Origin: Sphingobacteriales bacterium
Lineage (GTDB): Bacteria > Bacteroidota > Bacteroidia > Chitinophagales > LD1
DNA length: 64,000 nucleotides
Direction of reading: 5' to 3'
NCBI GenBank assembly: GCA_018262795.1
Contig: JADFDM010000008.1
Span: 62,001 to 126,000, forward strand
Shown here: positions 1 through 64,000 of the stretch, piece after piece
How positions within the stretch are numbered: the first letter of the stretch is position 1
Layout: every line of letters starts with the position of its first letter
Program-made: the position numbers and the translations under genes
Notes under the pieces: generated by a model
What the model was told of the DNA's origin: nothing
What the model saw: the letters and a program-made list of their open reading frames with translations, nothing else
Databases searched by the model: none

Positions 1-761
1 CGCAGGCAAAATTGAAAGATGTGGAACGCGACTGGACCCGCTATCTCAAAACAAAAGCAAAAGGCAAACCGGAAGAGGTAGCCGGAGAGATAGCCATGTA
101 TGGAGCCGTAAAAAAGAACGTTGCCCCCGATGGTTTTAATGTATTCAGCAAATTATTGGAAACTACTGAGGGCGTGATGCTCACTGCTTGGTTTATGAGA
201 AGTGATTCCGCCTTTATGAGTAAAGAGAAGGATAGCAATCAGGCATTAGCAGTGGAATTATACCTGCAAAACTTTGCGGTACCCGAATACAAAGCTATTG
301 TAAAAGATGAATTGAAAAGCGAAAACAAAAAACTCGAAGACTTACAAAACGATTTGAAAGGGTTTATCAATGCCGAGGAGAAATCTAATTCAAAGATTAA
401 TGAAAACGAGCGCTCTATCAGTAGAAATAAAACGCAATTAAGAACCAATGAAAATGATCAGAAGAATCAGCAGAATAGAATTGGCCAGCAAAAAGTGGTC
501 GTGGAATCGCTGAAAAGAACTCCCGGTGATGCCTATAAAGAAGCGGAGAAAACGCTGAAGGAAATGGAAAATGAATTGAAGAAGTTGGTCAACGAAAATG
601 AAAAACTAAATAAGCAGATAGATAAATGGGAAAAGGAGATAAGAGAAGAAGGCCGGAATATTGATCAGAGCAAGCAAGATCAATCTTTAAAAAATACGGA
701 TATTGAAAAGCAACGCAGAGTAGTGAAGTCAGTAGAAAACAAGCTGAAAAGCATTCAATAA
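1..761 (+). CDS. Coiled-coil protein, C-terminal part (5' end outside window)
   Basis: The reading frame is open to the left edge, and the first possible start inside the window is only a TTG at 12, so the true start probably lies upstream. The visible part has a mixed N-terminal region of about 95 residues followed by a long Lys/Glu/Asn/Gln-rich stretch to the C-terminus with heptad character, i.e. a predicted coiled coil. There is no Cys-based or catalytic motif. I do not recognise a named family; uncharacterised secreted or periplasmic coiled-coil proteins of this kind occur in Bacteroidota, but the signal peptide, if any, would be outside the window. A hairpin follows the stop codon. Coding status is confident, function unknown. 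Confidence 0.8.
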   Translation, partial: QAKLKDVERDWTRYLKTKAKGKPEEVAGEIAMYGAVKKNVAPDGFNVFSKLLETTEGVMLTAWFMRSDSAFMSKEKDSNQALAVELYLQNFAVPEYKAIVKDELKSENKKLEDLQNDLKGFINAEEKSNSKINENERSISRNKTQLRTNENDQKNQQNRIGQQKVVVESLKRTPGDAYKEAEKTLKEMENELKKLVNENEKLNKQIDKWEKEIREEGRNIDQSKQDQSLKNTDIEKQRRVVKSVENKLKSIQ

Positions 762-777
762 ATTTTGACTCATACTA

Positions 778-817
778 CCAAGCAGGCCTTCAATGAAGCC
801 TTGCTTTGGTTTTAGTT
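778..817 (+). terminator. Hairpin terminator after the coiled-coil gene
   Basis: The segment starting CCAAGCAGGCCTTCA pairs, with two bulged bases, with the following TGAAGCCTTGCTTTGG and runs into a T-rich stretch. It begins 16 bases after the stop codon at 761, the right place for intrinsic termination. Confidence 0.6.
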
Positions 818-895
818 TAGCTTCCACCATATCCTTCGCTGCGCTCGGTGATTGTGCCGAAAGAGTATGCAGTTTAGTATCATAAACGAAGTTCT

Positions 896-1594
896 ATGTC
901 AAATACCTTTGCGGAAAAAGTGATTGATTTCAACCGACATTTGCACTATTCGGGCAAACTGCCGAAAGGGTTTCGGGTAATAAATCCCTATCTGGATAAT
1001 CCGGAAACGATGGAGGTGATACAACAGTTCTATCACAAATTTTACAATGACTCCAAGCAACGAAAATTCATTGTGGGCATTAACCCGAGCCGCCATGGTG
1101 CGGGAGTTACAGGAGTGCCGTTTACCGATACCAAACGATTGGAAAGTGCCTGCGGTATCAAAATGCACTCGGCTTACACGCACGAAGTTTCATCGGTGTT
1201 TATGTATGATTTGATTGCCGAATACGGAGGGGCCAAAGAGTTCTACAAACAGTTTTATATCAACTCGCCCTTTCCCTTAGCCATTATTCGCTTAACCAAA
1301 GAGGGCAAGTGGTTAAATGCCAATTATTATGATGACCCCACTCTGTTTGAAATGGTGAAAGACTTTATGATTTCGTCTTTGAAAAAACATATTCGCATGG
1401 GCGTAGATGCTTCGGAGGTTTTTGTGTTGGGGAAAAAGAATGCCGACTTCATTCAGAAGTTAAATAAGGAAGCGAAGTTGTTTGACCGTTTGCAAATTCT
1501 TGAACACCCTCGATACATTCAGCAATATAAATCAAAAGAAAAGCAGTTTTATATTGAGAAGTTCATCTTCACCTTGAATAGTACCTCCGCCTAA
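896..1594 (+). CDS. SMUG2-like uracil-DNA glycosylase family protein (DUF4918)
   Basis: A 232-residue soluble protein expected to remove uracil (or a related damaged base) from DNA in base excision repair. Two motifs place it in the uracil-DNA glycosylase superfamily near SMUG1: the water-activating loop GINPSRHGAGVTGVPF (G61-I-N-P64 at its start) and the late histidine motif LEHPRYIQQY with H204. SMUG1 has the equivalents GMNPGPFGMAQTGVPF and HPSPRNPQ. The His followed by RYIQQY instead of SPRNPQ is the pattern I associate with the DUF4918/SMUG2 branch described from Pedobacter. The gene is monocistronic, with spacers on both sides and no recognisable repair neighbour. The ATG follows an AT-rich leader without a clear ribosome binding site. 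The family call is confident; substrate range is inferred. Confidence 0.85.
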   Translation: MSNTFAEKVIDFNRHLHYSGKLPKGFRVINPYLDNPETMEVIQQFYHKFYNDSKQRKFIVGINPSRHGAGVTGVPFTDTKRLESACGIKMHSAYTHEVSSVFMYDLIAEYGGAKEFYKQFYINSPFPLAIIRLTKEGKWLNANYYDDPTLFEMVKDFMISSLKKHIRMGVDASEVFVLGKKNADFIQKLNKEAKLFDRLQILEHPRYIQQYKSKEKQFYIEKFIFTLNSTSA

Positions 1595-1924
1595 AACTGA
1601 CTTACTTATCAAAGGCTCCCGATATTGGGAAATGAGATAGAATATTTCTCTCGCAAACTTTACAGGCTTTAAAATACAGCAGTTTATCTGTGTAGCCGGA
1701 GAATCATTATTTTTTTATCTGTAGTTCTGGATGACTTCGAAATGTAGCTAAAAGGTTGAATGTTTGCTGCTGTTTTGAATGCGGTACAGCACCTGACTTT
1801 TTCCCGCAGGATTGCCTTCAGCAAACCTTGCGAGGGAAAAGACCATCGTCTATTTTTATTTCTCCCTTTATCCATTCTTTACTTTAGGTCATTTAATTGC
1901 ATTTTAGAGGCACTAATAAAAGCT
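1595..1924. other. Intergenic spacer, no gene seen
   Basis: About 330 bases between the glycosylase gene and the next membrane protein. Both strands have frequent stops apart from short frames without family resemblance. It holds a T-run near 1709 and a weak 7-of-8 match to the -7 element (TACTTTAG) about 40 bases before the next ATG. I see no RNA gene. Confidence 0.5.
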
Positions 1925-2428
1925 ATGAAGGAATATTACGTACGCTATGGACGCAACCGAAACGTTGCATGGGCCATTGTACTTCCTTGTTTGAGTATCG
2001 CACCTTTCATAGAGTTGATGAAGAGTTTAAAACCAATGAGCGATTGGGCAACGTATCTTCTGATTTTTACTTTTTTTGCCCTCGTTATATTGTTGACTAT
2101 TGCATTACTCAAACGACTATATCCCAAAGTAAAACTGGTAATAGACGACACACAATTGGAGATACAGTTTGACCAGATTACATTTCATCCCCGCGATGGG
2201 ATTATCGTAAAGGCAGGGGAAATAATAAACTTTAGTTATGGTGCGGCAGGGCTGCCTTACGTTCGCGACTATATGCGCTTTGAAACAAAGTGCAAGCCCT
2301 ATCGTTTTCAGTTGTCGGCAATGTCGTATGCCAATCTTACAATTGATGAATTTTTTGAAGCTACTGAGCGCATTGAAAACATGATAAAAAGGAAACCTCC
2401 AATTAGCGCCATACCGCGTGGCTTATAG
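1925..2428 (+). CDS. Small two-helix membrane protein, uncharacterised
   Basis: A 167-residue protein starting at the ATG of MKEYYVRYGRNRN. The frame extends further upstream, but that part is low quality and reads like untranslated leader, so I prefer this start. Two hydrophobic helices (roughly residues 15-35 and 40-65), separated by a short polar turn, are followed by a cytoplasmic-looking domain of about 100 residues with alternating strand character (KVKLVIDDTQLEIQF, then RDGIIVKAGEIINF). This resembles PH-like or YcxB-like membrane-associated proteins in layout, which is only an impression. No catalytic motif is visible. It stands alone between two non-coding spacers. Confidence 0.65.
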   Translation: MKEYYVRYGRNRNVAWAIVLPCLSIAPFIELMKSLKPMSDWATYLLIFTFFALVILLTIALLKRLYPKVKLVIDDTQLEIQFDQITFHPRDGIIVKAGEIINFSYGAAGLPYVRDYMRFETKCKPYRFQLSAMSYANLTIDEFFEATERIENMIKRKPPISAIPRGL

Positions 2429-2503
2429 CGAAGCGTTCTTGTGTTGTATTTCTCTTCTCCTTCTACATCTTTCTTCGCTTGCAACCTTACTTAGCTCTCC
2501 ACT

Positions 2504-2550
2504 GTTGTTGGTGACGTTCCGATGAAAATCGGGACTGAAACAGCAACAAC
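2504..2550. repeat. Extended stem-loop with GAAA tetraloop
   Basis: An inner 8-bp stem (2516-2523 with 2528-2535, one G-T pair) is closed by the four-base loop GAAA. An outer stem (2504-2513 with 2541-2550, one mismatch) is built from GTTGTTG and CAACAAC. It lies in a 366-base spacer with no gene. It could be a structured RNA, a terminator-like fold or the relic of a repeat element. Confidence 0.6.
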
Positions 2551-2623
2551 GGCACAACTATTAACTCCGTCATTTATGGCGGAGAAAATCTACGCCATAC
2601 TACACCGGTTTTAGCCATGACTT

Positions 2624-2679
2624 TTTAGGCAGGCAGAGCTAAAGCCATGAGATAGATATTCTGTTGCCCCCTGCCTAAA
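2624..2679. repeat. 10-bp perfect inverted repeat
   Basis: TTTAGGCAGG at 2624-2633 is the exact reverse complement of CCTGCCTAAA at 2670-2679. The 36 bases between carry a shorter pair of AGCCATGA words, one just outside and one inside. Together with the stem-loop 75 bases upstream, it makes the 2429-2794 spacer unusually palindromic. No coding frame is evident in the spacer. Confidence 0.55.
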
Positions 2680-2794
2680 GGCTGGAGTGAATACTGGAAG
2701 ATGTTTGTTTTTACTTTTTCGCTGGCCGGGCTACAGACCAAAGAACGCAGGATTAGCTTTTATGTGACTCCACGCTTGCGTTGAGCATCATTAC

Positions 2795-3793
2795 TTATGT
2801 TTTCTGCGATAGATACCAACTTACTGTTCTTTTCACTCCTTCCCTAAAACTAACCATTTGCCGGTATCCGATTTCGCGTTGTGCTTTTTCAGAACTAAAA
2901 TGAAGATCATGGGTGGAGGTATTCACAATGTAAGTGCTAATCAACGGCATTTTCTTTCGCAAAAATAAAAAGTGAAAGACATCCACCATAAAAGCCAGAG
3001 GCATCAGAACAAGAGAAGGCACTGCGGTGAGTTTGGGTTTTAGTTTCAACTCTTCTCCAAAAGAGCCAAGCAGATTTTTGAGAGTTATACAGGCGGGTTC
3101 GTAATCAGCAATAATGTAGGTGTTGCCGCTGGCATTTTCAGTCATTCCCGCCCGTAAAAGACCAAAAGCCAGATTCTCTGCATATACATATCCAAGTTGC
3201 TTATCGCCTTTATTTACATATCCCATCAGCCGCCTTTGCTCTAAGCGTTCCAACATTTCTTTGCTCGTCATTCGATCGTTAGGTCCATAGATGTTGAAAC
3301 CCGGGCGAATGATGACCGTTTCAATTTTGGTTTTGAATTTCGATAGCAACTCTTCGCATTTAATTTTAGAGGCAATGTAAGGTCGGGTAAAGAATCCCGT
3401 TTTTAGCAGAGGAGTATTTTCATCTGCATTTCTGAAATCTGAAAAGCCATGCACCACTAATGAACTCATAAAAACGAATCTTCTGACATTACTTTTAATC
3501 GCTTCGTGTAGAATATTTTTAGTGCCTTCGTAATTTACTTTATAAATCTGATGGCTCCATGCTAATGACGGTATGGCGGCAAGATGAAAAACAAGCTCCA
3601 CCTCCTTTAAAACTCCGAGCAGCATTTCCGGCCGGGTAACATCGGCATAGATTATTTCGCAGTTCGTATCCTCCAAATTTGACAAATCAGTTCCCGACAG
3701 CACCATCGCTTTTACCACATGCCCTTCTCGCACCAGCAGCTTAGTAAGATTGCTGCCTATAAATCCGTTAGCACCGGTTACTAAAACTTTCAT
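2795..3793 (-). CDS. NAD-dependent epimerase/dehydratase (extended SDR)
   Basis: A 332-residue extended short-chain dehydrogenase. The N-terminus has the Rossmann dinucleotide motif TGANGFIG (G7, G10, G13), followed by the HLAA strand motif and a catalytic Ser near 110 with Tyr139-x3-Lys143 (YIASK). Members act on nucleotide sugars, sterols or dihydroflavonol-type substrates; the substrate cannot be read from the sequence. The C-terminal third has a hydrophobic stretch (VLMPLAFMVDVFHFLFL) seen in some membrane-associated SDRs. It is the second gene of a minus-strand pair, starting six bases after the CPBP protease stop, so the two are probably co-transcribed. Confidence 0.88.
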   Translation of the reverse strand: MKVLVTGANGFIGSNLTKLLVREGHVVKAMVLSGTDLSNLEDTNCEIIYADVTRPEMLLGVLKEVELVFHLAAIPSLAWSHQIYKVNYEGTKNILHEAIKSNVRRFVFMSSLVVHGFSDFRNADENTPLLKTGFFTRPYIASKIKCEELLSKFKTKIETVIIRPGFNIYGPNDRMTSKEMLERLEQRRLMGYVNKGDKQLGYVYAENLAFGLLRAGMTENASGNTYIIADYEPACITLKNLLGSFGEELKLKPKLTAVPSLVLMPLAFMVDVFHFLFLRKKMPLISTYIVNTSTHDLHFSSEKAQREIGYRQMVSFREGVKRTVSWYLSQKT

Positions 3794-3799
3794 AGTTCG

Positions 3800-4558
3800 T
3801 CAGAAAAACTTTTGTGGCAACAAATGCAGCCAGTGAAGCGAGAAAAGATCAATACAAATGTTCATGGCGTAATGAATAATCATTCCGTACCAAATTGAAT
3901 GGTAGCGAAACGCCACGTAGCCAAACACAGGGCCGAAAACTGCCGCTGAAATTATTTCGGGAGTCGGTTTGCCTATATGAAATAAAGTGGTGAGAACGGT
4001 TTGAATCAGAATAATGAAGAGAAGTTCTTTTACCCGGGCCTGCTCGCTTTTTAATCCGAACTGCAAATATCCGCGAAAGAAAATTTCATAAGCTGCAAAG
4101 TAGAAGAAGTAAGCCAACTGATATAAAATGAACACTAACCAACTCGTTCCTATCAATTTGCTCAAAGGATACTCCGAAATAATCAGTGGGTCTTGTGATG
4201 AAAGATAAGTGCTCGCGATAACGATGGGATACGCCACCGAGCAAATTATCAATGCCTGTTTGTTGAAAGGAAGCCTCAGCCCAAATTTGCTGAAATCTTG
4301 TTTTAGATAATATTTCGTAATCAAAAAAGGAAAGCCCCCAAACAATAAAACCGTAATAGCAAACTGATAGAAATATTGATACAGGTCGAACCATTTATCG
4401 CCATGTCCGAAAAGTTGATGAAACACTACTAAGTCTTTGGAGTAAGTGGTTTTGTTGTGGTACCACAAAGCAATGAACCAATAAACTAAAGTGATGGTGA
4501 CAGAAGAAAGCAACACTATCGTTCTTCTTTTTTGTAGAGATGTGTAGGTTTGTTGCAC
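3800..4558 (-). CDS. CPBP-family intramembrane metalloprotease (Abi/CAAX-like)
   Basis: A polytopic protein of about 252 residues with around seven hydrophobic segments. The signature elements of the CPBP family are present in order: YEIFFRG (a reduced form of the EExxxR motif with one Glu), a Phe-His pair in TTLFHIG, and HYAMN (HxxxN). Members are membrane glutamic/metallo-type proteases or homologues in prenyl-protein processing and bacteriocin self-immunity. The first motif lacks the usual double Glu, so activity is uncertain. The start is ambiguous: the frame can begin at a TTG at 4591, abutting the divergent GH1 start, at this GTG, or at a GTG at 4519. A 7-of-8 match to the -7 element (4563-4570, minus) sits just upstream of the chosen GTG. 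It leads a two-gene unit with the downstream epimerase. Confidence 0.75.
   Translation of the reverse strand: MQQTYTSLQKRRTIVLLSSVTITLVYWFIALWYHNKTTYSKDLVVFHQLFGHGDKWFDLYQYFYQFAITVLLFGGFPFLITKYYLKQDFSKFGLRLPFNKQALIICSVAYPIVIASTYLSSQDPLIISEYPLSKLIGTSWLVFILYQLAYFFYFAAYEIFFRGYLQFGLKSEQARVKELLFIILIQTVLTTLFHIGKPTPEIISAAVFGPVFGYVAFRYHSIWYGMIIHYAMNICIDLFSLHWLHLLPQKFF
4545..4552 (+). promoter_or_regulatory. -7 promoter element for the GH1 gene
   Basis: TAGGTTTG matches the Bacteroidota -7 consensus TAnnTTTG exactly, 40 bases before the GH1 ATG. No TTTG is seen at the usual -33 spacing. The element falls inside or at the very start of the divergent CPBP frame. Confidence 0.45.
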
Positions 4559-4591
4559 TTGATAAATGTAGAATAAATACCTTGCAAACAA

Positions 4592-6028
4592 ATGACAAGA
4601 GGAGAATATCTTAAAGCCATCGCAGCACTTTCCGCAGGGAGTTTGCTGCCAAATAGCCTATTGGCAAAACTGCTTGCCGATGAGGAATTGAAGCGCAGTG
4701 ATTTTGGAAAAGATTTTGTATGGGGCACTGCTACAGCCGCCTATCAAATAGAAGGCGGGTGGAAAGAGGATGGCAAAAGTGAAAGTAATTGGGACCACTT
4801 TACGCATTACCACAAACACAAAATCAAGAATCGCGAAAACGGAGATGTGGCAGATGATTTCTACCATCGCTACAACAGTGATATTGAGCTGATGCACAGC
4901 ATGAATATTCCCGCGTATCGTTTTTCTATTTCTTGGCCGAGAATTATACCAAACGGAACGGGGAGCATCAATCAGAAGGGAGTTGATTTTTATAACCGGG
5001 TGATTGATAAATGTCTTCAAGAGAATGTGGAGCCTTGGCTCACCTGCTATCACTGGGATATGCCGCAAGTGCTGGAGGCTAAAGGGGGATGGGCCAATCG
5101 CGAAATGTTGAAATGGTTTGAGGAATACGTAGATGTACTTTCTCGAAAATTTGGTGATCGCGTAAAGAACTGGATGGTCATTAACGAAGCACTTTCGTTT
5201 ACACTGGCGGGTTATCTGGCGGGTCAGAATGCACCGGGATATGTCAGTTTCAAAAAGTTTTTTGCTTCTGTTCATCATTCAACTATGGCGCAGAGTATTG
5301 GCGGAAGAGTGATTCGCGCTAATGTGAAGAATGCTAATATCGGTACCACCTTCGTTGCCATTGCTTTAGATGGATGGAAAGAGAAACCGGCAAATATTAA
5401 AGCAGCAAAGCGAATGGATGTAATACTCAACCGGATGTATATTGAACCTGTTCTTGGTATGGGTTATCCGATAAAAGATTTGCCGGCTCTTAAACATGTG
5501 GTGAAGCACATGAAAGAAGATGATGAACAGAAAATAAAGTTCGACTTCGACTTTATAGGTGTGCAGAATTATACCCGCATGATGATCAAAAACTTAGCTC
5601 TTATTCCTGCTGTTCATGCACTGCCAGTGAACGCTAAGAAAACGACTCACGAAGAGTTAACGCAAATGGGTTGGGAAGTGAATCCCGAAGGCATGTATCG
5701 AGTCGTCAAACAATTTGCTGCTTACCCGGGAGTAAAGAAAATAATCATTACCGAAAACGGAGCAGGTTTTGATGACACGGTGACGAATGGCGAAGTGCAT
5801 GACCCCAAACGCACCCAATACCTCAAAGATTATCTGAAACAAATTCTGCGAGCCAAGCGAGAAGGAATTGATGTGGGTGGCTATTTCATTTGGAGCTTCA
5901 TGGATAATTTTGAATGGGCAGAGGGGTATCGTCCGCAATTAGGTATTGTGCATGTAGATTATAAAACTCAGGAGCGAATAGTAAAAGACAGCGGCAAGTG
6001 GTATAGCCGGTTTTTAAAAGGAGATTGA
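4592..6028 (+). CDS. Glycoside hydrolase family 1 beta-glucosidase-like enzyme
   Basis: A 478-residue GH1 enzyme expected to hydrolyse beta-glucosides or beta-galactosides with retention. The GH1 core begins near residue 38 (FVWGTATAAYQIEGG). The acid/base glutamate is E199 in MVINEALSF, where the usual NEP is NEA, and the nucleophile is E388 in ITENGAGF. The C-terminal WSFMDNFEW motif, which lines the sugar site, is intact. The N-terminus MTRGEYLKAIAALSAG looks like a twin-arginine (Tat) leader in which the second arginine is glycine; a hydrophobic segment to about residue 29 follows. The ATG is the only in-frame start because a stop lies just upstream. It is monocistronic and divergent from the CPBP protease. 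Confidence 0.92.
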   Translation: MTRGEYLKAIAALSAGSLLPNSLLAKLLADEELKRSDFGKDFVWGTATAAYQIEGGWKEDGKSESNWDHFTHYHKHKIKNRENGDVADDFYHRYNSDIELMHSMNIPAYRFSISWPRIIPNGTGSINQKGVDFYNRVIDKCLQENVEPWLTCYHWDMPQVLEAKGGWANREMLKWFEEYVDVLSRKFGDRVKNWMVINEALSFTLAGYLAGQNAPGYVSFKKFFASVHHSTMAQSIGGRVIRANVKNANIGTTFVAIALDGWKEKPANIKAAKRMDVILNRMYIEPVLGMGYPIKDLPALKHVVKHMKEDDEQKIKFDFDFIGVQNYTRMMIKNLALIPAVHALPVNAKKTTHEELTQMGWEVNPEGMYRVVKQFAAYPGVKKIIITENGAGFDDTVTNGEVHDPKRTQYLKDYLKQILRAKREGIDVGGYFIWSFMDNFEWAEGYRPQLGIVHVDYKTQERIVKDSGKWYSRFLKGD

Positions 6029-6280
6029 TTAAATATCGAGACGGAAATTGTTTATCCTGCTCATAGATGGGAAAAAGGAAATTGGGAAGTTCTTGTTACC
6101 AATTCCATCCGGCACATTTCTAAATCTCCAATTTCTACCCATTGCCTTCACAACTATTGTTAATGATATATCTCTTTCAGAGGAGAAGTATTCCAGTCTG
6201 ATGCAAATCATTGTTCTATGGTTTCCTATTGCTATCATTCGCTCCGTCATTCTTCCTATCTAAGTAGAAGATAACATAGC

Positions 6281-8269
6281 GTGAGTTTATTACAGAGTCG
6301 AGTAAAACATAAGTGGTATGCCACTATCATTTTGTTACTGATGGTAGGGAATGCCTTTGCCTACCATCCCTTGGGGGCTGACCTATCCTACCAATGTCTC
6401 GATCCCACTCACCACGTTTATAAAATCATTTTGACTTACTACCACGACTGTAGAGAGCCGGATGAAAACCCCGACATTGCCCTTCAAATTTCATCTGCTT
6501 CGTGCCATGAAAATTTTATCGTAATCCCCACACCGCAGCCCTGCCCCGACAATCTGAATGGCGAGCAACCTTGCGAGATTACTCCCTTGTGTTATGCTTC
6601 TATTGCACAATCAGAATGTAACGGTGGGCACTATCAGGGGATGGAAGCGGTTACCTATTTGGATACTGTAACACTGCCGCAAGCCTGCACCGACTGGGTA
6701 TTCAGTTTTGATGTATGCTGCCGAGGAGGCAATATTACCAACTTGATGGATCCCGAATCGCATGATCTGTATGTAGAAGCTACTTTGAATAATGCACTTG
6801 CGCTCTCCGATAACTCGCCACAATTTACCACTATCCCCATTCCCTATATTTGTGCCAATCAGCCTTTTTCTTATAACTTGGGAACCATAGATGCCGATGG
6901 AGATTCACTGGTTTATTCGCTTATTTCTCCTATGGATGCAGGGGAGACCCCTATTACTTATGAAAATGGATATTCCGTAAGTGACCCACTCTCTACCAAT
7001 GGTATTTTTTCATTTAATACGGCTAACGGACAACTGTCTTTTACACCGGCTGCTGTGCAGATTGCGGTCATCACCGTTCTTGTAAAAGAATACCGTCTGG
7101 GACAGTTGATAGGAACCATGATGCGCGATATTGAAGTAGTGGTATATAACCTTCCCAATTGTGCTTTGCCTCCACCTGTATTTTCGGGGATTGATTCAGA
7201 GAGTGTACATGGCGGCATTCTTATCGGTGCAAATTCTGTGCGGATGTGTCCGGGTGGGCATCTTTCATTTTCTACGCAGGCAATAGAATCTTCGGGTGAC
7301 TCTGTATTCAGCCAATCTAATATTGTTGCTTCTATTCCGGGAGCGCAGTATAATACGCACTACGTTTCAGGAAATTCAATTGTAGGGAACTTTGAATGGA
7401 CTCCAGATGAAAGTGATACCGGTCAGCATAATTTTGTCGTGACGGTGAGTAATCACGCTTGCCCTCTTTCGGCCAGCCAAGCCACCGCTATTACGGTAGA
7501 TATTTTCTCCGGAGTGCAGCCCGGCCTTGGTTACGATACACTAATTTGCAAAGGCGACTCTATCTCACTTTTTTCGGGTAATGGCAGCGCTTACTCATGG
7601 AAGCAGCCGACCGGTTTGAGTTGCACTGAGTGTAGCAAACCCATTGCACGACCCGATACGACCAGCAATTATCAAGAGGTGATAACGGATCCCTCTACAG
7701 CTTGCAAAACTTCGCACCACTGGCTCGTAATGGTGCAGAACCTAACCATTAATCCCTTGTTTTCCGATACGTTTGTAGTGGAGGGAACTCCTGTACAGTT
7801 AGGCGCTAATCCCACCGGAGGTGACCATGTATTTACTTATGATTGGCAGCCTTCAGAATATCTCAACAGCATCAATGACTCGCAACCCGTTTCAATTCCA
7901 TATACCGATATTACCTATACCCTCGCAGTTAGCAGTGGCTCCTGCGCGGAAACAAGTCAAATAAATATTCACGTTCGCCTGCTTCCCGATAATGTATTTA
8001 TCCCGAATGTATTTACTCCCAATGGTGATGGTAACAACGATTATTTTATGGCCTATGGCGATAAAGTGACTTGGGCAAAATGTGAGATTGCTGTATTTAA
8101 CCGAACGGGAGAAAGAGTATTTGAGAGTCGCGATCCGGAGTTTAAATGGGACGGAACTTTTAAAGGAACCCCGCTGCTATCTGGGGTATATATCTACCGA
8201 GTTGTTGTTGTTTTTCATGATAAGGAAGTAGGAAGAAATTACAAGGGCAGCCTAACATTGCTGAGATAG
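6281..8269 (+). CDS. Secreted T9SS type B cargo protein (gliding motility C-terminal domain)
   Basis: A 662-residue surface or secreted protein. The GTG start gives a signal peptide of about 27 residues ending AFA. The mature N-terminus (LGADLSYQCLD, then TYYHDC) matches a widespread Bacteroidota adhesin head usually written as GGEISYxCL...YRDC. The middle contains cadherin/Ig-like strands (DADGDSLVYSL). The last ~90 residues, from FIPNVFTPNGDGNNDYF to the terminal GSLTLLR, are the gliding-motility-associated C-terminal domain that acts as a type B T9SS sorting signal. Many paired cysteines agree with an extracellular location. It is convergent with the M43 protease gene, with 39 bases between stops and no clear terminator. 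Confidence 0.88.
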   Translation: MSLLQSRVKHKWYATIILLLMVGNAFAYHPLGADLSYQCLDPTHHVYKIILTYYHDCREPDENPDIALQISSASCHENFIVIPTPQPCPDNLNGEQPCEITPLCYASIAQSECNGGHYQGMEAVTYLDTVTLPQACTDWVFSFDVCCRGGNITNLMDPESHDLYVEATLNNALALSDNSPQFTTIPIPYICANQPFSYNLGTIDADGDSLVYSLISPMDAGETPITYENGYSVSDPLSTNGIFSFNTANGQLSFTPAAVQIAVITVLVKEYRLGQLIGTMMRDIEVVVYNLPNCALPPPVFSGIDSESVHGGILIGANSVRMCPGGHLSFSTQAIESSGDSVFSQSNIVASIPGAQYNTHYVSGNSIVGNFEWTPDESDTGQHNFVVTVSNHACPLSASQATAITVDIFSGVQPGLGYDTLICKGDSISLFSGNGSAYSWKQPTGLSCTECSKPIARPDTTSNYQEVITDPSTACKTSHHWLVMVQNLTINPLFSDTFVVEGTPVQLGANPTGGDHVFTYDWQPSEYLNSINDSQPVSIPYTDITYTLAVSSGSCAETSQINIHVRLLPDNVFIPNVFTPNGDGNNDYFMAYGDKVTWAKCEIAVFNRTGERVFESRDPEFKWDGTFKGTPLLSGVYIYRVVVVFHDKEVGRNYKGSLTLLR

Positions 8270-8308
8270 CTTCCCATCCCTCGCCTCCAACCTATAGCAT
8301 AGAAGAAT

Positions 8309-11125
8309 CTATTTCTTCACCAACCTAAACACTTTCGTTTGCGCGCTATTGCTGATGCGAAGAATATAAATACCCTTTGTTAGCGAGGAAGTGTTCACAC
8401 TTGTTTCCGCATTATCGGCCTCCGTTATCAGAATCAGGCGACCCAAGGCATCTGTCAATTCGAGCTTTGCGCCTATCCATTCATCGCTTACTTGAATACG
8501 AATGGCATTTCCAGTCAAAGGATTTGGGAACACTTCAACGAATGAATTCCCTAAATCTATCATCCCGTTCACTATCTCATTCTGCACGTGAACACTGGTA
8601 ATTGAAGAGCAGCCATGCCCATCGGTTACGCTGATCGTGTAGCTTCCTGCACTGAGGCCGGTAGCTGTTTGGGTGCTTTGGTGTTGTGGGTCGTTCCATG
8701 AAAAAGTATAGGGAGCCACTCCTCCGTTTACATGGACGGTAGCGCTGCCCACTCCGCTGTTGTCGGTATCGCTCACCGCCACGGTGTTCAAGGCCACAGG
8801 GCTATACACCTGCACCGATAAGTTTTGTTTCAGTGTATCATATCCAAAAGTATTTCCGGCAATCAAAGTCACATCATAATAGCCGGGGGTGGAATAAGTA
8901 ACGCTTGGATTGGGGTCGGTGGAAGTAGCGGGAATTCCTCCGGGGAAACTCCACTTAATAGTAGCCGGTGAGCAAGAACTTCCGTTGGTAAAGTTGACCG
9001 TGAGTCCGGGACAAATGCTCTGCACATCCTGCGCAAACTGCGCCACAATTCCTTGCACAGTCATATAACTACTCTGTGTAGTAGAGTTGTTGCCCACTCC
9101 ATTGCCCACTGTAAGCAATACCGCATAAGTGCCCGGTGCGCTATAAGTAACCGTTGGGTTTTGACTGGTAGAAGTTCCGGGGGTTCCTCCGGGGAAAGTC
9201 CAGTTCCACGAATTAGGAGAATTAGAGGACAGGTCATTATAAGTAACCGCTTGCCCGGCACATACCGTTTTGGTATCGGAACCAAAATTAGCTACGGGTG
9301 GTTGTGAACTATTAGCCGTAGAATCTAACACGCGGAACAAATCCAGACCGGCTTCTACCAAATGACCCGGTGAAGCATCGAAGGCGCGAAACTTGATGGT
9401 AACGTTACTGCCGGGGTTGGCAAAATAATTTTTGACGCGGTAGCTTTTGTAAGTCCACACATTCGCGTTAGCGGTAGCGCCAATAGCATCAATGTCTATG
9501 CTTTGAGTTCCGTTTACCAAAGTCACTATCAGCGAATCATTGGGGCTACCGCTTCCACCACCATTATAAAACCAGCGGTAGTAACGAATCACCGGATCGG
9601 CATAAGAAGTCAAATCCATTGCTGGTGAAGTGAGCGTAGTAGTTCCTCCATCAATATCATCATCACCGGCACCCCCGCCACCGTTGCCCGTTACATAGCA
9701 GGTGTTGCCATAATCGCCTGTTACATCTAAGCCGGGGTTGCAATTGTAAGTAGTGCCTCCGGTGGTATAAGTAGTGCCCTGTGGCACTCCACGAGTCCAC
9801 TTTCCGGTGGTGGCATCTCCCGTTTCCGTCCATCCAAAACTGAAAATGTAATCATCGTAATAGCCGGTTTGGAGGGCAATGGTAATTGGTGGGGTGCTTA
9901 TATTAAACGCCTGTGAAGATATGGAGTTAGTCACGTAGCCCCACTTGCCGGCATACAAAGTATAATTATCCTGTTGCAAGTTGGCGATCGTAAAATAACC
10001 ATTGGCATCGGTGGTGGGAGTGTAATCAGCCGGGCCATCCATAAGTACTTTGGCGTTGGCGATTCCCTGATTCGTGGCAGCATCTATCACTCTTCCGGTG
10101 TATGAAAAAGTAAAAGGAATGCTGCATACGTTGGAAGAAGTAAGAGAACTTCTGCGCGGGCTGGCATTCATCACCGTCATCATGCGGGTTTTCTGGTCAT
10201 TGGTAAAAATATCCATGCAGCCATCATCGGTATAGTCCATGTAGTTATCTATCATGTCGGTAGTGCCGCAAGTAACTTGCCCGGTAGGGCAGCCATAGTT
10301 GGCATCGCTGGAAGTTGGCGTATCGTTGCAGTAATCGTTTCCGCAATTTTGATCGCCCCAGATATGGCGCAAGCCAAAGTAGTGCCCCAATTCATGCGTC
10401 AGCGTTCTGCCTTTATTGTAAGGCGAAGCCACATTCCCCACTCGACCACAAGCGTTGTAGCGAATCACCACTCCATCGGTATTGGCAGAGCCACCGTTAT
10501 TGTTCAATCCCTGCAAACCCGAACTGCTGGGAAACTGCGCATAGCCCAGCAGAGAGGATGAGCTGCCCCCGAAGTTCACCGTCCACACATTGCAGTATCG
10601 CTCCGGGTCCCAAATGGTTTGAGGCTTTAAGGTGGCATCGCAATCCGATTGTTGCCAACTACTTTGCCCCATGTTTACGCGGTCAATGCCGGGTTCGGGC
10701 AACACATTTCCATTGGGGTCCACCACTGCGGGGCAAAATTCAATCTCACAGTCGGCTCCTACGGGATTGGTGTTGTACCCCGCTGTTCCGAACGCTTTGC
10801 GGTAGTCTTCATTCAATACCTCTATCTGACTGTTTACCTGAGCTTGTGAAATGTTTTCACCGGAGCCTACTGCATCGCCATTATGAATAACGTGGAAAAT
10901 AATAGGAATAGTAATCACACTGCGAGAACCTGATAAAGATGGAGGAGATGCTTTGTATTGAATGATTTTTGCTTGCAGCCAGTTTTCAAAGTCTGCCAAT
11001 GATTCAAGCCCTTTGGCGGCTCGCAAGGCAGAGTCGGCTTGCATGGTGGCGCAGCGGTCGGGATGCTGTGCCGATAAATGAACGATTGCAAAGAGCAGAA
11101 AATAAACTGCCGCAAATTTCTTCAT
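8309..11125 (-). CDS. Secreted M43 (pappalysin-like) zinc metalloprotease with PKD domains and T9SS type A signal
   Basis: A 938-residue secreted protease. It has a signal peptide of about 19 residues (ends LSA), a propeptide-like region, and the zinc-binding sequence HELGHYFGLRH (H244, E245, H248, G251, H254) with the Met-turn DNYMDY downstream, as in the M43 family. Next come a carboxypeptidase-regulatory-like domain (TGRVIDAATNQGIANAKV), a jelly-roll-like segment, two PKD domains (SWNWTFPGG, TIKWSFPGG), one SprB-like repeat and a Por-type sorting domain (FPNPLTGN ... YILRISN). It should be exported by T9SS and degrade extracellular protein. A 7-of-8 match to the -7 element (TATATTCG, 11147-11154, minus) lies 21 bases upstream of the ATG. 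It is monocistronic. Confidence 0.92.
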   Translation of the reverse strand: MKKFAAVYFLLFAIVHLSAQHPDRCATMQADSALRAAKGLESLADFENWLQAKIIQYKASPPSLSGSRSVITIPIIFHVIHNGDAVGSGENISQAQVNSQIEVLNEDYRKAFGTAGYNTNPVGADCEIEFCPAVVDPNGNVLPEPGIDRVNMGQSSWQQSDCDATLKPQTIWDPERYCNVWTVNFGGSSSSLLGYAQFPSSSGLQGLNNNGGSANTDGVVIRYNACGRVGNVASPYNKGRTLTHELGHYFGLRHIWGDQNCGNDYCNDTPTSSDANYGCPTGQVTCGTTDMIDNYMDYTDDGCMDIFTNDQKTRMMTVMNASPRRSSLTSSNVCSIPFTFSYTGRVIDAATNQGIANAKVLMDGPADYTPTTDANGYFTIANLQQDNYTLYAGKWGYVTNSISSQAFNISTPPITIALQTGYYDDYIFSFGWTETGDATTGKWTRGVPQGTTYTTGGTTYNCNPGLDVTGDYGNTCYVTGNGGGGAGDDDIDGGTTTLTSPAMDLTSYADPVIRYYRWFYNGGGSGSPNDSLIVTLVNGTQSIDIDAIGATANANVWTYKSYRVKNYFANPGSNVTIKFRAFDASPGHLVEAGLDLFRVLDSTANSSQPPVANFGSDTKTVCAGQAVTYNDLSSNSPNSWNWTFPGGTPGTSTSQNPTVTYSAPGTYAVLLTVGNGVGNNSTTQSSYMTVQGIVAQFAQDVQSICPGLTVNFTNGSSCSPATIKWSFPGGIPATSTDPNPSVTYSTPGYYDVTLIAGNTFGYDTLKQNLSVQVYSPVALNTVAVSDTDNSGVGSATVHVNGGVAPYTFSWNDPQHQSTQTATGLSAGSYTISVTDGHGCSSITSVHVQNEIVNGMIDLGNSFVEVFPNPLTGNAIRIQVSDEWIGAKLELTDALGRLILITEADNAETSVNTSSLTKGIYILRISNSAQTKVFRLVKK

Positions 11126-11350
11126 GGTATTCTTAAATTAAGCGGACGAATATAAATGATGCAGCTAAATGCCTGTTATGAGAAAAACTTATCGTACCAT
11201 CCCTCCAATAAGTTCCTATTTCTTCGTTTTCGGCATTCTACTATTTCTCGCTTACAGGAATTAGTAATAAAAGGAGAAACCGATTTGCTCTCAATGACTA
11301 CCTCACAGCAAGTTGCTATCAAAGCAACAGCTTTCGGTTTCTGCCAATAA

Positions 11351-11377
11351 AAAAAGCCGTCTGTTGGACGGCTTTTT
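11351..11377 (-). terminator. Intrinsic terminator of the small lipoprotein gene
   Basis: A perfect 11-bp stem, AAAAAGCCGTC (11351-11361) with GACGGCTTTTT (11367-11377), and a 5-base loop. T-runs are present in both directions. It lies 21 bases past the stop of the minus-strand lipoprotein gene. Confidence 0.9.
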
Positions 11378-11398
11378 ATATTTAGAAGGCTTATGAGT

Positions 11399-11605
11399 TT
11401 ATTCAACGATCCAAGTACCACCGTTTGCATGGCAATTTGTTTCGGCTTCTTTGTAATCATCCACTCCTAAAGCACTAAGTGTGGCTTTTTTACAAACAGC
11501 GGATCCGTTTTGGCCACTTGCATCTCTACAGTAACCGCATTTTTTACATGAGTTGGCACTTAGTAGAAGGCCACATGCCATCAGAGCGAAAAATAATTTT
11601 GTCAT
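11399..11605 (-). CDS. Small cysteine-rich lipoprotein, uncharacterised
   Basis: A 68-residue protein with a lipoprotein signal: a basic start, a hydrophobic core and a lipobox-like LSANSC with the lipidated Cys at 20. The mature part is about 48 residues and has four further cysteines (C23, C26, C38, C58); the KKCGYC cluster sits next to the lipid anchor. These could form disulfides or hold a metal. I do not recognise a family function. It has its own -7 promoter element upstream and a strong terminator downstream, so it is a stand-alone unit. Confidence 0.8.
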   Translation of the reverse strand: MTKLFFALMACGLLLSANSCKKCGYCRDASGQNGSAVCKKATLSALGVDDYKEAETNCHANGGTWIVE

Positions 11606-11636
11606 GATTTAACTGTTTTTATGTTTTAGAATTGGC

Positions 11637-11644
11637 CAAACATA
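11637..11644 (-). promoter_or_regulatory. -7 promoter element for the lipoprotein gene
   Basis: Read on the minus strand, TATGTTTG is an exact match to TAnnTTTG and lies 31 bases before the ATG. No clear -33 TTTG at the standard spacing. Confidence 0.5.
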
Positions 11645-11744
11645 ATAATTCCGTTCCAAAAAAGTAAGAATAGAGTAAGAATCATTCTGTTTTGGTCTTA
11701 CCGAGAATAAACAGTTGTTGCGATAACCCCTTACAAAGTCAAAA

Positions 11745-11829
11745 CTCTCTCTTTTCCTCATTTCTCCCACTCTCTCACTCTCTCTCTCTCTCTTTCATTT
11801 CCCCCTCTCTAATTTTCTATTTTCCTCCC
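11745..11829 (+). repeat. 85-base polypyrimidine tract with (CT)8
   Basis: From 11745 to the base before the trmN6 ATG the plus strand contains no G and only seven A; the rest is C and T, with eight uninterrupted CT units at 11778-11793. It forms the entire leader of trmN6. Such a tract can adopt triplex structure or vary in length by slippage. Confidence 0.85.
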
Positions 11830-12537
11830 ATGAAATCATCTTTCTTTCGATTTAAGGAGTTTTCGGTGGCGCAAGATAAATGCGCCATGAAGGTTCACAC
11901 CGATGGGGTGTTGCTGGGGGCATGGGCAGCTATTTCAGCATCTAAACTCATACTCGATATTGGCACCGGCACGGGGGTCATAGCTTTGCAGTTAGCCCAA
12001 AGAAATGAGCAAGCTATGATTGACGCTATAGATATTGACGAAGCCGCTTGCGCACAAGCGTCCGAAAACTTTGCGCAAAGCAATTGGCATAGCCGACTGC
12101 GGGTAATGCACACTTCTTTGCAACAAATGCAGGAGGACAAAAAGTATGATGCGATGGTATCGAACCCACCCTATTTTATCAATGATTTGAAAGCAAATAG
12201 CCCCACTAAGAATGTGGCCAAGCACGGGGTGGCATTGAGCTATCAGGAATTGCTGATAGGAATAAACCGCTTGCTGACTGCCAGGGGCAAGGCATTTATT
12301 GCCATCCCGCAGTTTAATCTATCGGTGATAGCCAACATAGCCCGGCAGCAGCAACTGTATATTACCCAACGAGCAGAAGTGATTGCGGTATCGGGTAAGT
12401 CTCCTTATCTGGCTTTGGTGCAGTTAGAAAGAACGGAGAAGGAAGTACCGGTGTCGGTGATTCAAATACAGGATGAGCAAGGCAACTATACCCCGCAGTA
12501 TAAGCAACTGACGAAAGATTTCTACTTGAAATTTTAA
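11830..12537 (+). CDS. trmN6: tRNA1(Val) (adenine-37-N6)-methyltransferase
   Basis: A 235-residue SAM-dependent methyltransferase of the YfiC/TrmN6 type, which modifies A37 next to the anticodon of tRNA-Val. It has the SAM-binding motif DIGTGTGVIALQLA near residues 45-60 and the amino-methyltransferase signature NPPYF with N112. The N-terminal FRFKEFSVAQDKCAMKVHTDGVLLGAW is typical of TrmN6. I chose the ATG before MKSSFFRF; longer frames would translate the polypyrimidine tract, giving a Ser/Leu/Pro-rich tail not seen in the family. It is monocistronic. No ribosome binding site is visible, as expected in this phylum. Confidence 0.9.
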   Translation: MKSSFFRFKEFSVAQDKCAMKVHTDGVLLGAWAAISASKLILDIGTGTGVIALQLAQRNEQAMIDAIDIDEAACAQASENFAQSNWHSRLRVMHTSLQQMQEDKKYDAMVSNPPYFINDLKANSPTKNVAKHGVALSYQELLIGINRLLTARGKAFIAIPQFNLSVIANIARQQQLYITQRAEVIAVSGKSPYLALVQLERTEKEVPVSVIQIQDEQGNYTPQYKQLTKDFYLKF

Positions 12538-12963
12538 ACCGATGAGAGAGTATTTCTTCCTATTATTCCCGCGGCTTGGTTTTTACCTTGTTTAAAGAAG
12601 GCTTAGTCGGCAAAGGTTTTCCTTTCGATTGCAAAACGCTTCAATCACCCATCATTTCTGCCGTTCTATACCTAAACGCTTCTCGCAAACCATTTAAAAT
12701 CAATTAATTAGGACTACTTATTTTCGGAGTTTTGGGCCGGTTGGCTTAACTGTGTCAAAAACCAATTTGAAATAGCCGGAAAGAAAAAAGTTTCAGCGGC
12801 ACTTCATCAAAAGCTTAGCCATCCATTCACTGATTCGGAAAATCCTTTTACCTCCTTAAAAGATTACCCGGCCAATGCGGTAAGCCAAGAAAAACTCCCC
12901 GGTAAAGTCCCTATCCTTTTTTATGCTTTCCCCTGCCGATATTTTTTTATCCGCAACATTCTC
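12538..12963. other. Intergenic spacer, no gene seen
   Basis: About 430 bases between trmN6 and the acyltransferase gene. No frame on either strand has recognisable content, and the longest are short and interrupted. No strong hairpin with a T-run was found. The only regulatory signal I can support is the -7 element at its right edge. Confidence 0.5.
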
Positions 12964-12971
12964 TAAGTTTG
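12964..12971 (+). promoter_or_regulatory. -7 promoter element, near-leaderless, for the acyltransferase operon
   Basis: TAAGTTTG is an exact TAnnTTTG match ending only 7 bases before the ATG at 12979. With initiation about 4 bases past the element, the mRNA leader would be only a few bases long. Confidence 0.5.
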
Positions 12972-12978
12972 ATAAACC

Positions 12979-14670
12979 ATGACGGGAAGAAACTATCAGT
13001 CGCACGACTATCCTCTGCCTTATGTGATAGAGGATATTCACCAGTGGCCTATCTATAAACTCAGCGAAGATGAAACTGCTTTTGTAGCAGAAGTGAAAGC
13101 AGAGAGCCGCGAAAAATTAAAGAGCCGCTTTGCGACCGATAAGGAGTTGCGCGAAGAAATTGCACGGGTGCTTTACTTAGAGCGCATCCGGCTGGCAGAA
13201 AAACCCTGGAAGGCCGACCCCAAGGATGAATATCAATTTTGGAACGGCATTAAAAGCAAATACCTGAAACTCGCTCAAGTAAATGACAGGCCGGAAGGAT
13301 TGAGCGAAGATGAGTTGCTGGATGAAATATTGGATCGCTATCTGAATGAGATTGTAGGCAATTTTGATGTGCGGGCTTTTGGTTTTGCACGCGCCATTCT
13401 TCCACAGTTTTTTGGGCGAATTTTTGCAGCCGCTCCCGGCAAGTGGTTCAAAACCATTGGCGGAAACGTAAAAACGCTGCATGAAAAAATTCCTATCACG
13501 GGCGATATTGATAAGATACGTCACTTAGCCACCAAGGGAACCATTGTAGTAGTGCCTACCCACTTCAGCAATATGGATTCTATCATGATTGGGTGGCTGC
13601 TCAACGAACTTGGCTTACCGGCATTTACCTACGGAGCGGGGTTAAACCTGTTTGGCATCGGTATGCTTTCCTTTTTTATGAGTCGGCTCGGTGCGTATAA
13701 AGTAGATCGCAGAAAAAAGAACAGTTTTTATTTAGAGGCCTTAAAAAATTACTCCACCATTGCCCTGCAACGCGGGGCACACAGCATCTTTTTTCCCGGA
13801 GGCACTCGCTCGCGGTCGGGGGCCTTAGAAACAAAACTGAAATTGGGTTTGCTGGGCACGGCTGTCGAAGCGCAGAAACTGCACTTTCGCAATTATCCCG
13901 AAGAGTTGGCTCCGCGCATTTACGTGGTTCCGTGTATTATCAATTATCACTTTGTGCTCGAAGCCGAAGGTTTGATCAATGATTACCTAAAAGAAACGGG
14001 CAAGGAGAAATTTCTTCGCGAAAATGATGAATACTCTACCTCTGTGAAGCTCGTTCGCTTTATGCTGAAATTTCTTTCTGCTTCTTCGTCCCTCTCGGTT
14101 TCGTTTGGCGATGTGATGGATGTGGTAGGCAATAAGGTAGATGAAGAAGGCAACAGCTTTAACCATCTGGGGCAAAAGATTGATGTGAAGCGCTACTTTG
14201 TCACCAATGGAGAATTGAAAGATGATGAGCAGCGCGATGGTGAATACACGCACATATTAGGAGAGAGAATTGTAGAGAATTATCACCGCTATAATGTGGT
14301 GCTCACCAGTCAGTTGGTTTGCTTCACGGTATTTGAAATGTTGAAGAAAAAATATGCCGATGTAGATATTTTTTCGCTGCTGCGCACTCCGGTCGAAGAT
14401 ATTTCATTGCCCTATGACGAAGTGGTGCAAACCATATCGAGAGTAAAAGAGAAACTGAAACTGATGTATGATGAAGGGGAGGTGCTCATATCCCCTGAAT
14501 TGCGGTGGAACGTGGATAAGATTATTGACCACGGCATGAAGAACATTAACTTATATCACACCACTTCTCCGCTACTCAAAAACGGAGATACCATGGGCAC
14601 TGAAAATCTGAAGTTGTTGTATTACTATCACAACCGCTTGCAAGGTTACGGCTTAGAAAAGGAGATATGA
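12979..14670 (+). CDS. Glycerol-3-phosphate acyltransferase-like protein (PlsB-type)
   Basis: A 563-residue membrane-associated acyltransferase expected to put the first acyl chain on glycerol-3-phosphate. The catalytic HxxxxD motif is THFSNMD (H195, D200), and the glycerol-phosphate-binding motif is FPGGTRSRSG (272-281) with GG where PlsC enzymes have EG, as in PlsB-like enzymes. Length and the large N- and C-terminal helical regions also fit PlsB better than PlsC. Its stop overlaps the gpsA start by four bases (ATGA), so the enzyme that makes glycerol-3-phosphate is co-translated with the one that should use it, which supports the substrate call. Confidence 0.85.
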   Translation: MTGRNYQSHDYPLPYVIEDIHQWPIYKLSEDETAFVAEVKAESREKLKSRFATDKELREEIARVLYLERIRLAEKPWKADPKDEYQFWNGIKSKYLKLAQVNDRPEGLSEDELLDEILDRYLNEIVGNFDVRAFGFARAILPQFFGRIFAAAPGKWFKTIGGNVKTLHEKIPITGDIDKIRHLATKGTIVVVPTHFSNMDSIMIGWLLNELGLPAFTYGAGLNLFGIGMLSFFMSRLGAYKVDRRKKNSFYLEALKNYSTIALQRGAHSIFFPGGTRSRSGALETKLKLGLLGTAVEAQKLHFRNYPEELAPRIYVVPCIINYHFVLEAEGLINDYLKETGKEKFLRENDEYSTSVKLVRFMLKFLSASSSLSVSFGDVMDVVGNKVDEEGNSFNHLGQKIDVKRYFVTNGELKDDEQRDGEYTHILGERIVENYHRYNVVLTSQLVCFTVFEMLKKKYADVDIFSLLRTPVEDISLPYDEVVQTISRVKEKLKLMYDEGEVLISPELRWNVDKIIDHGMKNINLYHTTSPLLKNGDTMGTENLKLLYYYHNRLQGYGLEKEI

Positions 14671-15710
14671 ACGAAGGAAAAACAGTAGGAGTCATTGGGG
14701 CGGGAAGTTTTGGAGCCGCCATTTCAAACCTTTTGGGCGAAAACCAAAAGGTGTTGTTGTATGACCGAAAGAAAGAGGCGGTAGATGCCATGAACCGAGA
14801 CCGTAAACTAAAAGGCTATGCCTTACACCCCAACGTAACTGCCACCAACTCTATCGAAGAAATCACCTCCAACTGCTATCTCATATTTCCGGTGGTTCCC
14901 TCGCAGTCGTTTAAAGAAATGATCATTGATTTCTCACCATTTCTACGACCCGACCATTTGATGATTCACGCCACCAAGGGATTGCACTGCGATTTTGATC
15001 TGGACACAGCCGACCCCAAAGACCTAAAGTTGAAGGATATTAAAACCATGAGCGAACTCATTCTTCAAGAAACGGGAATTGTGCGCGTGGGCTGCATGGC
15101 GGGACCTAATTTGGCAGCAGAAATTATGGATAAGCAACCGGCTGCCACCGTGATTGCCAGTCGCTTTGACGAGGTCGTGCGCGAAGGGCAAGCGGCTTTG
15201 CGCAGCGAGCGGTTTCAGGTGTATGGCAACCGCGATATACTGGGTATTGAACTCGCAGGCGTGCTGAAAAACTATGTAGCGATTGCTTCGGGTGCTTTGA
15301 ATGGTTTGGGCTATGGCGAAAACACAAAGGCACTTCTGATTACCCGCGGCATGGCAGAGATGGTTTATATCGGAAAATCATTAGGAGCCGACAAGCGCTC
15401 CTTTCTTGGCATTGCGGGTATTGGCGATTTAATTGCCACTTGTTCTTCGCCCAAGTCGAGAAACTTTACGGTGGGCTATCGCATTGCCAAAGGCGATGAT
15501 CTGAAAACTATTCTAAGTGAATTAGGAGAGGTGGCCGAAGGTATTCGCACGCTTAAAATAGGGAAGCTGATAGTAGAACATACCGGAGCGGTGGCTCCTT
15601 TGCTTCAAACCATCCACAAGGTACTTTTTGAAGGTTTAGAATTAGAGCGTGCCGTTAAATTACTGATGCGTTATTATGTAGATGCCGATGGGGAGTATTT
15701 GGATAATTAA
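14667..15710 (+). CDS. gpsA: NAD(P)H-dependent glycerol-3-phosphate dehydrogenase
   Basis: A 347-residue cytosolic enzyme reducing dihydroxyacetone phosphate to sn-glycerol-3-phosphate for phospholipid synthesis. The N-terminal Rossmann motif is GVIGAGSFGAA. The catalytic lysine is K201 in LKNYVAIASG, followed by the family block GLGYGENTKALLITRGMAEM. Length is normal for GpsA. The gene overlaps the acyltransferase by four bases, so the two form one operon. There is only a 16-base gap to the convergent LytTR regulator gene and no obvious terminator. Confidence 0.95.
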   Translation: MNEGKTVGVIGAGSFGAAISNLLGENQKVLLYDRKKEAVDAMNRDRKLKGYALHPNVTATNSIEEITSNCYLIFPVVPSQSFKEMIIDFSPFLRPDHLMIHATKGLHCDFDLDTADPKDLKLKDIKTMSELILQETGIVRVGCMAGPNLAAEIMDKQPAATVIASRFDEVVREGQAALRSERFQVYGNRDILGIELAGVLKNYVAIASGALNGLGYGENTKALLITRGMAEMVYIGKSLGADKRSFLGIAGIGDLIATCSSPKSRNFTVGYRIAKGDDLKTILSELGEVAEGIRTLKIGKLIVEHTGAVAPLLQTIHKVLFEGLELERAVKLLMRYYVDADGEYLDN

Positions 15711-15726
15711 TACGGAAAAGAAAACT

Positions 15727-16488
15727 TTACATAGAAGATCGGAGCCGCTCTAAAAATTCTTCTTTCTTACTTCTGCTGATACTTATTTGCGCGCCATCCT
15801 CCATTTCAGCATAGCCACCATCTGATCTCACAAAGCGAGCTACCTTATTCATGTTTACCAAATAAGAAGAATGCAGGCGCATAAATTGTGCCGAGGCCAA
15901 TGTTTCCTCAAATTCTTTCAGGGTTTTAGCTACCAGCAAATCTTTCTTTCCGGTTCGCTTTATTAGCGTGTAGTTTCTATCGGCCTTCAGGTATTCAATA
16001 TCTTCTAATAGCAATACCTCTATACTCTCATTGGTAGGCACGGCAATTTTTTTAATCGCAGGGTTCGACAGAAATTCCATATTCTTTATTACTTGCTGCA
16101 CCGTTCCCTTATCGGGTTTCGCGGCATTTAGTTTTTTAAACTTTGCTACAACTCTTTTCAACTCGGCCGGATCCACAGGCTTTAAAAGATAATCTAAGGC
16201 ACTGAACTTGAAAGCGCGAACGGCATAAGTGCTATGAGCCGTCACGAACACCACGCTACCTTCAAACTTCTTTGCTTTTAGAACAAAATCAAACCCTGTA
16301 ATTCTTGGCATTTCTATGTCGAGAAAAAGGAGATCCGGCTTTATTTTAACTAATTCAGTTAAAGCTATGCTGGGGTCTGAGAAGATGGCCACTACCTCCA
16401 CTTCGGGACAGAATTTTTTGAGTAAAAGTTCCAGCGTCTTTAACCCTGCGAGTTCATCGTCTAACAGAACGGCTCTTATCTTTTGCAT
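15727..16488 (-). CDS. LytTR-family response regulator
   Basis: A 253-residue two-component regulator. The receiver domain (1-120) has the acidic pair D10-D11, phospho-acceptor D57 in LFLDIEMP and the conserved Lys in LLKPVD. The C-terminal LytTR DNA-binding domain (about 150-250) includes IEYLKADRNYTLI and the late FMRLHSSYLVNMNKV block. It should bind a direct-repeat promoter site when phosphorylated by the kinase encoded immediately upstream. The 81-base gap between the two genes holds no obvious terminator, so co-transcription is likely. Confidence 0.93.
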   Translation of the reverse strand: MQKIRAVLLDDELAGLKTLELLLKKFCPEVEVVAIFSDPSIALTELVKIKPDLLFLDIEMPRITGFDFVLKAKKFEGSVVFVTAHSTYAVRAFKFSALDYLLKPVDPAELKRVVAKFKKLNAAKPDKGTVQQVIKNMEFLSNPAIKKIAVPTNESIEVLLLEDIEYLKADRNYTLIKRTGKKDLLVAKTLKEFEETLASAQFMRLHSSYLVNMNKVARFVRSDGGYAEMEDGAQISISRSKKEEFLERLRSSM

Positions 16489-16569
16489 CTTATAAAAGTT
16501 TAAATCCTAAGTTTAGAAATGTTGTTTCTGCTTCGCGTGGGAGGAGATAAATGATGCGCGGACGATCTG

Positions 16570-18255
16570 TTATTTAAAATCTATCGGGATAAGCACTTTT
16601 ACGATAGTACCCATCGGCTGTCCTTTCCTATCTATCCGATCTTTGGTTAAAAAATATTTGCTTACGTCATCCTGTTTCCATATCAGGCGGAGGGTTTCGG
16701 TGATAATGTTAGTGGCATGTGAAGTGTGTTCCTTCTTTTTGAACGAAGCGGCTCCCTTTCTTCCGATACCATTATCGGTAATCTGAATTTGCAAATAGCT
16801 GTTCTTTTTTGAAAAAGCAATTTGCAACTTGCCTTTGCCGGAAGTTTTATGGAACAGTCCGTGGATAATGGAATTCTCTACCAAGGGTTGTAGAATAAGG
16901 CCGGGAATGTGAATCGAATAAGGATGTAATTTTTTATCCACTTTAATGCCGTAGTCAAATCCGTTTTGGTTACGGGTTTGTTCTGTTTGGATATAGAGAT
17001 GAAGGAGTTCAATGTTTTCGCTCAACAGCATCGAAGGCTTGCGCGAGGTATCTAAAATAAGTCGCAACAAGGAGGAGAAGCGAAGCATCAGACTGTCCGT
17101 TTTTTCTATATCGCCTGCCAGCAAAGAATGGCGCATACTCCCAATAGCGTTGAAGATAAAGTGAGGGTTCATTTGGCTGCGCAAGGCTTTCAGTTCACTC
17201 TCTGCTTCGTGTAACTCGGCTTCCTTTAATTTTCTCAATGCTTTCTCATTCTCATATTTCGCTTCTATATCCAGCACCGTTCTGCTGAGTTCCTTATCAT
17301 AAAATTTTTGATAAACCTTTTGGTGGTGTCGCTGATGATTTAAAGAAGATAAAATATCCCCTTCCTGCTCACACAAATCAGAGGCGAGTGACTCCATTGC
17401 CAGTTGCAGTTGATCGTTACCGTATTGTGTAGCTTCTTTTTGTACCGCTGTCAAAATATTTCTGCATTGCGGGTAATCTCCCTTTTGCAGGGCGATTCTA
17501 CCGAGGTCACAAAGCGATACCAGTTCGTCCAATTTCATCCCATTATTACGAGCTATTTCAAGTGATCTTTTGAAGCCGCTTTCCGCCTCCTTCCACTTTT
17601 GCGCTTCCATTAGAATATCTCCCCGATTATGGCAAGCTCTCGCTTCTACATAAGGTTCTTTGTACCGCTTGGCATAGCGCGCTGAAATATTGTAACTATC
17701 AATCGCCTCTGTTAGTTTTTGCTCTTTCGTAAAAAGTGTTCCTTGGGCAAAATACCAATGCGCCCAATACTTAGATTGTCTGAATTTCCGAATCAACGCT
17801 TTACTTTTTTCCAATGCTTTGCAACTCGCCCCCAAATTACCGATACTCAACTGTAGGGAAGCTAATTGTATCAGCCCCCGGCTCATATCCCGCTCCTTGT
17901 TATTTTTCTCTTTCAAAGCGATGGCTTGCTGGAGATTCTCCATGGCAGAATGTGTTCTGTTTAAGGTGATATATACTGCGGCAAGATTATCGTGGCTGTT
18001 ATACATCAACTCTGCCTCCCCACTACTCTTTGCTGCTTTCAGAGAAAGTAGAAAGTATTTTTCGGCTTCGTGAAGGCTCCCTTGTTTATAAAAGATCAAA
18101 CCAATTAGAGTGCATATTCTTCTTCTTACAGTAAAGTCCTTTACATCTGATTGAGTGACCTTTTCTAACTTTAGAAGAAGGGGCAGTGCTTTCTCAAAAT
18201 GGTTAGCATCATAATAACCCTTGGCTTTTTTTAACTGAGAAAGGAGTTGAATCAC
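16570..18255 (-). CDS. TPR-domain sensor histidine kinase (LytS-like), apparently soluble
   Basis: About 561 residues. Six or so tetratricopeptide-like repeats occupy roughly residues 10-300, then a coiled-coil linker, then the LytS-type His_kinase domain with SQMNPHFIFN (phospho-acceptor H365), and an ATPase domain with the N-box PLVENSIIHG and G-box TDNGIGRKG. It should phosphorylate the downstream LytTR regulator. Relatives in this phylum usually have a signal peptide and a transmembrane helix between TPR and kinase; I see neither, so this one is probably cytoplasmic. I chose the GTG start at 18255 because the only earlier candidate, a TTG at 18279, lies inside an exact -7 promoter element. 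Confidence 0.88.
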   Translation of the reverse strand: MIQLLSQLKKAKGYYDANHFEKALPLLLKLEKVTQSDVKDFTVRRRICTLIGLIFYKQGSLHEAEKYFLLSLKAAKSSGEAELMYNSHDNLAAVYITLNRTHSAMENLQQAIALKEKNNKERDMSRGLIQLASLQLSIGNLGASCKALEKSKALIRKFRQSKYWAHWYFAQGTLFTKEQKLTEAIDSYNISARYAKRYKEPYVEARACHNRGDILMEAQKWKEAESGFKRSLEIARNNGMKLDELVSLCDLGRIALQKGDYPQCRNILTAVQKEATQYGNDQLQLAMESLASDLCEQEGDILSSLNHQRHHQKVYQKFYDKELSRTVLDIEAKYENEKALRKLKEAELHEAESELKALRSQMNPHFIFNAIGSMRHSLLAGDIEKTDSLMLRFSSLLRLILDTSRKPSMLLSENIELLHLYIQTEQTRNQNGFDYGIKVDKKLHPYSIHIPGLILQPLVENSIIHGLFHKTSGKGKLQIAFSKKNSYLQIQITDNGIGRKGAASFKKKEHTSHATNIITETLRLIWKQDDVSKYFLTKDRIDRKGQPMGTIVKVLIPIDFK

Positions 18256-18276
18256 AACCGTAGTTTTAGTTATTCC

Positions 18277-18284
18277 CAAATATA
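18277..18284 (-). promoter_or_regulatory. -7 promoter element for the kinase/regulator operon
   Basis: On the minus strand TATATTTG matches TAnnTTTG exactly, 21 bases before the GTG at 18255. A TTTC with 15-base spacing may be a weak -33 element. The element overlaps the alternative TTG start, arguing against that start. Confidence 0.5.
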
Positions 18285-18380
18285 AGCACCCGCTATGGAG
18301 AAAGAGATAAGTGTAGTTTTATAATTTGAGAATAAAAATAGTACATTACATTCATTAACTAACCAATAAATACCAAACTT

Positions 18381-18881
18381 ATGAAATCAAAATCCTTTCT
18401 CTTTCTGTTAGTAGGGCTTATTATCGGGATTATTCTCACGCTCGCTATCTGTCGCACCAACATTGCACCTAATCTCTGCCACAACAAAACGGTAATTTCC
18501 GCTCCTGACACTATAACGCAACCGCTATTGCCCTTTGTGATAAAAGTAACCGAGCCTACTCTATTTCTAAAGTTTCCTAGTGATCACTACAATCCGGCTC
18601 CCCTCAGTGATACTTCCGGTTGGTCCATCACCGTATTAGTGGAGGATAAAGCGGGTCGTCCAATGGGTGGGGCCAGCGTTTCAATACCCTGTTTGGGAGA
18701 TGAATTGTTTTATACCAATGAAGCGGGCAAATTGCTTCTGTTCGGAGGATTTGATAATGGTGAATGCCCTTGTGGTATGACCAGCAGAATAACAGCTTCT
18801 AAAGGAGGGCAAAGCGGCTCAAAACTGATGGAGGGAGGATGTGGCTCTTACACGGTTATCATAGGCAAAGATACCAAGTAA
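18381..18881 (+). CDS. Membrane-anchored protein with carboxypeptidase-regulatory-like fold
   Basis: A 166-residue protein with an N-terminal hydrophobic helix (about residues 6-24, FLFLLVGLIIGIILTLAI) acting as anchor or uncleaved signal, a polar linker, and a C-terminal beta domain beginning WSITVLVEDKAGRPMGGASVSIP. The pattern 'D..G.P..GA.V' is typical of carboxypeptidase-regulatory-like or transthyretin-like domains. Several Cys (CPCG, GGCG) suggest an oxidised, extracytoplasmic location. No function is assignable. It is followed by a strong palindrome at 18977-19012. Confidence 0.75.
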   Translation: MKSKSFLFLLVGLIIGIILTLAICRTNIAPNLCHNKTVISAPDTITQPLLPFVIKVTEPTLFLKFPSDHYNPAPLSDTSGWSITVLVEDKAGRPMGGASVSIPCLGDELFYTNEAGKLLLFGGFDNGECPCGMTSRITASKGGQSGSKLMEGGCGSYTVIIGKDTK

Positions 18882-18976
18882 GGCTTGCTACTGTTTAATC
18901 AGAGCCATTCTTTATTTGTGCAGATAGATAAATGACGGTGATGAATTATCCGATAGCTGATAAGTTATTTTCAGAT

Positions 18977-19012
18977 TTAGCAAATGGCAAAGCGAAAATT
19001 GCCATTTGCTAA
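18977..19012. repeat. Perfect 14-bp inverted repeat
   Basis: TTAGCAAATGGCAA (18977-18990) and its exact reverse complement (18999-19012) are separated by eight bases. It lies between two plus-strand genes. There is no T-run after the stem, so it is not a standard intrinsic terminator. It could be a Rho-independent hairpin of another type, an mRNA-stabilising stem or a protein binding site. Confidence 0.8.
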
Positions 19013-19062
19013 GTCAAACTTACCAACGGGTAAGTGACCGAAAATATAGAGGAGTGCCGATT

Positions 19063-19070
19063 TACTTTTG
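19063..19070 (+). promoter_or_regulatory. -7 promoter element for the beta-helix lipoprotein gene
   Basis: TACTTTTG matches TAnnTTTG exactly, 24 bases before the ATG at 19095. It overlaps an upstream TTG at 19068 that would otherwise be a start candidate. Confidence 0.45.
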
Positions 19071-19094
19071 GGTTCAGTAATAAAATACGCCAAA

Positions 19095-20333
19095 ATGAAA
19101 ACGGACAAAAGAACCACACTCAACGTTGCAATAGGGATTGCACTCACAGCGATCCTTGTAATCGGAACCGGATGCAACAAAACAAAGGACACGGATTTAA
19201 CCAACATCCCTTCGGAACGAAGAGATAAATCGCAGGCTGTCTTAATTACAGATATCCAATACGACCATGATGTTGTTCTGAAAGATCGCGTCAACGGGGT
19301 TGATTATCTCATAGCAAACAACCTTCAGATCAATGCCAATCTCACCATCGAACCCGGTGTAACTCTGATGTTCAAAGATGAAGCTGGCATTCAGGTAAAC
19401 GAAGAAGGCTCACTCACCGCTATCGGGGAGAGCAGCAACCTAATCTATTTTACCTCTGAAGCAGGAGTAAGAGGATCGTGGAAAGGGATTACAATACTCA
19501 GTAATCACGCTAAGAATGTGATTTCTTATTGCAGAGTGGAGCAGGCCGGTGGCGATAATGATTATGGCAAAGCCGATATTGTGGTAGGCAGCTATAGCAA
19601 TACCGGACAAACAGAAATCAGTAATTCTGAAATTACTACCAGTTTGACTACCGGGATATTGCTTTCAGAAGGCTCGCGACTAATCTACTTCACGGGAAAC
19701 AAATTGTTCACCAACACCACCTGTCCGATAGAGGCTTATGTGGGCGATGCGGGGCAGGTAAGCAATTCAAACACTTTTTCCAACAATGGTCTGGAGTATA
19801 TTCGATTGACGGGTAAAGAAGATGAAGTGATTACCGATCCCATTACTCTCAGTAAACTGACCGAACCCTACTTAATAAGCGGCCATATCCATTTAGGGAA
19901 TTCATTTACCATCGCTCCGGGAACCAGATTGTACATGGATGAGGAGGCGCAAATTTTAGTGGATGGAACAGTTGGAGATGCCTCTTTTTCTGCCATCGGA
20001 ACTAAAACCCAGCCTATCTTGATTGCTCCTCTTTATTCAGGGCAGGGTACCTGGAATTCTATCTGCTTCCTTTCATCTTCTTCTCCTAAGAATGTGATTG
20101 AGTATTGCAACATTAGTGGCGGAGGGAGTTTGGATAATACGAATCCGGGAAAAGGAATGTTGAATATGTTATCAGCTAATGGAAGTACCGCCATTGTGTT
20201 GAGGAATTGCAACATCTTGAATAGCGGAGCCTTCGGTGTATATGTGCAGACAGTTCATTGCACTTACAACAACGACATTGTTTCCTCTAATCAGTTTTCT
20301 AACAATGTGAATGGGAATATCCATTTTGAATAA
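19095..20333 (+). CDS. Parallel beta-helix lipoprotein, two-fold repeated
   Basis: A 412-residue lipoprotein. The signal has a basic start, a hydrophobic core and lipobox IGTGC with Cys27. The rest is rich in short Asn/Gly-turn beta strands of the right-handed parallel beta-helix type. The protein repeats itself: 'LTIEPGVTLMFKDEAGIQV' and 'GSWKGITILSNHAKNVISYC' in the first half correspond to 'FTIAPGTRLYMDEEAQILV' and 'GTWNSICFLSSSSPKNVIEYC' in the second. Such helices often bind or cleave polysaccharide, but I see no catalytic triad, so binding or structural roles are equally possible. I chose the ATG before MKTDKRTT because the longer frame would start within the promoter element. Confidence 0.85.
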   Translation: MKTDKRTTLNVAIGIALTAILVIGTGCNKTKDTDLTNIPSERRDKSQAVLITDIQYDHDVVLKDRVNGVDYLIANNLQINANLTIEPGVTLMFKDEAGIQVNEEGSLTAIGESSNLIYFTSEAGVRGSWKGITILSNHAKNVISYCRVEQAGGDNDYGKADIVVGSYSNTGQTEISNSEITTSLTTGILLSEGSRLIYFTGNKLFTNTTCPIEAYVGDAGQVSNSNTFSNNGLEYIRLTGKEDEVITDPITLSKLTEPYLISGHIHLGNSFTIAPGTRLYMDEEAQILVDGTVGDASFSAIGTKTQPILIAPLYSGQGTWNSICFLSSSSPKNVIEYCNISGGGSLDNTNPGKGMLNMLSANGSTAIVLRNCNILNSGAFGVYVQTVHCTYNNDIVSSNQFSNNVNGNIHFE

Positions 20334-20371
20334 GCGGCATCCTTTTCTTTCAAAGTAATTCAACCCTAAAC

Positions 20372-20497
20372 ATGCTTTACGCATTATCCATTTCCGGCTT
20401 GTTGTTTATAGGTTTTACCGCTATTTCTATGTCGGTAAGAGCTATCATCGAGCAAAACAATAATGAGGAGAAGGAAAGCACAGTAAAAAAGGAATGA
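20372..20497 (+). CDS. Possible 41-residue single-span membrane peptide
   Basis: A short ATG frame between the beta-helix gene and the convergent aldo/keto reductase gene. It encodes a hydrophobic helix (residues 2-22, LYALSISGLLFIGFTAISMSV starting after Met; given here in two parts: LYALSISGLLFIG and FTAISMSV) followed by a strongly charged tail (EQNNNEEKESTVKKE). Hydrophobic helix plus charged tail is the usual layout of real small membrane proteins, and it fills most of the spacer. There is no family match I can name, and chance cannot be excluded. Confidence 0.5.
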   Translation: MLYALSISGLLFIGFTAISMSVRAIIEQNNNEEKESTVKKE

Positions 20498-20516
20498 CAG
20501 TGGATTCTCCCATAAA

Positions 20517-21506
20517 TTAATAGACCACTTGCACGGGCTTATTGCCCAAGATAGTATCTATCTGTTCCATTATTTCAGGAGTCAGTTTTGGCAGTGCTTC
20601 AAAACATTGCAGGTTTTGTTCGAGTTGCGCCACCTTGGAGGCTCCGAGAATAACAGTGGATACATTCTTATTCTTCAAACACCAACCTAAACTAAGTTGC
20701 GCCAAGGGAAGTTCGAGGTCTTTTGCCAGCAAATGAAGTTGGTTAATCTTTTCTACCTTTTCCGCATCACCTAATGAGCGCTCCTTTAGCCGAGCCATTA
20801 AATCCATCCTTGTTTTCTCATTTGCCACCGACCCATCAAAATACTTATCGGTGAGCAAGCCCGAAGCTAAGGGGCTCCAAATGGTAGTTCCCATCCCATA
20901 GTTTTCAAACAAGGGGAGATATTCAAACTCCATAAAATTGCGATGTAACAGGTTGTATTGATTTTGCTCGGCCACAGGGGCTATCAAATGATTTTGTCGC
21001 GCTACCAAATGAGCTTCTGTAATCTGTTGGGGAGTCCATTCGCTGGTTCCCCAATAGAATATTTTTCCCTGCGTAATCAGGTTGTGGAAACTCCACACCA
21101 CCTCTTCCATAGGCGTGTTCACGTCCGGCCGATGGGCAAAATAAATATCTAAGTATTCGACCTGCAATCGCTTCAAGGCAGCATGGCAGCCTTCCATAAT
21201 GTGTTTGCGCATCAAGCCCTTTTGGTTGGGTCCCGGATTGGCAACCCTACCCCAATACACCTTTGACGATACCATCCAAGTATCGCGATCCCAGTTTAGT
21301 TTCTTCAATATCTTCCCCATCACCTCCTCGCTTTTGCCGTGCGCATATATTTCTGCATTGTCAAAAAAGTTGACACCGGCTTCATACGCTTTTATCATCA
21401 GTTCTTCTGCTACATCATCGCCTATTTGATTGCCAAAGGTGACCCAACTGCCCAACGATACGGCACTTATCTGCAAGCCTGATTTACCTAATCTTCTGTA
21501 TTCCAT
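20517..21506 (-). CDS. Aldo/keto reductase, Kv-beta-like
   Basis: A 329-residue NADPH-dependent oxidoreductase with a TIM barrel. The catalytic tetrad is visible: D49 and Y54 (NFFDNAEIY), K82 (VSSKVYWG) and the His of YFAHRPD near 116. The N-terminal MEYRRLGKSGLQIS and the WGTSEW strand match the potassium-channel beta-subunit/YghZ subgroup. It probably reduces small aldehydes or ketones; the physiological substrate is unknown. Monocistronic, minus strand, facing the small ORF at 20372. Confidence 0.93.
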   Translation of the reverse strand: MEYRRLGKSGLQISAVSLGSWVTFGNQIGDDVAEELMIKAYEAGVNFFDNAEIYAHGKSEEVMGKILKKLNWDRDTWMVSSKVYWGRVANPGPNQKGLMRKHIMEGCHAALKRLQVEYLDIYFAHRPDVNTPMEEVVWSFHNLITQGKIFYWGTSEWTPQQITEAHLVARQNHLIAPVAEQNQYNLLHRNFMEFEYLPLFENYGMGTTIWSPLASGLLTDKYFDGSVANEKTRMDLMARLKERSLGDAEKVEKINQLHLLAKDLELPLAQLSLGWCLKNKNVSTVILGASKVAQLEQNLQCFEALPKLTPEIMEQIDTILGNKPVQVVY

Positions 21507-21640
21507 ATTTTTAGTTTAAAGATTTTTAATGCTGAATTACTTGTACGAAGTTAGAAGGATGAGGGGAACTCACAAGAATTGAACCTGCTATACAGAAATT
21601 TGGCTCATCATTACGGCTGAAAGTCTATTTTCGCCCGCTG

Positions 21641-22255
21641 ATGCAAAGCGCTATTACATCGGATGTATTAAAAGGCTCCATGTCCTTTGAGGAATACCTG
21701 CAATTCACTTGCGACATACTTGCGAAAAAAATCGCAGGCGGAGATGTTTATGAGAATGAAAGCACTTTCCGCTATACCCAATCTAATCTGGAGCGGATGA
21801 ATAAAGTGCTGGAGTTCATGGTAGTGCAGCAGAAATTATATAACCTCCTTTCTGATTTAGAAGAATCCTGGCTATGGGTATTGATTACCGAGCCTTGGTG
21901 TGGCGATGCTGCCTGGAGTACCCCCGCATTGTATATGGTGGCTACTTGTTCCGATAAAATTGATTTCAGAATATTACTGCGCGATTCTCATCCCGAAATC
22001 ATCAAACATTATCATACCAACGGAGCGAGTTCTATTCCCAAACTGGTATGTTTGCGAGCAGGTGATCTGTCGGAAATTGGCACTTGGGGGCCGCGTCCGC
22101 AAGTGCTGCAAGAGAAGGTGACTCGTTTTAAAGAGGCCGCAGACTTTGATTTCCGCGAAAGCGTAAGAAGGGTTCACCAGTGGTACGAAAACGATAGATC
22201 GAACGTCTTACAGGAAGAAATGATTGAGCAGATAAAAAAATGGAAAGCCCTTTAA
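21641..22255 (+). CDS. Thioredoxin-like protein with a single active-site cysteine
   Basis: A 204-residue protein with a helical N-terminal extension of about 70 residues and a thioredoxin-like domain. The active-site region is TEPWCGDAAW with one Cys (C87) where thioredoxins have CxxC; the cis-proline region SIPKLV is present. This matches the 'thioredoxin family' WCGDA group common in Bacteroidota and Firmicutes, whose role is not well defined. A single Cys implies a monothiol mechanism or a non-redox role. A 7-of-8 match to the -7 element (TATTTTCG, 21626-21633) lies just before the ATG. It precedes gldC on the same strand by 70 bases. Confidence 0.85.
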   Translation: MQSAITSDVLKGSMSFEEYLQFTCDILAKKIAGGDVYENESTFRYTQSNLERMNKVLEFMVVQQKLYNLLSDLEESWLWVLITEPWCGDAAWSTPALYMVATCSDKIDFRILLRDSHPEIIKHYHTNGASSIPKLVCLRAGDLSEIGTWGPRPQVLQEKVTRFKEAADFDFRESVRRVHQWYENDRSNVLQEEMIEQIKKWKAL

Positions 22256-22325
22256 TGGACACTCCCTACGAACGAATAACTATTAAACGATTAACAATTA
22301 TCTATTAACGAATAACACAACAGCT

Positions 22326-22679
22326 ATGAGCAGAGTTAAAACACAGTCGGAAGTAAGATTCAAAATAGGTTTGGATGAACGCAATATACCGGTGGACATG
22401 AAATGGATGGCTACCGATAATAAGAACAACGAACTGAGAGATTGCAAAAGTGTGATGATTTCTATATGGGATGCTACACAAAAGCAAACCATGAAAATTG
22501 ATTTGTGGACGGACGACTTTACCACCGATGAAATGCACTCGCATTATTTTCAAACACTGCTCACCATGACCGAGTCATACGTGAAAGCAACCGGCAATCC
22601 ATACGCGATGGAGATGGTGAAAAAGTGTGCGGAAGAATTAGCCAAGAAAACATCGGACTGGGAACAGAGCAAAGGATAG
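22326..22679 (+). CDS. gldC: Gliding motility protein GldC
   Basis: A 117-residue soluble protein. The block 'SVMISIWDATQKQTMKIDLWTDDFTTDEM' (given in pieces: SVMISIWDATQ, MKIDLWTDDF, TTDEMHSHYFQTL) matches the Flavobacterium GldC pattern of WD, RIDLWTKDM and DEM...FFHQTL. GldC is an accessory of gliding motility that stabilises the machinery rather than a core T9SS subunit. Its presence agrees with the several T9SS cargo genes in this window. It is convergent with the esterase gene, with only four bases between stops. Confidence 0.9.
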   Translation: MSRVKTQSEVRFKIGLDERNIPVDMKWMATDNKNNELRDCKSVMISIWDATQKQTMKIDLWTDDFTTDEMHSHYFQTLLTMTESYVKATGNPYAMEMVKKCAEELAKKTSDWEQSKG

Positions 22680-22683
22680 TTCA

Positions 22684-24591
22684 TTATTGAACCACCACCT
22701 TTCGGATTACCTGTGTGGTGGCATTGCCAACCCGCAACAGGTAAATTCCCTTTTGTAGATTTTGTAAAGAGATCTCCGCAGCGTTAGAGAAAGACTGTGC
22801 GCCTATCTTTCTTCCACTTACATCGTATATCTCCAAGTTCATCACTTCATGCCCCAAGCATTTCACTTTTATCTCGTTGACTAATTGCTGAACTGTAATA
22901 GCTGCTTCCTGGTTATCGGGCGTAGCAATGTTTGTAGTGCTCAGGTTTACAATGGCCGCATCGGCATCGGCACAACCTATTTGATTTTTCACCAGTAGTA
23001 TCACCTCGAAATACCCACTCTGCGGATACACATGCACTACATTCGGATAAGTAACCGAAGCAGAATCGCCATCACCGAAGTACCAAGTGTAGGAAGTGGT
23101 ATTAGTTGGCTGGGCGTAAAAGAATCCGTTAAGGTTGGTGGTTTGATAAGTGAAACTTGCCACCGGACAGGAGTCCAAACTGAGGGTAGTGGCAAAGGTA
23201 TCGGCACATACCCCGTTATCAGCGATCAAGGTAACGGTATAGGAGCCTCCGCCTGTATATATTTTTACGGGATCCGTATCCTGCGAAGTGCTGCCATCGC
23301 CAAAAGCCCAGTGATAATGAGTTGCATTTGACGACCAATTAGAAAGAGTCAAACTCAGTTCGTTGGCTATGTATCCGAAGTTGGCCTTCGCATCGCCCAC
23401 TACCGATGTTTGAAAAGTAAGTTCCTCGCCTTCTGCCAAAATAGCATTCAATTCCTTTACCGACACCGACACCATTCCGGTATCGTTCCAAAGTACCGCA
23501 ATATTATTTCCGTTGTTCTGCACGATGCTACCATTGCCGCTTAACTGCCAGCAATACTTACTGCCGGTGGTGTTGCTAACGGAATAGGTGGCGACTTTAC
23601 TTTTACAAATGGCTACCGGCCCATGGATCGGATCGGTGGTTGGTTTCAGCAGCTTATAAAGAAACACACGCGAGTAGTTATAAATGGTATCGTTCAGGTT
23701 GGGGGCGAGCAATTCAGGCTCGTGGCCATAACCTACCAGCGGATGAAACTCATTCATGATCCCCAACGAATTAAGCCGCTGATGAATAGGAACACTCCCG
23801 TACACATTGGGGAAAACCGGAAGTTGAAACGGATAGCCATACACATAAGGCACTAACACATCCTGATCGCCATGAAAAGAAATAACGGGAACATTTTCTG
23901 AAGCGTCAATATAGTTGGTGTCGAGGATGGCGCCCCATTGATTCACAATAGCTTTTATTTTGGGGATGTGGTGATCAAAGTCATTGTTGCCCGAACAATC
24001 CATACAACCTAAATCACTCGGCTCCAGCAAGCTGCCATACGAGGATGCCGGTCTTTCTGCATCGGTCGTAAACGCATTGGCGAAGGCACAAAAACAACCG
24101 GCACTGGTGCCGGTGAGAATAATTAATGAAGTGTCGAAACGAAACTGATTGGCTCTTTGGCAAAGAAAGCGCAATGCCGAGCGCTCATCTTGCACTCCTC
24201 GGTAATAGGCGCGAATGGTGCTATTGGTATCCACCGGATTTAAGCCGAGGCGATAATCAATACTTGCCACGGCATATCCGCACTTGGCAAAGTACTCGCA
24301 AAACTGCGGGATGTCAGGCTCAGAGCGCCAGCCTATCACATAGCCGCCACCGAATTCAAATACAATTAAAGGGCGCTTGGTGAGGGTATCGCCAGCCGGT
24401 TCATAGAAATCTAAATACAAATCTTGCGGCTGAGCTAATAAGCCGTAGGGAGTAGCGGTGCCGAAATAGATTCCATTGGTCACCGTCACGTTATGGAATA
24501 TAGTATCCTGATAACGCAGAGAGCTACAGGACTGCGAATGGCTGACCGTAAACAGGAGGAGGAATACAAAAAGGATGCAAGCCCGTTTCAT
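22684..24591 (-). CDS. Secreted alpha/beta-hydrolase (esterase) with PKD domains and T9SS type A signal
   Basis: A 635-residue secreted enzyme. Signal peptide of about 19 residues. The alpha/beta-hydrolase domain (20-310) has an oxyanion-type FGGGY near residue 80 and a full triad: S163 in GTSAG, D244 in HGDQDVLVP, H290 in GYGHEPE. It resembles carboxylesterase/feruloyl-esterase-like hydrolases. Then come an Ig-like segment, two PKD domains (YHWAFGDGS, YTWYFGDGD) and a Por-type sorting domain ending RKVVVQ. It probably cleaves ester groups on external polymers. It lies downstream of the repeat adhesin gene, separated from it by a terminator. Confidence 0.88.
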   Translation of the reverse strand: MKRACILFVFLLLFTVSHSQSCSSLRYQDTIFHNVTVTNGIYFGTATPYGLLAQPQDLYLDFYEPAGDTLTKRPLIVFEFGGGYVIGWRSEPDIPQFCEYFAKCGYAVASIDYRLGLNPVDTNSTIRAYYRGVQDERSALRFLCQRANQFRFDTSLIILTGTSAGCFCAFANAFTTDAERPASSYGSLLEPSDLGCMDCSGNNDFDHHIPKIKAIVNQWGAILDTNYIDASENVPVISFHGDQDVLVPYVYGYPFQLPVFPNVYGSVPIHQRLNSLGIMNEFHPLVGYGHEPELLAPNLNDTIYNYSRVFLYKLLKPTTDPIHGPVAICKSKVATYSVSNTTGSKYCWQLSGNGSIVQNNGNNIAVLWNDTGMVSVSVKELNAILAEGEELTFQTSVVGDAKANFGYIANELSLTLSNWSSNATHYHWAFGDGSTSQDTDPVKIYTGGGSYTVTLIADNGVCADTFATTLSLDSCPVASFTYQTTNLNGFFYAQPTNTTSYTWYFGDGDSASVTYPNVVHVYPQSGYFEVILLVKNQIGCADADAAIVNLSTTNIATPDNQEAAITVQQLVNEIKVKCLGHEVMNLEIYDVSGRKIGAQSFSNAAEISLQNLQKGIYLLRVGNATTQVIRKVVVQ

Positions 24592-24609
24592 AGTAATAAA
24601 ATTAAAAAC

Positions 24610-24638
24610 AAAAAGCGGAAGTACGACTTCCGCTTTTT
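24610..24638 (-). terminator. Intrinsic terminator of the repeat adhesin gene
   Basis: A 13-bp stem: AAAAAGCGGAAGT pairs with ACTTCCGCTTTTT around the loop ACG. It follows the minus-strand stop at 24662 and precedes the esterase ATG at 24591, separating the two genes. Confidence 0.88.
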
Positions 24639-24661
24639 TCTATCCCGGTTCCAATGGGATG

Positions 24662-27600
24662 TTATTCTTTGACGAATTTAGAATTAAATTCTCCATTCTC
24701 TGAAACAAAGTGAATCAAGTAAATGCCCTGGCTGAGTTCGCTCAAATTCACTGCTTGCTGATGAATTCCTTTTTCTGCTTTGCCGTTGTAAACTTCCATC
24801 ACCTTTCTTCCTGTAAGATCGTTTAGGAAAATACGCAAGCGCGAAGATTCATTCAACTCGTAGTGAATGTGCAACACCTCTTTTGCCGGGTTGGGATGCA
24901 AGCTCACCTTCATCACCTCTGAGGATATGTCAGAGATGCCCGCACACACTACGGCTAACTGAGCAGAAGTATCGCTGCATCCATTGAGAGTAACCACCAC
25001 GGTATGGTATTCTATAACGTCTCCACAAGCTACGCTATCGGTTTGTGAAACGGATGAGCCAATGGTATATGCGCCTGTTGGCGAATCCTGAAATAACCAT
25101 TCGTACGAAGCCCCCGCAGGAGTCGCTTCCAACACCGCTATATTCCCCTGCGATGATACCTGACTAATGCCGGCCACTGGCAGTGAGTTTAATATCACTT
25201 CCACCGTATCGGTACCGGTACAGAAGTTCTGTTCTACTGAAACAATGTAAGAGCCTGCGGCAGTAACGCTGATGTTTTGCGACATATCTCCGGTGCTCCA
25301 ACTGTAAGTATCATAACCGTTTCCGGCATCTAACATTACCTCATCCCCATCGCAAGCGGTAACGGTTCCCGATGGCGAAATGCTAACCGCCACCGGAGCA
25401 TTCACCACGTTTAACTGCACCGATGCCGTAGCCGAGCAAGGGCCTTGTGTGACGGTAACTTCATAAGTGGCAGCCGCACTTGGTGAGATAGTTTGAGTGG
25501 TCTCTGCACTGCTCCATACATAAGTATCGTAGCCATTGCCCGCATCGAAGGTGGCAGCAGCACCGGGGCAAATAGTCACCGGCCCGGCAGGGGTGATGGC
25601 AAGGTTGATGTTGTTATTGCTCACCGCCACGCTGGCACTATCGCTTGCCGAACAACCATTTTGCGAAACGGTAACGTAATAAATTCCGGAAGCAATGACT
25701 GTGTTGGTATCTGTATTGCTACCATTGCTCCATGTATAAGTATCGAATCCGGAGCCTGCATGGAAGGTAACAGACTGTCCCGCACAAATGCTTTGCAAAC
25801 CGGAAGGAGTGATAGACACGGAAGGAATAGGATTCATATTTACAACCACCGTATCGTATCCCACACATGAATTTTGAGTAACGGTAACTATGTAAGTATC
25901 TCCCGTTGTCACGCTAATACTTTGAGAAGATTCACCGGAACTCCAAGCAAAACTATCGTACCCTGCACCGGCATCTAAGGATATTACATCGCCTGCGCAG
26001 CCATTTACAGGGCCTGATGGAGACACACTCACCGCTACGGGGAAATTTCCTACCACTACCGCTACGGTATCGGCACCGGAGCAAGTTCCCTGCGTTACTG
26101 TAACAGAGTAACTTGCTTGTGAAGTAGCCGAAATAGTTTGTGAATTATCGCCTGTGCTCCAAGCATAAGCGGTGTACCCTGAACCTGCATCCAACGTAGT
26201 GCTTCCCCCCGCACAAATATTAAGTGATGGGGTATAGGTAATGACCGGAGAGAGATTATTGCTGGTGACTGATACTGTTTTTGAATCGGTCGCGCTGCAA
26301 CCATTTTTAGTGACCGTTACGGTATAGGTGGCGGAAGAATCTACGGTGATAGCTGCGGAGGTTTCTCCATTGCTCCAAGTGTAAGAAGCATATCCGCTGC
26401 CGGCATCTAAACTCACATTTCCCCCCGCACAAAATGTAAGTGGGCCACTGGGGGTAATGCTTACCGTTGTGTTGGTTACCGTCACCGATTGGCTGGCAGT
26501 AGCCGTGCAACTGTTTTGCGAAACGGTCACCGTGTAAGTGCCGCCTTGTGTGGCATTAATAAAAGAGGACGATGAGCCATTGCTCCAAGCATAAGAAGCA
26601 TAACCATTGCCGGCATCTAAACTCACGCTTCCGCCCGAACAAAATGTAGTGGGACCACTTGCAGTAATGCTCACGGTAGTGTTATTTACCGTCACCGATT
26701 GGCTGGCAGTAGCCGTGCAACTGTTTTGCGAAACGGTCACCGTATAAGTGCCACTTTGTGTGGCATTAATAGAAGAAGAAGTAGCGCTATTACTCCAAGC
26801 ATAAGAAGTGTATCCGCTACCGGCATCTAAGCTCACACTTCCGCCCGAACAAAATGTAGTAGGGCCGCTCGCAGTAATGCTCGCGGTAGTGCTATTTACC
26901 GTCACCGATTGGCTGGCAGTAGCCGTACAACTATTTTGTGAAACAGTTACCGTATATGTGCCGCTTTGTGTGGCATTAATAGAAGAAGAAGCAGAGCCAT
27001 TGCTCCAAGCATAAGAAGTGTATCCGCTACCGGCATCTAAGCTCACACTTCCGCCCGAACAAAATGTAGTAGGGCCGCTCGCAGTAATGCTCGCGGTAGT
27101 GCTATTTACCGTCACTGATTGGCTGGCAGTAGCCGTGCAACCGCTTTGCGTAACGGTGACTGTATAAGTGCCGCCTTGCGTCACGTTGATAGAAGAGGCA
27201 GTAGAACTGTTGCTCCAAGCGTAAGAAGTGTATCCACTGCCCGCATCTAAGGTCACGCTGCCGCCCGAGCAGAATGTGGTGGCTCCGCTGGGAGTAATGG
27301 TAGGTGACACGGTGGTCACTGTAATAGTTTTGGAAGCCGTAGCCGAGGTGCAATTGCCATACACGGTTACGGTGTAGGTGCCTGCCGCAGAAACACTGGT
27401 GGAAGCCGTAGCGGCTCCGTTGCTCCACTTATAAGCATAATAAGCACTTCCCGGAACGGTTAAAGTGGTATTGCCCCCCGAACATATATTGCTGCTGCCA
27501 TTGATAGCAGGAGCGGCTAAAGTGCCGGAAGGAGAAGCGGTATTGCCCACAGCAAGCGTATCTACATAAGGGCAAGTGCCATCGGTACCCGCCACGCGGA

Positions 27601-28078
27601 TGTAATATTTTACGCCCAATGTTTCCGCATTTTGGTTGCCCACATTAATAGGGAAAGGGCCAAACTGCACGTTGGCTGTTACAATTACGTGAGACTTGAA
27701 CTGCCCCGGAGCATCATAAGTAGTACCGGTTACGCGCACACAGCCGGTGCCATTCCCCAATATTTGATTATTGGCCGTTCCCATTCTCCAACACATTCCA
27801 CACGGCAGGTTAGATAAGGTATCAACCTGTATGTAGTTGAGGGTATAAGTGGTGCCCCCCTGAGTAACTGTTGGCGGAGCCAGAAATGACACTGTTTGAT
27901 CGAATGGCACTCCAATGGTAGCACAGGGAAGGCTATCGGCCGGAGGGTAAAACCCCACCATCGGCAAAGCAGAAGGGGCGGTGCACACGGTAGGCCCTGA
28001 GCCTCCGCAATACTGCGCGTTGGTATAGTAAAAGAAGGATAGCAATAAAAAACTGAAGGGTAATGATTTCTTAAACAT
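24662..28078 (-). CDS. Large secreted adhesin-like protein with 11 tandem Ig/PKD-like repeats and T9SS type A signal
   Basis: A 1138-residue secreted protein with a 21-residue signal peptide. A unique N-terminal domain of about 170 residues rich in Cys and Pro is followed by eleven repeats of about 70 residues. Each has the pattern 'P.G...C.GG...LDAG.GY..Y.WS.G......V...G.Y.VTV.Q..C.A'. Repeats 2-5 are nearly identical. A Por-type C-terminal sorting domain (LHPNPAKEVLHI ... GIYLIHFVSE) directs T9SS export. The repeats probably form an extended stalk. No enzymatic domain is visible. A weak -7 match (TAGTTTTA, 28098-28105, minus) lies 20 bases upstream. Confidence 0.9.
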   Translation of the reverse strand: MFKKSLPFSFLLLSFFYYTNAQYCGGSGPTVCTAPSALPMVGFYPPADSLPCATIGVPFDQTVSFLAPPTVTQGGTTYTLNYIQVDTLSNLPCGMCWRMGTANNQILGNGTGCVRVTGTTYDAPGQFKSHVIVTANVQFGPFPINVGNQNAETLGVKYYIRVAGTDGTCPYVDTLAVGNTASPSGTLAAPAINGSSNICSGGNTTLTVPGSAYYAYKWSNGAATASTSVSAAGTYTVTVYGNCTSATASKTITVTTVSPTITPSGATTFCSGGSVTLDAGSGYTSYAWSNSSTASSINVTQGGTYTVTVTQSGCTATASQSVTVNSTTASITASGPTTFCSGGSVSLDAGSGYTSYAWSNGSASSSINATQSGTYTVTVSQNSCTATASQSVTVNSTTASITASGPTTFCSGGSVSLDAGSGYTSYAWSNSATSSSINATQSGTYTVTVSQNSCTATASQSVTVNNTTVSITASGPTTFCSGGSVSLDAGNGYASYAWSNGSSSSFINATQGGTYTVTVSQNSCTATASQSVTVTNTTVSITPSGPLTFCAGGNVSLDAGSGYASYTWSNGETSAAITVDSSATYTVTVTKNGCSATDSKTVSVTSNNLSPVITYTPSLNICAGGSTTLDAGSGYTAYAWSTGDNSQTISATSQASYSVTVTQGTCSGADTVAVVVGNFPVAVSVSPSGPVNGCAGDVISLDAGAGYDSFAWSSGESSQSISVTTGDTYIVTVTQNSCVGYDTVVVNMNPIPSVSITPSGLQSICAGQSVTFHAGSGFDTYTWSNGSNTDTNTVIASGIYYVTVSQNGCSASDSASVAVSNNNINLAITPAGPVTICPGAAATFDAGNGYDTYVWSSAETTQTISPSAAATYEVTVTQGPCSATASVQLNVVNAPVAVSISPSGTVTACDGDEVMLDAGNGYDTYSWSTGDMSQNISVTAAGSYIVSVEQNFCTGTDTVEVILNSLPVAGISQVSSQGNIAVLEATPAGASYEWLFQDSPTGAYTIGSSVSQTDSVACGDVIEYHTVVVTLNGCSDTSAQLAVVCAGISDISSEVMKVSLHPNPAKEVLHIHYELNESSRLRIFLNDLTGRKVMEVYNGKAEKGIHQQAVNLSELSQGIYLIHFVSENGEFNSKFVKE
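26793..27115 (-). repeat. Two identical 113-bp copies at exactly 210-bp offset
   Basis: Bases 26793-26905 and 27003-27115 are identical as far as I can read, at a distance of 210 bp, i.e. one 70-residue protein repeat. The neighbouring repeat at about 26583 is close but diverged. This is the youngest duplication in the adhesin repeat array. Confidence 0.85.
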
Positions 28079-28345
28079 GCGGCTTGGTTTAGGACAGTAA
28101 AACTATTAGAGTTTTTGTAGAATTTTAATGGTTGTGAGTTTAGTTGTAAACTGATGGTAGCGGGAGAATAAGAGGGATGAGTGTTTTCAGTTTCCTGTTT
28201 TCAGCTTGTACTCACTTTTAGGTTAAAAGCCGATGCTGGAAAACTTTTTCGCTCCCTTGTAGATTTGCCGACCCGTGTTGGGAATTGCTTTCTCCTGAAT
28301 GAACAAACTCATTCTTGAGTATGCTAACACAAACGCAGAGTCCCT

Positions 28346-29590
28346 TCATGCAAGTGTTGGGTAATCAATGCCAAAGCCCATCTGCTTCATATCCTCCCAA
28401 AAGCCGGGATAGGATTTTTGCACCACTTCGGGAGTTTCAATTTCAATCGCTCCCAATAAGGCAAGAGGAGCAAAACTCATCGCCATGCGGTGGTCATTAT
28501 ACATAGAGATAGGTTGCGTAGGCAGTGCAAACTTTCCGCGCAACTGATAAAAGTTAAACTCTCTTGAATAATCGAAACGATAACCGCATTTGAGTAATTC
28601 TTGCTGCAAAGCCAATATGCGGTCGGTCTCTTTAATCCGCAGGCTTTCGATGCCCGAAAATGTAGCCGCTACGTTCTTCGCGGCAAACATGGCAGCAAAA
28701 GTTTGCACTAAATCGGGATTGTCGGCATAGTTCAGTTTCATCACCTCCGGATAAGTGCCGGGCACTTTCTTCAGTAAAGTTCCACCATCGGTAAACTCTG
28801 TGCGCACATTGTAGCGATTCATCCAGTCGGCAACAATCCGGTCTCCTTGTAGCCAGTTATTTTGTAAACCCTCTAAAAAAACTTCTGCCTCTTCTGCAAT
28901 AGAAGTCATGGAATACCAGTAAGAAGCAGCGCTCCAATCGGCTCCCACTTGGTAGTCCGTAGCGCTAAAATTTCCCGACTGAACAGAAATGCCCTGCCGA
29001 TCAAATTTGCTCTGTACCCCAAAATGTTGCAGCATACTCAAAGTCATTTCAATATAAGGCACCGAAACAAGCGGGGTGGTAAACCGAATGCACAATCCAT
29101 TTGGAAGAAAAGGCGCGATGAGCAGTAAAGCGGTGATGAACTGACTGCTTATGTGGCCTTCGATACTCACTTCTGATTTCAAATGTTGGGTAGAAGGTAA
29201 AGGCATTATTTGAAGCGGAGGGAACCCTTCGTTGTTCAAGTAACGAACATCAAAACCAATTTCGTTCAGGGCATTTACCAAAGAAGCAATAGGCCGTTGT
29301 TGCATCCGTTCGGTACCCGTAATAATTTTATGCTGATTCGCAACGGCATAAAACGCGGGGAGAAAACGCATACTGGTGCCGGCATCTATCACATCCACGG
29401 TGTGCGCCTCTGCACGAAGGATTTGCTGCAACCGCTGTGTGTCGCGCGCTTCAGAAAGGTTCTGCACCTGAAATGAATGGCCGGACAATGCCTGAAGAAT
29501 CAATGCGCGATTGCTTTCACTTTTTGAACCGGGAAGATGAATGCTTCCACTTAACTTTTGAGAGGGATGGGAAATTTTGATTTTATTCAT
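28346..29590 (-). CDS. aroA: 3-phosphoshikimate 1-carboxyvinyltransferase (EPSP synthase)
   Basis: A 414-residue cytosolic enzyme joining phosphoenolpyruvate to shikimate-3-phosphate in the shikimate pathway. Motifs: PGSKSESNRALIL near the start, DAGTSMRFL (usually GTAMR/GTTMR), QQRPI, RIKETDRI and NDHRMAMSF. I place the start at the ATG that overlaps the aroB stop by four bases (ATGA); the alternative GTG nine bases earlier would only add MAC. The Ser in GTSMRF is a small departure from the common Ala/Thr. It is the last gene of the aldehyde dehydrogenase-aroB-aroA operon. Confidence 0.95.
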   Translation of the reverse strand: MNKIKISHPSQKLSGSIHLPGSKSESNRALILQALSGHSFQVQNLSEARDTQRLQQILRAEAHTVDVIDAGTSMRFLPAFYAVANQHKIITGTERMQQRPIASLVNALNEIGFDVRYLNNEGFPPLQIMPLPSTQHLKSEVSIEGHISSQFITALLLIAPFLPNGLCIRFTTPLVSVPYIEMTLSMLQHFGVQSKFDRQGISVQSGNFSATDYQVGADWSAASYWYSMTSIAEEAEVFLEGLQNNWLQGDRIVADWMNRYNVRTEFTDGGTLLKKVPGTYPEVMKLNYADNPDLVQTFAAMFAAKNVAATFSGIESLRIKETDRILALQQELLKCGYRFDYSREFNFYQLRGKFALPTQPISMYNDHRMAMSFAPLALLGAIEIETPEVVQKSYPGFWEDMKQMGFGIDYPTLA

Positions 29591-30648
29591 GCACGCCACG
29601 AATTAAAGTAAATCAGCGATTCGCGTATCCACTCGTTTTCAACGGACTGATGGATAGTGTAGCTTCCAATACTTTTCAGTAGAGTGAATTGATTCAGTCC
29701 CCTTTCCTGCTTTTTATCTTGTGCCATCAGCGCAATTATTTTGGGGAAATAGAATTCAGGAATAATTTCGGAAGGAAGATAACGAAGCACCGTGTCGGCA
29801 ATCATCTTTAACTCCTCTTTGGTGAGCAAGCCTTTCTTTTCAGAGAGATAACTTTCGGCAATCAGCCCAATGGCTACCGCTTCTCCGTGCAGCAAGGGCG
29901 ATTCTACTTCTTTCAAATAAAAACTCTCAACGGCATGGCCAATGGTATGCCCAAAGTTCAAGGCCTTTCTCACATGGTTCTCTAAGGGGTCTTGCGCTAC
30001 AAAATGTTGTTTAATCGAAATGCTCTTTTGCACCCACTCATCCCAGAAAGAATCGGATGGGTAGAGAGCGGAGAATGGAAGGCGCGAAGCCGATAATTTT
30101 TCAAAGGCTTCTTTATCCGCAATCAGATAATGCTTGAGCACCTCTGCAAAACCCGAGCGCAGTTGACGCTCCGGTAGAGTGGCCAGAAAACCGGTATGCA
30201 CTATCACAGCCTCCGGCTCATGGAATAAGCCGATTTGATTTTTGAAACCCAGAAAATCAATGCCACACTTCGCCCCAACGCTGGCATCTACCATGGCCAG
30301 TAGTGTGGTGGGGATGTTGGCAAATCGGATTCCCCGCTTATAACAGCCCGCAGCAAAGCCTCCCATGTCTCCAATTACTCCGCCACCAAGATTCAGCAGC
30401 AAGGCCTTGCGGTCGGCATGGGCTTCGGTTAGTTTTTGCCAGATAAGTTCACAAGACGGGAGCGTTTTGTTTTCTTCTCCGCTTCTAATTTGAATGAGTT
30501 GATGGGATGGCAGTGCCGGAAGAATTTTAGGATAGCAATGATGCACGGTGTTTTCATCGGCCAACACAAAGATGCTCGTAGCATTGGCAGAAGTGATAAA
30601 ACTTCGGAGAAAAGAAAACGATGCGTCTTCAGCGTGAATGCCTTTCAT
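29587..30648 (-). CDS. aroB: 3-dehydroquinate synthase
   Basis: A 353-residue NAD- and metal-dependent enzyme converting DAHP to 3-dehydroquinate, second step of the shikimate pathway. It has the glycine-rich NAD motif GGGVIGDMGGFAA, the following PTTLLAMVDASVGAK block, and the metal-binding residues of GFAEVLKH and FGHTIGHAVE. The ATG overlaps the upstream stop by one base (TGATG), so translational coupling is likely; a TTG three bases earlier is less probable. Two of the seven pathway enzymes lie together here. Confidence 0.96.
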   Translation of the reverse strand: MKGIHAEDASFSFLRSFITSANATSIFVLADENTVHHCYPKILPALPSHQLIQIRSGEENKTLPSCELIWQKLTEAHADRKALLLNLGGGVIGDMGGFAAGCYKRGIRFANIPTTLLAMVDASVGAKCGIDFLGFKNQIGLFHEPEAVIVHTGFLATLPERQLRSGFAEVLKHYLIADKEAFEKLSASRLPFSALYPSDSFWDEWVQKSISIKQHFVAQDPLENHVRKALNFGHTIGHAVESFYLKEVESPLLHGEAVAIGLIAESYLSEKKGLLTKEELKMIADTVLRYLPSEIIPEFYFPKIIALMAQDKKQERGLNQFTLLKSIGSYTIHQSVENEWIRESLIYFNSWRA

Positions 30649-31157
30649 CAATACTTTCTTTCCAGAATAATAGAGCCGATGAGTGCATCGCGGGCATTGA
30701 ACTTATAGCTTAACTCATACTCCTGCATTTCGCGGGCTTCGGCTTCTTCAATAGTTTCGATCTTATAAATTCCCTCGTTGGCTAATTTCAATTTACCTAC
30801 ATCTGATTTTTCTTCAGGGGTAGCATCGCGCTCATACACGGTTTCTTCCCAAGTGCTGTCTAATAAGTCCGTCTTCACTTTTCTTTCATGTAAGAATACC
30901 TCCTTGCCCTTATCTATTACCGGCTGTGCGGTGGGCATAGGTTTCACCAAAGGTTTTTCTACCGGCCTCTTCTTTGCCTCTTCGGCTGCCTGCATCCGTT
31001 TAATCTCTTGAAAGATGTCGCCAAAAGAGCCGGGTGGTGTTACCGGCTTTTGCTTAGGCGGTGTTCCCACGTTTTTCTTCTCTTCTGCTTTTTTGCTCAT
31101 CGAATACAGAAAGTACAGAATACCGATAATGATGTAGAAGATAACTTTTGGTTCCAT
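30648..31157 (-). CDS. Single-span membrane protein in the aro operon, uncharacterised
   Basis: A 169-residue protein with one N-terminal helix (residues 4-20, KVIFYIIIGILYFLYSM) and a charged, Pro/Lys/Glu-rich cytoplasmic tail. The C-terminal FNARDALIGSIILERKY has the 'D...I...IL.RKY' ending I associate with a conserved Bacteroidota hypothetical family. There is no enzymatic motif. It overlaps aroB by one base and begins 19 bases after the aldehyde dehydrogenase stop, so it is part of that operon. Role unknown. Confidence 0.8.
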   Translation of the reverse strand: MEPKVIFYIIIGILYFLYSMSKKAEEKKNVGTPPKQKPVTPPGSFGDIFQEIKRMQAAEEAKKRPVEKPLVKPMPTAQPVIDKGKEVFLHERKVKTDLLDSTWEETVYERDATPEEKSDVGKLKLANEGIYKIETIEEAEAREMQEYELSYKFNARDALIGSIILERKY

Positions 31158-31176
31158 GTAATTTTCTTTACAGCAA

Positions 31177-32529
31177 CTAATTTATGTAAACCGTTTTAAT
31201 ATTCACGAACTCTTTTAGTCCATATTCCGATAACTCTCTGCCAAAACCACTGCGCTTAAATCCTCCAAAGGGCAAGCGCGCATCGCTCTTCACTATACTG
31301 TTGATGAATACATTTCCTGCATCGAGGGCTATCGCCATCTCTTCGGCTTTTGCTTTATCAGCCGTCCACACCGAAGCCCCTAAGCCGTATGCCGAGTGAT
31401 TCGCCATCACCATCGCTTCTTCAGCATCTTTCACCGTTATCACACTCCACACCGGCCCGAAAATTTCTTCCTCAAAAGCGCGCATTCCGGGCTTTACATT
31501 CGTTAGCACCACGGGTGAAACATAGTGCCCGCTTTTACTCGGCACCGGCTGTCCCCAAATGGCTTCTGCTCCTTGATTCTCCGAATCAGCAATTTGTTGT
31601 TTCACCTTTTCTGCTAAATCTTTCCTTGCTAAGGGACCTATGTTTATTCCCTCTTCCAAGGGGTTGCCCACTTTCAGTTGCCCTACCGCCTCTGTTAGTT
31701 TCGCGGTAAATTCTTCGGCTACGCTTTCCACTACAATAAAGCGTTTGGCGGCATTGCAAGATTGCCCCGAATTAATGCTGCGCGATTTGATCGCTCCTGC
31801 CACTGTCCAGTCAAGGTTCGCATCGCTCAACACAATAAAGGCATCGTTGCCGCCTAACTCCATCACACACTTTTTGATATGTTTCCCTGCCTGTGAAGCG
31901 AGAATACTTCCGGTGATATCGCTGCCGGTAAAGCTGATGCCCATTATGCGCGGGTCGGCAATTAGTTTGGCGGCATCTTCATTGGTGAGAAATAAATTGC
32001 GGAACACTCCTTCTATTATTCCCGCATCGGCAAATAGTTGTTCAATCGCGGCTGCACATTGCGGCACCGTGGGCGCATGTTTCAAGATGGTTACATTGCC
32101 TGCAATCAAAGTAGGCACGGCAAAGCGAAACACCTGCCAGAAAGGAAAATTCCAAGGCATCACGCTGAAGATAATTCCCATCGGGTCGAAGCGCACATAG
32201 CTGTGCGAAGCATTAGAAACCACCTTCACCGGCTTCAGAAAATCGGGCGCATGGCCGATGTAATAATCGAAGGCAGTAATCACTTTATTGATTTCATACA
32301 AGGCTTCTGCCACCGGCTTGCCCATCTCCAGCGTAATCAGTTCGGCATAGCGCTGTTTATTCTGTTCCAACAAATCTGCCACCTTTCGCAGGGCAGCACC
32401 GCGTTCCACTACAGTGAGTTTTCGCCAAGTATGAAACGCGCGAGTAGAAATATCGAGGTCGGGGTATGGGCTAAAGGGAAACTCCTTCAACACCTCATCG
32501 TTGCACGGGTTAATAGTAGCATACTTCAT
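31177..32529 (-). CDS. Aldehyde dehydrogenase, succinate-semialdehyde dehydrogenase-like
   Basis: A 450-residue NAD(P)-dependent aldehyde dehydrogenase. It has the cofactor block MPWNFPFWQVFR, the general base Glu in VMELGGNDAFI, and the nucleophile Cys in NSGQSCNAAKR. The C-terminal PFGGFKRSGFGRE is typical of the superfamily. The short N-terminus and the sequence around GQSC resemble the succinate-semialdehyde dehydrogenase/GabD group, but substrate specificity is not certain. It is the first gene of the four-gene minus-strand operon ending in aroA. Confidence 0.9.
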   Translation of the reverse strand: MKYATINPCNDEVLKEFPFSPYPDLDISTRAFHTWRKLTVVERGAALRKVADLLEQNKQRYAELITLEMGKPVAEALYEINKVITAFDYYIGHAPDFLKPVKVVSNASHSYVRFDPMGIIFSVMPWNFPFWQVFRFAVPTLIAGNVTILKHAPTVPQCAAAIEQLFADAGIIEGVFRNLFLTNEDAAKLIADPRIMGISFTGSDITGSILASQAGKHIKKCVMELGGNDAFIVLSDANLDWTVAGAIKSRSINSGQSCNAAKRFIVVESVAEEFTAKLTEAVGQLKVGNPLEEGINIGPLARKDLAEKVKQQIADSENQGAEAIWGQPVPSKSGHYVSPVVLTNVKPGMRAFEEEIFGPVWSVITVKDAEEAMVMANHSAYGLGASVWTADKAKAEEMAIALDAGNVFINSIVKSDARLPFGGFKRSGFGRELSEYGLKEFVNIKTVYIN

Positions 32530-32533
32530 GGCA

Positions 32534-32541
32534 CAAACCTA
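32534..32541 (-). promoter_or_regulatory. -7 promoter element, probably leaderless, for the aldehyde dehydrogenase-aro operon
   Basis: On the minus strand TAGGTTTG matches TAnnTTTG exactly and ends four bases before the ATG. Initiation about four bases past the element would put +1 at or next to the A of ATG. Confidence 0.5.
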
Positions 32542-32677
32542 CATGAATTTGCCATAAGAGAGGATGATTTAGGAGCATTGACTGTTTAAAAATCATAAGC
32601 ACAAAAAGCGTTTGTTTATGGAAAACCAAACGGCTTTCCATCTTCCGCTTATATCTACTTACCCAAACCTGAAGTAT

Positions 32678-33562
32678 ATGGCGAACCGACTGAAAGTGTT
32701 TTTGACAAGTACCTTTGCTTCCCTTTTTCTGTTTGCTGCCCATGCTCAAACGGGAACTAAATACAGCATCACAGATTCGGAATTAATACAAGCGCTGGAG
32801 GTTCTCAATATTTACCGCGCCAATGCCGGATTGAAACCGGTGATACTAAACGAAGCACTGAGCCGAGGCTGCTTTGCACATTCGCGCTATGCGGTAAAAA
32901 ACCGCAGCAATACAGAGGTGCAGGGCATGAGTGGCCATTACGAAATTGACAGCCTGCCTTATGCTACCCCGCAGGGAAAAAAGGCGGGACTGAGTTCTTG
33001 TATGGCGTATGTGAATGCGCCTTATGCCATGGAGCAGTTTATGAACAGCTTTTATCATCGTATGCCTTTGATTGACCCCAACAGCACTGAAGTAGGCATT
33101 GGTTATTATTCAGAGGAAGGTTATACGGTGTGTTGTGTGGATATGCGCAATGAATGGCAATGGAATCATGATACGGTAAATAAGGTAGTGGTGTATCCTG
33201 AAAGTGATGCATTAGACATTCCTTTATCGTTTCAGCGAGAATACCCCAATCCTATTCCCGATAGCATCACTGCCCCCGGTTTTCCGATCACGGTTCAGTT
33301 TCACCGGCTGTATGGATTAAAGGATGTGAAAGTGAAGATGATGGATATGGGAGGGAAAGCGGTGCCTTTTATTCTCTCTACTCCTCAAGCACCGCTCACT
33401 TCTTTTCCGCAGAGTAATATGGTTTGTATTATTCCCGTAAACCAACTCAAATACAACCAAACCTACACGGTTGATTTTTCTTGCATCATTGAAGGAAAGC
33501 CCTTTCGCAAGAAATGGAAATTCAACACCCGCATTGGTTGGGATACAGCGAATAGCCCATAG
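32678..33562 (+). CDS. Secreted CAP-domain (SCP/PR-1-like) protein
   Basis: A 294-residue secreted protein. Signal peptide of about 23 residues ends AHAQ; I chose the ATG giving MANRLKVFLTSTF because the longer frame puts a polar stretch before it. The CAP domain (about 30-165) has a helix EVLNIYRANAGLKPVILNEALSRGC in pieces (LEVLNIYRANAGLKP, LNEALSRGCFAHSRYA), a central HYE and a late GIGYY, fitting the SCP-like bacterial CAP family. A C-terminal Ig-like beta domain (about 190-290) follows. CAP proteins have varied roles; function here is unknown. It is followed by a low-complexity tract and the convergent PBP1C gene. Confidence 0.8.
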   Translation: MANRLKVFLTSTFASLFLFAAHAQTGTKYSITDSELIQALEVLNIYRANAGLKPVILNEALSRGCFAHSRYAVKNRSNTEVQGMSGHYEIDSLPYATPQGKKAGLSSCMAYVNAPYAMEQFMNSFYHRMPLIDPNSTEVGIGYYSEEGYTVCCVDMRNEWQWNHDTVNKVVVYPESDALDIPLSFQREYPNPIPDSITAPGFPITVQFHRLYGLKDVKVKMMDMGGKAVPFILSTPQAPLTSFPQSNMVCIIPVNQLKYNQTYTVDFSCIIEGKPFRKKWKFNTRIGWDTANSP

Positions 33563-33569
33563 CCAATCA

Positions 33570-33654
33570 TCTCTTAACTCTCGATTCTCGGCTCTGGACT
33601 CTCAGCTCTGGACTTTCGACTCTGGACTCTCAACTCTCGACTATAGACTATTCA
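33570..33654. repeat. Degenerate short-word tandem tract (CTCTGGACTCTC-type)
   Basis: About 85 bases between two convergent stops built almost only from variants of CTCTGGACT, CTCAACTCTC and TTTCGACTC. No fixed period, but the same words return in changed order. No hairpin or coding frame. Confidence 0.75.
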
Positions 33655-36003
33655 CTAAATCTTCACATACTTCACCTTTACCCAAATGTCGCTGTTGCGG
33701 CCTTTGTCATCGGTGCAAGAAATCTTCACCGTGCCTTCTTCGGGAGTAAAGAAAATTTTCGTCCTCGCCTCTTCTTGCTTCAGAAATTTATTATTGATGT
33801 ACCAATAAACGGTCTTTACATCACTGGCTACTTCGCAACTCAACTGCAAGGGTTCGGGGTGATTTTTATCCAGCAGATATTCAGTGCCATTTACCGGAAA
33901 ACGAATATTAGGGCCTCCTTCGGTAAACACTCGTTCGCAAGCGGGGTTATGGCGCGGTACTTTTTCATACGCCAATCTGTGATCTTCAAAGTACGACTGC
34001 ATTTCGGGAGGAATAATTTTATACCACTTTTTTTTATAGCCGTTGAGTGGCAAGCAATTCTTGCAGTACGAAATCTGTTCATCGGCACTCACTGCTATTT
34101 GCTTCATATTATCGCAATACAGCGAAGGTGAAATGAGCGGAATAAAATAATCCATCACGGTGTGGGTGCAGAAATCATTGGGCAGCTTACCCGTTTCAGA
34201 ACAGACCAAGCGAATGCCGCACTCCTTAGGCATGTTGTACCAATCATTGGCAGAGTTATAATCAATGGTGTTGAAAATCTTAAACAGGAGAGGAGTGGCA
34301 ATACCGGCACCATTCAACTCCGGCACTCCCACGCCTGAGAAATTGCCGACCCACACGCCTATGGTGTAGTTCTTATTATAACCAATACTCCAAGCATCGC
34401 GCTTGCCGTAGCTGGTTCCCGTTTTCCAGGCAATGCGGGGAGTGTGCATACTCGCTTCCCAATTCACCGGCAGGTCAGGTCGGGCAATGCGCGAAAGAAT
34501 TTCAGTAATCATAAAGTTGGCCGAAGGCGAAAGAATACGCGCAGTATCGGGAGCGGAAGGTGGCGGCATGGTAGGGGCCAGTAGCGGTTTGTTCTCCTCT
34601 CTTTCAAAATATTTTGGTGGTTGAAAAAGCCCTTTATTGGCGAAGGCCGAATACAAACCTGTCATTTCCTCCAACGTAACTCCACAGCCACCGAGCACCA
34701 GCGAAAGACCGAGTTTTTTGCGGTCGGTATTGATTTGTTGAAATTGGCAATCAATCAGCTTGTTAATCATCGCTTCGGTGCCCAGCGCATTCAGCGATTT
34801 CACTGCGGGAATGTTCAGCGAATTCTCTAAGGCAAACTCCACCGTTACAAAGCCGTTGAATTTCGAGTCGTAGTTCTCCGGCTGATAGCCCTTAATATTC
34901 AGCGGCACATCTGTGAGCACCGTCTTCGGAGTCAAAATTCCCTGGTCGAAACAAAGGCCGTACACTAAAGGCTTGAGCGCACTACCCGGCTGCCGAATCG
35001 CATCGGCTCCATTCACTTGCCCGCCATCGGTCGCATCGTAAAAGTCTGCCGATCCGAGGTAGGTAATCACCTCATGGGTGCGGTTATCTATCACCACCAC
35101 TGAGGCATTGTGAATGCCCATGTTGGCAATACTCTTCGCATAATCGCTCACTAATTTCTCGGTCTTTAACTGCGTCTGCATTTGTAAGTAAGTGTGAATG
35201 ATATCTGAATGCGCCTCTTTCTTTAGCTTTAAAGCCAGATGAGGCGCCAGCTTCGGAGCTTCATGGCGAGTGGCATTCAGCGGCTCATCCATAGCATCGG
35301 CAATTTCCTTATGGTTGAAGAGATGATCTGCTTCAAAGCGCTTTAGCCATTTGTTGCGCTCCACTTCTATCTTATCATTATTAAAACCCAGCCGCAGTGA
35401 CGAGGGACGGTTAGGAATAATAGAAAGTGCGGTTACTTCCGCTAAGGAAAGATGGTCGGGATTTTTACCGAAGTATAATATCGAAGCGCTTTTGACACCT
35501 TCGATGTTGCTACCATACGGAACCATATTAAAATATAGTTGAAGGATTTCGTCCTTCGAATATTTCCATTCGAGTTGCAGCGCACGAAACATCTCCAGCA
35601 TTTTATGAAAGTAAGTTCGACTCTTGGGATCCAACATTCTCGCTACCTGCATGGTAATGGTAGAAGCTCCCGAAGTGCGCTTTAGGTGCAGCACATTCAT
35701 CCCCATTGCTCTGACCACCGCAAGGGGGTTAATGCCGAAGTGATAATAAAAATACTTGTCCTCCTTGTCTATCAGTGTTTTCTTGAGGGTAGGCGATATT
35801 TCTCCCAATTCTGTTTTCATCCGCCACTTATCATCAGGGGTCAAGAAGGCGTGAATCACTGCTCCCTTATTATCTAACACAATGGTAGAATATTGAATGC
35901 GATCGTGCAACGGAAAGCCCCAGTTCAGCGCTAAGAACATGCTGAATGCAAGCACACAACCTAACAACAAACGAGAAGAAAATTTCAGCAAACGATTTTT
36001 CAC
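33655..36003 (-). CDS. pbpC: Penicillin-binding protein 1C
   Basis: A 782-residue bifunctional peptidoglycan synthase, membrane-anchored by an N-terminal helix (about 10-28). The GT51 glycosyltransferase domain includes the catalytic-Glu block DKEDKYFYYHFGIN and GASTITMQ. The transpeptidase domain has the nucleophile Ser in RQPGSALKP (SxxK), SLN and KTGTS. The C-terminal ~95 residues (PNIRFPVNGTEYLL onward) match the PBP1C-specific C-terminal beta domain. The start is a GTG. The frequent alpha-2-macroglobulin partner of pbpC is not adjacent here. Confidence 0.93.
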   Translation of the reverse strand: MKNRLLKFSSRLLLGCVLAFSMFLALNWGFPLHDRIQYSTIVLDNKGAVIHAFLTPDDKWRMKTELGEISPTLKKTLIDKEDKYFYYHFGINPLAVVRAMGMNVLHLKRTSGASTITMQVARMLDPKSRTYFHKMLEMFRALQLEWKYSKDEILQLYFNMVPYGSNIEGVKSASILYFGKNPDHLSLAEVTALSIIPNRPSSLRLGFNNDKIEVERNKWLKRFEADHLFNHKEIADAMDEPLNATRHEAPKLAPHLALKLKKEAHSDIIHTYLQMQTQLKTEKLVSDYAKSIANMGIHNASVVVIDNRTHEVITYLGSADFYDATDGGQVNGADAIRQPGSALKPLVYGLCFDQGILTPKTVLTDVPLNIKGYQPENYDSKFNGFVTVEFALENSLNIPAVKSLNALGTEAMINKLIDCQFQQINTDRKKLGLSLVLGGCGVTLEEMTGLYSAFANKGLFQPPKYFEREENKPLLAPTMPPPSAPDTARILSPSANFMITEILSRIARPDLPVNWEASMHTPRIAWKTGTSYGKRDAWSIGYNKNYTIGVWVGNFSGVGVPELNGAGIATPLLFKIFNTIDYNSANDWYNMPKECGIRLVCSETGKLPNDFCTHTVMDYFIPLISPSLYCDNMKQIAVSADEQISYCKNCLPLNGYKKKWYKIIPPEMQSYFEDHRLAYEKVPRHNPACERVFTEGGPNIRFPVNGTEYLLDKNHPEPLQLSCEVASDVKTVYWYINNKFLKQEEARTKIFFTPEEGTVKISCTDDKGRNSDIWVKVKYVKI

Positions 36004-36464
36004 GCAGCAATGAAATTAAGAGATTCGATGTTTAGAGATAGCTTCAATGGCTGTAGAGTTTACGCCAGCACTGTTGCCAGTCATGCCAACGCTGCACCAT
36101 TCGGTCAAGCGAGCGCGATCCTTAAAGTACGGGGTTTGGCGATAGATGCGGACGAGCGGTAGGGGAGGAGGCAGAAATTTGAAAACGCACCATTAATGGA
36201 AATATCCTTAGACGCTTGGCTTAGGCTAAGGAGAGCTGAGTTAAGGGTTTTAGGAAGAGTCAATTCCTTTCTGTGGGATATCATTTACAGTCTGCAAGGG
36301 TTTGCTTATAGTTTAGCTAAGTTGAATGGATACAGTGGGGTGACCTAACTTTCTTCCTCTCCCTAAAAAACAGTTCCGATAAATCAAGAAACGTTAAATG
36401 AATGGAGGTGAAATGAACTCTCCGAAACTCTCTTGGTCATATCTCGAAACATAAACGAAAAGGT
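36004..36464. other. Intergenic spacer, no gene seen
   Basis: About 460 bases between the pbpC GTG and the small secreted protein gene. I find no convincing coding frame, tRNA or known ncRNA. A short inverted repeat CCTTAG...CTAAGG sits around 36208-36232. Promoters for the flanking divergent genes must be here, but no exact TAnnTTTG stands out. Confidence 0.45.
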
Positions 36465-36698
36465 ATGAAGAAGATGTTGATGATGTTTGTAGCGCTGATG
36501 ATTTCAGCAGGTGCATTTGCACAACCCGAGCCGAAAGATTTTAAGAAACCCGATAATCGGGGGAAAGAGTACCGTCAGGTGGACAGCCGAAATAAGAAAG
36601 ACGGATTTAAGTATCGTGAAAAAGAAAGATGGGAACAGCATCGTGGTAAACATGGGCAATGTCACCATCACAAAGGAAAGCGGGGTTACGGAAGGTAG
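36465..36698 (+). CDS. Small secreted basic protein, His/Lys/Arg-rich
   Basis: A 77-residue protein with a clear signal peptide (MKKMLMMFVALMISAGAFAQ, cleavage after AFA) and a mature part of about 57 residues that is extremely polar: Lys, Arg, Asp, Glu, and a terminal GQCHHHKGKRGYGR. No fold is evident and it is probably disordered or metal-binding via the His cluster and single Cys. A terminator follows directly. Confidence 0.7.
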   Translation: MKKMLMMFVALMISAGAFAQPEPKDFKKPDNRGKEYRQVDSRNKKDGFKYREKERWEQHRGKHGQCHHHKGKRGYGR

Positions 36699-36703
36699 AA
36701 GAA

Positions 36704-36737
36704 GAAAGGCAGCCGAGAAGGTTGCCTTTACTTTTTT
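36704..36737. terminator. Bidirectional hairpin terminator
   Basis: AAAGGCAGCC (36705-36714) pairs with GGTTGCCTTT (36720-36729), one G-T pair, loop of five, followed by a T-run on the plus strand. It serves the small secreted protein gene and overlaps the last codons of the convergent flippase gene. Confidence 0.75.
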
Positions 36738-38023
36738 GCAGAAACTAATTGCTCTAATATTTGCTGAAAGGTAATCCGCAAAGAGGCAAGGTTTAAGTAA
36801 TCACTTAGAGGAATGCGATGGTCAAGGCTAAACATCGCAGCCAATGAAATGCCCGCCACACAAAACGAGAGAGTTGCAGCTAAGCCCGCTCCACTCATCA
36901 CATATTGGGGAATCAATAAATGACTGAACAATAGGAGTGAAATGACCCCTATCACATTGGAGATGAGCAACGGCTTGTAATGGCCCGTACCGTAATAAAA
37001 ACTGCTGATGATAATCCACAGATTATAGACCAAAATGCCGGGGAATAGAAAGCGGATGCTGTGCCGCACATCGCGAAAGCCGTGCCCGAACACGGTGGCA
37101 TATACTTCGGAAGGAACGAACCACAACAGCAAAAGGGCAGCCGCGCTTAGCACTAAACCTACTTGCAGCAGGCGAACCGTTCGCTTGGCTTCTTTTTGAA
37201 GTTTATCGGAATGACTGATGTTGACGTAATGAATGGTGGAGATGCTGCGCGGAATAATCCATACGGCTTCGAGAATGAAAATGCCGGTGGAGTAAATTCC
37301 TAAATACCGATTCCCTTGCTGTAACCCCAACTGAAAGAAATAGAAACGCAGGTTTAGCAGTTGCAGAATTTCGACTGTTTGATACACGGCTCCTTTGCGG
37401 AAGAGGCTCCACAATTCGCTGCTTAGGAAGGAGTCGGTAAAACTTGCTGTGAAAAGATGTTCGCGTATCAAATAGCCACCTACGATGATGGTAATGCCAA
37501 GCGAAATTAGGGTGGCGTATATAAAACCAAATGCGTTGTTGATGTTGAACAGGTAAAAGCAGATAATCACGCCAATGGTTTGTAGTAGCAGCGGAAGCAG
37601 TGCCAAACGATTAGCGGTATAAAATTGTTTCTTCCCCAAGAAAATGGATTGGTGAATACCGACTATGGAAGAAAGAAGGCCGATGATGGTTACGGGAAGA
37701 ATAATGTTATCGGGAAGAATATGACTGAAATGCAGAACAAGGAAGGCGATCACAGAAACAAATAATGCCCATACATAAGCCGGAATGAGGAGCAGTTCTA
37801 ATTTGCTGCGCGGCATCACATATACCAATACCTGCCCGCCAAGTATGTTGCTGAAAAAGAGGATGAACCAATAGGTAGTGATCAGCAAGGTCACATCGCC
37901 CTTTACCACCGGCCCGGCATGACGGGCAATCACGAGGGTGATAATGAAGTTGAGGAAAGTGGAAGTTCCCCGAGTAAGAATAGTGCTGATGACGTACCGC
38001 TGCAATTCGAATCTTTGAAGCAA
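36728..38023 (-). CDS. Polysaccharide flippase-like membrane protein (Wzx/MATE-like)
   Basis: A 431-residue protein with about 12 hydrophobic helices and short loops. The N-terminal VISTILTRGTSTFLNFIITLVIARHAG region has the look of the oligosaccharide flippase (Wzx/PST) family: Arg-Gly after helix 1 and a small-residue-rich second helix ending ARHAGP. It would move lipid-linked glycans across the inner membrane. The start is a TTG, the only start near the helix boundary. It is divergent from another polytopic protein 40 bases away, which may belong to the same pathway. Confidence 0.78.
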   Translation of the reverse strand: MLQRFELQRYVISTILTRGTSTFLNFIITLVIARHAGPVVKGDVTLLITTYWFILFFSNILGGQVLVYVMPRSKLELLLIPAYVWALFVSVIAFLVLHFSHILPDNIILPVTIIGLLSSIVGIHQSIFLGKKQFYTANRLALLPLLLQTIGVIICFYLFNINNAFGFIYATLISLGITIIVGGYLIREHLFTASFTDSFLSSELWSLFRKGAVYQTVEILQLLNLRFYFFQLGLQQGNRYLGIYSTGIFILEAVWIIPRSISTIHYVNISHSDKLQKEAKRTVRLLQVGLVLSAAALLLLWFVPSEVYATVFGHGFRDVRHSIRFLFPGILVYNLWIIISSFYYGTGHYKPLLISNVIGVISLLLFSHLLIPQYVMSGAGLAATLSFCVAGISLAAMFSLDHRIPLSDYLNLASLRITFQQILEQLVSAKK

Positions 38024-38063
38024 ATTAAGAACCTTTGAAAGATTTTATGACTTTAGAGTTTCT

Positions 38064-39362
38064 ATGATGGCTCTTGTTCAGGTGGTGTTGTTTCTGGTTT
38101 ACCTGCTTATTTTCCTTCGAATTATTCACCGTTGGAATTTTTTTCGGTTGGAAGGAATCAGCCCTTGGCTGCTGGTAACGGCCTTTCTTTTAAAGGTTAT
38201 CGGAGGAATCAGCCTGATTGCCGTTTATACTTATTATTACACCGATCCGGCTAAGGCAGATGTGTATCGTTACTTCAACGATAGCCTCCTTATCTCTGAT
38301 GTGTTGTGGAAGAATCCATTGGCCTGGCTCAAAATAATGAGTGGAATTGGCATAAATGAACCGAGCACCTTTCACTATCTGTTGCACACTCAATATTTCA
38401 GCCATCCCACGCAGGATATGGTAACGGACAATACCTTTATTATCCGCTTGCATGTGTTGCTTAATTACCTAACTGCAAGTAATATTTACCTAAACACTTT
38501 ACTCATGAACATGGCTGCTTTTATCGGATTGACCGCCTTGCTCAAATCACTCCTTCCATTTTTTCAGGAGCGGCCCATACTGCCTGTACTCGCTTTGTTT
38601 TTTATTCCTTCTGTCGTATTCTGGGGTTCGGGGCCATTAAAGGAGCAACTGTTGTTTGCTTTTATAGGAGCTTATGTTTTCCTGCTTTCAACTGCCATAG
38701 AAAGGAAGGCATTCTATCGCTATTCTCTTGCTGCGTTGGTGCTGCTGTTGGCGTTTGCCGTAAAGCCACCTATTGCGGTATTACTTTTTCTCAGTTCATT
38801 TTTTCTACCCATGGCAAATCTCTACAAGGTGAAACGATTTTTGGCGCTGGTGTTTGTACTGAGCTTCGTGCTCATTGCCGCTTTCTGGTTTGGCTGGCAA
38901 TATAAAGTCTGTGCGTTGTTGACGGATAAGCACAATGAATTTGTCCATCTCGCTTTGGCTGAAAATTCTGGAAGTTTAATAAATGCAGAGCTGTTGAATG
39001 GCTCCTGTTTCGCTTTGCTGCGAATAGTTCCCAAAAGTTTTCTGGACGCATTTGCGGGGCCTTATCTATGGCAGGGAGGCTCGCTCTTTCAAATGTTGTT
39101 TTCGCTGCAAAACACTTTTCTTCTGTTCTTGTTGGCTTATCTGCTGTTCCATTTTTTTCGGTTTCCTATGCTAAGGAGTCAACGATTGATAATTGCCTTT
39201 TGTTTTTGCTTTGCCTTCAGCAATTATCTTTTAATAGGGATTACAGTTCCCGTGATGGGAGCCATCGTTCATTATCGAATTATTGCAGAGCCATTTTTAT
39301 TGTTAGCTGTCCTTTTACTAACGAACATTCCATCCGGCACATTCATAAAAAAGCCCCGATAA
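38064..39362 (+). CDS. Polytopic membrane protein, possibly glycan polymerase or GT-C-like
   Basis: A 432-residue protein with about 10-12 hydrophobic helices. The first extracytoplasmic loop contains TDPAKADVYRYFNDS, where acidic residues recall the Asp/Glu of GT-C glycosyltransferases and O-antigen polymerases. I do not recognise a named family. Divergent transcription with a flippase-like gene supports a role in surface glycan assembly, by inference only. The stop codon lies inside the terminator stem. Confidence 0.7.
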   Translation: MMALVQVVLFLVYLLIFLRIIHRWNFFRLEGISPWLLVTAFLLKVIGGISLIAVYTYYYTDPAKADVYRYFNDSLLISDVLWKNPLAWLKIMSGIGINEPSTFHYLLHTQYFSHPTQDMVTDNTFIIRLHVLLNYLTASNIYLNTLLMNMAAFIGLTALLKSLLPFFQERPILPVLALFFIPSVVFWGSGPLKEQLLFAFIGAYVFLLSTAIERKAFYRYSLAALVLLLAFAVKPPIAVLLFLSSFFLPMANLYKVKRFLALVFVLSFVLIAAFWFGWQYKVCALLTDKHNEFVHLALAENSGSLINAELLNGSCFALLRIVPKSFLDAFAGPYLWQGGSLFQMLFSLQNTFLLFLLAYLLFHFFRFPMLRSQRLIIAFCFCFAFSNYLLIGITVPVMGAIVHYRIIAEPFLLLAVLLLTNIPSGTFIKKPR

Positions 39363-39377
39363 ATTACCGAGGCTTTT
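39347..39377. terminator. Bidirectional hairpin terminator
   Basis: AAAAAAGCC and GGCTTTTT pair with an inner CG/CG pair around an AT-rich loop. T-runs are available on both strands. It sits between the convergent polytopic protein and HtrA genes and includes the plus-strand stop codon. Confidence 0.75.
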
Positions 39378-39403
39378 TCCGTTTGCGTTACGCTACACTC
39401 TTT

Positions 39404-40900
39404 TTACATTCTGAAAGCATACAAGTAACTCATAGGTCGGTTGGGGTAAATTCCTTCTACCATCACCTTCCCTGATTTGTTCTGCAATATGTTTACGAAA
39501 TCCTGCACATTGTTTACCGGTTGGTCGTCAATCTGAGTAATAATAAATCCTTTGTGGATGTCAGTAAACTCACTCAACTTTCCATCCTTCAAGTCAGCCA
39601 CTCTTACTCCTCCATTGATTCCATACTTGCGTAAATCAGTGGGAGAAAGATCTTCTACTTTCACCCCTAAAGCATTTAGAATGTCCTTGTTGTTATCAAC
39701 CGATGCCGTAGTATTATACTTGTTTTTCAGCGTAATGGTAGAAGTTAACTTCTTGCCATCGCGGATATACTCTATGTTCAGCTTGTCGCCAGGGCTATAC
39801 TTAGCTACTTGCTCTTGCAGTTCTGGGGAAGAGTTCACCGAGATATTGTTAATCTTGGTGATCACATCTTTATTTTTCAATCCTCCTTCTTCGGCTGCCG
39901 ACCCCTTGTTCACATTCTCCACATAAACCCCAAGTGGTTTATCAAAGCCTACTGCCTTTGCCGTTTCGCCATCCATAGTGCGAATGCTCACTCCTAAGAA
40001 TCCGCGCTGCGAAACTCCGAATTTCTCAAGATCAAGAATCACTTTTTTTACAATGTTGGAAGGAACCGCAAAGGAGTATCCGGCATAAGATCCGGTGGGA
40101 GATGCGATGGCAGTATTAATACCCACCAGTTCGCCACTGGCATTTACTAAAGCGCCTCCGCTATTACCCGGATTCACTGCTGCATCAGTTTGTATAAAAG
40201 ATTCAATAGCGGTGTTAGTGCCTTTGCTCACATCATTTTCAAGCAGGTTAATGTTTCTTCCTTTTGCACTGATAATTCCTGCTGTAACGGTAGAGGCCAA
40301 GTTAAACGGATTGCCAACCGCCAGCACCCATTCTCCCACTAAGGCCGAATCGGAGTTGGCAAAGTTGATGGCGGGCAAGCCTTTCTCGTCAATCTTCACC
40401 AAAGCAAGATCTGTGTCTTTATCGCGGCCAACCACTTTTGCTTTGTACGTTTTGTTGTTGTTCAACACCACTTCAATTTCATCGGCATTTTCTACCACGT
40501 GATTATTGGTAACAATGTATCCGTCCTCCGACACAATTACCCCTGAGCCGGTGGCTACTTGCGGCTGATTGTTATATGGGTTAGGGCCGTGGAAGAAGTA
40601 GTAGAAGTCATCTCCAAATAAATTCTTAAACGGATCCTGACCACCATAAGAGGATTGCTTTTCAGGTTTGAAAGTGGATTTAATGTGCACCACCGTGGGA
40701 GTAGTGAGAGAAGCCGCATAGCGGAAATCAATGGGCTGCGTTGCTGTTTTTGAAACTTCGTAGGCAGCTAATTTTCCCGGAGTTTGCTCTACAATATTTA
40801 CTTCCTGTTTGTTCAGCCCGAAATAATTATATACTCCTATGGCTGCAAATGCGCTCACAAATGCAACGAGCGCGGTGGTAACTGTTTTTCTGAGTGCCAT
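39404..40900 (-). CDS. Periplasmic Do/DegP-type serine protease (HtrA family)
   Basis: A 498-residue periplasmic quality-control protease. It has an N-terminal hydrophobic helix (about 8-27) as signal or anchor, and a trypsin-like domain with the full triad H134 (TNNHVV), D164 (KDTDLALVK) and S247 (GNSGGAL). A PDZ domain of about 90 residues follows near 290-385 (RGFLGVSIR ...). A second, shorter PDZ-like domain ends the protein. Two PDZ domains are the DegP/DegQ arrangement. The gene is monocistronic and divergent from dapF. Confidence 0.93.
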   Translation of the reverse strand: MALRKTVTTALVAFVSAFAAIGVYNYFGLNKQEVNIVEQTPGKLAAYEVSKTATQPIDFRYAASLTTPTVVHIKSTFKPEKQSSYGGQDPFKNLFGDDFYYFFHGPNPYNNQPQVATGSGVIVSEDGYIVTNNHVVENADEIEVVLNNNKTYKAKVVGRDKDTDLALVKIDEKGLPAINFANSDSALVGEWVLAVGNPFNLASTVTAGIISAKGRNINLLENDVSKGTNTAIESFIQTDAAVNPGNSGGALVNASGELVGINTAIASPTGSYAGYSFAVPSNIVKKVILDLEKFGVSQRGFLGVSIRTMDGETAKAVGFDKPLGVYVENVNKGSAAEEGGLKNKDVITKINNISVNSSPELQEQVAKYSPGDKLNIEYIRDGKKLTSTITLKNKYNTTASVDNNKDILNALGVKVEDLSPTDLRKYGINGGVRVADLKDGKLSEFTDIHKGFIITQIDDQPVNNVQDFVNILQNKSGKVMVEGIYPNRPMSYLYAFRM

Positions 40901-40941
40901 ATTCTTTAATTTTTAGTTTTGCGAATTAACGTTTAACAGAA

Positions 40942-40949
40942 CAAAGGTA
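40942..40949 (-). promoter_or_regulatory. -7 promoter element for the HtrA gene
   Basis: On the minus strand TACCTTTG matches TAnnTTTG exactly, 41 bases before the ATG. No standard -33 TTTG. No heat-shock-type operator recognised. Confidence 0.5.
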
Positions 40950-41015
40950 TTTTATGGAAATCGTTTTTTACTACTTATAATAACTTCAATTAACCTGTTT
41001 TAACAGCAACTTTTA

Positions 41016-41804
41016 ATGACCGTTAATTTCAAAAAATACCAAGGTACCGGCAACGATTTCATTATGATAGATAATCGTGCATATGGTTTAAACAAAAACC
41101 AAACCGAACTGATAAAGCGACTTTGTGACAGACGATTTGGCATTGGTGCAGACGGTTTGATATTGCTAAATGAAAAACCGGGATATGATTTTGAGATGGT
41201 GTATTTCAATAGTGATGGTAACGAAAGTACGATGTGCGGCAATGGAGGCCGATGTATCATTCAGTTTGCCCGCCATTTGGAGTTGATTCAGGACACTTGT
41301 TGTTTTATGGCCATAGATGGAGCACACGAAGGCCGTTTTACCGAAAGTGGAAACGTGTCACTAAAGATGAATGATGTGCGGTTTATTGAAAGCTATAACG
41401 ATGATTTTGTGTTGAACACCGGATCTCCTCATTACGTCACCTTTGTAAAGGATGCAGCAAGTATTCGGGTCGTGGATCAAGCTCGTGAAATTCGTTACTC
41501 CACCCGTTTTGAAAAAGAGGGGATCAACGTAAACTTTGTAGAGAAAAAGAATGAGCATGAAATTTTTGTAAGAACGTACGAAAGGGGAGTAGAGGCAGAA
41601 ACACTTTCCTGTGGCACCGGAGTAGTAGCAGCTTCGTTGAGCTTTGCTTTTAAAAATAATCTATCGTTTCGTTCAGTTAACGTGCTCACTTTAGGTGGAT
41701 CGCTCGAGGTAACATTCGAATCGGAGGAAGAAGGGTTCAAAAATATTTTCCTGATAGGGGCTGCTGAAAAAGTTTTTCAGGGCACCATTGAAATCGGTAT
41801 ATGA
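41016..41804 (+). CDS. dapF: Diaminopimelate epimerase
   Basis: A 262-residue PLP-independent epimerase making meso-diaminopimelate for lysine and peptidoglycan. Both catalytic cysteines are present in their motifs: C74 in TMCGNGGRC and C199 in LSCGTGVVA. The N-terminal FKKYQGTGNDFI block is diagnostic. Its stop overlaps the start of the GNAT gene by four bases (ATGA), so the two are co-translated. Confidence 0.96.
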   Translation: MTVNFKKYQGTGNDFIMIDNRAYGLNKNQTELIKRLCDRRFGIGADGLILLNEKPGYDFEMVYFNSDGNESTMCGNGGRCIIQFARHLELIQDTCCFMAIDGAHEGRFTESGNVSLKMNDVRFIESYNDDFVLNTGSPHYVTFVKDAASIRVVDQAREIRYSTRFEKEGINVNFVEKKNEHEIFVRTYERGVEAETLSCGTGVVAASLSFAFKNNLSFRSVNVLTLGGSLEVTFESEEEGFKNIFLIGAAEKVFQGTIEIGI

Positions 41805-42559
41805 TTTTCTTTTCTGAACAGGAATCCCAACTTTTTAAGGTTCGCTTTGGCCGTTATGAAGGCATTCTCGAATCACTTTCCGAATTAAGAAGTGAAATCA
41901 TTTCAGCTAAGTATGATTTTGTTCGCATCAAGCTAAAAGACCCAGGCAATAATTTGTTTGTTAGACTTCATGAGTTGAACTTTCCGTTTCAGTTATTGGA
42001 TATTCACCGTTTTTACTCACGCGATTTTCAGGAATTTCCTGCGAGCAAGCCCACTAACTCACCGGTGCATTTGATCAGACATGAGGGAAGCTTAAGTGAA
42101 GAAATTAAGCACATGGTGCTGCAAACTTTTGATGAGCACCCCATGGGCTTTTTTACCAATGAGGTAGTAGAAAAATATTTCCCGGTGTCGCTTCAACTTC
42201 AAAATGTTGCGGAGTATATCGCTACTCACCATTGCCACACAATAAACCCGGGAAAACAAAGCTGGCTGATCAAAGTAAATGATGAAATGGCCGGTTGTAG
42301 CTCTACCGTTTTTTTGGGGGACGAAGCTTATACTACTTACATTGGATTGTTACCGCAGTACCGCAAGAAAAGTATTTATGCAGAGGTAATTGCCGCGATG
42401 CAATATGAGATAGAACAAAGCGGTGCCCGCTATTGCACCGGTTCGGCTCGGCTTCATAATCTGTCCAGCCAAAGCGTGTTTGAGCGGCAAGGAGAGAAAT
42501 ATATCCGACATGATTATGTGCTGATGCTGATGCCACTGCTAAACATTGGGGTGCAGTAG
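41801..42559 (+). CDS. GNAT-family N-acetyltransferase
   Basis: A 252-residue two-part protein. The N-terminal half (1-105) resembles the substrate-binding half of dTDP-fucosamine acetyltransferase-like proteins. The C-terminal GNAT domain has 'YIGLLPQYRKKSIYAEVIAAM', where YRKKSIY stands in for the R/QxxGxG/A acetyl-CoA loop with Gly replaced by Lys-Ser, and a late NLSSQSVFERQG that is the usual N...S...G motif. The substrate is unknown. Co-translation with dapF might point to an amino-acid or cell-wall precursor, but that is weak evidence. Confidence 0.8.
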   Translation: MIFFSEQESQLFKVRFGRYEGILESLSELRSEIISAKYDFVRIKLKDPGNNLFVRLHELNFPFQLLDIHRFYSRDFQEFPASKPTNSPVHLIRHEGSLSEEIKHMVLQTFDEHPMGFFTNEVVEKYFPVSLQLQNVAEYIATHHCHTINPGKQSWLIKVNDEMAGCSSTVFLGDEAYTTYIGLLPQYRKKSIYAEVIAAMQYEIEQSGARYCTGSARLHNLSSQSVFERQGEKYIRHDYVLMLMPLLNIGVQ

Positions 42560-42648
42560 CTTTCTCATAATTTTTGTAACTATCTTTTGTCCTTTTGATT
42601 ATAGAACTAATTTAGCGCGCTTTTAAAATTCACATTCAGTAATGGACG

Positions 42649-43590
42649 ATGGTAGTTTATCTCAAAAGAGAAAATGGCGGGCTCAAAAGGCTGAACGCTC
42701 CGGAGCCCGGTTGCTGGATTCATGTGTACGGTCCCTTCGGCAATGAAGCGACTCAAAAGCTCAGCGAACAACTTTCTATTGATATTGATTTTATTACGGA
42801 CTCCTTAGACATTGACGAGCGCTCGCGCTACGAAAGTGACGAAGGCAAAGACCTCATTGTTTTCAGAACCCCTATTGAAAATGATGGCCTATCCGATTCA
42901 GAAGCCTTATACATTACTGTTCCTATCGGTATTATCCGCTCGCCAGAATATGTAGTGACTGTGAGCGCCTTCAAAAATCCGGTGATAGAATTTTTCATCA
43001 ACTCTCCCCCCAAGACTTTTAACCCGGCCAATCAGGAGCAATTCATTCTTGCCTTGTTTGAAAAGAATGGATTAAAGTATGCTGAGTTTTTGCGCCAAAT
43101 AAATAACAAGCGCTATGCTTTTGAGAAGGCTTTGTACAATTCTTCGCGCAACGAAGACTTGTTTAAACTGCTGAACATTCAAAAGAGCTTGGTGTATTTT
43201 GTTACCAGCTTGCGTGCGAATGATTTGTTGATGCTGAAAATTCAACGCACTAACTTCTTGAAGATACAAGAGGATGATATGGATACCCTTCGGGATATTA
43301 TTATTGATAGCCAGCAGGCCTTAGAGATGAGTGAAATGTATTCAAACATACTGAACGGCACGATGGATGCATTTGCTTCGATTATATCCAACAACCTAAA
43401 TGAGATAATGAAGCGACTCACTTCGGTCACTATTATTATTTCCATTCCGATGCTCATCGCCAGTTTTTACGGAATGAACGTAGAATTGCCCGGAGAGCAC
43501 AATCCTTTTGCCTTTGTGTTTGTATTCTCTCTCTGCATCTTGTTCTCCGTACTTATTGCTACCTACTTTTTTCGCAAGCGTTGGTTTTGA
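42649..43590 (+). CDS. CorA-family magnesium/divalent cation transporter
   Basis: A 313-residue protein with a large cytoplasmic N-terminal domain and two C-terminal transmembrane helices. The signature YGMN (FYGMNVEL) lies at the end of the first helix, as in CorA channels. The extracellular loop after it (PGEHNPF) is acidic, as is typical. It should be a homopentameric Mg2+ channel. An upstream ATG seven bases earlier is out of frame. It is monocistronic and on the same strand as dapF and the GNAT gene. Confidence 0.92.
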   Translation: MVVYLKRENGGLKRLNAPEPGCWIHVYGPFGNEATQKLSEQLSIDIDFITDSLDIDERSRYESDEGKDLIVFRTPIENDGLSDSEALYITVPIGIIRSPEYVVTVSAFKNPVIEFFINSPPKTFNPANQEQFILALFEKNGLKYAEFLRQINNKRYAFEKALYNSSRNEDLFKLLNIQKSLVYFVTSLRANDLLMLKIQRTNFLKIQEDDMDTLRDIIIDSQQALEMSEMYSNILNGTMDAFASIISNNLNEIMKRLTSVTIIISIPMLIASFYGMNVELPGEHNPFAFVFVFSLCILFSVLIATYFFRKRWF

Positions 43591-43707
43591 TATTCGGCAA
43601 GGTCTTATCGGAAACTCTGCGTCAATTACACCGGCAAAATTTCTAACATTGTGCTGCATTAGAATACTTCCGAAAGGGAAAAGTTTTCATTAGAATTAAC
43701 TCACTAC

Positions 43708-44676
43708 ATGTACACCGCACAAGAACTATATACACGCTACGAAGCACGTTTCAGCAAAAATAATTTTCGTGAAAGCCCCAACGGGCTTTACAATCCTGTC
43801 AATCATATTATGAGCATGAAAGGCAAGCGGATTCGCCCGCTGCTTTTACTGTTGGCTTGTGATATGTTTGGAGGCGATACCGATCGGGCGCTTAACCCGG
43901 CATTTGCAGTGGAGGTGTTTCATAATTTCACTTTAGTTCATGACGATATCATGGATAAAGCTGACTTGCGCAGAGGCTACCCAACCGTGCATCAGAAATT
44001 TGGAATGAATGCCGGTATTTTGGCCGGGGATGTAATGCTGGCATACGCCTACAAATATTTAACCGACATCCCGGTTCATTTTATTCCAAAAGTAATGTCG
44101 GTATTTACCGAAACGGCTATTCAGATTTTTGAGGGGCAACAAATGGATATGGATTTTGAAACTCGCAGCGATGTGGCACTGGAGGAGTATTTGAAAATGA
44201 TTGAGTATAAAACAAGCGTTTTGCTGGCTTGCAGCCTTCAGATAGGAGCAGTGCTTGGCAATGCCGGTGAGCAGGAGCAGAGCGCTATTCATCACTTTGG
44301 TTTAAACCTCGGCTTGTCCTTTCAAATAAAAGATGATTTGCTGGATGCCTTCGGAGAAGGAGAGAAGGTGGGTAAGAAAATTGGCGGAGATATTTTGATG
44401 AATAAGAAAACGTATCTGTATATCAGTACCTTTCACTTAGCAAATGAGGAACAAAAAGCAACGCTGAACAGGCTGATGAATGAATCGGATGAGTTACTGA
44501 AAATTACTGGAGTAAAACAACTCATGACAGATACCGGAGCTTACAATGCCACCATTAAAAAAGCGGATGAGTTATACGAACGCAGCCTCGCTTCACTTTA
44601 TAAAATATCTCTTCCGGCCGAAAAGAAGCAAGCATTAATAGAACTGGCGGAGAAGATTAATCAGCGCGATTACTGA
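43708..44676 (+). CDS. Polyprenyl (trans-isoprenyl) diphosphate synthase
   Basis: A 322-residue all-helical enzyme condensing isopentenyl diphosphate onto allylic primers. The first aspartate-rich motif is VHDDIMD (D79, D80, D83) followed by RRG; the second is KDDLLD (D209, D210, D213). Lys-Arg-Ile-Arg-Pro near residue 40 binds the isopentenyl substrate. Length and the residues before the first motif fit a medium or long-chain enzyme; chain length cannot be fixed by eye. In this phylum such enzymes supply menaquinone side chains. Confidence 0.92.
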   Translation: MYTAQELYTRYEARFSKNNFRESPNGLYNPVNHIMSMKGKRIRPLLLLLACDMFGGDTDRALNPAFAVEVFHNFTLVHDDIMDKADLRRGYPTVHQKFGMNAGILAGDVMLAYAYKYLTDIPVHFIPKVMSVFTETAIQIFEGQQMDMDFETRSDVALEEYLKMIEYKTSVLLACSLQIGAVLGNAGEQEQSAIHHFGLNLGLSFQIKDDLLDAFGEGEKVGKKIGGDILMNKKTYLYISTFHLANEEQKATLNRLMNESDELLKITGVKQLMTDTGAYNATIKKADELYERSLASLYKISLPAEKKQALIELAEKINQRDY

Positions 44677-44704
44677 GTCGTCAAGAAGTAGTGAAAGGAA
44701 GTGC

Positions 44705-45442
44705 TTACTTATCGTATTTCCTAAGCAGTTTAAGCAATGTTTCTAAATCTTTAGGTAAGGGGGCTATTATTTCCAGTAGTTGACCGCTTACCGGATGGTG
44801 CAAAATAATTTGATAGGCATGTAAGGTTAAGCGTGAAACGGTAGGCCGCTCTTCCTCTCCCGAAGTTTTGTAATTTCTTTTAATGGAAGAAAAATAAAAA
44901 GCGGATGACTTGGCATATACTTCATCCACCAACAATGGATTGCCCAAAGCGGTGAGGTGCACTCGTATCTGATGCGTTTTTCCGGTTTTAATTTCGGCCA
45001 TTACTAAGGAGGCATGTTTAAATTCTTCTACTACCTGGCACAACGTAATTGCCTCTTTCCCTCGTTTAGAGATCATCATAGTGCCGGGCTTTGCCGGGTT
45101 TTCCATCACCGGTGATTCTATCACTCCTTCCTGAAAGGGCAATTTCCCCTTTACGATTACCTGATAAAATTTTCTCACTTCATGATTCTGAAATTGTAGC
45201 GATAAATGCTTATGTGCGGCTGCATTTTTCGCAAAGCAAACCACCCCGGTGGTTTCGCGGTCAATCCGGTGAACGATGAATAGTTTCCCATACTGCTTTT
45301 GAAACAATTCCTGTAGAGAAGTGTACTTGCCAAAGCGATCGGGTATTACCGTGTAGCCACTGGGCTTATTGACCAACAACAAATCATCATCTTCAAAAAG
45401 TACTTCGGGTAAAATTTTCATGGATAAGTGAACGATCGCCAT
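44705..45442 (-). CDS. RluA-family RNA pseudouridine synthase
   Basis: A 245-residue enzyme isomerising uridine in rRNA or tRNA. It has the catalytic HRIDRETTG motif with the active-site Asp, plus the downstream TGKTHQIRVHL block. No S4 domain is present at the N-terminus. Two in-frame ATGs (45442 and 45421) are possible; I chose the first, although the shorter one begins nearer the conserved LFEDDDLLLVNKP. The exact target base is unknown. Confidence 0.9.
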   Translation of the reverse strand: MAIVHLSMKILPEVLFEDDDLLLVNKPSGYTVIPDRFGKYTSLQELFQKQYGKLFIVHRIDRETTGVVCFAKNAAAHKHLSLQFQNHEVRKFYQVIVKGKLPFQEGVIESPVMENPAKPGTMMISKRGKEAITLCQVVEEFKHASLVMAEIKTGKTHQIRVHLTALGNPLLVDEVYAKSSAFYFSSIKRNYKTSGEEERPTVSRLTLHAYQIILHHPVSGQLLEIIAPLPKDLETLLKLLRKYDK

Positions 45443-45455
45443 TTTTAGCGCCCGC

Positions 45456-45463
45456 CAAAACTA
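45456..45463 (-). promoter_or_regulatory. -7 promoter element for the pseudouridine synthase gene
   Basis: TAGTTTTG on the minus strand matches TAnnTTTG exactly, 13 bases before the ATG at 45442. The -33 region has no TTTG at the standard distance. Confidence 0.4.
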
Positions 45464-45515
45464 TCAATTATGATTTCAATATTCTATTTTACGCTGCTTT
45501 CGAAAAGGTGATTTT

Positions 45516-47879
45516 ATGCGTCCGTATATTCTTCTTATAATACTTTTTTTACCACTGCTGAATTACGGGCAAAGGTTTACCACTACCATAAAAGGGAAAG
45601 TGACCGACAAAGACAGTCGGCAGCCGGTGGCAGGGGTGAATGTGATGGTGTTGCATTCTGACCCGCCCATTGGTGCTACCACTAATGAGGAAGGCGATTT
45701 TAAAATAGAGAAGGTAGATGTAGGTCACCGAAGTCTTCGATTTACTTTTGTGGGGTATGAAGATGTGGTGGTCAATGAATTGTTACTCACTTCGGGAAAG
45801 GAAACTTACCTGAATATTGAATTGCAAGAAAAGGTCACAGACTTGAAAGAGGTGGTGATCAGCAGTCAACAAAGTAAAGCAAAGGGCAACAATGATTTTG
45901 CTGCGGTGAGTGTGCGTTCGTTTTCTGCTGACGAGATGAGCCGCTATGCCGGCACCCTGAACGACCCGGCACGGATGGCACAATCTTTTGCCGGAGTTAT
46001 GACCGCCAATGATGAGAACAACCAGATTGTGGTGCGAGGTAATTCACCGCGCGGATTACTATGGCGCATGGAAGGGATTGAAATTCCAAATCCGAATCAC
46101 TTTGCCGGTTCAGAAGGGAGTACAGGCGGAGGGGTAAGTATTTTGAGCGCTAATATGCTTACGCGCACTGATTTTCTTTCAGGAGCCTTTCCTGCCGAAT
46201 ACGGCAATGCTCTCAGTGGAGTTTTTGATTTGAATCTTCGCAAAGGCAATTCTGAAAAGTGGGAGTTCACTCTACAAGCCGGAATACTGGGTTTGGAAGC
46301 TGCCCTAGAAGGACCTTTCAGCAAGAAATATAAAGGCTCGTATCTGTTTAATTACCGCTATTCAACCTTAGATATTTTATCCCTGATGGGATTAAAAATT
46401 GGTGGCAATGTGTTACCTAAATATCAGGACCTTGCTTTCAATTTTAATTTCCCAAGTAAGAAAATTGGAAGTTTTACTCTTTTCGGTATTGGTGGTATGA
46501 GTAGTTTGGGCGAACAGGCAAAGCGCGATACTTCTGCATGGCAAACCCTGAGCGACAAAAGTGAATTTAATCAGGCGCAAATGATGGGAGTGCTGGGAGC
46601 CACCCACTTACTGCTTTTAAAGGATAATAAAACCTACATTAAAACTATTCTCTCCTACAGTTATACCAACCATGCCGATACGGAAGATACCCTCAGCAAT
46701 AGCTTCGATAAATTCAATTTGTCAAACGAAAAATTTATTTACCGCACGCTGCGAGCTAATGTTACACTCAATTCAAAACTCAATCCTCGCAATAATATTC
46801 GTTCGGGATTTACCTACAGTCATATTAATTACCGCCTGTTTAGTGAGACCTATTCTTACTATCTGCAAAAAAATGAAACACAGGTGAGCCACTCCGGTTC
46901 TACCGATATGTATCAGGCGTATGTAGAATGGAAACATCGTTTCACCGAACGATTACAACTGAATAGCGGGGTGCATTTTCTTTTTTCGGTACTTAACAAC
47001 AAGTTTTATATCGAGCCGAGAATAAATGCGGAGTGGCGAGTGAAAGAAAATCAGACGCTGAGTTTTGGCACCGGAATACATAGCCGCATGGATGCTGTTT
47101 CTACTTACGTTTCTTATGAAACTCCGCTGGCTCGCGATAAGTACCCCAACATGAAACTTGATTTCAGTCGTGCCTTTCACTTAGTAGCCGGATATAATTT
47201 TGGGTTTCTGAAAGATTTCAATTTAAAGGTAGAGGCTTACTTCCAATACTTGTTTAGCGTGCCTATTGGAATGGATTCTGCTAATGGCACTTTTTCTATT
47301 CTCAATTACGATGATGGCTTTGTGAATATACCGCTACAGAGCACCGGCAAAGGATATAACTACGGGTTGGAGTTAACGCTGGAAAAATTCTTTTCAAAGA
47401 ATTATTTTTTTATGCTCACTGCTTCTGTTTTTGATTCGCGCTATGCGGGGAACGATGGGGTATGGAGAAACACGGCCTACAATGTAAATTATGTGATGAA
47501 TGCGCTGGGCGGCAAAGAGTTTGTAGTGGGCAAAAAGAAAAACAACATCATCGGCATCACTGCAAAAATTATTTGGCGAGGAGGGCAGCGCTATACACCT
47601 GTGGGCTTAGCCGAATCTATGGCAGCGAACGAAACTGTTTATGACAACTCAAGAGCCTTCAGCAAAAAGTTGCCCGATTATTTCCGCATTGACTTTGGCG
47701 CTAATTTCAGACGCAACAAGAAAAAATACTCTTGGGTATTTTCTTTCGATGCACAAAACCTCATCAACCGTCAGAATGTAGCCCGCGAAGTATATGACCC
47801 CGAAAAGCAGCAGGTTACTTTTGCTCGTAATCTGGGTATAGTCCCCGTGCTTAGCTGGAAGGTGATGTTTGGGATTTAA
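45516..47879 (+). CDS. TonB-dependent outer-membrane receptor with carboxypeptidase-like N-terminal domain
   Basis: A 787-residue outer-membrane protein. Signal peptide of about 19 residues (ends NYG). Residues 22-110 form a CarboxypepD-reg-like domain (GKVTDKDSRQPVAGVNV ... GDFKIEKVDVG), next the plug (about 120-230, with IVVRGNSPRGLLWRMEG) and a beta-barrel. The C-terminal sequence WKVMFGI ends in an aromatic/hydrophobic pattern suited to barrel insertion. No SusD partner or TonB-box-like motif is seen, so it is not a classical SusC. The ligand is unknown. A GT39 gene begins 15 bases downstream. Confidence 0.88.
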   Translation: MRPYILLIILFLPLLNYGQRFTTTIKGKVTDKDSRQPVAGVNVMVLHSDPPIGATTNEEGDFKIEKVDVGHRSLRFTFVGYEDVVVNELLLTSGKETYLNIELQEKVTDLKEVVISSQQSKAKGNNDFAAVSVRSFSADEMSRYAGTLNDPARMAQSFAGVMTANDENNQIVVRGNSPRGLLWRMEGIEIPNPNHFAGSEGSTGGGVSILSANMLTRTDFLSGAFPAEYGNALSGVFDLNLRKGNSEKWEFTLQAGILGLEAALEGPFSKKYKGSYLFNYRYSTLDILSLMGLKIGGNVLPKYQDLAFNFNFPSKKIGSFTLFGIGGMSSLGEQAKRDTSAWQTLSDKSEFNQAQMMGVLGATHLLLLKDNKTYIKTILSYSYTNHADTEDTLSNSFDKFNLSNEKFIYRTLRANVTLNSKLNPRNNIRSGFTYSHINYRLFSETYSYYLQKNETQVSHSGSTDMYQAYVEWKHRFTERLQLNSGVHFLFSVLNNKFYIEPRINAEWRVKENQTLSFGTGIHSRMDAVSTYVSYETPLARDKYPNMKLDFSRAFHLVAGYNFGFLKDFNLKVEAYFQYLFSVPIGMDSANGTFSILNYDDGFVNIPLQSTGKGYNYGLELTLEKFFSKNYFFMLTASVFDSRYAGNDGVWRNTAYNVNYVMNALGGKEFVVGKKKNNIIGITAKIIWRGGQRYTPVGLAESMAANETVYDNSRAFSKKLPDYFRIDFGANFRRNKKKYSWVFSFDAQNLINRQNVAREVYDPEKQQVTFARNLGIVPVLSWKVMFGI

Positions 47880-47894
47880 TTGTATTTTTCGACC

Positions 47895-49382
47895 ATGAAA
47901 AAAGTAGAGAAGATTCTCGTCTTTTTAATCTTATTCACCGCTGTCTTTTATACTCAGTTTTACAAGCTAAATCATCTTGCTTTCAGGATATGGGATGAAG
48001 CCCGTTTAGCCACGAGTGCCTATGAGATGGCTAAAACAAACAACTTTATTGTTACCACCGTAGATTATCAAACCGATATGTGGAGTACTAAACCACCTTT
48101 GATGATATGGGCGCAGGCTATGTTTATCAAAATGCACGGATTAACGGAACTCTCCACACGCTTGCCTTCTGCTATTTGTGGAGCACTTTGCATTCTGTTG
48201 GTTTTTGTATTTGTGTTTAAAATATTCAGAAATCATTGGGCGGCTTTAGTGGCCTCTCTTGTGCTGTGCACAGCGAGTGGTTATATCGGGTATCATGGCA
48301 CTCGTTATGGGGAGTATGATTCTATGCTTACTCTGTTTACGACTGTTTATCTTTTGGCATTCTTTCTTTATTCGGAAACAAAAGGGAAAAGTAGCAACCG
48401 TTTTCTATTGTTGTTTTTTATCGGGTTAACCTTAGCGGTATTAACAAAAGGGATTGCTGGATTTCTGTTTGCACCGGGTCTTTTCATTTATGCCTTGGCA
48501 AGAGGAGAATTAAAAAGAATCTTGACGAACAGGACTTTCTATATCGGAGTTCTGCTTCTTCTGTTTTTTGTGGCAGGGTATTATTTACTGCGAGAACATT
48601 ATAATTCAGGCTACCTACAAAGTGTATTTGAAAATGAACTGGGAGGCAGGTTTAATAAAACAAATGACGGACATGAAGCGCCTTTCAGTTTTTACTTTAA
48701 TAATTTGCGATTCGAGCGTTTTGGCACGTGGTACTGGATAATTCCTACGGGCTTAGTGCTTATCTTCTTTAATCAGAACATGCGATCAAAAAGGCTCTAT
48801 GCTTTCTGTCTTTTAATGAGTACTAGTTTTTTGCTTGTTTTATCTTCTAGCAAAACAAAACTTTGGTGGTATGACCTTCCGGTGTATCCTCTTTTAGCAA
48901 TTCTAGCTGCCCTGTTATTTATTCAGCTTTCGAAAATCGCTTCTGGTGTTATTCCTTTCCTAAAAGAAAAAATAGCACTGGTTTTATTAGCTATCATTTT
49001 TTTGGTGCAGCCAATCAGCGAAACATGGTCTATGATTAAATATGCTTCGGATGATTTAAGCACAGATAATTTCTACTCACTGTCTTATTATCTGCGAAAT
49101 GCTGCTCGCACCGGCTCTTTCCCTCATTCCTGCAAATACTTTTACGTGAATGACTACACCCTTCAGTGGCGACTTTATACTAAAAGACTACGAGATTCGG
49201 GATATGATTTAGAAGATGTTGCCTATAATGAGAGGAACACTTTTAATGTAGGGGATAAAATTATTGTGAATCAAAATTTTGCAAAAGAATATATTGAGTC
49301 GAGATACACGGTAAATGTGATAGACGAATATTTTGGAACCCAACTGTACGAGATCATAACAAAACGAAATGGAAAATCCTGA
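47895..49382 (+). CDS. Glycosyltransferase family 39 protein (ArnT/PMT-like)
   Basis: A 495-residue inner-membrane protein with about 11 hydrophobic segments. The first periplasmic loop has RIWDEARLA, the acidic pair (DE) that is the catalytic signature of ArnT and protein O-mannosyltransferases. The later block DMWSTKPPLMIWAQA matches the KPPL motif of the same family. These enzymes use a polyprenyl-phosphate sugar to modify a lipid or protein on the periplasmic side. I chose the ATG (47895) rather than the TTG 15 bases earlier. It overlaps the next gene by 14 bases, a GT2 that should make its donor. Confidence 0.85.
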   Translation: MKKVEKILVFLILFTAVFYTQFYKLNHLAFRIWDEARLATSAYEMAKTNNFIVTTVDYQTDMWSTKPPLMIWAQAMFIKMHGLTELSTRLPSAICGALCILLVFVFVFKIFRNHWAALVASLVLCTASGYIGYHGTRYGEYDSMLTLFTTVYLLAFFLYSETKGKSSNRFLLLFFIGLTLAVLTKGIAGFLFAPGLFIYALARGELKRILTNRTFYIGVLLLLFFVAGYYLLREHYNSGYLQSVFENELGGRFNKTNDGHEAPFSFYFNNLRFERFGTWYWIIPTGLVLIFFNQNMRSKRLYAFCLLMSTSFLLVLSSSKTKLWWYDLPVYPLLAILAALLFIQLSKIASGVIPFLKEKIALVLLAIIFLVQPISETWSMIKYASDDLSTDNFYSLSYYLRNAARTGSFPHSCKYFYVNDYTLQWRLYTKRLRDSGYDLEDVAYNERNTFNVGDKIIVNQNFAKEYIESRYTVNVIDEYFGTQLYEIITKRNGKS

Positions 49383-50322
49383 AATATCGGTCGTAGTGCC
49401 GCTCTACAACGAGGAACAAGTTTTCCCGGTACTCATTGAAAGGCTAAATAAGCTGATGAATGAAACTGATCTATGCATTGAGGTGGTAATGGTAGATGAT
49501 GGATCGAAGGATAATACGGCTCAACTAATGTATGCGAACGCACTGAATGACAGTCGCTATCAGTGTATCTTTTTGTCCAGAAATTTTGGTCACCAACGCG
49601 CTTTGAGTGCCGGGTTGGCAGCCGTTCGGGGAACTGAAGCGGTAATGATTATTGATGGTGACTTGCAGGACCCTCCTGAACTTTTATTTGATTTTTATAA
49701 ATTAGTAAAGGAGGGGAATGATGTTGTTTACGGAGTTAGAAAGAACCGAAAAGAAGGAGCCTTTAAAAAGTTAGCGTATCGGTTTTATTATCGTTTTCAA
49801 AAGCGCATCTCTAATGTGGACGTAAATCTGGATAGTGGAGATTTTGCCATGCTCAGACGCAATGTTGTAGATATTATGAATAGCCTTCCGGAGGAGAGCC
49901 GGTATATCAGAGGATTGCGATCTTGGGTAGGATTTCAGCAAACTGGGTATGAATATGACCGTCCAGAGCGGCTGGCAGGCACTACTAAATATTCTTATGG
50001 AATGCTATTCAGCCTTGCTTACAACGGGATATTTAACTTCAGTGAGTTTCCAATCAAGTTCATCTCCAACCTTGGTGTGCTGGCCATCCTGATTTCACTG
50101 TGCTACTTTATTTATACACTTATCAAAAAGTTCATGATGGGGATCACCGTAATAGAAGGATTTACCGGTCTCTTATTTACCATCATTCTTTTTAGCGGTG
50201 TTCAGTTAATTTCAATAGGCATCATTGGAGAGTATGTGGTCAGGATATTCTTTCAGGTAAAAGGCCGCCCTCTTTACATCATCAAAAGCAAAATCGTGGA
50301 TAAAAAGATAGTCAAAGAATAA
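49369..50322 (+). CDS. Polyprenyl-phosphate glycosyltransferase (GT2, ArnC/GtrB/DPM1-like)
   Basis: A 317-residue inner-membrane enzyme. The GT2 domain (1-225) has VVVPLYNEE, the nucleotide/metal motif VDDGSKDNT and the catalytic DGDLQDPPE. Two C-terminal transmembrane helices (about 235-255 and 265-290) fit the GtrB/ArnC class that transfers a sugar from a nucleotide donor to undecaprenyl or a similar lipid phosphate. It overlaps the GT39 gene, so donor synthesis and transfer are coupled. The sugar is unknown. The stop overlaps that of the convergent epimerase by about 11 bases. Confidence 0.92.
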   Translation: MENPEISVVVPLYNEEQVFPVLIERLNKLMNETDLCIEVVMVDDGSKDNTAQLMYANALNDSRYQCIFLSRNFGHQRALSAGLAAVRGTEAVMIIDGDLQDPPELLFDFYKLVKEGNDVVYGVRKNRKEGAFKKLAYRFYYRFQKRISNVDVNLDSGDFAMLRRNVVDIMNSLPEESRYIRGLRSWVGFQQTGYEYDRPERLAGTTKYSYGMLFSLAYNGIFNFSEFPIKFISNLGVLAILISLCYFIYTLIKKFMMGITVIEGFTGLLFTIILFSGVQLISIGIIGEYVVRIFFQVKGRPLYIIKSKIVDKKIVKE

Positions 50323-51322
50323 GGCGCATTTGGCGAAGTGGCGAAGCTTGTAATCTCCCCTCCATTAATTTTATTCCTTCAAACGGATCGTTAGAAATCA
50401 AATACGGTCCATCCAAATCGGCATAGTCGGCTAAGGGGGTCAGTGAGGCCGCAGCGTTGCAACCAACGGATGACTCACTCATACATCCAATTAAAATTTT
50501 CAGTTTCAGGGTTCGAGCCTTTTTAATCATTTGGAAAGCTTCGCGAATTCCTCCGCATTTCATCAGTTTAATGTTGATGCCATGAAATCCCTCTGCCATA
50601 AAATCTACTTCTGATAATCGCTGGCAACTTTCATCCGCATATAGCGGCAAGGGGCTGTCTTGTTTCAGCCATTCCATACTCTTGTTCAAACTTACAGGCA
50701 AGGGCTGCTCGACCAACACGCAGCCGCATTTACTCAGCCACTCTATTTTTCGTTTGGCTTCCTCCGCTTCTTTCCATCCCTGATTCACATCTACTGCAAA
50801 CGGTTTGTTAGAAAGTTGCCGAAAGCCGGATACCATTTCTTCATCCTCCTTGCCATTCAGTTTCAATTTGAAAATCTCGAAACCAGAGCGGGTAGCTTCT
50901 GCCACTTTCAACTTCATTTCACGCAGTGACGAAACGCCCAGCGTGTAGGTTCCAAAAGGATAAGTCGCTGCTGCGAAGCCCAATAACTCAGCTATTGTTT
51001 GTTTTGAAATTTGCGCTTTCAAGCTCCACAAGGCCATCTCTAAGGCCGCCTTGGCGCTCATATTTACTTGCTCTTTGCTTAATTCCTCCAGCCAGTTTTC
51101 TATGTTATGGTTCGACTGCGATTTTGAGAAGGCTTCGAGAAAATCAATCACCGATTGGGTGGTTTCAGGGAGATAAGGAGGCAGTGCCGCTTCTCCCCAA
51201 GCTATTAGTCCATTCAGTTCTAATTTCACGAACACAACGTTCGTGTATCTTCGCACTCCATGTGAAATTCTAAACGGAAATTTGAATTGAAGTTGGTAAG
51301 GATATGTGGTTAGTTTCAACAC
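50312..51322 (-). CDS. Dipeptide epimerase (enolase superfamily, Ala-D/L-Glu epimerase-like)
   Basis: A 336-residue enzyme of the muconate-lactonising/enolase superfamily. The second catalytic strand carries KLKLNG (KxK), metal ligands come from DVNQGW, VEQPL and YADES, and the opposite catalytic Lys is in NIKLMKCGG. CMSES and DLDGPYL complete the pattern typical of L-Ala-D/L-Glu epimerase. It would epimerise dipeptides from peptidoglycan turnover. The start is a GTG. Its 3' end overlaps the GT2 gene by about 11 bases in tail-to-tail orientation. Confidence 0.9.
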   Translation of the reverse strand: MLKLTTYPYQLQFKFPFRISHGVRRYTNVVFVKLELNGLIAWGEAALPPYLPETTQSVIDFLEAFSKSQSNHNIENWLEELSKEQVNMSAKAALEMALWSLKAQISKQTIAELLGFAAATYPFGTYTLGVSSLREMKLKVAEATRSGFEIFKLKLNGKEDEEMVSGFRQLSNKPFAVDVNQGWKEAEEAKRKIEWLSKCGCVLVEQPLPVSLNKSMEWLKQDSPLPLYADESCQRLSEVDFMAEGFHGINIKLMKCGGIREAFQMIKKARTLKLKILIGCMSESSVGCNAAASLTPLADYADLDGPYLISNDPFEGIKLMEGRLQASPLRQMRLIL

Positions 51323-51695
51323 GGATGTTTATCTGCCGCCAATCTACGAGCAAAATAATTCCTCGTATTTTTTTTGTGTGAAGTTCTTCGCTTCGGTAGG
51401 ATAGTACGACAACACACAAGAGAGAAGAAAAAATGGTAAAAAAATATTCTATATGGTATTGAATAGATAAAAACAGCCCCCAAAATTCTTTCTATGAACT
51501 TTTAACCTAAAGAATAGCCCAACAAGAAACTGAAAACTGAAAATAAGAAAGTTGAGAATGCAAGGATCAAATTTACCATTACACGATGAACCGATACCTA
51601 AGTATCATTACGAATATCGAATGTAGAACACTGAACTTCGAATGTCGAGTATCGCAAAGTAGCACATCGTTTCTGACAAGCACCAACAATTGATG
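51323..51695. other. Intergenic spacer with low-complexity short-word tracts
   Basis: About 370 bases with no gene. It contains AACTGAAAACTGAAAAT near 51528 and a second tract at 51611-51654 made of CGAATATCGAATGT / CGAATGTCGAGTATCG-like words. No terminator hairpin is obvious. Confidence 0.6.
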
Positions 51696-54600
51696 CTATC
51701 GCAAAATAGTGAGTGAACCCTTGTAAGTATTATCGGTATGGTTATTCAGCCAAACAAAACTGGCTGTATAAATGTACACTCCACTCGGAGCTTTTACCCC
51801 TTTATAAGTGCCATCCCATTCAAAATTAATGTCTGTGGTGTCAAACACTTTTTCTCCAATGCGGTTGAATACCATGACATGAATTTGCTTGATGCCCGGA
51901 AGGTTTCCAAACATTTTCCATACATCATTAGTTCCGTCCCCGTTGGGGGTAAAAGCGTTCGGCACAAAAATGTCGTACTTGGGAATCACCGTAATGGTCA
52001 CCGAAGATACTCCCATGCAACCCGCGCTGGTCACCGCGCTTACTCGGTAAGTCACAGAGTAGTTGCCGTTGAATACCGGCTGGTCGCAATCGTAGCAGGA
52101 TAAACCAAAGGAAGGTTCCCATACATAAGAGGCAGTGCCCCCAAGATTAGTAGAAACTTGGAGTGGAAGGCTTTCTCCCAGATTTACTTCTGCTGCTGTG
52201 GGTAGCACATTGATGCTCACCGAGTCGGGTTCGGCAATGGTGCCGCTCTGTGTGGTGCTGCAATTATGGGCATCGGTCACGGTGACGGAGTAGTTCCCTA
52301 TACCCAAATTAGATTGAATACCACTGCTGTTCTGCACTCCATTCGAGAAGGTATAGGTATAAAGTGGAGTTCCTCCAGATGATGAAACACTCAGTTGTCC
52401 ATCTGTATAGTGATAACAGGTAACATCCGTTGGTGTGAGCACTGTTGTCAGTAAGTTCGGTTCGTTGATAGTGATGCTGGTAGAATCGGTACAGTTGTTC
52501 TGATCTGCAACATACACCGTATAGCTGCCCGCACTTTGGCCGGTAAACTGACCCGAAGCAGATGGCTGTGAATTCGTTCCATCGGTTGCGGAATAGGTGT
52601 AGGGCGAAACGCCACCTGCACCGTTGGCGGTAATGGTGCCGCTATTATCGCCTTTGCAAAGTAGATCCGTTTCAACAGCGCTTACAGTTAATTGAGTAGG
52701 TTCTGTTACGGTGGCCATTTGTGTCGCGGTGCAGTTATTAGCATCGGTCACCGTGACGGAATAATTCCCGGCAGAAATATTTAATGCAGAATCGCTGTTG
52801 CTCACATTCGGATTCCAAACGTAGGTGTAACCCGGTGTGCCGCCATTGACGGCCACTGCTATCAAAGCAGTGCTACTGCCAAAGCAAAGGTTATTAGAGT
52901 GCGTTTCAGAAGTCATTATCTGTGTAGGGGCATTGATAGTAAACGAAGCAGTTTGATTACAGGAATTGGCATCACTGGCACTCACCGTATAGGTTCCGGC
53001 AGTAGGCGCAACGGTTTGCAAATTCCCCCAAGCACCACTCCAACTATAAGTGTAAGGGGCGGTACCTCCGCTTGGATTAGCCGTTGCACTACCGGTGGCT
53101 CCAAAACAAAGAGCATCGGTGGTGGCCACCGTCATTATGGGAGCAGCAGGCTCGTTTATGGTAGCAGAATCTGAAAACGAACAATTGTTAGCATCGGTAG
53201 CGGTCACGTTGTAAACTCCTGCAGTTAAGTTAGTAATAGCTCCGGGTTGAACTCCTCCAGGATTCCAATTGTAGGTTACACTGCCGGTGGGGTTCACAAA
53301 GTTAGCGGTGGCGGTGCCATCTGCCGCACCATTGCAACTGGCATCAGTAGAAGTTAAAGTAAGGCTTTGCGGTCCAGGTTCAGTAATTGTTTCGCTGAGC
53401 GCTACGCTGCATCCGTTCGCATCGGTCACTGCTCCGGCATAAGTGTTTGGAGCCAGTCCGCTGAGAGTATCCGAGCCGGCCGGAATTGGATTCCCCATAA
53501 AAGTATAAGGAGTGGTTCCTCCAGATAGGTTGAGAATTACCTTTCCGTCATTTGCTCCGTGGCAGGTTACATCCGTGTGCGAAGAAGTAGCGCTTAATGC
53601 AGCAGCCGGTTGTGTAATAGAATCTTGCGAAGAAACAGTACAAGTGTTGGCATCTGTGATGGTGAGGCTATAAACTCCTGCGGTTAAGTTGCTCGGGTTG
53701 CTGCCCGTAGCGGAAGACGGATTCCAAGTGTAGGTATAGGTGGGAACTCCTCCATTTGTGCTGACTGCAAAACTGCCGGTGGCATCGCCATAACATTTTA
53801 CGGGGGTTGAAACTATATTGAAAGTAATGGCGGAAGGCTGGTTCACCGTAGCTGAATCCGTGAAGGAGCAGTTGTTGGCATCGGTTGCTGTCACGTTATA
53901 AGTTCCCGCAGTTAAGTTGGTAATAGCTCCGGGTTGAATCCCTCCCGGACTCCAATTATAAGTTACAATGCCGGTGGGGTTCACAAAGTTTGCAGTGGCG
54001 GTGCCATCTGCCGCCCCGTTACAAGTGGCATCGGTAGCGCTTAGGGTCAAGCTTTGCGGCCCAGGCTCTGTAATGGTTTCGCTCAAAGCTACATTGCATC
54101 CGTTTGCATCGCTTACCGATCCTGCATAAGTATTGGGAGCTAATCCCGAAAGTGTATTGGTTCCGCCTGGAATCGGATTGCCCATGTAAGTATAAGGTGG
54201 TGTTCCACCAGATATGTTGATGGTCACCGTTCCATCATTAGCCCCGTGGCAGGTAACATTTGTGTGCGAGGATGTAGCTACTAAAGCAGAGTCGGGTTGT
54301 AACAAGGTATCCGAGCCAATAAAGGTGCAACTATATTGATCGGTTACGGTGTAGTTATAAATACCTGCTGCTAAATTGGTCACAGTTTCGTTGTTCCCCA
54401 AGGCCGGGCTCCAAGCGTAGTTATAAGGAGAAGTTCCTCCGCTGACCGCCAGATGGATCCCTCCCGTAGTATCACCATAACAGCCAATATCCTGATCTAC
54501 CACTGAATAAGTAAGTGGTGGCGGGCCCGTAATAATTGAAGTTGCTGTAGTAGAACAACCTTTATCATCAGTGACGGTAAGCGTGTAAGTGCCGGCTATC

Positions 54601-56606
54601 AGGTGGGTGTTGGCGGTATCGCTGCTAAAATTACTCCACGCATAAGAGTAGGGAGGCGTGCCTCCTTCCACATCTGTCAAAATACTTCCTTTCCCAGCGT
54701 GATAGCAACTGTCATTAATCGTAAACATATCAATATTCAAAGATGGCATCGCACTGATAGAATCAGAAGCGGTAGCTGAGCAAGTATTGGCATCTGTTAC
54801 CGTAACCGTTATTATTCCCGGACTAAGACCATTGGCTAAAGGATTGTTCGGATGCCCTCCGCTCCAGGTATAGGTGTAGGAAGGCACTCCTCCCGAAGTG
54901 ACGGAGGCGAGTGCTTGTCCATCATTGATTCCCGGACACGAAATTCCTGAGGTGGTAATATCCACCAACATAGGGATAGCGGGATTAACAGTGACGGTAC
55001 CTGTAAAATGCTGACTGTTTCCATCAGTGTAATTGTAGGTGTAGTTTCCCGGAGCTAAACCGGTAATGGTAGCACCGCTTCCTCCATTGCTCCAATTGAT
55101 AGCAATAGGGGAAACCCCTCCGGTTACCGTCACGGTAGCGGTGCCATCGTTTACATTGGCGCAATGTTGGTTAGTAGCACTGGCGGAAAGTGTATAGCCA
55201 CAGGGCAACTGCGCGATTGTAGCCGTGTATTGCAACACTGACGAGCCTCCATTGTACTGAAGAGAAGCCGAGCAACCATTTGCATCGGTAAAATCAGCGA
55301 TGTAGTAGCCCGGAGCCAAACCGGTTGCATTAGCCCCCGGAATGCCCGCCCAGTTTACGCCTTGATAAGGAGGCGTGCCCCCCGCGATGCTGATAGAGGC
55401 GGTGCCATTATTTTGGTTGCAACTGGCATCGGTGGAGGTAACGGAAGCAGTTAAAGGAGGCGGCTGGTTAAGCGTGTACTGGGCAGAGGTGACGCATACT
55501 CCATCAGTAGCCGTTACGGTGTAGGTGCCGGCTGTTGCTCCCACATAAGAAGGCCCCACAATGTTTCCTCCATTCCAGCTATAAGTATAGTTGCCGAATC
55601 CTCCGGAAGCAGCTACCGCCAAACCGCCATTACTACCTCCATTACAAAGAGGTTGGGTAAGGGTTGGGCTAAGTACGATAGGGCTTCCTACCTGCACGGT
55701 GTGCGTCTTGGTAGCGGAACATCCGTTGATATCCAACATAGATAAACTTATCGTGTAATTTCCCGGTTGAGTATAAACGTGCTGCACATTAATATTGGCA
55801 AAAGACGGATTGTTATTAGTGATAACAGTGCCATCACCAAAATCCCAAGTGGCACTTTGGTAATTGTTCAATAACCCGTTCGCGCATTGATTTACAAATT
55901 CAATATCAATGGGATCTCCTAAACAGATTTGCGGTGGCACATTGAAATCTACATATAAATCGTACTGAAAATTGCTGTAATAGCAATCTTTTTGGGAGTA
56001 ATTATAGAAGCCAAACCGTCCGGGATGAAAGCAATCTTGCTGATCAAATACCTTCACTCCATCTACGTATATGATAGCTCTGGTGTAAGTGAGATACAAC
56101 TCAAATGCGTGATTGTTACCCTGTATCCAACCGGCACCTCCAAAGGTATTTTGAACCACCGTAAACTCAGGTGTGTTTTGGTGATTCCAAAATGTGGTAT
56201 TATACATTCCCGGAGGAATTACCCCATCTACTCGGCACAATGATTTGCCGCTAGAGGCCCCTCCTTGCTGTTTTTGTTTCCAGTCAAACAGCCAACAGTC
56301 AAAACTGTCGGTAGCTCCCATGGGATTTTGATAGCTGAATACAAATCCCATCCAGTCATCATCGCCATCTGTGGTTTTGAAGTTACCGGAAAGGTGGACA
56401 TTCATCAGATTGTAAGGCGAGAGATAGAAGGTAGGGTCTCCGTTAATCGTTTGGTGCACCTGTGAGCCCCCGCCTTGTACGACCCAGTTTCCGTTGCCGG
56501 GCTGTCCGCCCTTTACCCAAGTATTGAAGTCAACATTGGTAATACATTGAGAGCTTACAAAAGAATAGGCAAATGCGAATGAAAAAGACAGTAAAAATTT
56601 ATTCAT
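51696..56606 (-). CDS. Giant SprB-repeat surface adhesin with thrombospondin-C-like head and T9SS type B signal
   Basis: A 1636-residue surface protein. Signal peptide of about 19 residues (ends VSS). Residues 20-220 resemble the thrombospondin C-terminal (L-type-lectin-like) domain: DDDWMGFVFSYQNP, DCWLFDWKQ, GRFGFYNYSQKDC. A PKD domain (about 240-305, ATWDFGDGT) follows. Then come 15 SprB-type repeats of about 75 residues, each with 'C.G..DG......GG..PY.Y.W......T.L.AG.Y.VTVTDANGC'. The last ~90 residues, from FVPNAFTPNGDGTNDVW to GSLTILR, are the gliding-motility C-terminal sorting domain. It should be an adhesin on the cell surface, as SprB is in Flavobacterium gliding. Monocistronic. Confidence 0.92.
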   Translation of the reverse strand: MNKFLLSFSFAFAYSFVSSQCITNVDFNTWVKGGQPGNGNWVVQGGGSQVHQTINGDPTFYLSPYNLMNVHLSGNFKTTDGDDDWMGFVFSYQNPMGATDSFDCWLFDWKQKQQGGASSGKSLCRVDGVIPPGMYNTTFWNHQNTPEFTVVQNTFGGAGWIQGNNHAFELYLTYTRAIIYVDGVKVFDQQDCFHPGRFGFYNYSQKDCYYSNFQYDLYVDFNVPPQICLGDPIDIEFVNQCANGLLNNYQSATWDFGDGTVITNNNPSFANINVQHVYTQPGNYTISLSMLDINGCSATKTHTVQVGSPIVLSPTLTQPLCNGGSNGGLAVAASGGFGNYTYSWNGGNIVGPSYVGATAGTYTVTATDGVCVTSAQYTLNQPPPLTASVTSTDASCNQNNGTASISIAGGTPPYQGVNWAGIPGANATGLAPGYYIADFTDANGCSASLQYNGGSSVLQYTATIAQLPCGYTLSASATNQHCANVNDGTATVTVTGGVSPIAINWSNGGSGATITGLAPGNYTYNYTDGNSQHFTGTVTVNPAIPMLVDITTSGISCPGINDGQALASVTSGGVPSYTYTWSGGHPNNPLANGLSPGIITVTVTDANTCSATASDSISAMPSLNIDMFTINDSCYHAGKGSILTDVEGGTPPYSYAWSNFSSDTANTHLIAGTYTLTVTDDKGCSTTATSIITGPPPLTYSVVDQDIGCYGDTTGGIHLAVSGGTSPYNYAWSPALGNNETVTNLAAGIYNYTVTDQYSCTFIGSDTLLQPDSALVATSSHTNVTCHGANDGTVTINISGGTPPYTYMGNPIPGGTNTLSGLAPNTYAGSVSDANGCNVALSETITEPGPQSLTLSATDATCNGAADGTATANFVNPTGIVTYNWSPGGIQPGAITNLTAGTYNVTATDANNCSFTDSATVNQPSAITFNIVSTPVKCYGDATGSFAVSTNGGVPTYTYTWNPSSATGSNPSNLTAGVYSLTITDANTCTVSSQDSITQPAAALSATSSHTDVTCHGANDGKVILNLSGGTTPYTFMGNPIPAGSDTLSGLAPNTYAGAVTDANGCSVALSETITEPGPQSLTLTSTDASCNGAADGTATANFVNPTGSVTYNWNPGGVQPGAITNLTAGVYNVTATDANNCSFSDSATINEPAAPIMTVATTDALCFGATGSATANPSGGTAPYTYSWSGAWGNLQTVAPTAGTYTVSASDANSCNQTASFTINAPTQIMTSETHSNNLCFGSSTALIAVAVNGGTPGYTYVWNPNVSNSDSALNISAGNYSVTVTDANNCTATQMATVTEPTQLTVSAVETDLLCKGDNSGTITANGAGGVSPYTYSATDGTNSQPSASGQFTGQSAGSYTVYVADQNNCTDSTSITINEPNLLTTVLTPTDVTCYHYTDGQLSVSSSGGTPLYTYTFSNGVQNSSGIQSNLGIGNYSVTVTDAHNCSTTQSGTIAEPDSVSINVLPTAAEVNLGESLPLQVSTNLGGTASYVWEPSFGLSCYDCDQPVFNGNYSVTYRVSAVTSAGCMGVSSVTITVIPKYDIFVPNAFTPNGDGTNDVWKMFGNLPGIKQIHVMVFNRIGEKVFDTTDINFEWDGTYKGVKAPSGVYIYTASFVWLNNHTDNTYKGSLTILR
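53170..54300 (-). repeat. Multi-repeat duplication inside the adhesin gene, about 687-bp offset
   Basis: SprB repeats 7-8 and 10-11 (numbered from the N-terminus) are nearly the same protein sequence: both contain VTCHGANDG, MGNPIP, LSGLAPNTYAG and CNGAADGTATANFVNPTG. Matching positions differ by about 687 bases, i.e. a block of three repeats. The DNA copies have diverged at many third positions, so this duplication is older than the one in the 24662-28078 adhesin gene. Confidence 0.8.
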
Positions 56607-56774
56607 AGTGCAGGAGGATTGTGTTGGTGTTTTTTAACTCAAACCAAAGTATAAAAATTCTATTCATAAACAGAAGATTTTTTGAGTAGCATGGTTGCTT
56701 GTAAGGGGAAACAAAAATGGTTTTCGATTTTTTGTTTGGAAATCAGAGGGGGAACTTGAAAAGTGAAAGGAAGA

Positions 56775-57299
56775 TTAGTGGAGAGGATTTTTCAGTAGAT
56801 CGGCTACCGGATGTAATTTAGAGATGGGGATAAAGTGGCAGTGGTAATTGCCTTGTGCGCTCAATTTGCTGCCAAAATCTTTGAGGGCGGCTTTATCTAC
56901 TTCCGCGGAGGTGGCATAGCCGCATAAATATGCACAAGCATTTGCTGGAATGGCATTGGCTTTCCTATCCTTCACATCAATGATTATTTGCACGTAGTAG
57001 GGGGGCTTTCGCTTCTTCGCATAATCCTCTCGCACCAGCAGGTGAAGTTTATGATTAAAAGGAAAGGCAGAGGCTTTAATTTCAAATTGGTCAAAATCAG
57101 TTTTGCCTTTGTTCTTTCCTACTCGGTGTTTCTGCCAGTCGCCAAAAAGGTAAGCGGCAAACACAAACTCTCCGAGGTGGCCGGTAAGGGTATCAATGTG
57201 GGAAGCAACCGTGCGATTTACTTTTGTTTCAGGAATTAACCGTTGGGCTTCGGTCAGCATTTCCTGCGTGATAAAGACGTATGGATAATCCTTTATCAT
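56775..57299 (-). CDS. Uncharacterised protein with PD-(D/E)XK-nuclease-like signature
   Basis: A 174-residue soluble protein of no family I can name. The spacing GHLGEF (E44), then TDFDQFEIKA (D68, E73-I-K75), is the E...D...ExK arrangement of the PD-(D/E)XK nuclease fold: Glu in the first helix, Asp and ExK on adjacent strands. The region after it (HLLVREDYAK, then YYVQIIIDVKD) could supply the remaining strands. There is no signal peptide. It starts 10 bases after the stop of the periplasmic binding protein gene, so it is the last gene of the guaA operon. The nuclease call rests on pattern only and may be wrong. Confidence 0.6.
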   Translation of the reverse strand: MIKDYPYVFITQEMLTEAQRLIPETKVNRTVASHIDTLTGHLGEFVFAAYLFGDWQKHRVGKNKGKTDFDQFEIKASAFPFNHKLHLLVREDYAKKRKPPYYVQIIIDVKDRKANAIPANACAYLCGYATSAEVDKAALKDFGSKLSAQGNYHCHFIPISKLHPVADLLKNPLH

Positions 57300-57309
57300 C
57301 GGATGGAGG

Positions 57310-58542
57310 CTAATAAATTTTCTTCAATTTGAAATCATCCACTTCAAACACATTTACGTGGCGATTTTCGTAATAATTGATCTGAGTGCTGTCGCTCATT
57401 TCCTTCATGATGTCAAACTTATTAGCAGTGCCGGTAAATCGCTGGGTAATTATTTTTTGGAGGAAATCTTTGCCGTATAAAGGAAGAACCGTCAGCAAAA
57501 AATTCATCACATCATACCCTAAGAACGACATTTCGCTCGGCTCTTTGTAGTAGGTAGAAATGTAGTTATTAATAAAGTGGGTAGTCTCCTCTTTGGTTGT
57601 ATCGGCATAAAAGCCATCAGACAAGCGGCACTGAAAACTATTCAGATAATCGAGGCGCAAAATTTCGCTGTTGAGCCAAGTAGGCATGCCGTAAGCAATG
57701 ATGTTATAGCTTTTCGTTTTATCTAATAAGCCACCTAATGTTCCGTTGACAAAGGAGCCTTCAAAGGAAGTGATAATCACAATATTGGTTTTGTTCTTCA
57801 CCAAAAAATCAGCCAAGTTCTTTTTCTCGTTTTTTGCATTGATGTCTTTTATGGTAATTAAGGTTTCGGAAAATTTAAGAGTAGAAGTTTGGTTGTAATC
57901 TTTAATCAGGGAATCGAATCGCGCTGCGGTAGATTGGCCAATTTCAGTATCGGGAGAGTAAAGAATAATGTTGGCAGTGGTGAAGGAATCCAGAATAGAC
58001 AAAAACATATTGTCCACGTGAGCATCAATAGTAGCGGCTAATTTTAGATGGTAAGGATTGTTGGCAGTGAGACTTTTAGAAGGCGTGAATGGCTGCACAT
58101 TCAGAATGTGGTTTTCTTTACAAAAATCGGCCATGATTTTTGCATTAGAAGTAGCCGAGGGGCCTATGATGATATCCGCTTTTTTGAGATCGGGAGTTTT
58201 GAGCAATTCCTCGGTTACCGAATCACTGTTCCAGCAATCATACACATGCAGGTCAATGTGAATGCGATTGGTGTCCTCATTCAACGACTGCACTAAGCCC
58301 TGATAAAAATCAAGAGCCTCGGTGGCGTAATTATTCAAGTTAGTTCTGCTGGCCGTGTAAAAATCGGGAGCCGAAAAAAAGTCTTCCATTTCACCCGAAG
58401 TGCTTTCGGTTTGAAAAGGAAGTATTAACCCAATGCGGTAATTGGGAATAGTGTCACTCTGTATAAGTCGAGTGGTATCGGTTTGCGCATTCGCCAAAAT
58501 GAATGCTACACAACACAGCGATAGGACAAGTGATTTCTTCAT
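57310..58542 (-). CDS. Periplasmic substrate-binding-like protein (ABC/receptor ligand-binding fold)
   Basis: A 410-residue exported protein. Signal peptide of about 19 residues after the ATG chosen here (MKKSLVLSLCC, cleavage near ANA); the frame extends 30 bases upstream to a TTG, which I think is not used. Two alpha/beta lobes follow, with ADIIIGPSATSNAKIMADFC and later IILYSPDTEIGQ typical of the type I periplasmic ligand-binding fold (Peripla_BP_6 group) used for amino acids or in LysM-linked Bacteroidota proteins. No permease or ATPase genes lie nearby, so it is an orphan. It begins 33 bases after guaA on the same strand. Confidence 0.8.
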   Translation of the reverse strand: MKKSLVLSLCCVAFILANAQTDTTRLIQSDTIPNYRIGLILPFQTESTSGEMEDFFSAPDFYTASRTNLNNYATEALDFYQGLVQSLNEDTNRIHIDLHVYDCWNSDSVTEELLKTPDLKKADIIIGPSATSNAKIMADFCKENHILNVQPFTPSKSLTANNPYHLKLAATIDAHVDNMFLSILDSFTTANIILYSPDTEIGQSTAARFDSLIKDYNQTSTLKFSETLITIKDINAKNEKKNLADFLVKNKTNIVIITSFEGSFVNGTLGGLLDKTKSYNIIAYGMPTWLNSEILRLDYLNSFQCRLSDGFYADTTKEETTHFINNYISTYYKEPSEMSFLGYDVMNFLLTVLPLYGKDFLQKIITQRFTGTANKFDIMKEMSDSTQINYYENRHVNVFEVDDFKLKKIY

Positions 58543-58575
58543 GACGTAGTTACAAGGATAGTTATTCTTCAAAAA

Positions 58576-60117
58576 CTATTCCCATTCGATAGTGGCAGGT
58601 GGCTTAGAGGAAATATCATAAACCACTCGGTTTACTCCTTTCACGTTATTAATAATTTCGTTAGAGGTTTTAGCTAAGAACTCATAAGGCAGGTGGCTCC
58701 AGTCGGCCGTCATGCCATCGGTAGAGTTCACCGCTCTAAGTGCTACCACATTTTCGTAAGTTCTTTCATCGCCCATTACGCCAACGCTTTTAATGGGAGT
58801 CAGAATAGCTCCTGCCTGCCATACCTCATTGTAAAGCCCAAATTTTTTCAGATTTTCGATGTATATATAGTCGGCCTCTTGAAGAATGGCTACTTTTTCG
58901 GCAGTGATATCACCGAGTATTCGCACCGCCAAGCCGGGCCCCGGGAACGGATGGCGATATAATATTTCGGGAACCAACCCCAATTCTTTTCCCGCTTTGC
59001 GCACTTCATCCTTAAACAAATTGCGAAGTGGCTCCACTATCTTCAGGTTTAGAATATCGGGTAAGCCACCCACGTTGTGATGTGATTTAATAGTGGCAGA
59101 AGGGCCATTGACCGAAACGGACTCGATCACATCGGGATAAATAGTGCCTTGCGCCAGCCACTTCACTTCGGGGTGATTGTTGGCTTCGTGTTCAAACACC
59201 TCTATAAATACGCGGCCTATTATTTTTCTTTTTTGTTCCGGATCACTCACTCCCTGAAGCTCACTAAGAAAGCGCTTGCCGGCCTTTATCCCATGAACAT
59301 TCAATCCCATTTTTTTGTATTCATCCAGCACACTTACAAATTCATTCTTGCGAAGTAGTCCATTATCTACAAACACGCACAGCAGATTATTCCCTATTGC
59401 CTCTTCTAATAGCAAGGCGGCAACAGAGGAGTCCACCCCGCCACTTAACCCCAATATCACCTTTTCATCACCAATCAACGCTTTTAAACTTTTCACGCTA
59501 TTCTCCACAAACGAGCCGGCTGTCCAACTGTGGGTGCATCCGCAAACATCAAAAAGGAAATTACTGAGTACTTGCTTTCCCTCGGTGCTGTGGTACACTT
59601 CGGGATGAAACTGGAGGGCATATACTTTGTTGGCAAATCCACCATTGCAGGACCGGAATGCCGCGGTTTTCACTGAATCAGAACTGGCAATCAACTCGAA
59701 TTTATTGCCGATACTTTTTATCGTGTCACCATGACTCATCCACACTTGGCTGTTATCGGCCACCCCTTTTAGCAGGGTGTCGTCCGCTACTTTTATTTGC
59801 AAATGTGCCCGGCCATATTCGCGGATATTGCTTTTTTCTACACTTCCTCCGTACGTATGTGCCATCAACTGTGCGCCATAGCATACTCCCAACACGGGGC
59901 CGAAATTGATAAGTTTGTCAATGTCCACTTCCGGGGCATTTGGGTCTAATACCGAAGCAGGTGAGCCGGATAAAATAATGCCTTTGATATCGGGCGTTAA
60001 TTCAGGCAAATGATTGTAAGGGAAAATCTCGCAATACACCTCACACTCTCTTACTCTACGGGCTATCAGTTGGGTGTATTGGGAGCCAAAGTCAACTATC
60101 AGAATCTTTTCAGTCAT
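58576..60117 (-). CDS. guaA: GMP synthase (glutamine-hydrolysing)
   Basis: A 513-residue cytosolic enzyme converting XMP to GMP. The class I glutamine amidotransferase domain has the nucleophile C79 in GVCYGAQ and the later HPEVYHS. The ATP pyrophosphatase domain carries the PP-loop [10 protein letters not shown], and the C-terminal dimerisation region ends with the expected PPATIEWE. Length is normal. It is the first gene of a three-gene minus-strand operon with the binding protein and the PD-(D/E)XK-like protein. The -7 element almost touches the ATG. Confidence 0.97.
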
Positions 60118-60121
60118 GTCG

Positions 60122-60129
60122 CAAAGATA
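60122..60129 (-). promoter_or_regulatory. -7 promoter element, probably leaderless, for guaA
   Basis: TATCTTTG on the minus strand matches TAnnTTTG exactly and ends four bases before the guaA ATG, so +1 would be at or next to the start codon. No guanine-type riboswitch fold fits between promoter and gene because there is no room. Confidence 0.55.
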
Positions 60130-60281
60130 GAAATTAGAGGCATGAAATGGAGGTCGTTTCCTGCCCTAAGTCTCTGAAGATGGGAATGGTTTGGGGGCTA
60201 TCTTATCTAATGATATACCACGAGGGAAAAAATGATTGGGCTGATTCGTAACCCTGTCATTTGTTTGGCGTAAAAAAGAGA

Positions 60282-62039
60282 ATGCCTGCTTTTATAACCT
60301 CTGTTTGGAATTCCATCTCATTGGCGGGAACGGAGACCGCCCATACTAAGCGGGAGAAGAATATTATCACGCTGCTGAATAAGGCATGGTTTATCGTCAT
60401 GGTCATTCAGTTTTGTTGCTTGGCATCGCATATCATTCATGGCTTACATCGCTCGGCAGTAATGACCGCGGAGTTCCTATTGTGTTTTGGCTTGCTACAC
60501 TTACTGATGCGAAAAGGAAGAGTGAACACCTTTAAGTTGGCGGCTATTCTGGTAATTAACGGCAACATTTTGGCTATGGCATATTTGCTGGGAGAACAAA
60601 CCCGCACGATTAACTTTCTTCTGCTCACGGCCATTATGCCCTTATATCTCTTCGAAACCCGGCAGCGCAAATTCACCTTCATAGGTATTGCGCTGAGTGT
60701 GTTGCCTTATGCTTTTTATCATTATACTACTTTCTATACTCAGGCATTTGCCTTGCCGCTGGCGGAGCAGATGAACATGTTTAATAGCACCACTTGGGAA
60801 ATAGTGCTTTGCCTCTTGACCTTACTGTTTTTGGTTTATCACAAGAATGCCATTTACGAAGAAGAAACCTTGGAGAAGGAGAAGCAACTGATGGATCAGA
60901 AGAAATTGTATGAGTGTATTTTGGAACAGATACCGGTGGATATTATCACTTTCGATAAGCAGTTGCGATATACCTACGTTAACAGTTCTGCCATTAAAAA
61001 CGCGGAAGTGCGCAAGTGGATGATAGGAAAGCGGAATGAAGATTTTTTCAAGAAATATGGCTTAGATTTAAAAATAGCCGAGGGTAGAGATAGAATACTG
61101 AGAGAAGCCATGTTGCAAGAAGGTAAAAGGGAATTTGAGGAAGCGTTTACGGATAAGAGAGGACAAGTGAAACACAGTTTGAAGGGTGCTTCACCCGTGT
61201 TTAGTGAGGATGGCAAAGACTTGTTGTGTTTGATTGGCTACTCGATGGATATTACCGATATTAAAGAAGCAGAACAGAAACAAAAAACGTATGCGCAAGA
61301 ATTGGAGCGGAAGAATGAAGACCTGCAACATTTTGTGAATGCTACCTCTCATGATCTCAAATCGCCTTTGCGCACCATCGCATCGTACCTGCAATTACTC
61401 GAGCGAAAGAATAAACAACTTTTAGATGAAGACTCACTTTCGCTGATTTCTACCACTATAAAATCTGTCAAACATCTCAATCAGTTGATTAGTGATATAT
61501 ATCAATATTCTGTAGCCGATCGGCAGGATGCACCGGAAGATACAGCCGATCTGAATGAGGTGCTTCATAGTATTCTGACTCAGATGTCGGATACCATCTC
61601 CGCTAAAAATGCTTTCATAAACTATCCCCCGCTTCCGGTGCTAAGGATGGCTCCTTCGCACGTTGGGCTTATTTTCTCCAATCTGCTGAACAATGCCCTA
61701 AAGTATTGCATTTCATCACCGCCAAGTGTAGCGGTAAATTGTGCGGAAGACGAGGTAAGCTATACTCTTAGCATCTCGGATAATGGAATCGGAATTCCTC
61801 CGCAATATCACTTGCAGATATTTGAAATATTCAAGCGGCTGCATCACAGTGGCGAATACGATGGCACCGGTGTGGGCCTTGCCATCTGTAAAAAGATTGT
61901 AGAATCGTACGGTGGGCGTATTTGGGTAGAGTCAGAAGCGGATAAAGGTTCTGTTTTTTACATCCATCTGCCAAAAGCAATGGTGAGTCTAACTACCAAT
62001 AGAATTTCTCAGCATCCGATATTCGCCATTGCCGGTTAA
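60282..62039 (+). CDS. Membrane sensor histidine kinase with PAS domain
   Basis: About 585 residues. It has an N-terminal membrane region of five or six helices (about 30-200), a PAS domain (about 215-330, ILEQIPVDIITFDKQLRY ... GYSMDITDIKEAE), the dimerisation/phospho-acceptor H-box ATSHDLKSPL, and a complete HATPase domain: NLLNNALKYC (N), ISDNGIGIP (G1), FEIFKRLH (F) and GTGVGLAICKKIVE (G2). It resembles phytochrome-like/light or redox-associated kinases of Bacteroidota. No partner regulator is adjacent, so its response regulator is elsewhere. I chose the ATG at MPAFITSVW because the earlier TTG lies in a TTTG-rich, promoter-like stretch. Confidence 0.9.
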   Translation: MPAFITSVWNSISLAGTETAHTKREKNIITLLNKAWFIVMVIQFCCLASHIIHGLHRSAVMTAEFLLCFGLLHLLMRKGRVNTFKLAAILVINGNILAMAYLLGEQTRTINFLLLTAIMPLYLFETRQRKFTFIGIALSVLPYAFYHYTTFYTQAFALPLAEQMNMFNSTTWEIVLCLLTLLFLVYHKNAIYEEETLEKEKQLMDQKKLYECILEQIPVDIITFDKQLRYTYVNSSAIKNAEVRKWMIGKRNEDFFKKYGLDLKIAEGRDRILREAMLQEGKREFEEAFTDKRGQVKHSLKGASPVFSEDGKDLLCLIGYSMDITDIKEAEQKQKTYAQELERKNEDLQHFVNATSHDLKSPLRTIASYLQLLERKNKQLLDEDSLSLISTTIKSVKHLNQLISDIYQYSVADRQDAPEDTADLNEVLHSILTQMSDTISAKNAFINYPPLPVLRMAPSHVGLIFSNLLNNALKYCISSPPSVAVNCAEDEVSYTLSISDNGIGIPPQYHLQIFEIFKRLHHSGEYDGTGVGLAICKKIVESYGGRIWVESEADKGSVFYIHLPKAMVSLTTNRISQHPIFAIAG

Positions 62040-62136
62040 GGTTTCTCTCGATCCACTCTTTCATACTTCCTTTTTTTTTTCTGCGTTAAAGAATCATTAA
62101 CGACCGCAGGCTTATTTTCGGTCATCAATTTCTGGT

Positions 62137-62144
62137 TACATTTG
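62137..62144 (+). promoter_or_regulatory. -7 promoter element for the AsmA-family gene
   Basis: TACATTTG matches TAnnTTTG exactly, 16 bases before the ATG at 62161. A TTTTCG about 17 bases upstream could be a degenerate -33 element. Confidence 0.5.
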
Positions 62145-62160
62145 AAAAAAATGAAGGACT

Positions 62161-64000
62161 ATGGCGAAAAAGATTTTAATAAGTGTACTGATTGTAGTAG
62201 TGTTGTTGCTGGGGGCATTAGTCAGCATTCCCTTTCTGTTTAAGGATAAAATAAACAACCGCATAAAGGAGGAAATTAATAAGCAGGTAACCGCTACGGT
62301 GGACTATGGTGACTTCGGATTAAGCCTGTTTCGCAGCTTTCCCAATTTTAGTTTTTCATTGAAAAATTTCTCAGTAGTGGGCAAGGACACTTTTAAAGGC
62401 GACACCTTAGCTTATGTTCCTCAGTTCAATTTTACGATAGATCTGATGAGTGTGTTTAAAGGAGAGAAGTATAAAATACTTGCGCTGAACATTGTAAACC
62501 CTATGGTGAATGCCAAAGTGAATTATGACGGAAAGGCCAATTGGGATATTATGAAACCTTCGGAACGTAAAACGGAGACAAGCACTGAGAGTTCTAATTT
62601 CTCTTTTGAAATAAAGCGATATAACATTGAACATGCTGAAATTTCGTACGATGATAAACAAGGAAACATGTCGGCTCTTTTGCACGATTTTAATTTTGAA
62701 GGCAGCGGGAATGTAACACAGGAGGTGTACGACCTTATCACCAAAACCAGTGTTGCAGAGTTGAGTTATAAAAGTGGTAGTGTGGCGTATCTCAGCCAAG
62801 CAAAATTAGATGCCGATATAAATCTGTCGGTAGATAACACCAACAGCAAATACACTTTTAAGGAGAACAGCATTTCGCTGAACGATCTGGGTTTGCAATT
62901 TGACGGCTCAGTGGCCATGCCCAAGAATGAAACGGATCTGGATATAAAATTCAAATCGAAGAAGACTGAGTTCAAGAGCCTTCTATCGCTTATCCCGGCT
63001 ATTTATAAGAAGGATTTTGATAAAGTAAAAACCGGTGGAAGTATAGCCCTGCAAGGCTTTGTAAAAGGGAAATATACCGAAACTATTTATCCGGCTTTCA
63101 ACCTTGACCTGAAGGTGAATAATGGCATGTTTCAGTACCCTGACTTACCGGTGGCCGTAAAAAATATTTTCATCACTTCTACCGTCAGCAAGGCACAGGG
63201 CGGGCTGGATTTGACGGTGATAGATGTTCCCAAGCTGCATCTCGAAGCCGGAACAGATCCGGTGGATGCTAAATTAAATGTGCGCACCCCGGTGAGCGAT
63301 CCGAATGTGAAGGCCAATGTTTTGGGCCGCTTAGACCTTGCTAATGTGCCCAAGTTTTACCCGATGGATGGTTTGAAACAACTCACCGGACTGCTGGTGA
63401 TGAACCTTGACTTTGCCGGGCGAATGAGCGATGTGGACAAGAAAAATTATCAAGCAATTAAGGCCGGAGGAAACCTGAAAGTGAGCAATCTGGTATATGA
63501 CAGTAAGGAAACTCCAATGCCGGTGAGGGTGAGTGATTTGCAGATGACATTTAACCCGCAAAATGTAACCTTGAATAATTTGAATGCCGCCTTGGGCAAA
63601 AGTGATTTTAGCGCAACGGGCAGCCTCGATAATTTTATGGCTTACCTATTCAACAAAGGCGATTTGCTCGGTACCGTCAATTTGAAATCGCGTCAGTTTG
63701 ATGTGAATGAGTGGCTACAAAAAGATGCGAATGCTCCGAAATCTTCCACCCCTGATACTGCCAAAACTGAATTTTTTAAAGTGCCCGCGCATATTGATTT
63801 CACGGCCACTTCTGAATTTGGGAAAGTGCTTTACGATAAGATTATATTGACCAATGTCAAAGGGAAAGTGACCATTAAGGACGAGGCCATTAACCTCACC
63901 GATTTGTTCGCCAATGTGCTGGGAGGAAACGCTACTATTTCTGCCCGTTACAACACCAAAAATCAGGATTACCCGGATGTGACTTTTAACTACAACATCA
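62161..64000 (+). CDS. AsmA-family protein (partial, runs off window)
   Basis: An uninterrupted reading frame of about 613 codons from this ATG to the right edge with no stop inside. It begins MAKKILISVLIVVVLLLGA, a single hydrophobic anchor, then IPFLFKDKINNRIKEEINKQ and a long beta-rich region with repeated 'DYGDFGLSLFRSFPNFSF' (in pieces: DYGDFGLSLF, RSFPNFSFSL) and 'GKANWDI' motifs, typical of AsmA-like proteins. They sit in the inner membrane with the bulk in the periplasm and are linked to outer-membrane lipid or protein assembly. The ATG at 62151 is out of frame. Confidence 0.88.
   Translation, partial: MAKKILISVLIVVVLLLGALVSIPFLFKDKINNRIKEEINKQVTATVDYGDFGLSLFRSFPNFSFSLKNFSVVGKDTFKGDTLAYVPQFNFTIDLMSVFKGEKYKILALNIVNPMVNAKVNYDGKANWDIMKPSERKTETSTESSNFSFEIKRYNIEHAEISYDDKQGNMSALLHDFNFEGSGNVTQEVYDLITKTSVAELSYKSGSVAYLSQAKLDADINLSVDNTNSKYTFKENSISLNDLGLQFDGSVAMPKNETDLDIKFKSKKTEFKSLLSLIPAIYKKDFDKVKTGGSIALQGFVKGKYTETIYPAFNLDLKVNNGMFQYPDLPVAVKNIFITSTVSKAQGGLDLTVIDVPKLHLEAGTDPVDAKLNVRTPVSDPNVKANVLGRLDLANVPKFYPMDGLKQLTGLLVMNLDFAGRMSDVDKKNYQAIKAGGNLKVSNLVYDSKETPMPVRVSDLQMTFNPQNVTLNNLNAALGKSDFSATGSLDNFMAYLFNKGDLLGTVNLKSRQFDVNEWLQKDANAPKSSTPDTAKTEFFKVPAHIDFTATSEFGKVLYDKIILTNVKGKVTIKDEAINLTDLFANVLGGNATISARYNTKNQDYPDVTFNYNI

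Follow-up and report, generated by a model that had tools for sequence, protein, structure and literature searches.

What does a gene for a small nuclease-like protein do behind guaA, the gene for GMP synthase, and is its product likely to act as a nuclease at all? The question arises from a 64,000-nucleotide stretch of DNA from a Sphingobacteriales bacterium (the window), in which an open reading frame with an ATG start, on the minus strand at 56775..57299, encodes a protein of 174 residues. An earlier note made from the letters of this DNA had called the product a PD-(D/E)XK-like orphan, and had proposed that it could be a repair or defence component or else a degenerate, non-catalytic relative of the restriction-endonuclease fold. 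We consider it, with a probability of about 0.8, to be the endonuclease of a Type II restriction-modification system (a putative PD-(D/E)XK-type enzyme, hereafter nuclease R) whose gene is separated in the genus from that of the methyltransferase, M. Type II systems are usually linked gene pairs. In the mechanism that we propose, nuclease R would cleave a short target, most likely GGCC, in DNA that lacks modification, M would mark this target in the host's own chromosome from a distant locus, and transcription of the guaA operon would drive nuclease R.

The protein encoded behind guaA

Nuclease R is the last of three genes on the minus strand, preceded by guaA (58576..60117; PF00958 and PF00117) and by a gene for a periplasmic ligand-binding-like protein (57310..58542, starting with the ATG at 58542; PF01094), from which it is separated by a gap of 10 bp. 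The order guaA, binding protein, nuclease R recurs in two other genomes of the genus (G008 and G017), and a consensus scan of the minus strand from the binding-protein gene to nuclease R found no terminator-like site. Given the conserved order, the short gap and the lack of such a site ahead of nuclease R, co-transcription with guaA is plausible on sequence grounds. The guaA and PF01094 genes are nevertheless neighbours that lie outside the restriction-modification system. A PF01094-type binding protein is present in 17 of 18 genus genomes, and the pair that it forms with guaA occurs in genomes with and without nuclease R. The location that the earlier note had given, last in the guaA operon, holds for three of the eight genus genomes with nuclease R (the window's own, G000, together with G008 and G017) but not for the other five, in which the gene lies between two other genes (G004, G014 and G015) or behind still others (G001 and G016). 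Since the gene is thus placed behind other genes in 5/8 genomes, the guaA operon is uninformative as to the function of nuclease R; the earlier remark that a nuclease seems out of place there is correct for the operon, but the probable partner is encoded elsewhere. The downstream neighbour of nuclease R is common to G016 and G017, and an examination of ten loci from genus genomes devoid of the gene revealed no decayed copy of it behind guaA. Elsewhere in the window, positions 51696-56606 encode a protein of 1636 residues, probably a surface adhesin, that carries SprB repeats, PKD domains and a signal for type IX secretion.

The gene is more than a chance open reading frame, since relatives 67-71% identical to it are found in seven other genomes of the genus. 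The four residues to which the earlier note had pointed are present at the positions it gave, and their conservation among relatives, on which it had made its reading depend, is complete: E44, within the sequence GHLGEF (codon 57168..57170, minus strand), D68, the predicted metal ligand (57096..57098, minus strand), and E73 and K75 of the E73-I74-K75 motif (57075..57083, minus strand) are invariant in 14/14 aligned relatives, and an alignment of the eight genus members agrees. An AlphaFold2 model built from the 14-sequence alignment (pLDDT 86.4, pTM 0.84) places E44 within a helix (residues 34-52) and E73-x-K75 on a strand (residues 72-79). The PD-(D/E)XK superfamily is marked by an acidic residue in a helix, an aspartate, and a (D/E)-x-K motif on a strand, and nuclease R carries all of these in helix E44, D68 and strand E73-x-K75. 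A Foldseek search with the model yielded no match at E <= 0.001, the lowest E-values belonging to unrelated proteins. VIA-align, which here re-aligned Foldseek's own candidates only, gave a best Z of 6.9 and none at Z >= 8 among 552 aligned chains, with Eco15I (Z 6.9) and NhoI (Z 6.4) at the top, followed by DpnI, Hjc, PvuII, EcoRV and MutH; the 50 rows listed appear to be PD-(D/E)XK nucleases. As all of these Z values fall below 8, the rows count as support for the fold and for nothing more. Taken with the invariant residues and the helix and strand of the model, these weak structural neighbours support the description of nuclease R as PD-(D/E)XK-like.

The sequence itself fell outside the profiles of four libraries (Pfam, NCBIfam, PHROGs and PADLOC), none of which gave a credible match for nuclease R or the relatives scanned. 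A Pfam match to DIX (E 0.16) and an NCBIfam match to MecA (E 0.0053) were set aside as weak chance matches, as were the poliovirus receptor entries that were the sole outcome of PDB sequence searches. A role in repair, one of the options in the earlier note, found no supporting evidence: MutH and Holliday-junction resolvases figure among the weak VIA rows (Z < 8) without any sequence match to nuclease R, and inspection by eye of the listed immediate neighbours of nuclease R and its relatives recognised no repair genes. In the Calditrichia MAG (L014), the start of an open reading frame 2 kb upstream of the nuclease R relative looks RecG-like by eye.

Degeneration of nuclease R to a non-catalytic protein was the other option raised before, and solitary restriction-enzyme genes are sometimes inactive, as in a Bacteroides example cited in PMC3488263. 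For nuclease R we regard such degeneration, or a repurposing without nuclease activity, as very unlikely. The four predicted catalytic residues are invariant, and dN/dS (Nei-Gojobori) is 0.04-0.11 in six of seven pairs, at dS 0.9-1.5, with dS saturated in the seventh pair (G000/G008); a further argument, from motif avoidance, is given below.

Methyltransferase M and its separation from nuclease R

Among 60 related genomes, nuclease R was found in eight, all of them inside the genus (8/18 genus genomes), and an intact copy is present in 2/395 genomes of the phylum, namely the window's own and G256. A search of assembled contigs returned 12 loci, seven of which belong to the genus genomes already known and five to other MAGs, titled as Bacteroidetes, Ignavibacteriales, Calditrichia, Cloacimonetes and Deferribacteres, whose proteins are 62-68% identical to nuclease R. 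Together with G256 these five serve as the outgroup, a status that rests on record titles for the MAGs (for L018 also on the position of its methyltransferase, which branches off outside the genus clade) and on computed kinship for G256. Viral contigs, phages and plasmids yielded no confirmed relative, the 168 viral pattern matches including none, and one phylum match of 49 residues containing a stop (G188) was dropped as due to chance. In the Calditrichia MAG (L014:7947-9965), the nuclease R reading frame continues, without a change of frame, into the sequence of an AllG-like protein (PF06545), by fusion or through an assembly artefact.

A survey of gene neighbourhoods, which the earlier note had suggested, led to the methyltransferase. 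In five of the six outgroup genomes (L012, L016, L017, L018 and G256), nuclease R directly follows a gene for a DNA methyltransferase of about 390-430 residues with the motifs DPFxGRGTT and TSPPF; in the sixth (L014), M is present on another contig than nuclease R. The two linked M proteins scanned match PF01555 (E 5e-20 and 1e-17) and, over nearly their full length, the PADLOC profile MTase_II PDLC03325 (E 3e-146 and 7e-157). TSPPF is present in 27 of the 28 sequences covered by a motif search, that of G256 reading ASPPF, and by the usual motif rules M would probably be an N4-cytosine methyltransferase. Within the genus, M is found in all eight genomes with nuclease R (E < 1e-190) and in four of the ten lacking it (one-sided p 0.011, with genomes counted and kinship ignored). 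Adding the five linked outgroup genomes and L014 to these eight, M accompanies nuclease R in 14/14 genomes. Across the 395 phylum genomes, M was present in both of those with an intact nuclease R, versus 16 of the 393 others. The suggestion of a defence component is thus supported, in the sense that nuclease R appears to be one of the two parts of a system of a classical type, the other part being encoded on another contig of the window's genome.

M is also found in other company. In two genomes (G446 and G370), a member of the M family adjoins a different nuclease, PADLOC REase_II PDLC03511 (L137:1173-4195 and L142:617-2736). The PDLC03511 profile matched neither the window's nuclease R nor the three relatives searched, so that M proteins of a single family seem to have partners from two families of nuclease. 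Four plasmid methyltransferase records, 26-41% identical, had no recognisable nuclease R relative beside them. In the Bacteroidetes MAG (L018:8709-9008), an HNH endonuclease-like open reading frame (PF01844) follows the linked pair.

In all eight genus genomes with nuclease R, the two genes lie on different contigs, and the contig ends set their distance at no less than 166 kb in G000, 159 kb in G008, 193 kb in G017, 71 kb in G015, 15 kb in G016, 12 kb in G014, 10 kb in G004 and 4.9 kb in G001. The M gene adjoins a protein of family F03 in seven of 12 genus genomes (G000, G001, G012, G013, G015, G016 and G017), and the M contigs of G006 and G010 end at that place; another neighbour, F01, is common to G004, G014 and G015, and M of G008 has no common neighbour. 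F03 (L060:9144-10205) is a basic protein rich in Lys, Ala and Pro, with a DksA/TraR zinc finger (PF01258) in the one copy tested.

The 12 genus M sequences form one clade (support 100/98), and the nuclease R tree neither supports nor contradicts a single clade for the genus sequences. R and M distances correlate (Mantel r 0.87 in the genus and 0.75 over 14 genomes), as fits joint vertical descent of the two sequences, a correlation of this kind being no proof of interaction. In a tree of guaA and the binding protein (17 genomes, G016 lacking the locus), the genomes with nuclease R fall into two clades, inside one of which lies G009, with neither R nor M; the four genomes with M alone fall into a third clade that also holds G011, an 80% complete genome devoid of both genes. 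The likely history would have M inherited within the genus and R moving between operon ends, with R lost and M retained in one clade and both lost together in G009.

Site avoidance and the predicted target

To predict the target, motif frequencies were compared in two strata, the eight genus genomes with nuclease R against the ten without, and outgroup genomes with the pair against those with M alone, the latter defined by an inspection by eye of about 1.5 kb on either side of M. The DNA sampled amounted to 18-300 kb per genome and was taken from stretches other than the window, L055 and the short stretches L149, L223-L225 and L244; of the 16 further phylum genomes that carry M, the ten with a retrieved locus were used. 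GGCC emerged as the motif whose avoidance goes with nuclease R. Its observed/expected ratio is below 0.5 in 10/14 genomes with nuclease R versus 1/18 without (G446 and G370 set apart), a result that also speaks against an inactive enzyme. Ratios in the genus are 0.08-0.66 with nuclease R and 0.37-1.01 without, of which 0.79-1.01 in the genomes that have M alone; the six outgroup genomes with nuclease R gave 0.03, 0.09, 0.15, 0.30, 0.65 and 0.82, and eight outgroup genomes with M alone 0.56-1.06. Where M stands beside PDLC03511, GGCC is likewise rare (0.06 in G446 and 0.02 in G370).

With these last two genomes counted as paired, GGCC is contained in 27 of the 28 motifs showing a more than twofold median drop in both strata (3175 motifs examined), although these 27 are not independent of one another, and the choice of GGCC was made once the scan was complete. 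When G446 and G370 are left out, GGCC reaches a family-wise permutation p of 0.0065 by effect and 0.031 by rank, values that ignore kinship and count genomes, not independent events, the genus consisting of few clades. Of 3165 motifs, GGCC comes sixth by effect and eighth by rank. AGGCCT is first by effect, and motifs without GGCC are interspersed, with ATCGAC second and GTCGAC seventh by effect and CTNNAG (a small effect) first and GACGAA sixth by rank. Avoidance is weak despite the presence of nuclease R in G000 (0.66), G016 (0.58) and Cald (0.65) and hardly visible in Defe (0.82), and one genus genome without nuclease R (G002) also avoids GGCC (0.37). On the strength of this comparison, we think it probable that the target of nuclease R is GGCC, a HaeIII-like specificity. 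Genomes with a Type II pair usually, though not obligatorily, avoid its site, and such avoidance is seen here for GGCC.

The first candidate for the target had been another motif, CGNCG. In the 381 kb sampled from G000 it is absent against 764 expected occurrences, each of the eight genus genomes with nuclease R has 0 or 1, and their total is 3 observed to 1589 expected, in contrast to 412 to 424 in the four genomes with M alone, where the motif is at its normal level. Out of 29,160 motifs, CGNCG and motifs extending it take all of the top 35 places in the contrast between these two groups. Whole-genome counts of CCGNCGG against a reversed control point the same way: 1/775 in G000 (3.48 Mb, the window included), 0/855 in G008, 0/225 in G014, 1/243 in G004, 2/340 in G001, 9/415 in G017, 20/504 in G016 and 82/342 in G015. 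The enzyme might then cut CGNCG and be tolerated in the genus through a purge of the site from the chromosome, not through methylation. The purge, however, does not follow the nuclease. It is seen in the sampled stretches of 11/18 genus genomes, with or without nuclease R, and equally in ten genomes with neither R nor M, three of the genus for CGNCG (G003, G005 and G009) and, for CCGNCGG, four of the family (G018, G019, G021 and G022) and three of the order (G033, G053 and G042). A profile that recovers nuclease R in all eight genus genomes known to have it found no homologue at E <= 10 in these ten or in ten others. None of the six outgroup genomes with nuclease R avoids CGNCG, and its place in the combined two-stratum test is 745 of 3165. 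For these reasons CGNCG was replaced by GGCC, and a CGNCG-cutting enzyme tolerated by purge appears unlikely to us. There is similarly a slim chance that the genus nuclease has gone beyond methylation as its sole safeguard, cutting CGNCG besides or instead of GGCC in a host free of the site; if so, the near-complete purge would let a restriction gene wander between operons.

The CCGNCGG sites that remain were read in part. All 17 in G000 (1), G001 (2), G004 (1), G017 (9) and G009 (4) fall in mechanically called open reading frames, and the stretches around them had no Rfam match; in two of these stretches (G017:C40 and G009:C183) the count of CGNCG comes to roughly half of expectation or matches it in full. 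At least 38 of the 82 sites of G015 lie on contigs C44-C52, and the two that were read, at 58-61% G+C, look like contamination. In G002, which has neither R nor M (L135, L160-L163), CGACG is found 3 times against 47 expected, CGNCGA 2 against 46 and CCGNCGG 18 against 19, as if a narrower specificity were at work.

A GGCC-specific nuclease paired with M is to be weighed against one more reading, prompted by the structural comparison. NhoI, Eco15I (8q5n, 8q5o) and DpnI (4esj), the best rows for the fold (Z 5.6-6.9 over 116-137 residues), are methylation-dependent enzymes, the top rows, Eco15I and NhoI, being structures with methylated DNA. Nuclease R might be a Type IIM- or IV-like enzyme, directed at foreign DNA that carries modification and independent of any cognate methyltransferase. 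We hold this to be highly improbable. Z values in this range show no family membership, and nuclease R is 11-14% identical to the three enzymes with no sequence relationship found. The strict pairing with M, adjacent in 5/6 outgroup genomes and present in 14/14 genomes with nuclease R, fits a protective role of M, and GGCC avoidance follows nuclease R, whereas Type IIM sites escape avoidance in the vast majority of cases according to PMC4687349.

Relation to known systems

The kind of system to which we assign nuclease R and M is already known. Ershova et al. 2012 (PMC3488263) defined separated systems by a distance of more than 4 kb between the genes together with orthology to other systems. 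In 1040 genomes they predicted 57 such systems and counted 19 Type II nucleases among them. The functional separated systems then known were of Type I, and the Type II ones were predictions still needing proof. Distant pairs were thought unlikely to be common by Oliveira et al. 2014 (PMC4176335). The genus genomes resemble the separated Type II systems of PMC3488263 in that R and M belong to an orthologous group and lie more than 4 kb apart, linked orthologous systems exist elsewhere, and M has no member of the nuclease R family beside it. In that source, the 19 Type II cases fall into seven groups and linked systems are given for only two of the seven. Unlike those cases, the present split extends over eight genomes of a single genus, in which R occupies several loci, and linked nuclease R relatives occur in MAGs titled as several phyla. 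A genus-wide Type II example is thus a well-supported new part, and a second one is the nuclease family itself, recognised by none of four profile libraries and having GGCC as its predicted target; among the open-licence papers listed by literature searches we recognised none that describes this family.

As to avoidance, Rusinov et al. 2015 (PMC4687349) reported that about half of orthodox Type II systems show avoidance of their sites, long-lived systems more than others, and that traces remain after a restriction system has been lost. The linked relatives of nuclease R are like orthodox GGCC Type II systems in having a small nuclease beside M, a predicted 4-bp palindrome as the site and avoidance of that site, and unlike them in that nuclease R has no credible match in the four profile libraries and no relative by sequence in the PDB. 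The genus, with genomes holding both genes, M only or neither, forms with the linked relatives elsewhere a natural series in which the stability of a split system becomes testable.

Among profiled families, PADLOC MTase_II PDLC03325 includes the two M proteins scanned, and REase_II PDLC03511 differs from nuclease R, GGCC being avoided equally in the two genomes in which PDLC03511 is the partner. In one of these (G446), the M and PDLC03511 pair is located between two similar copies of what by eye looks like a transposase gene, as in a composite transposon.
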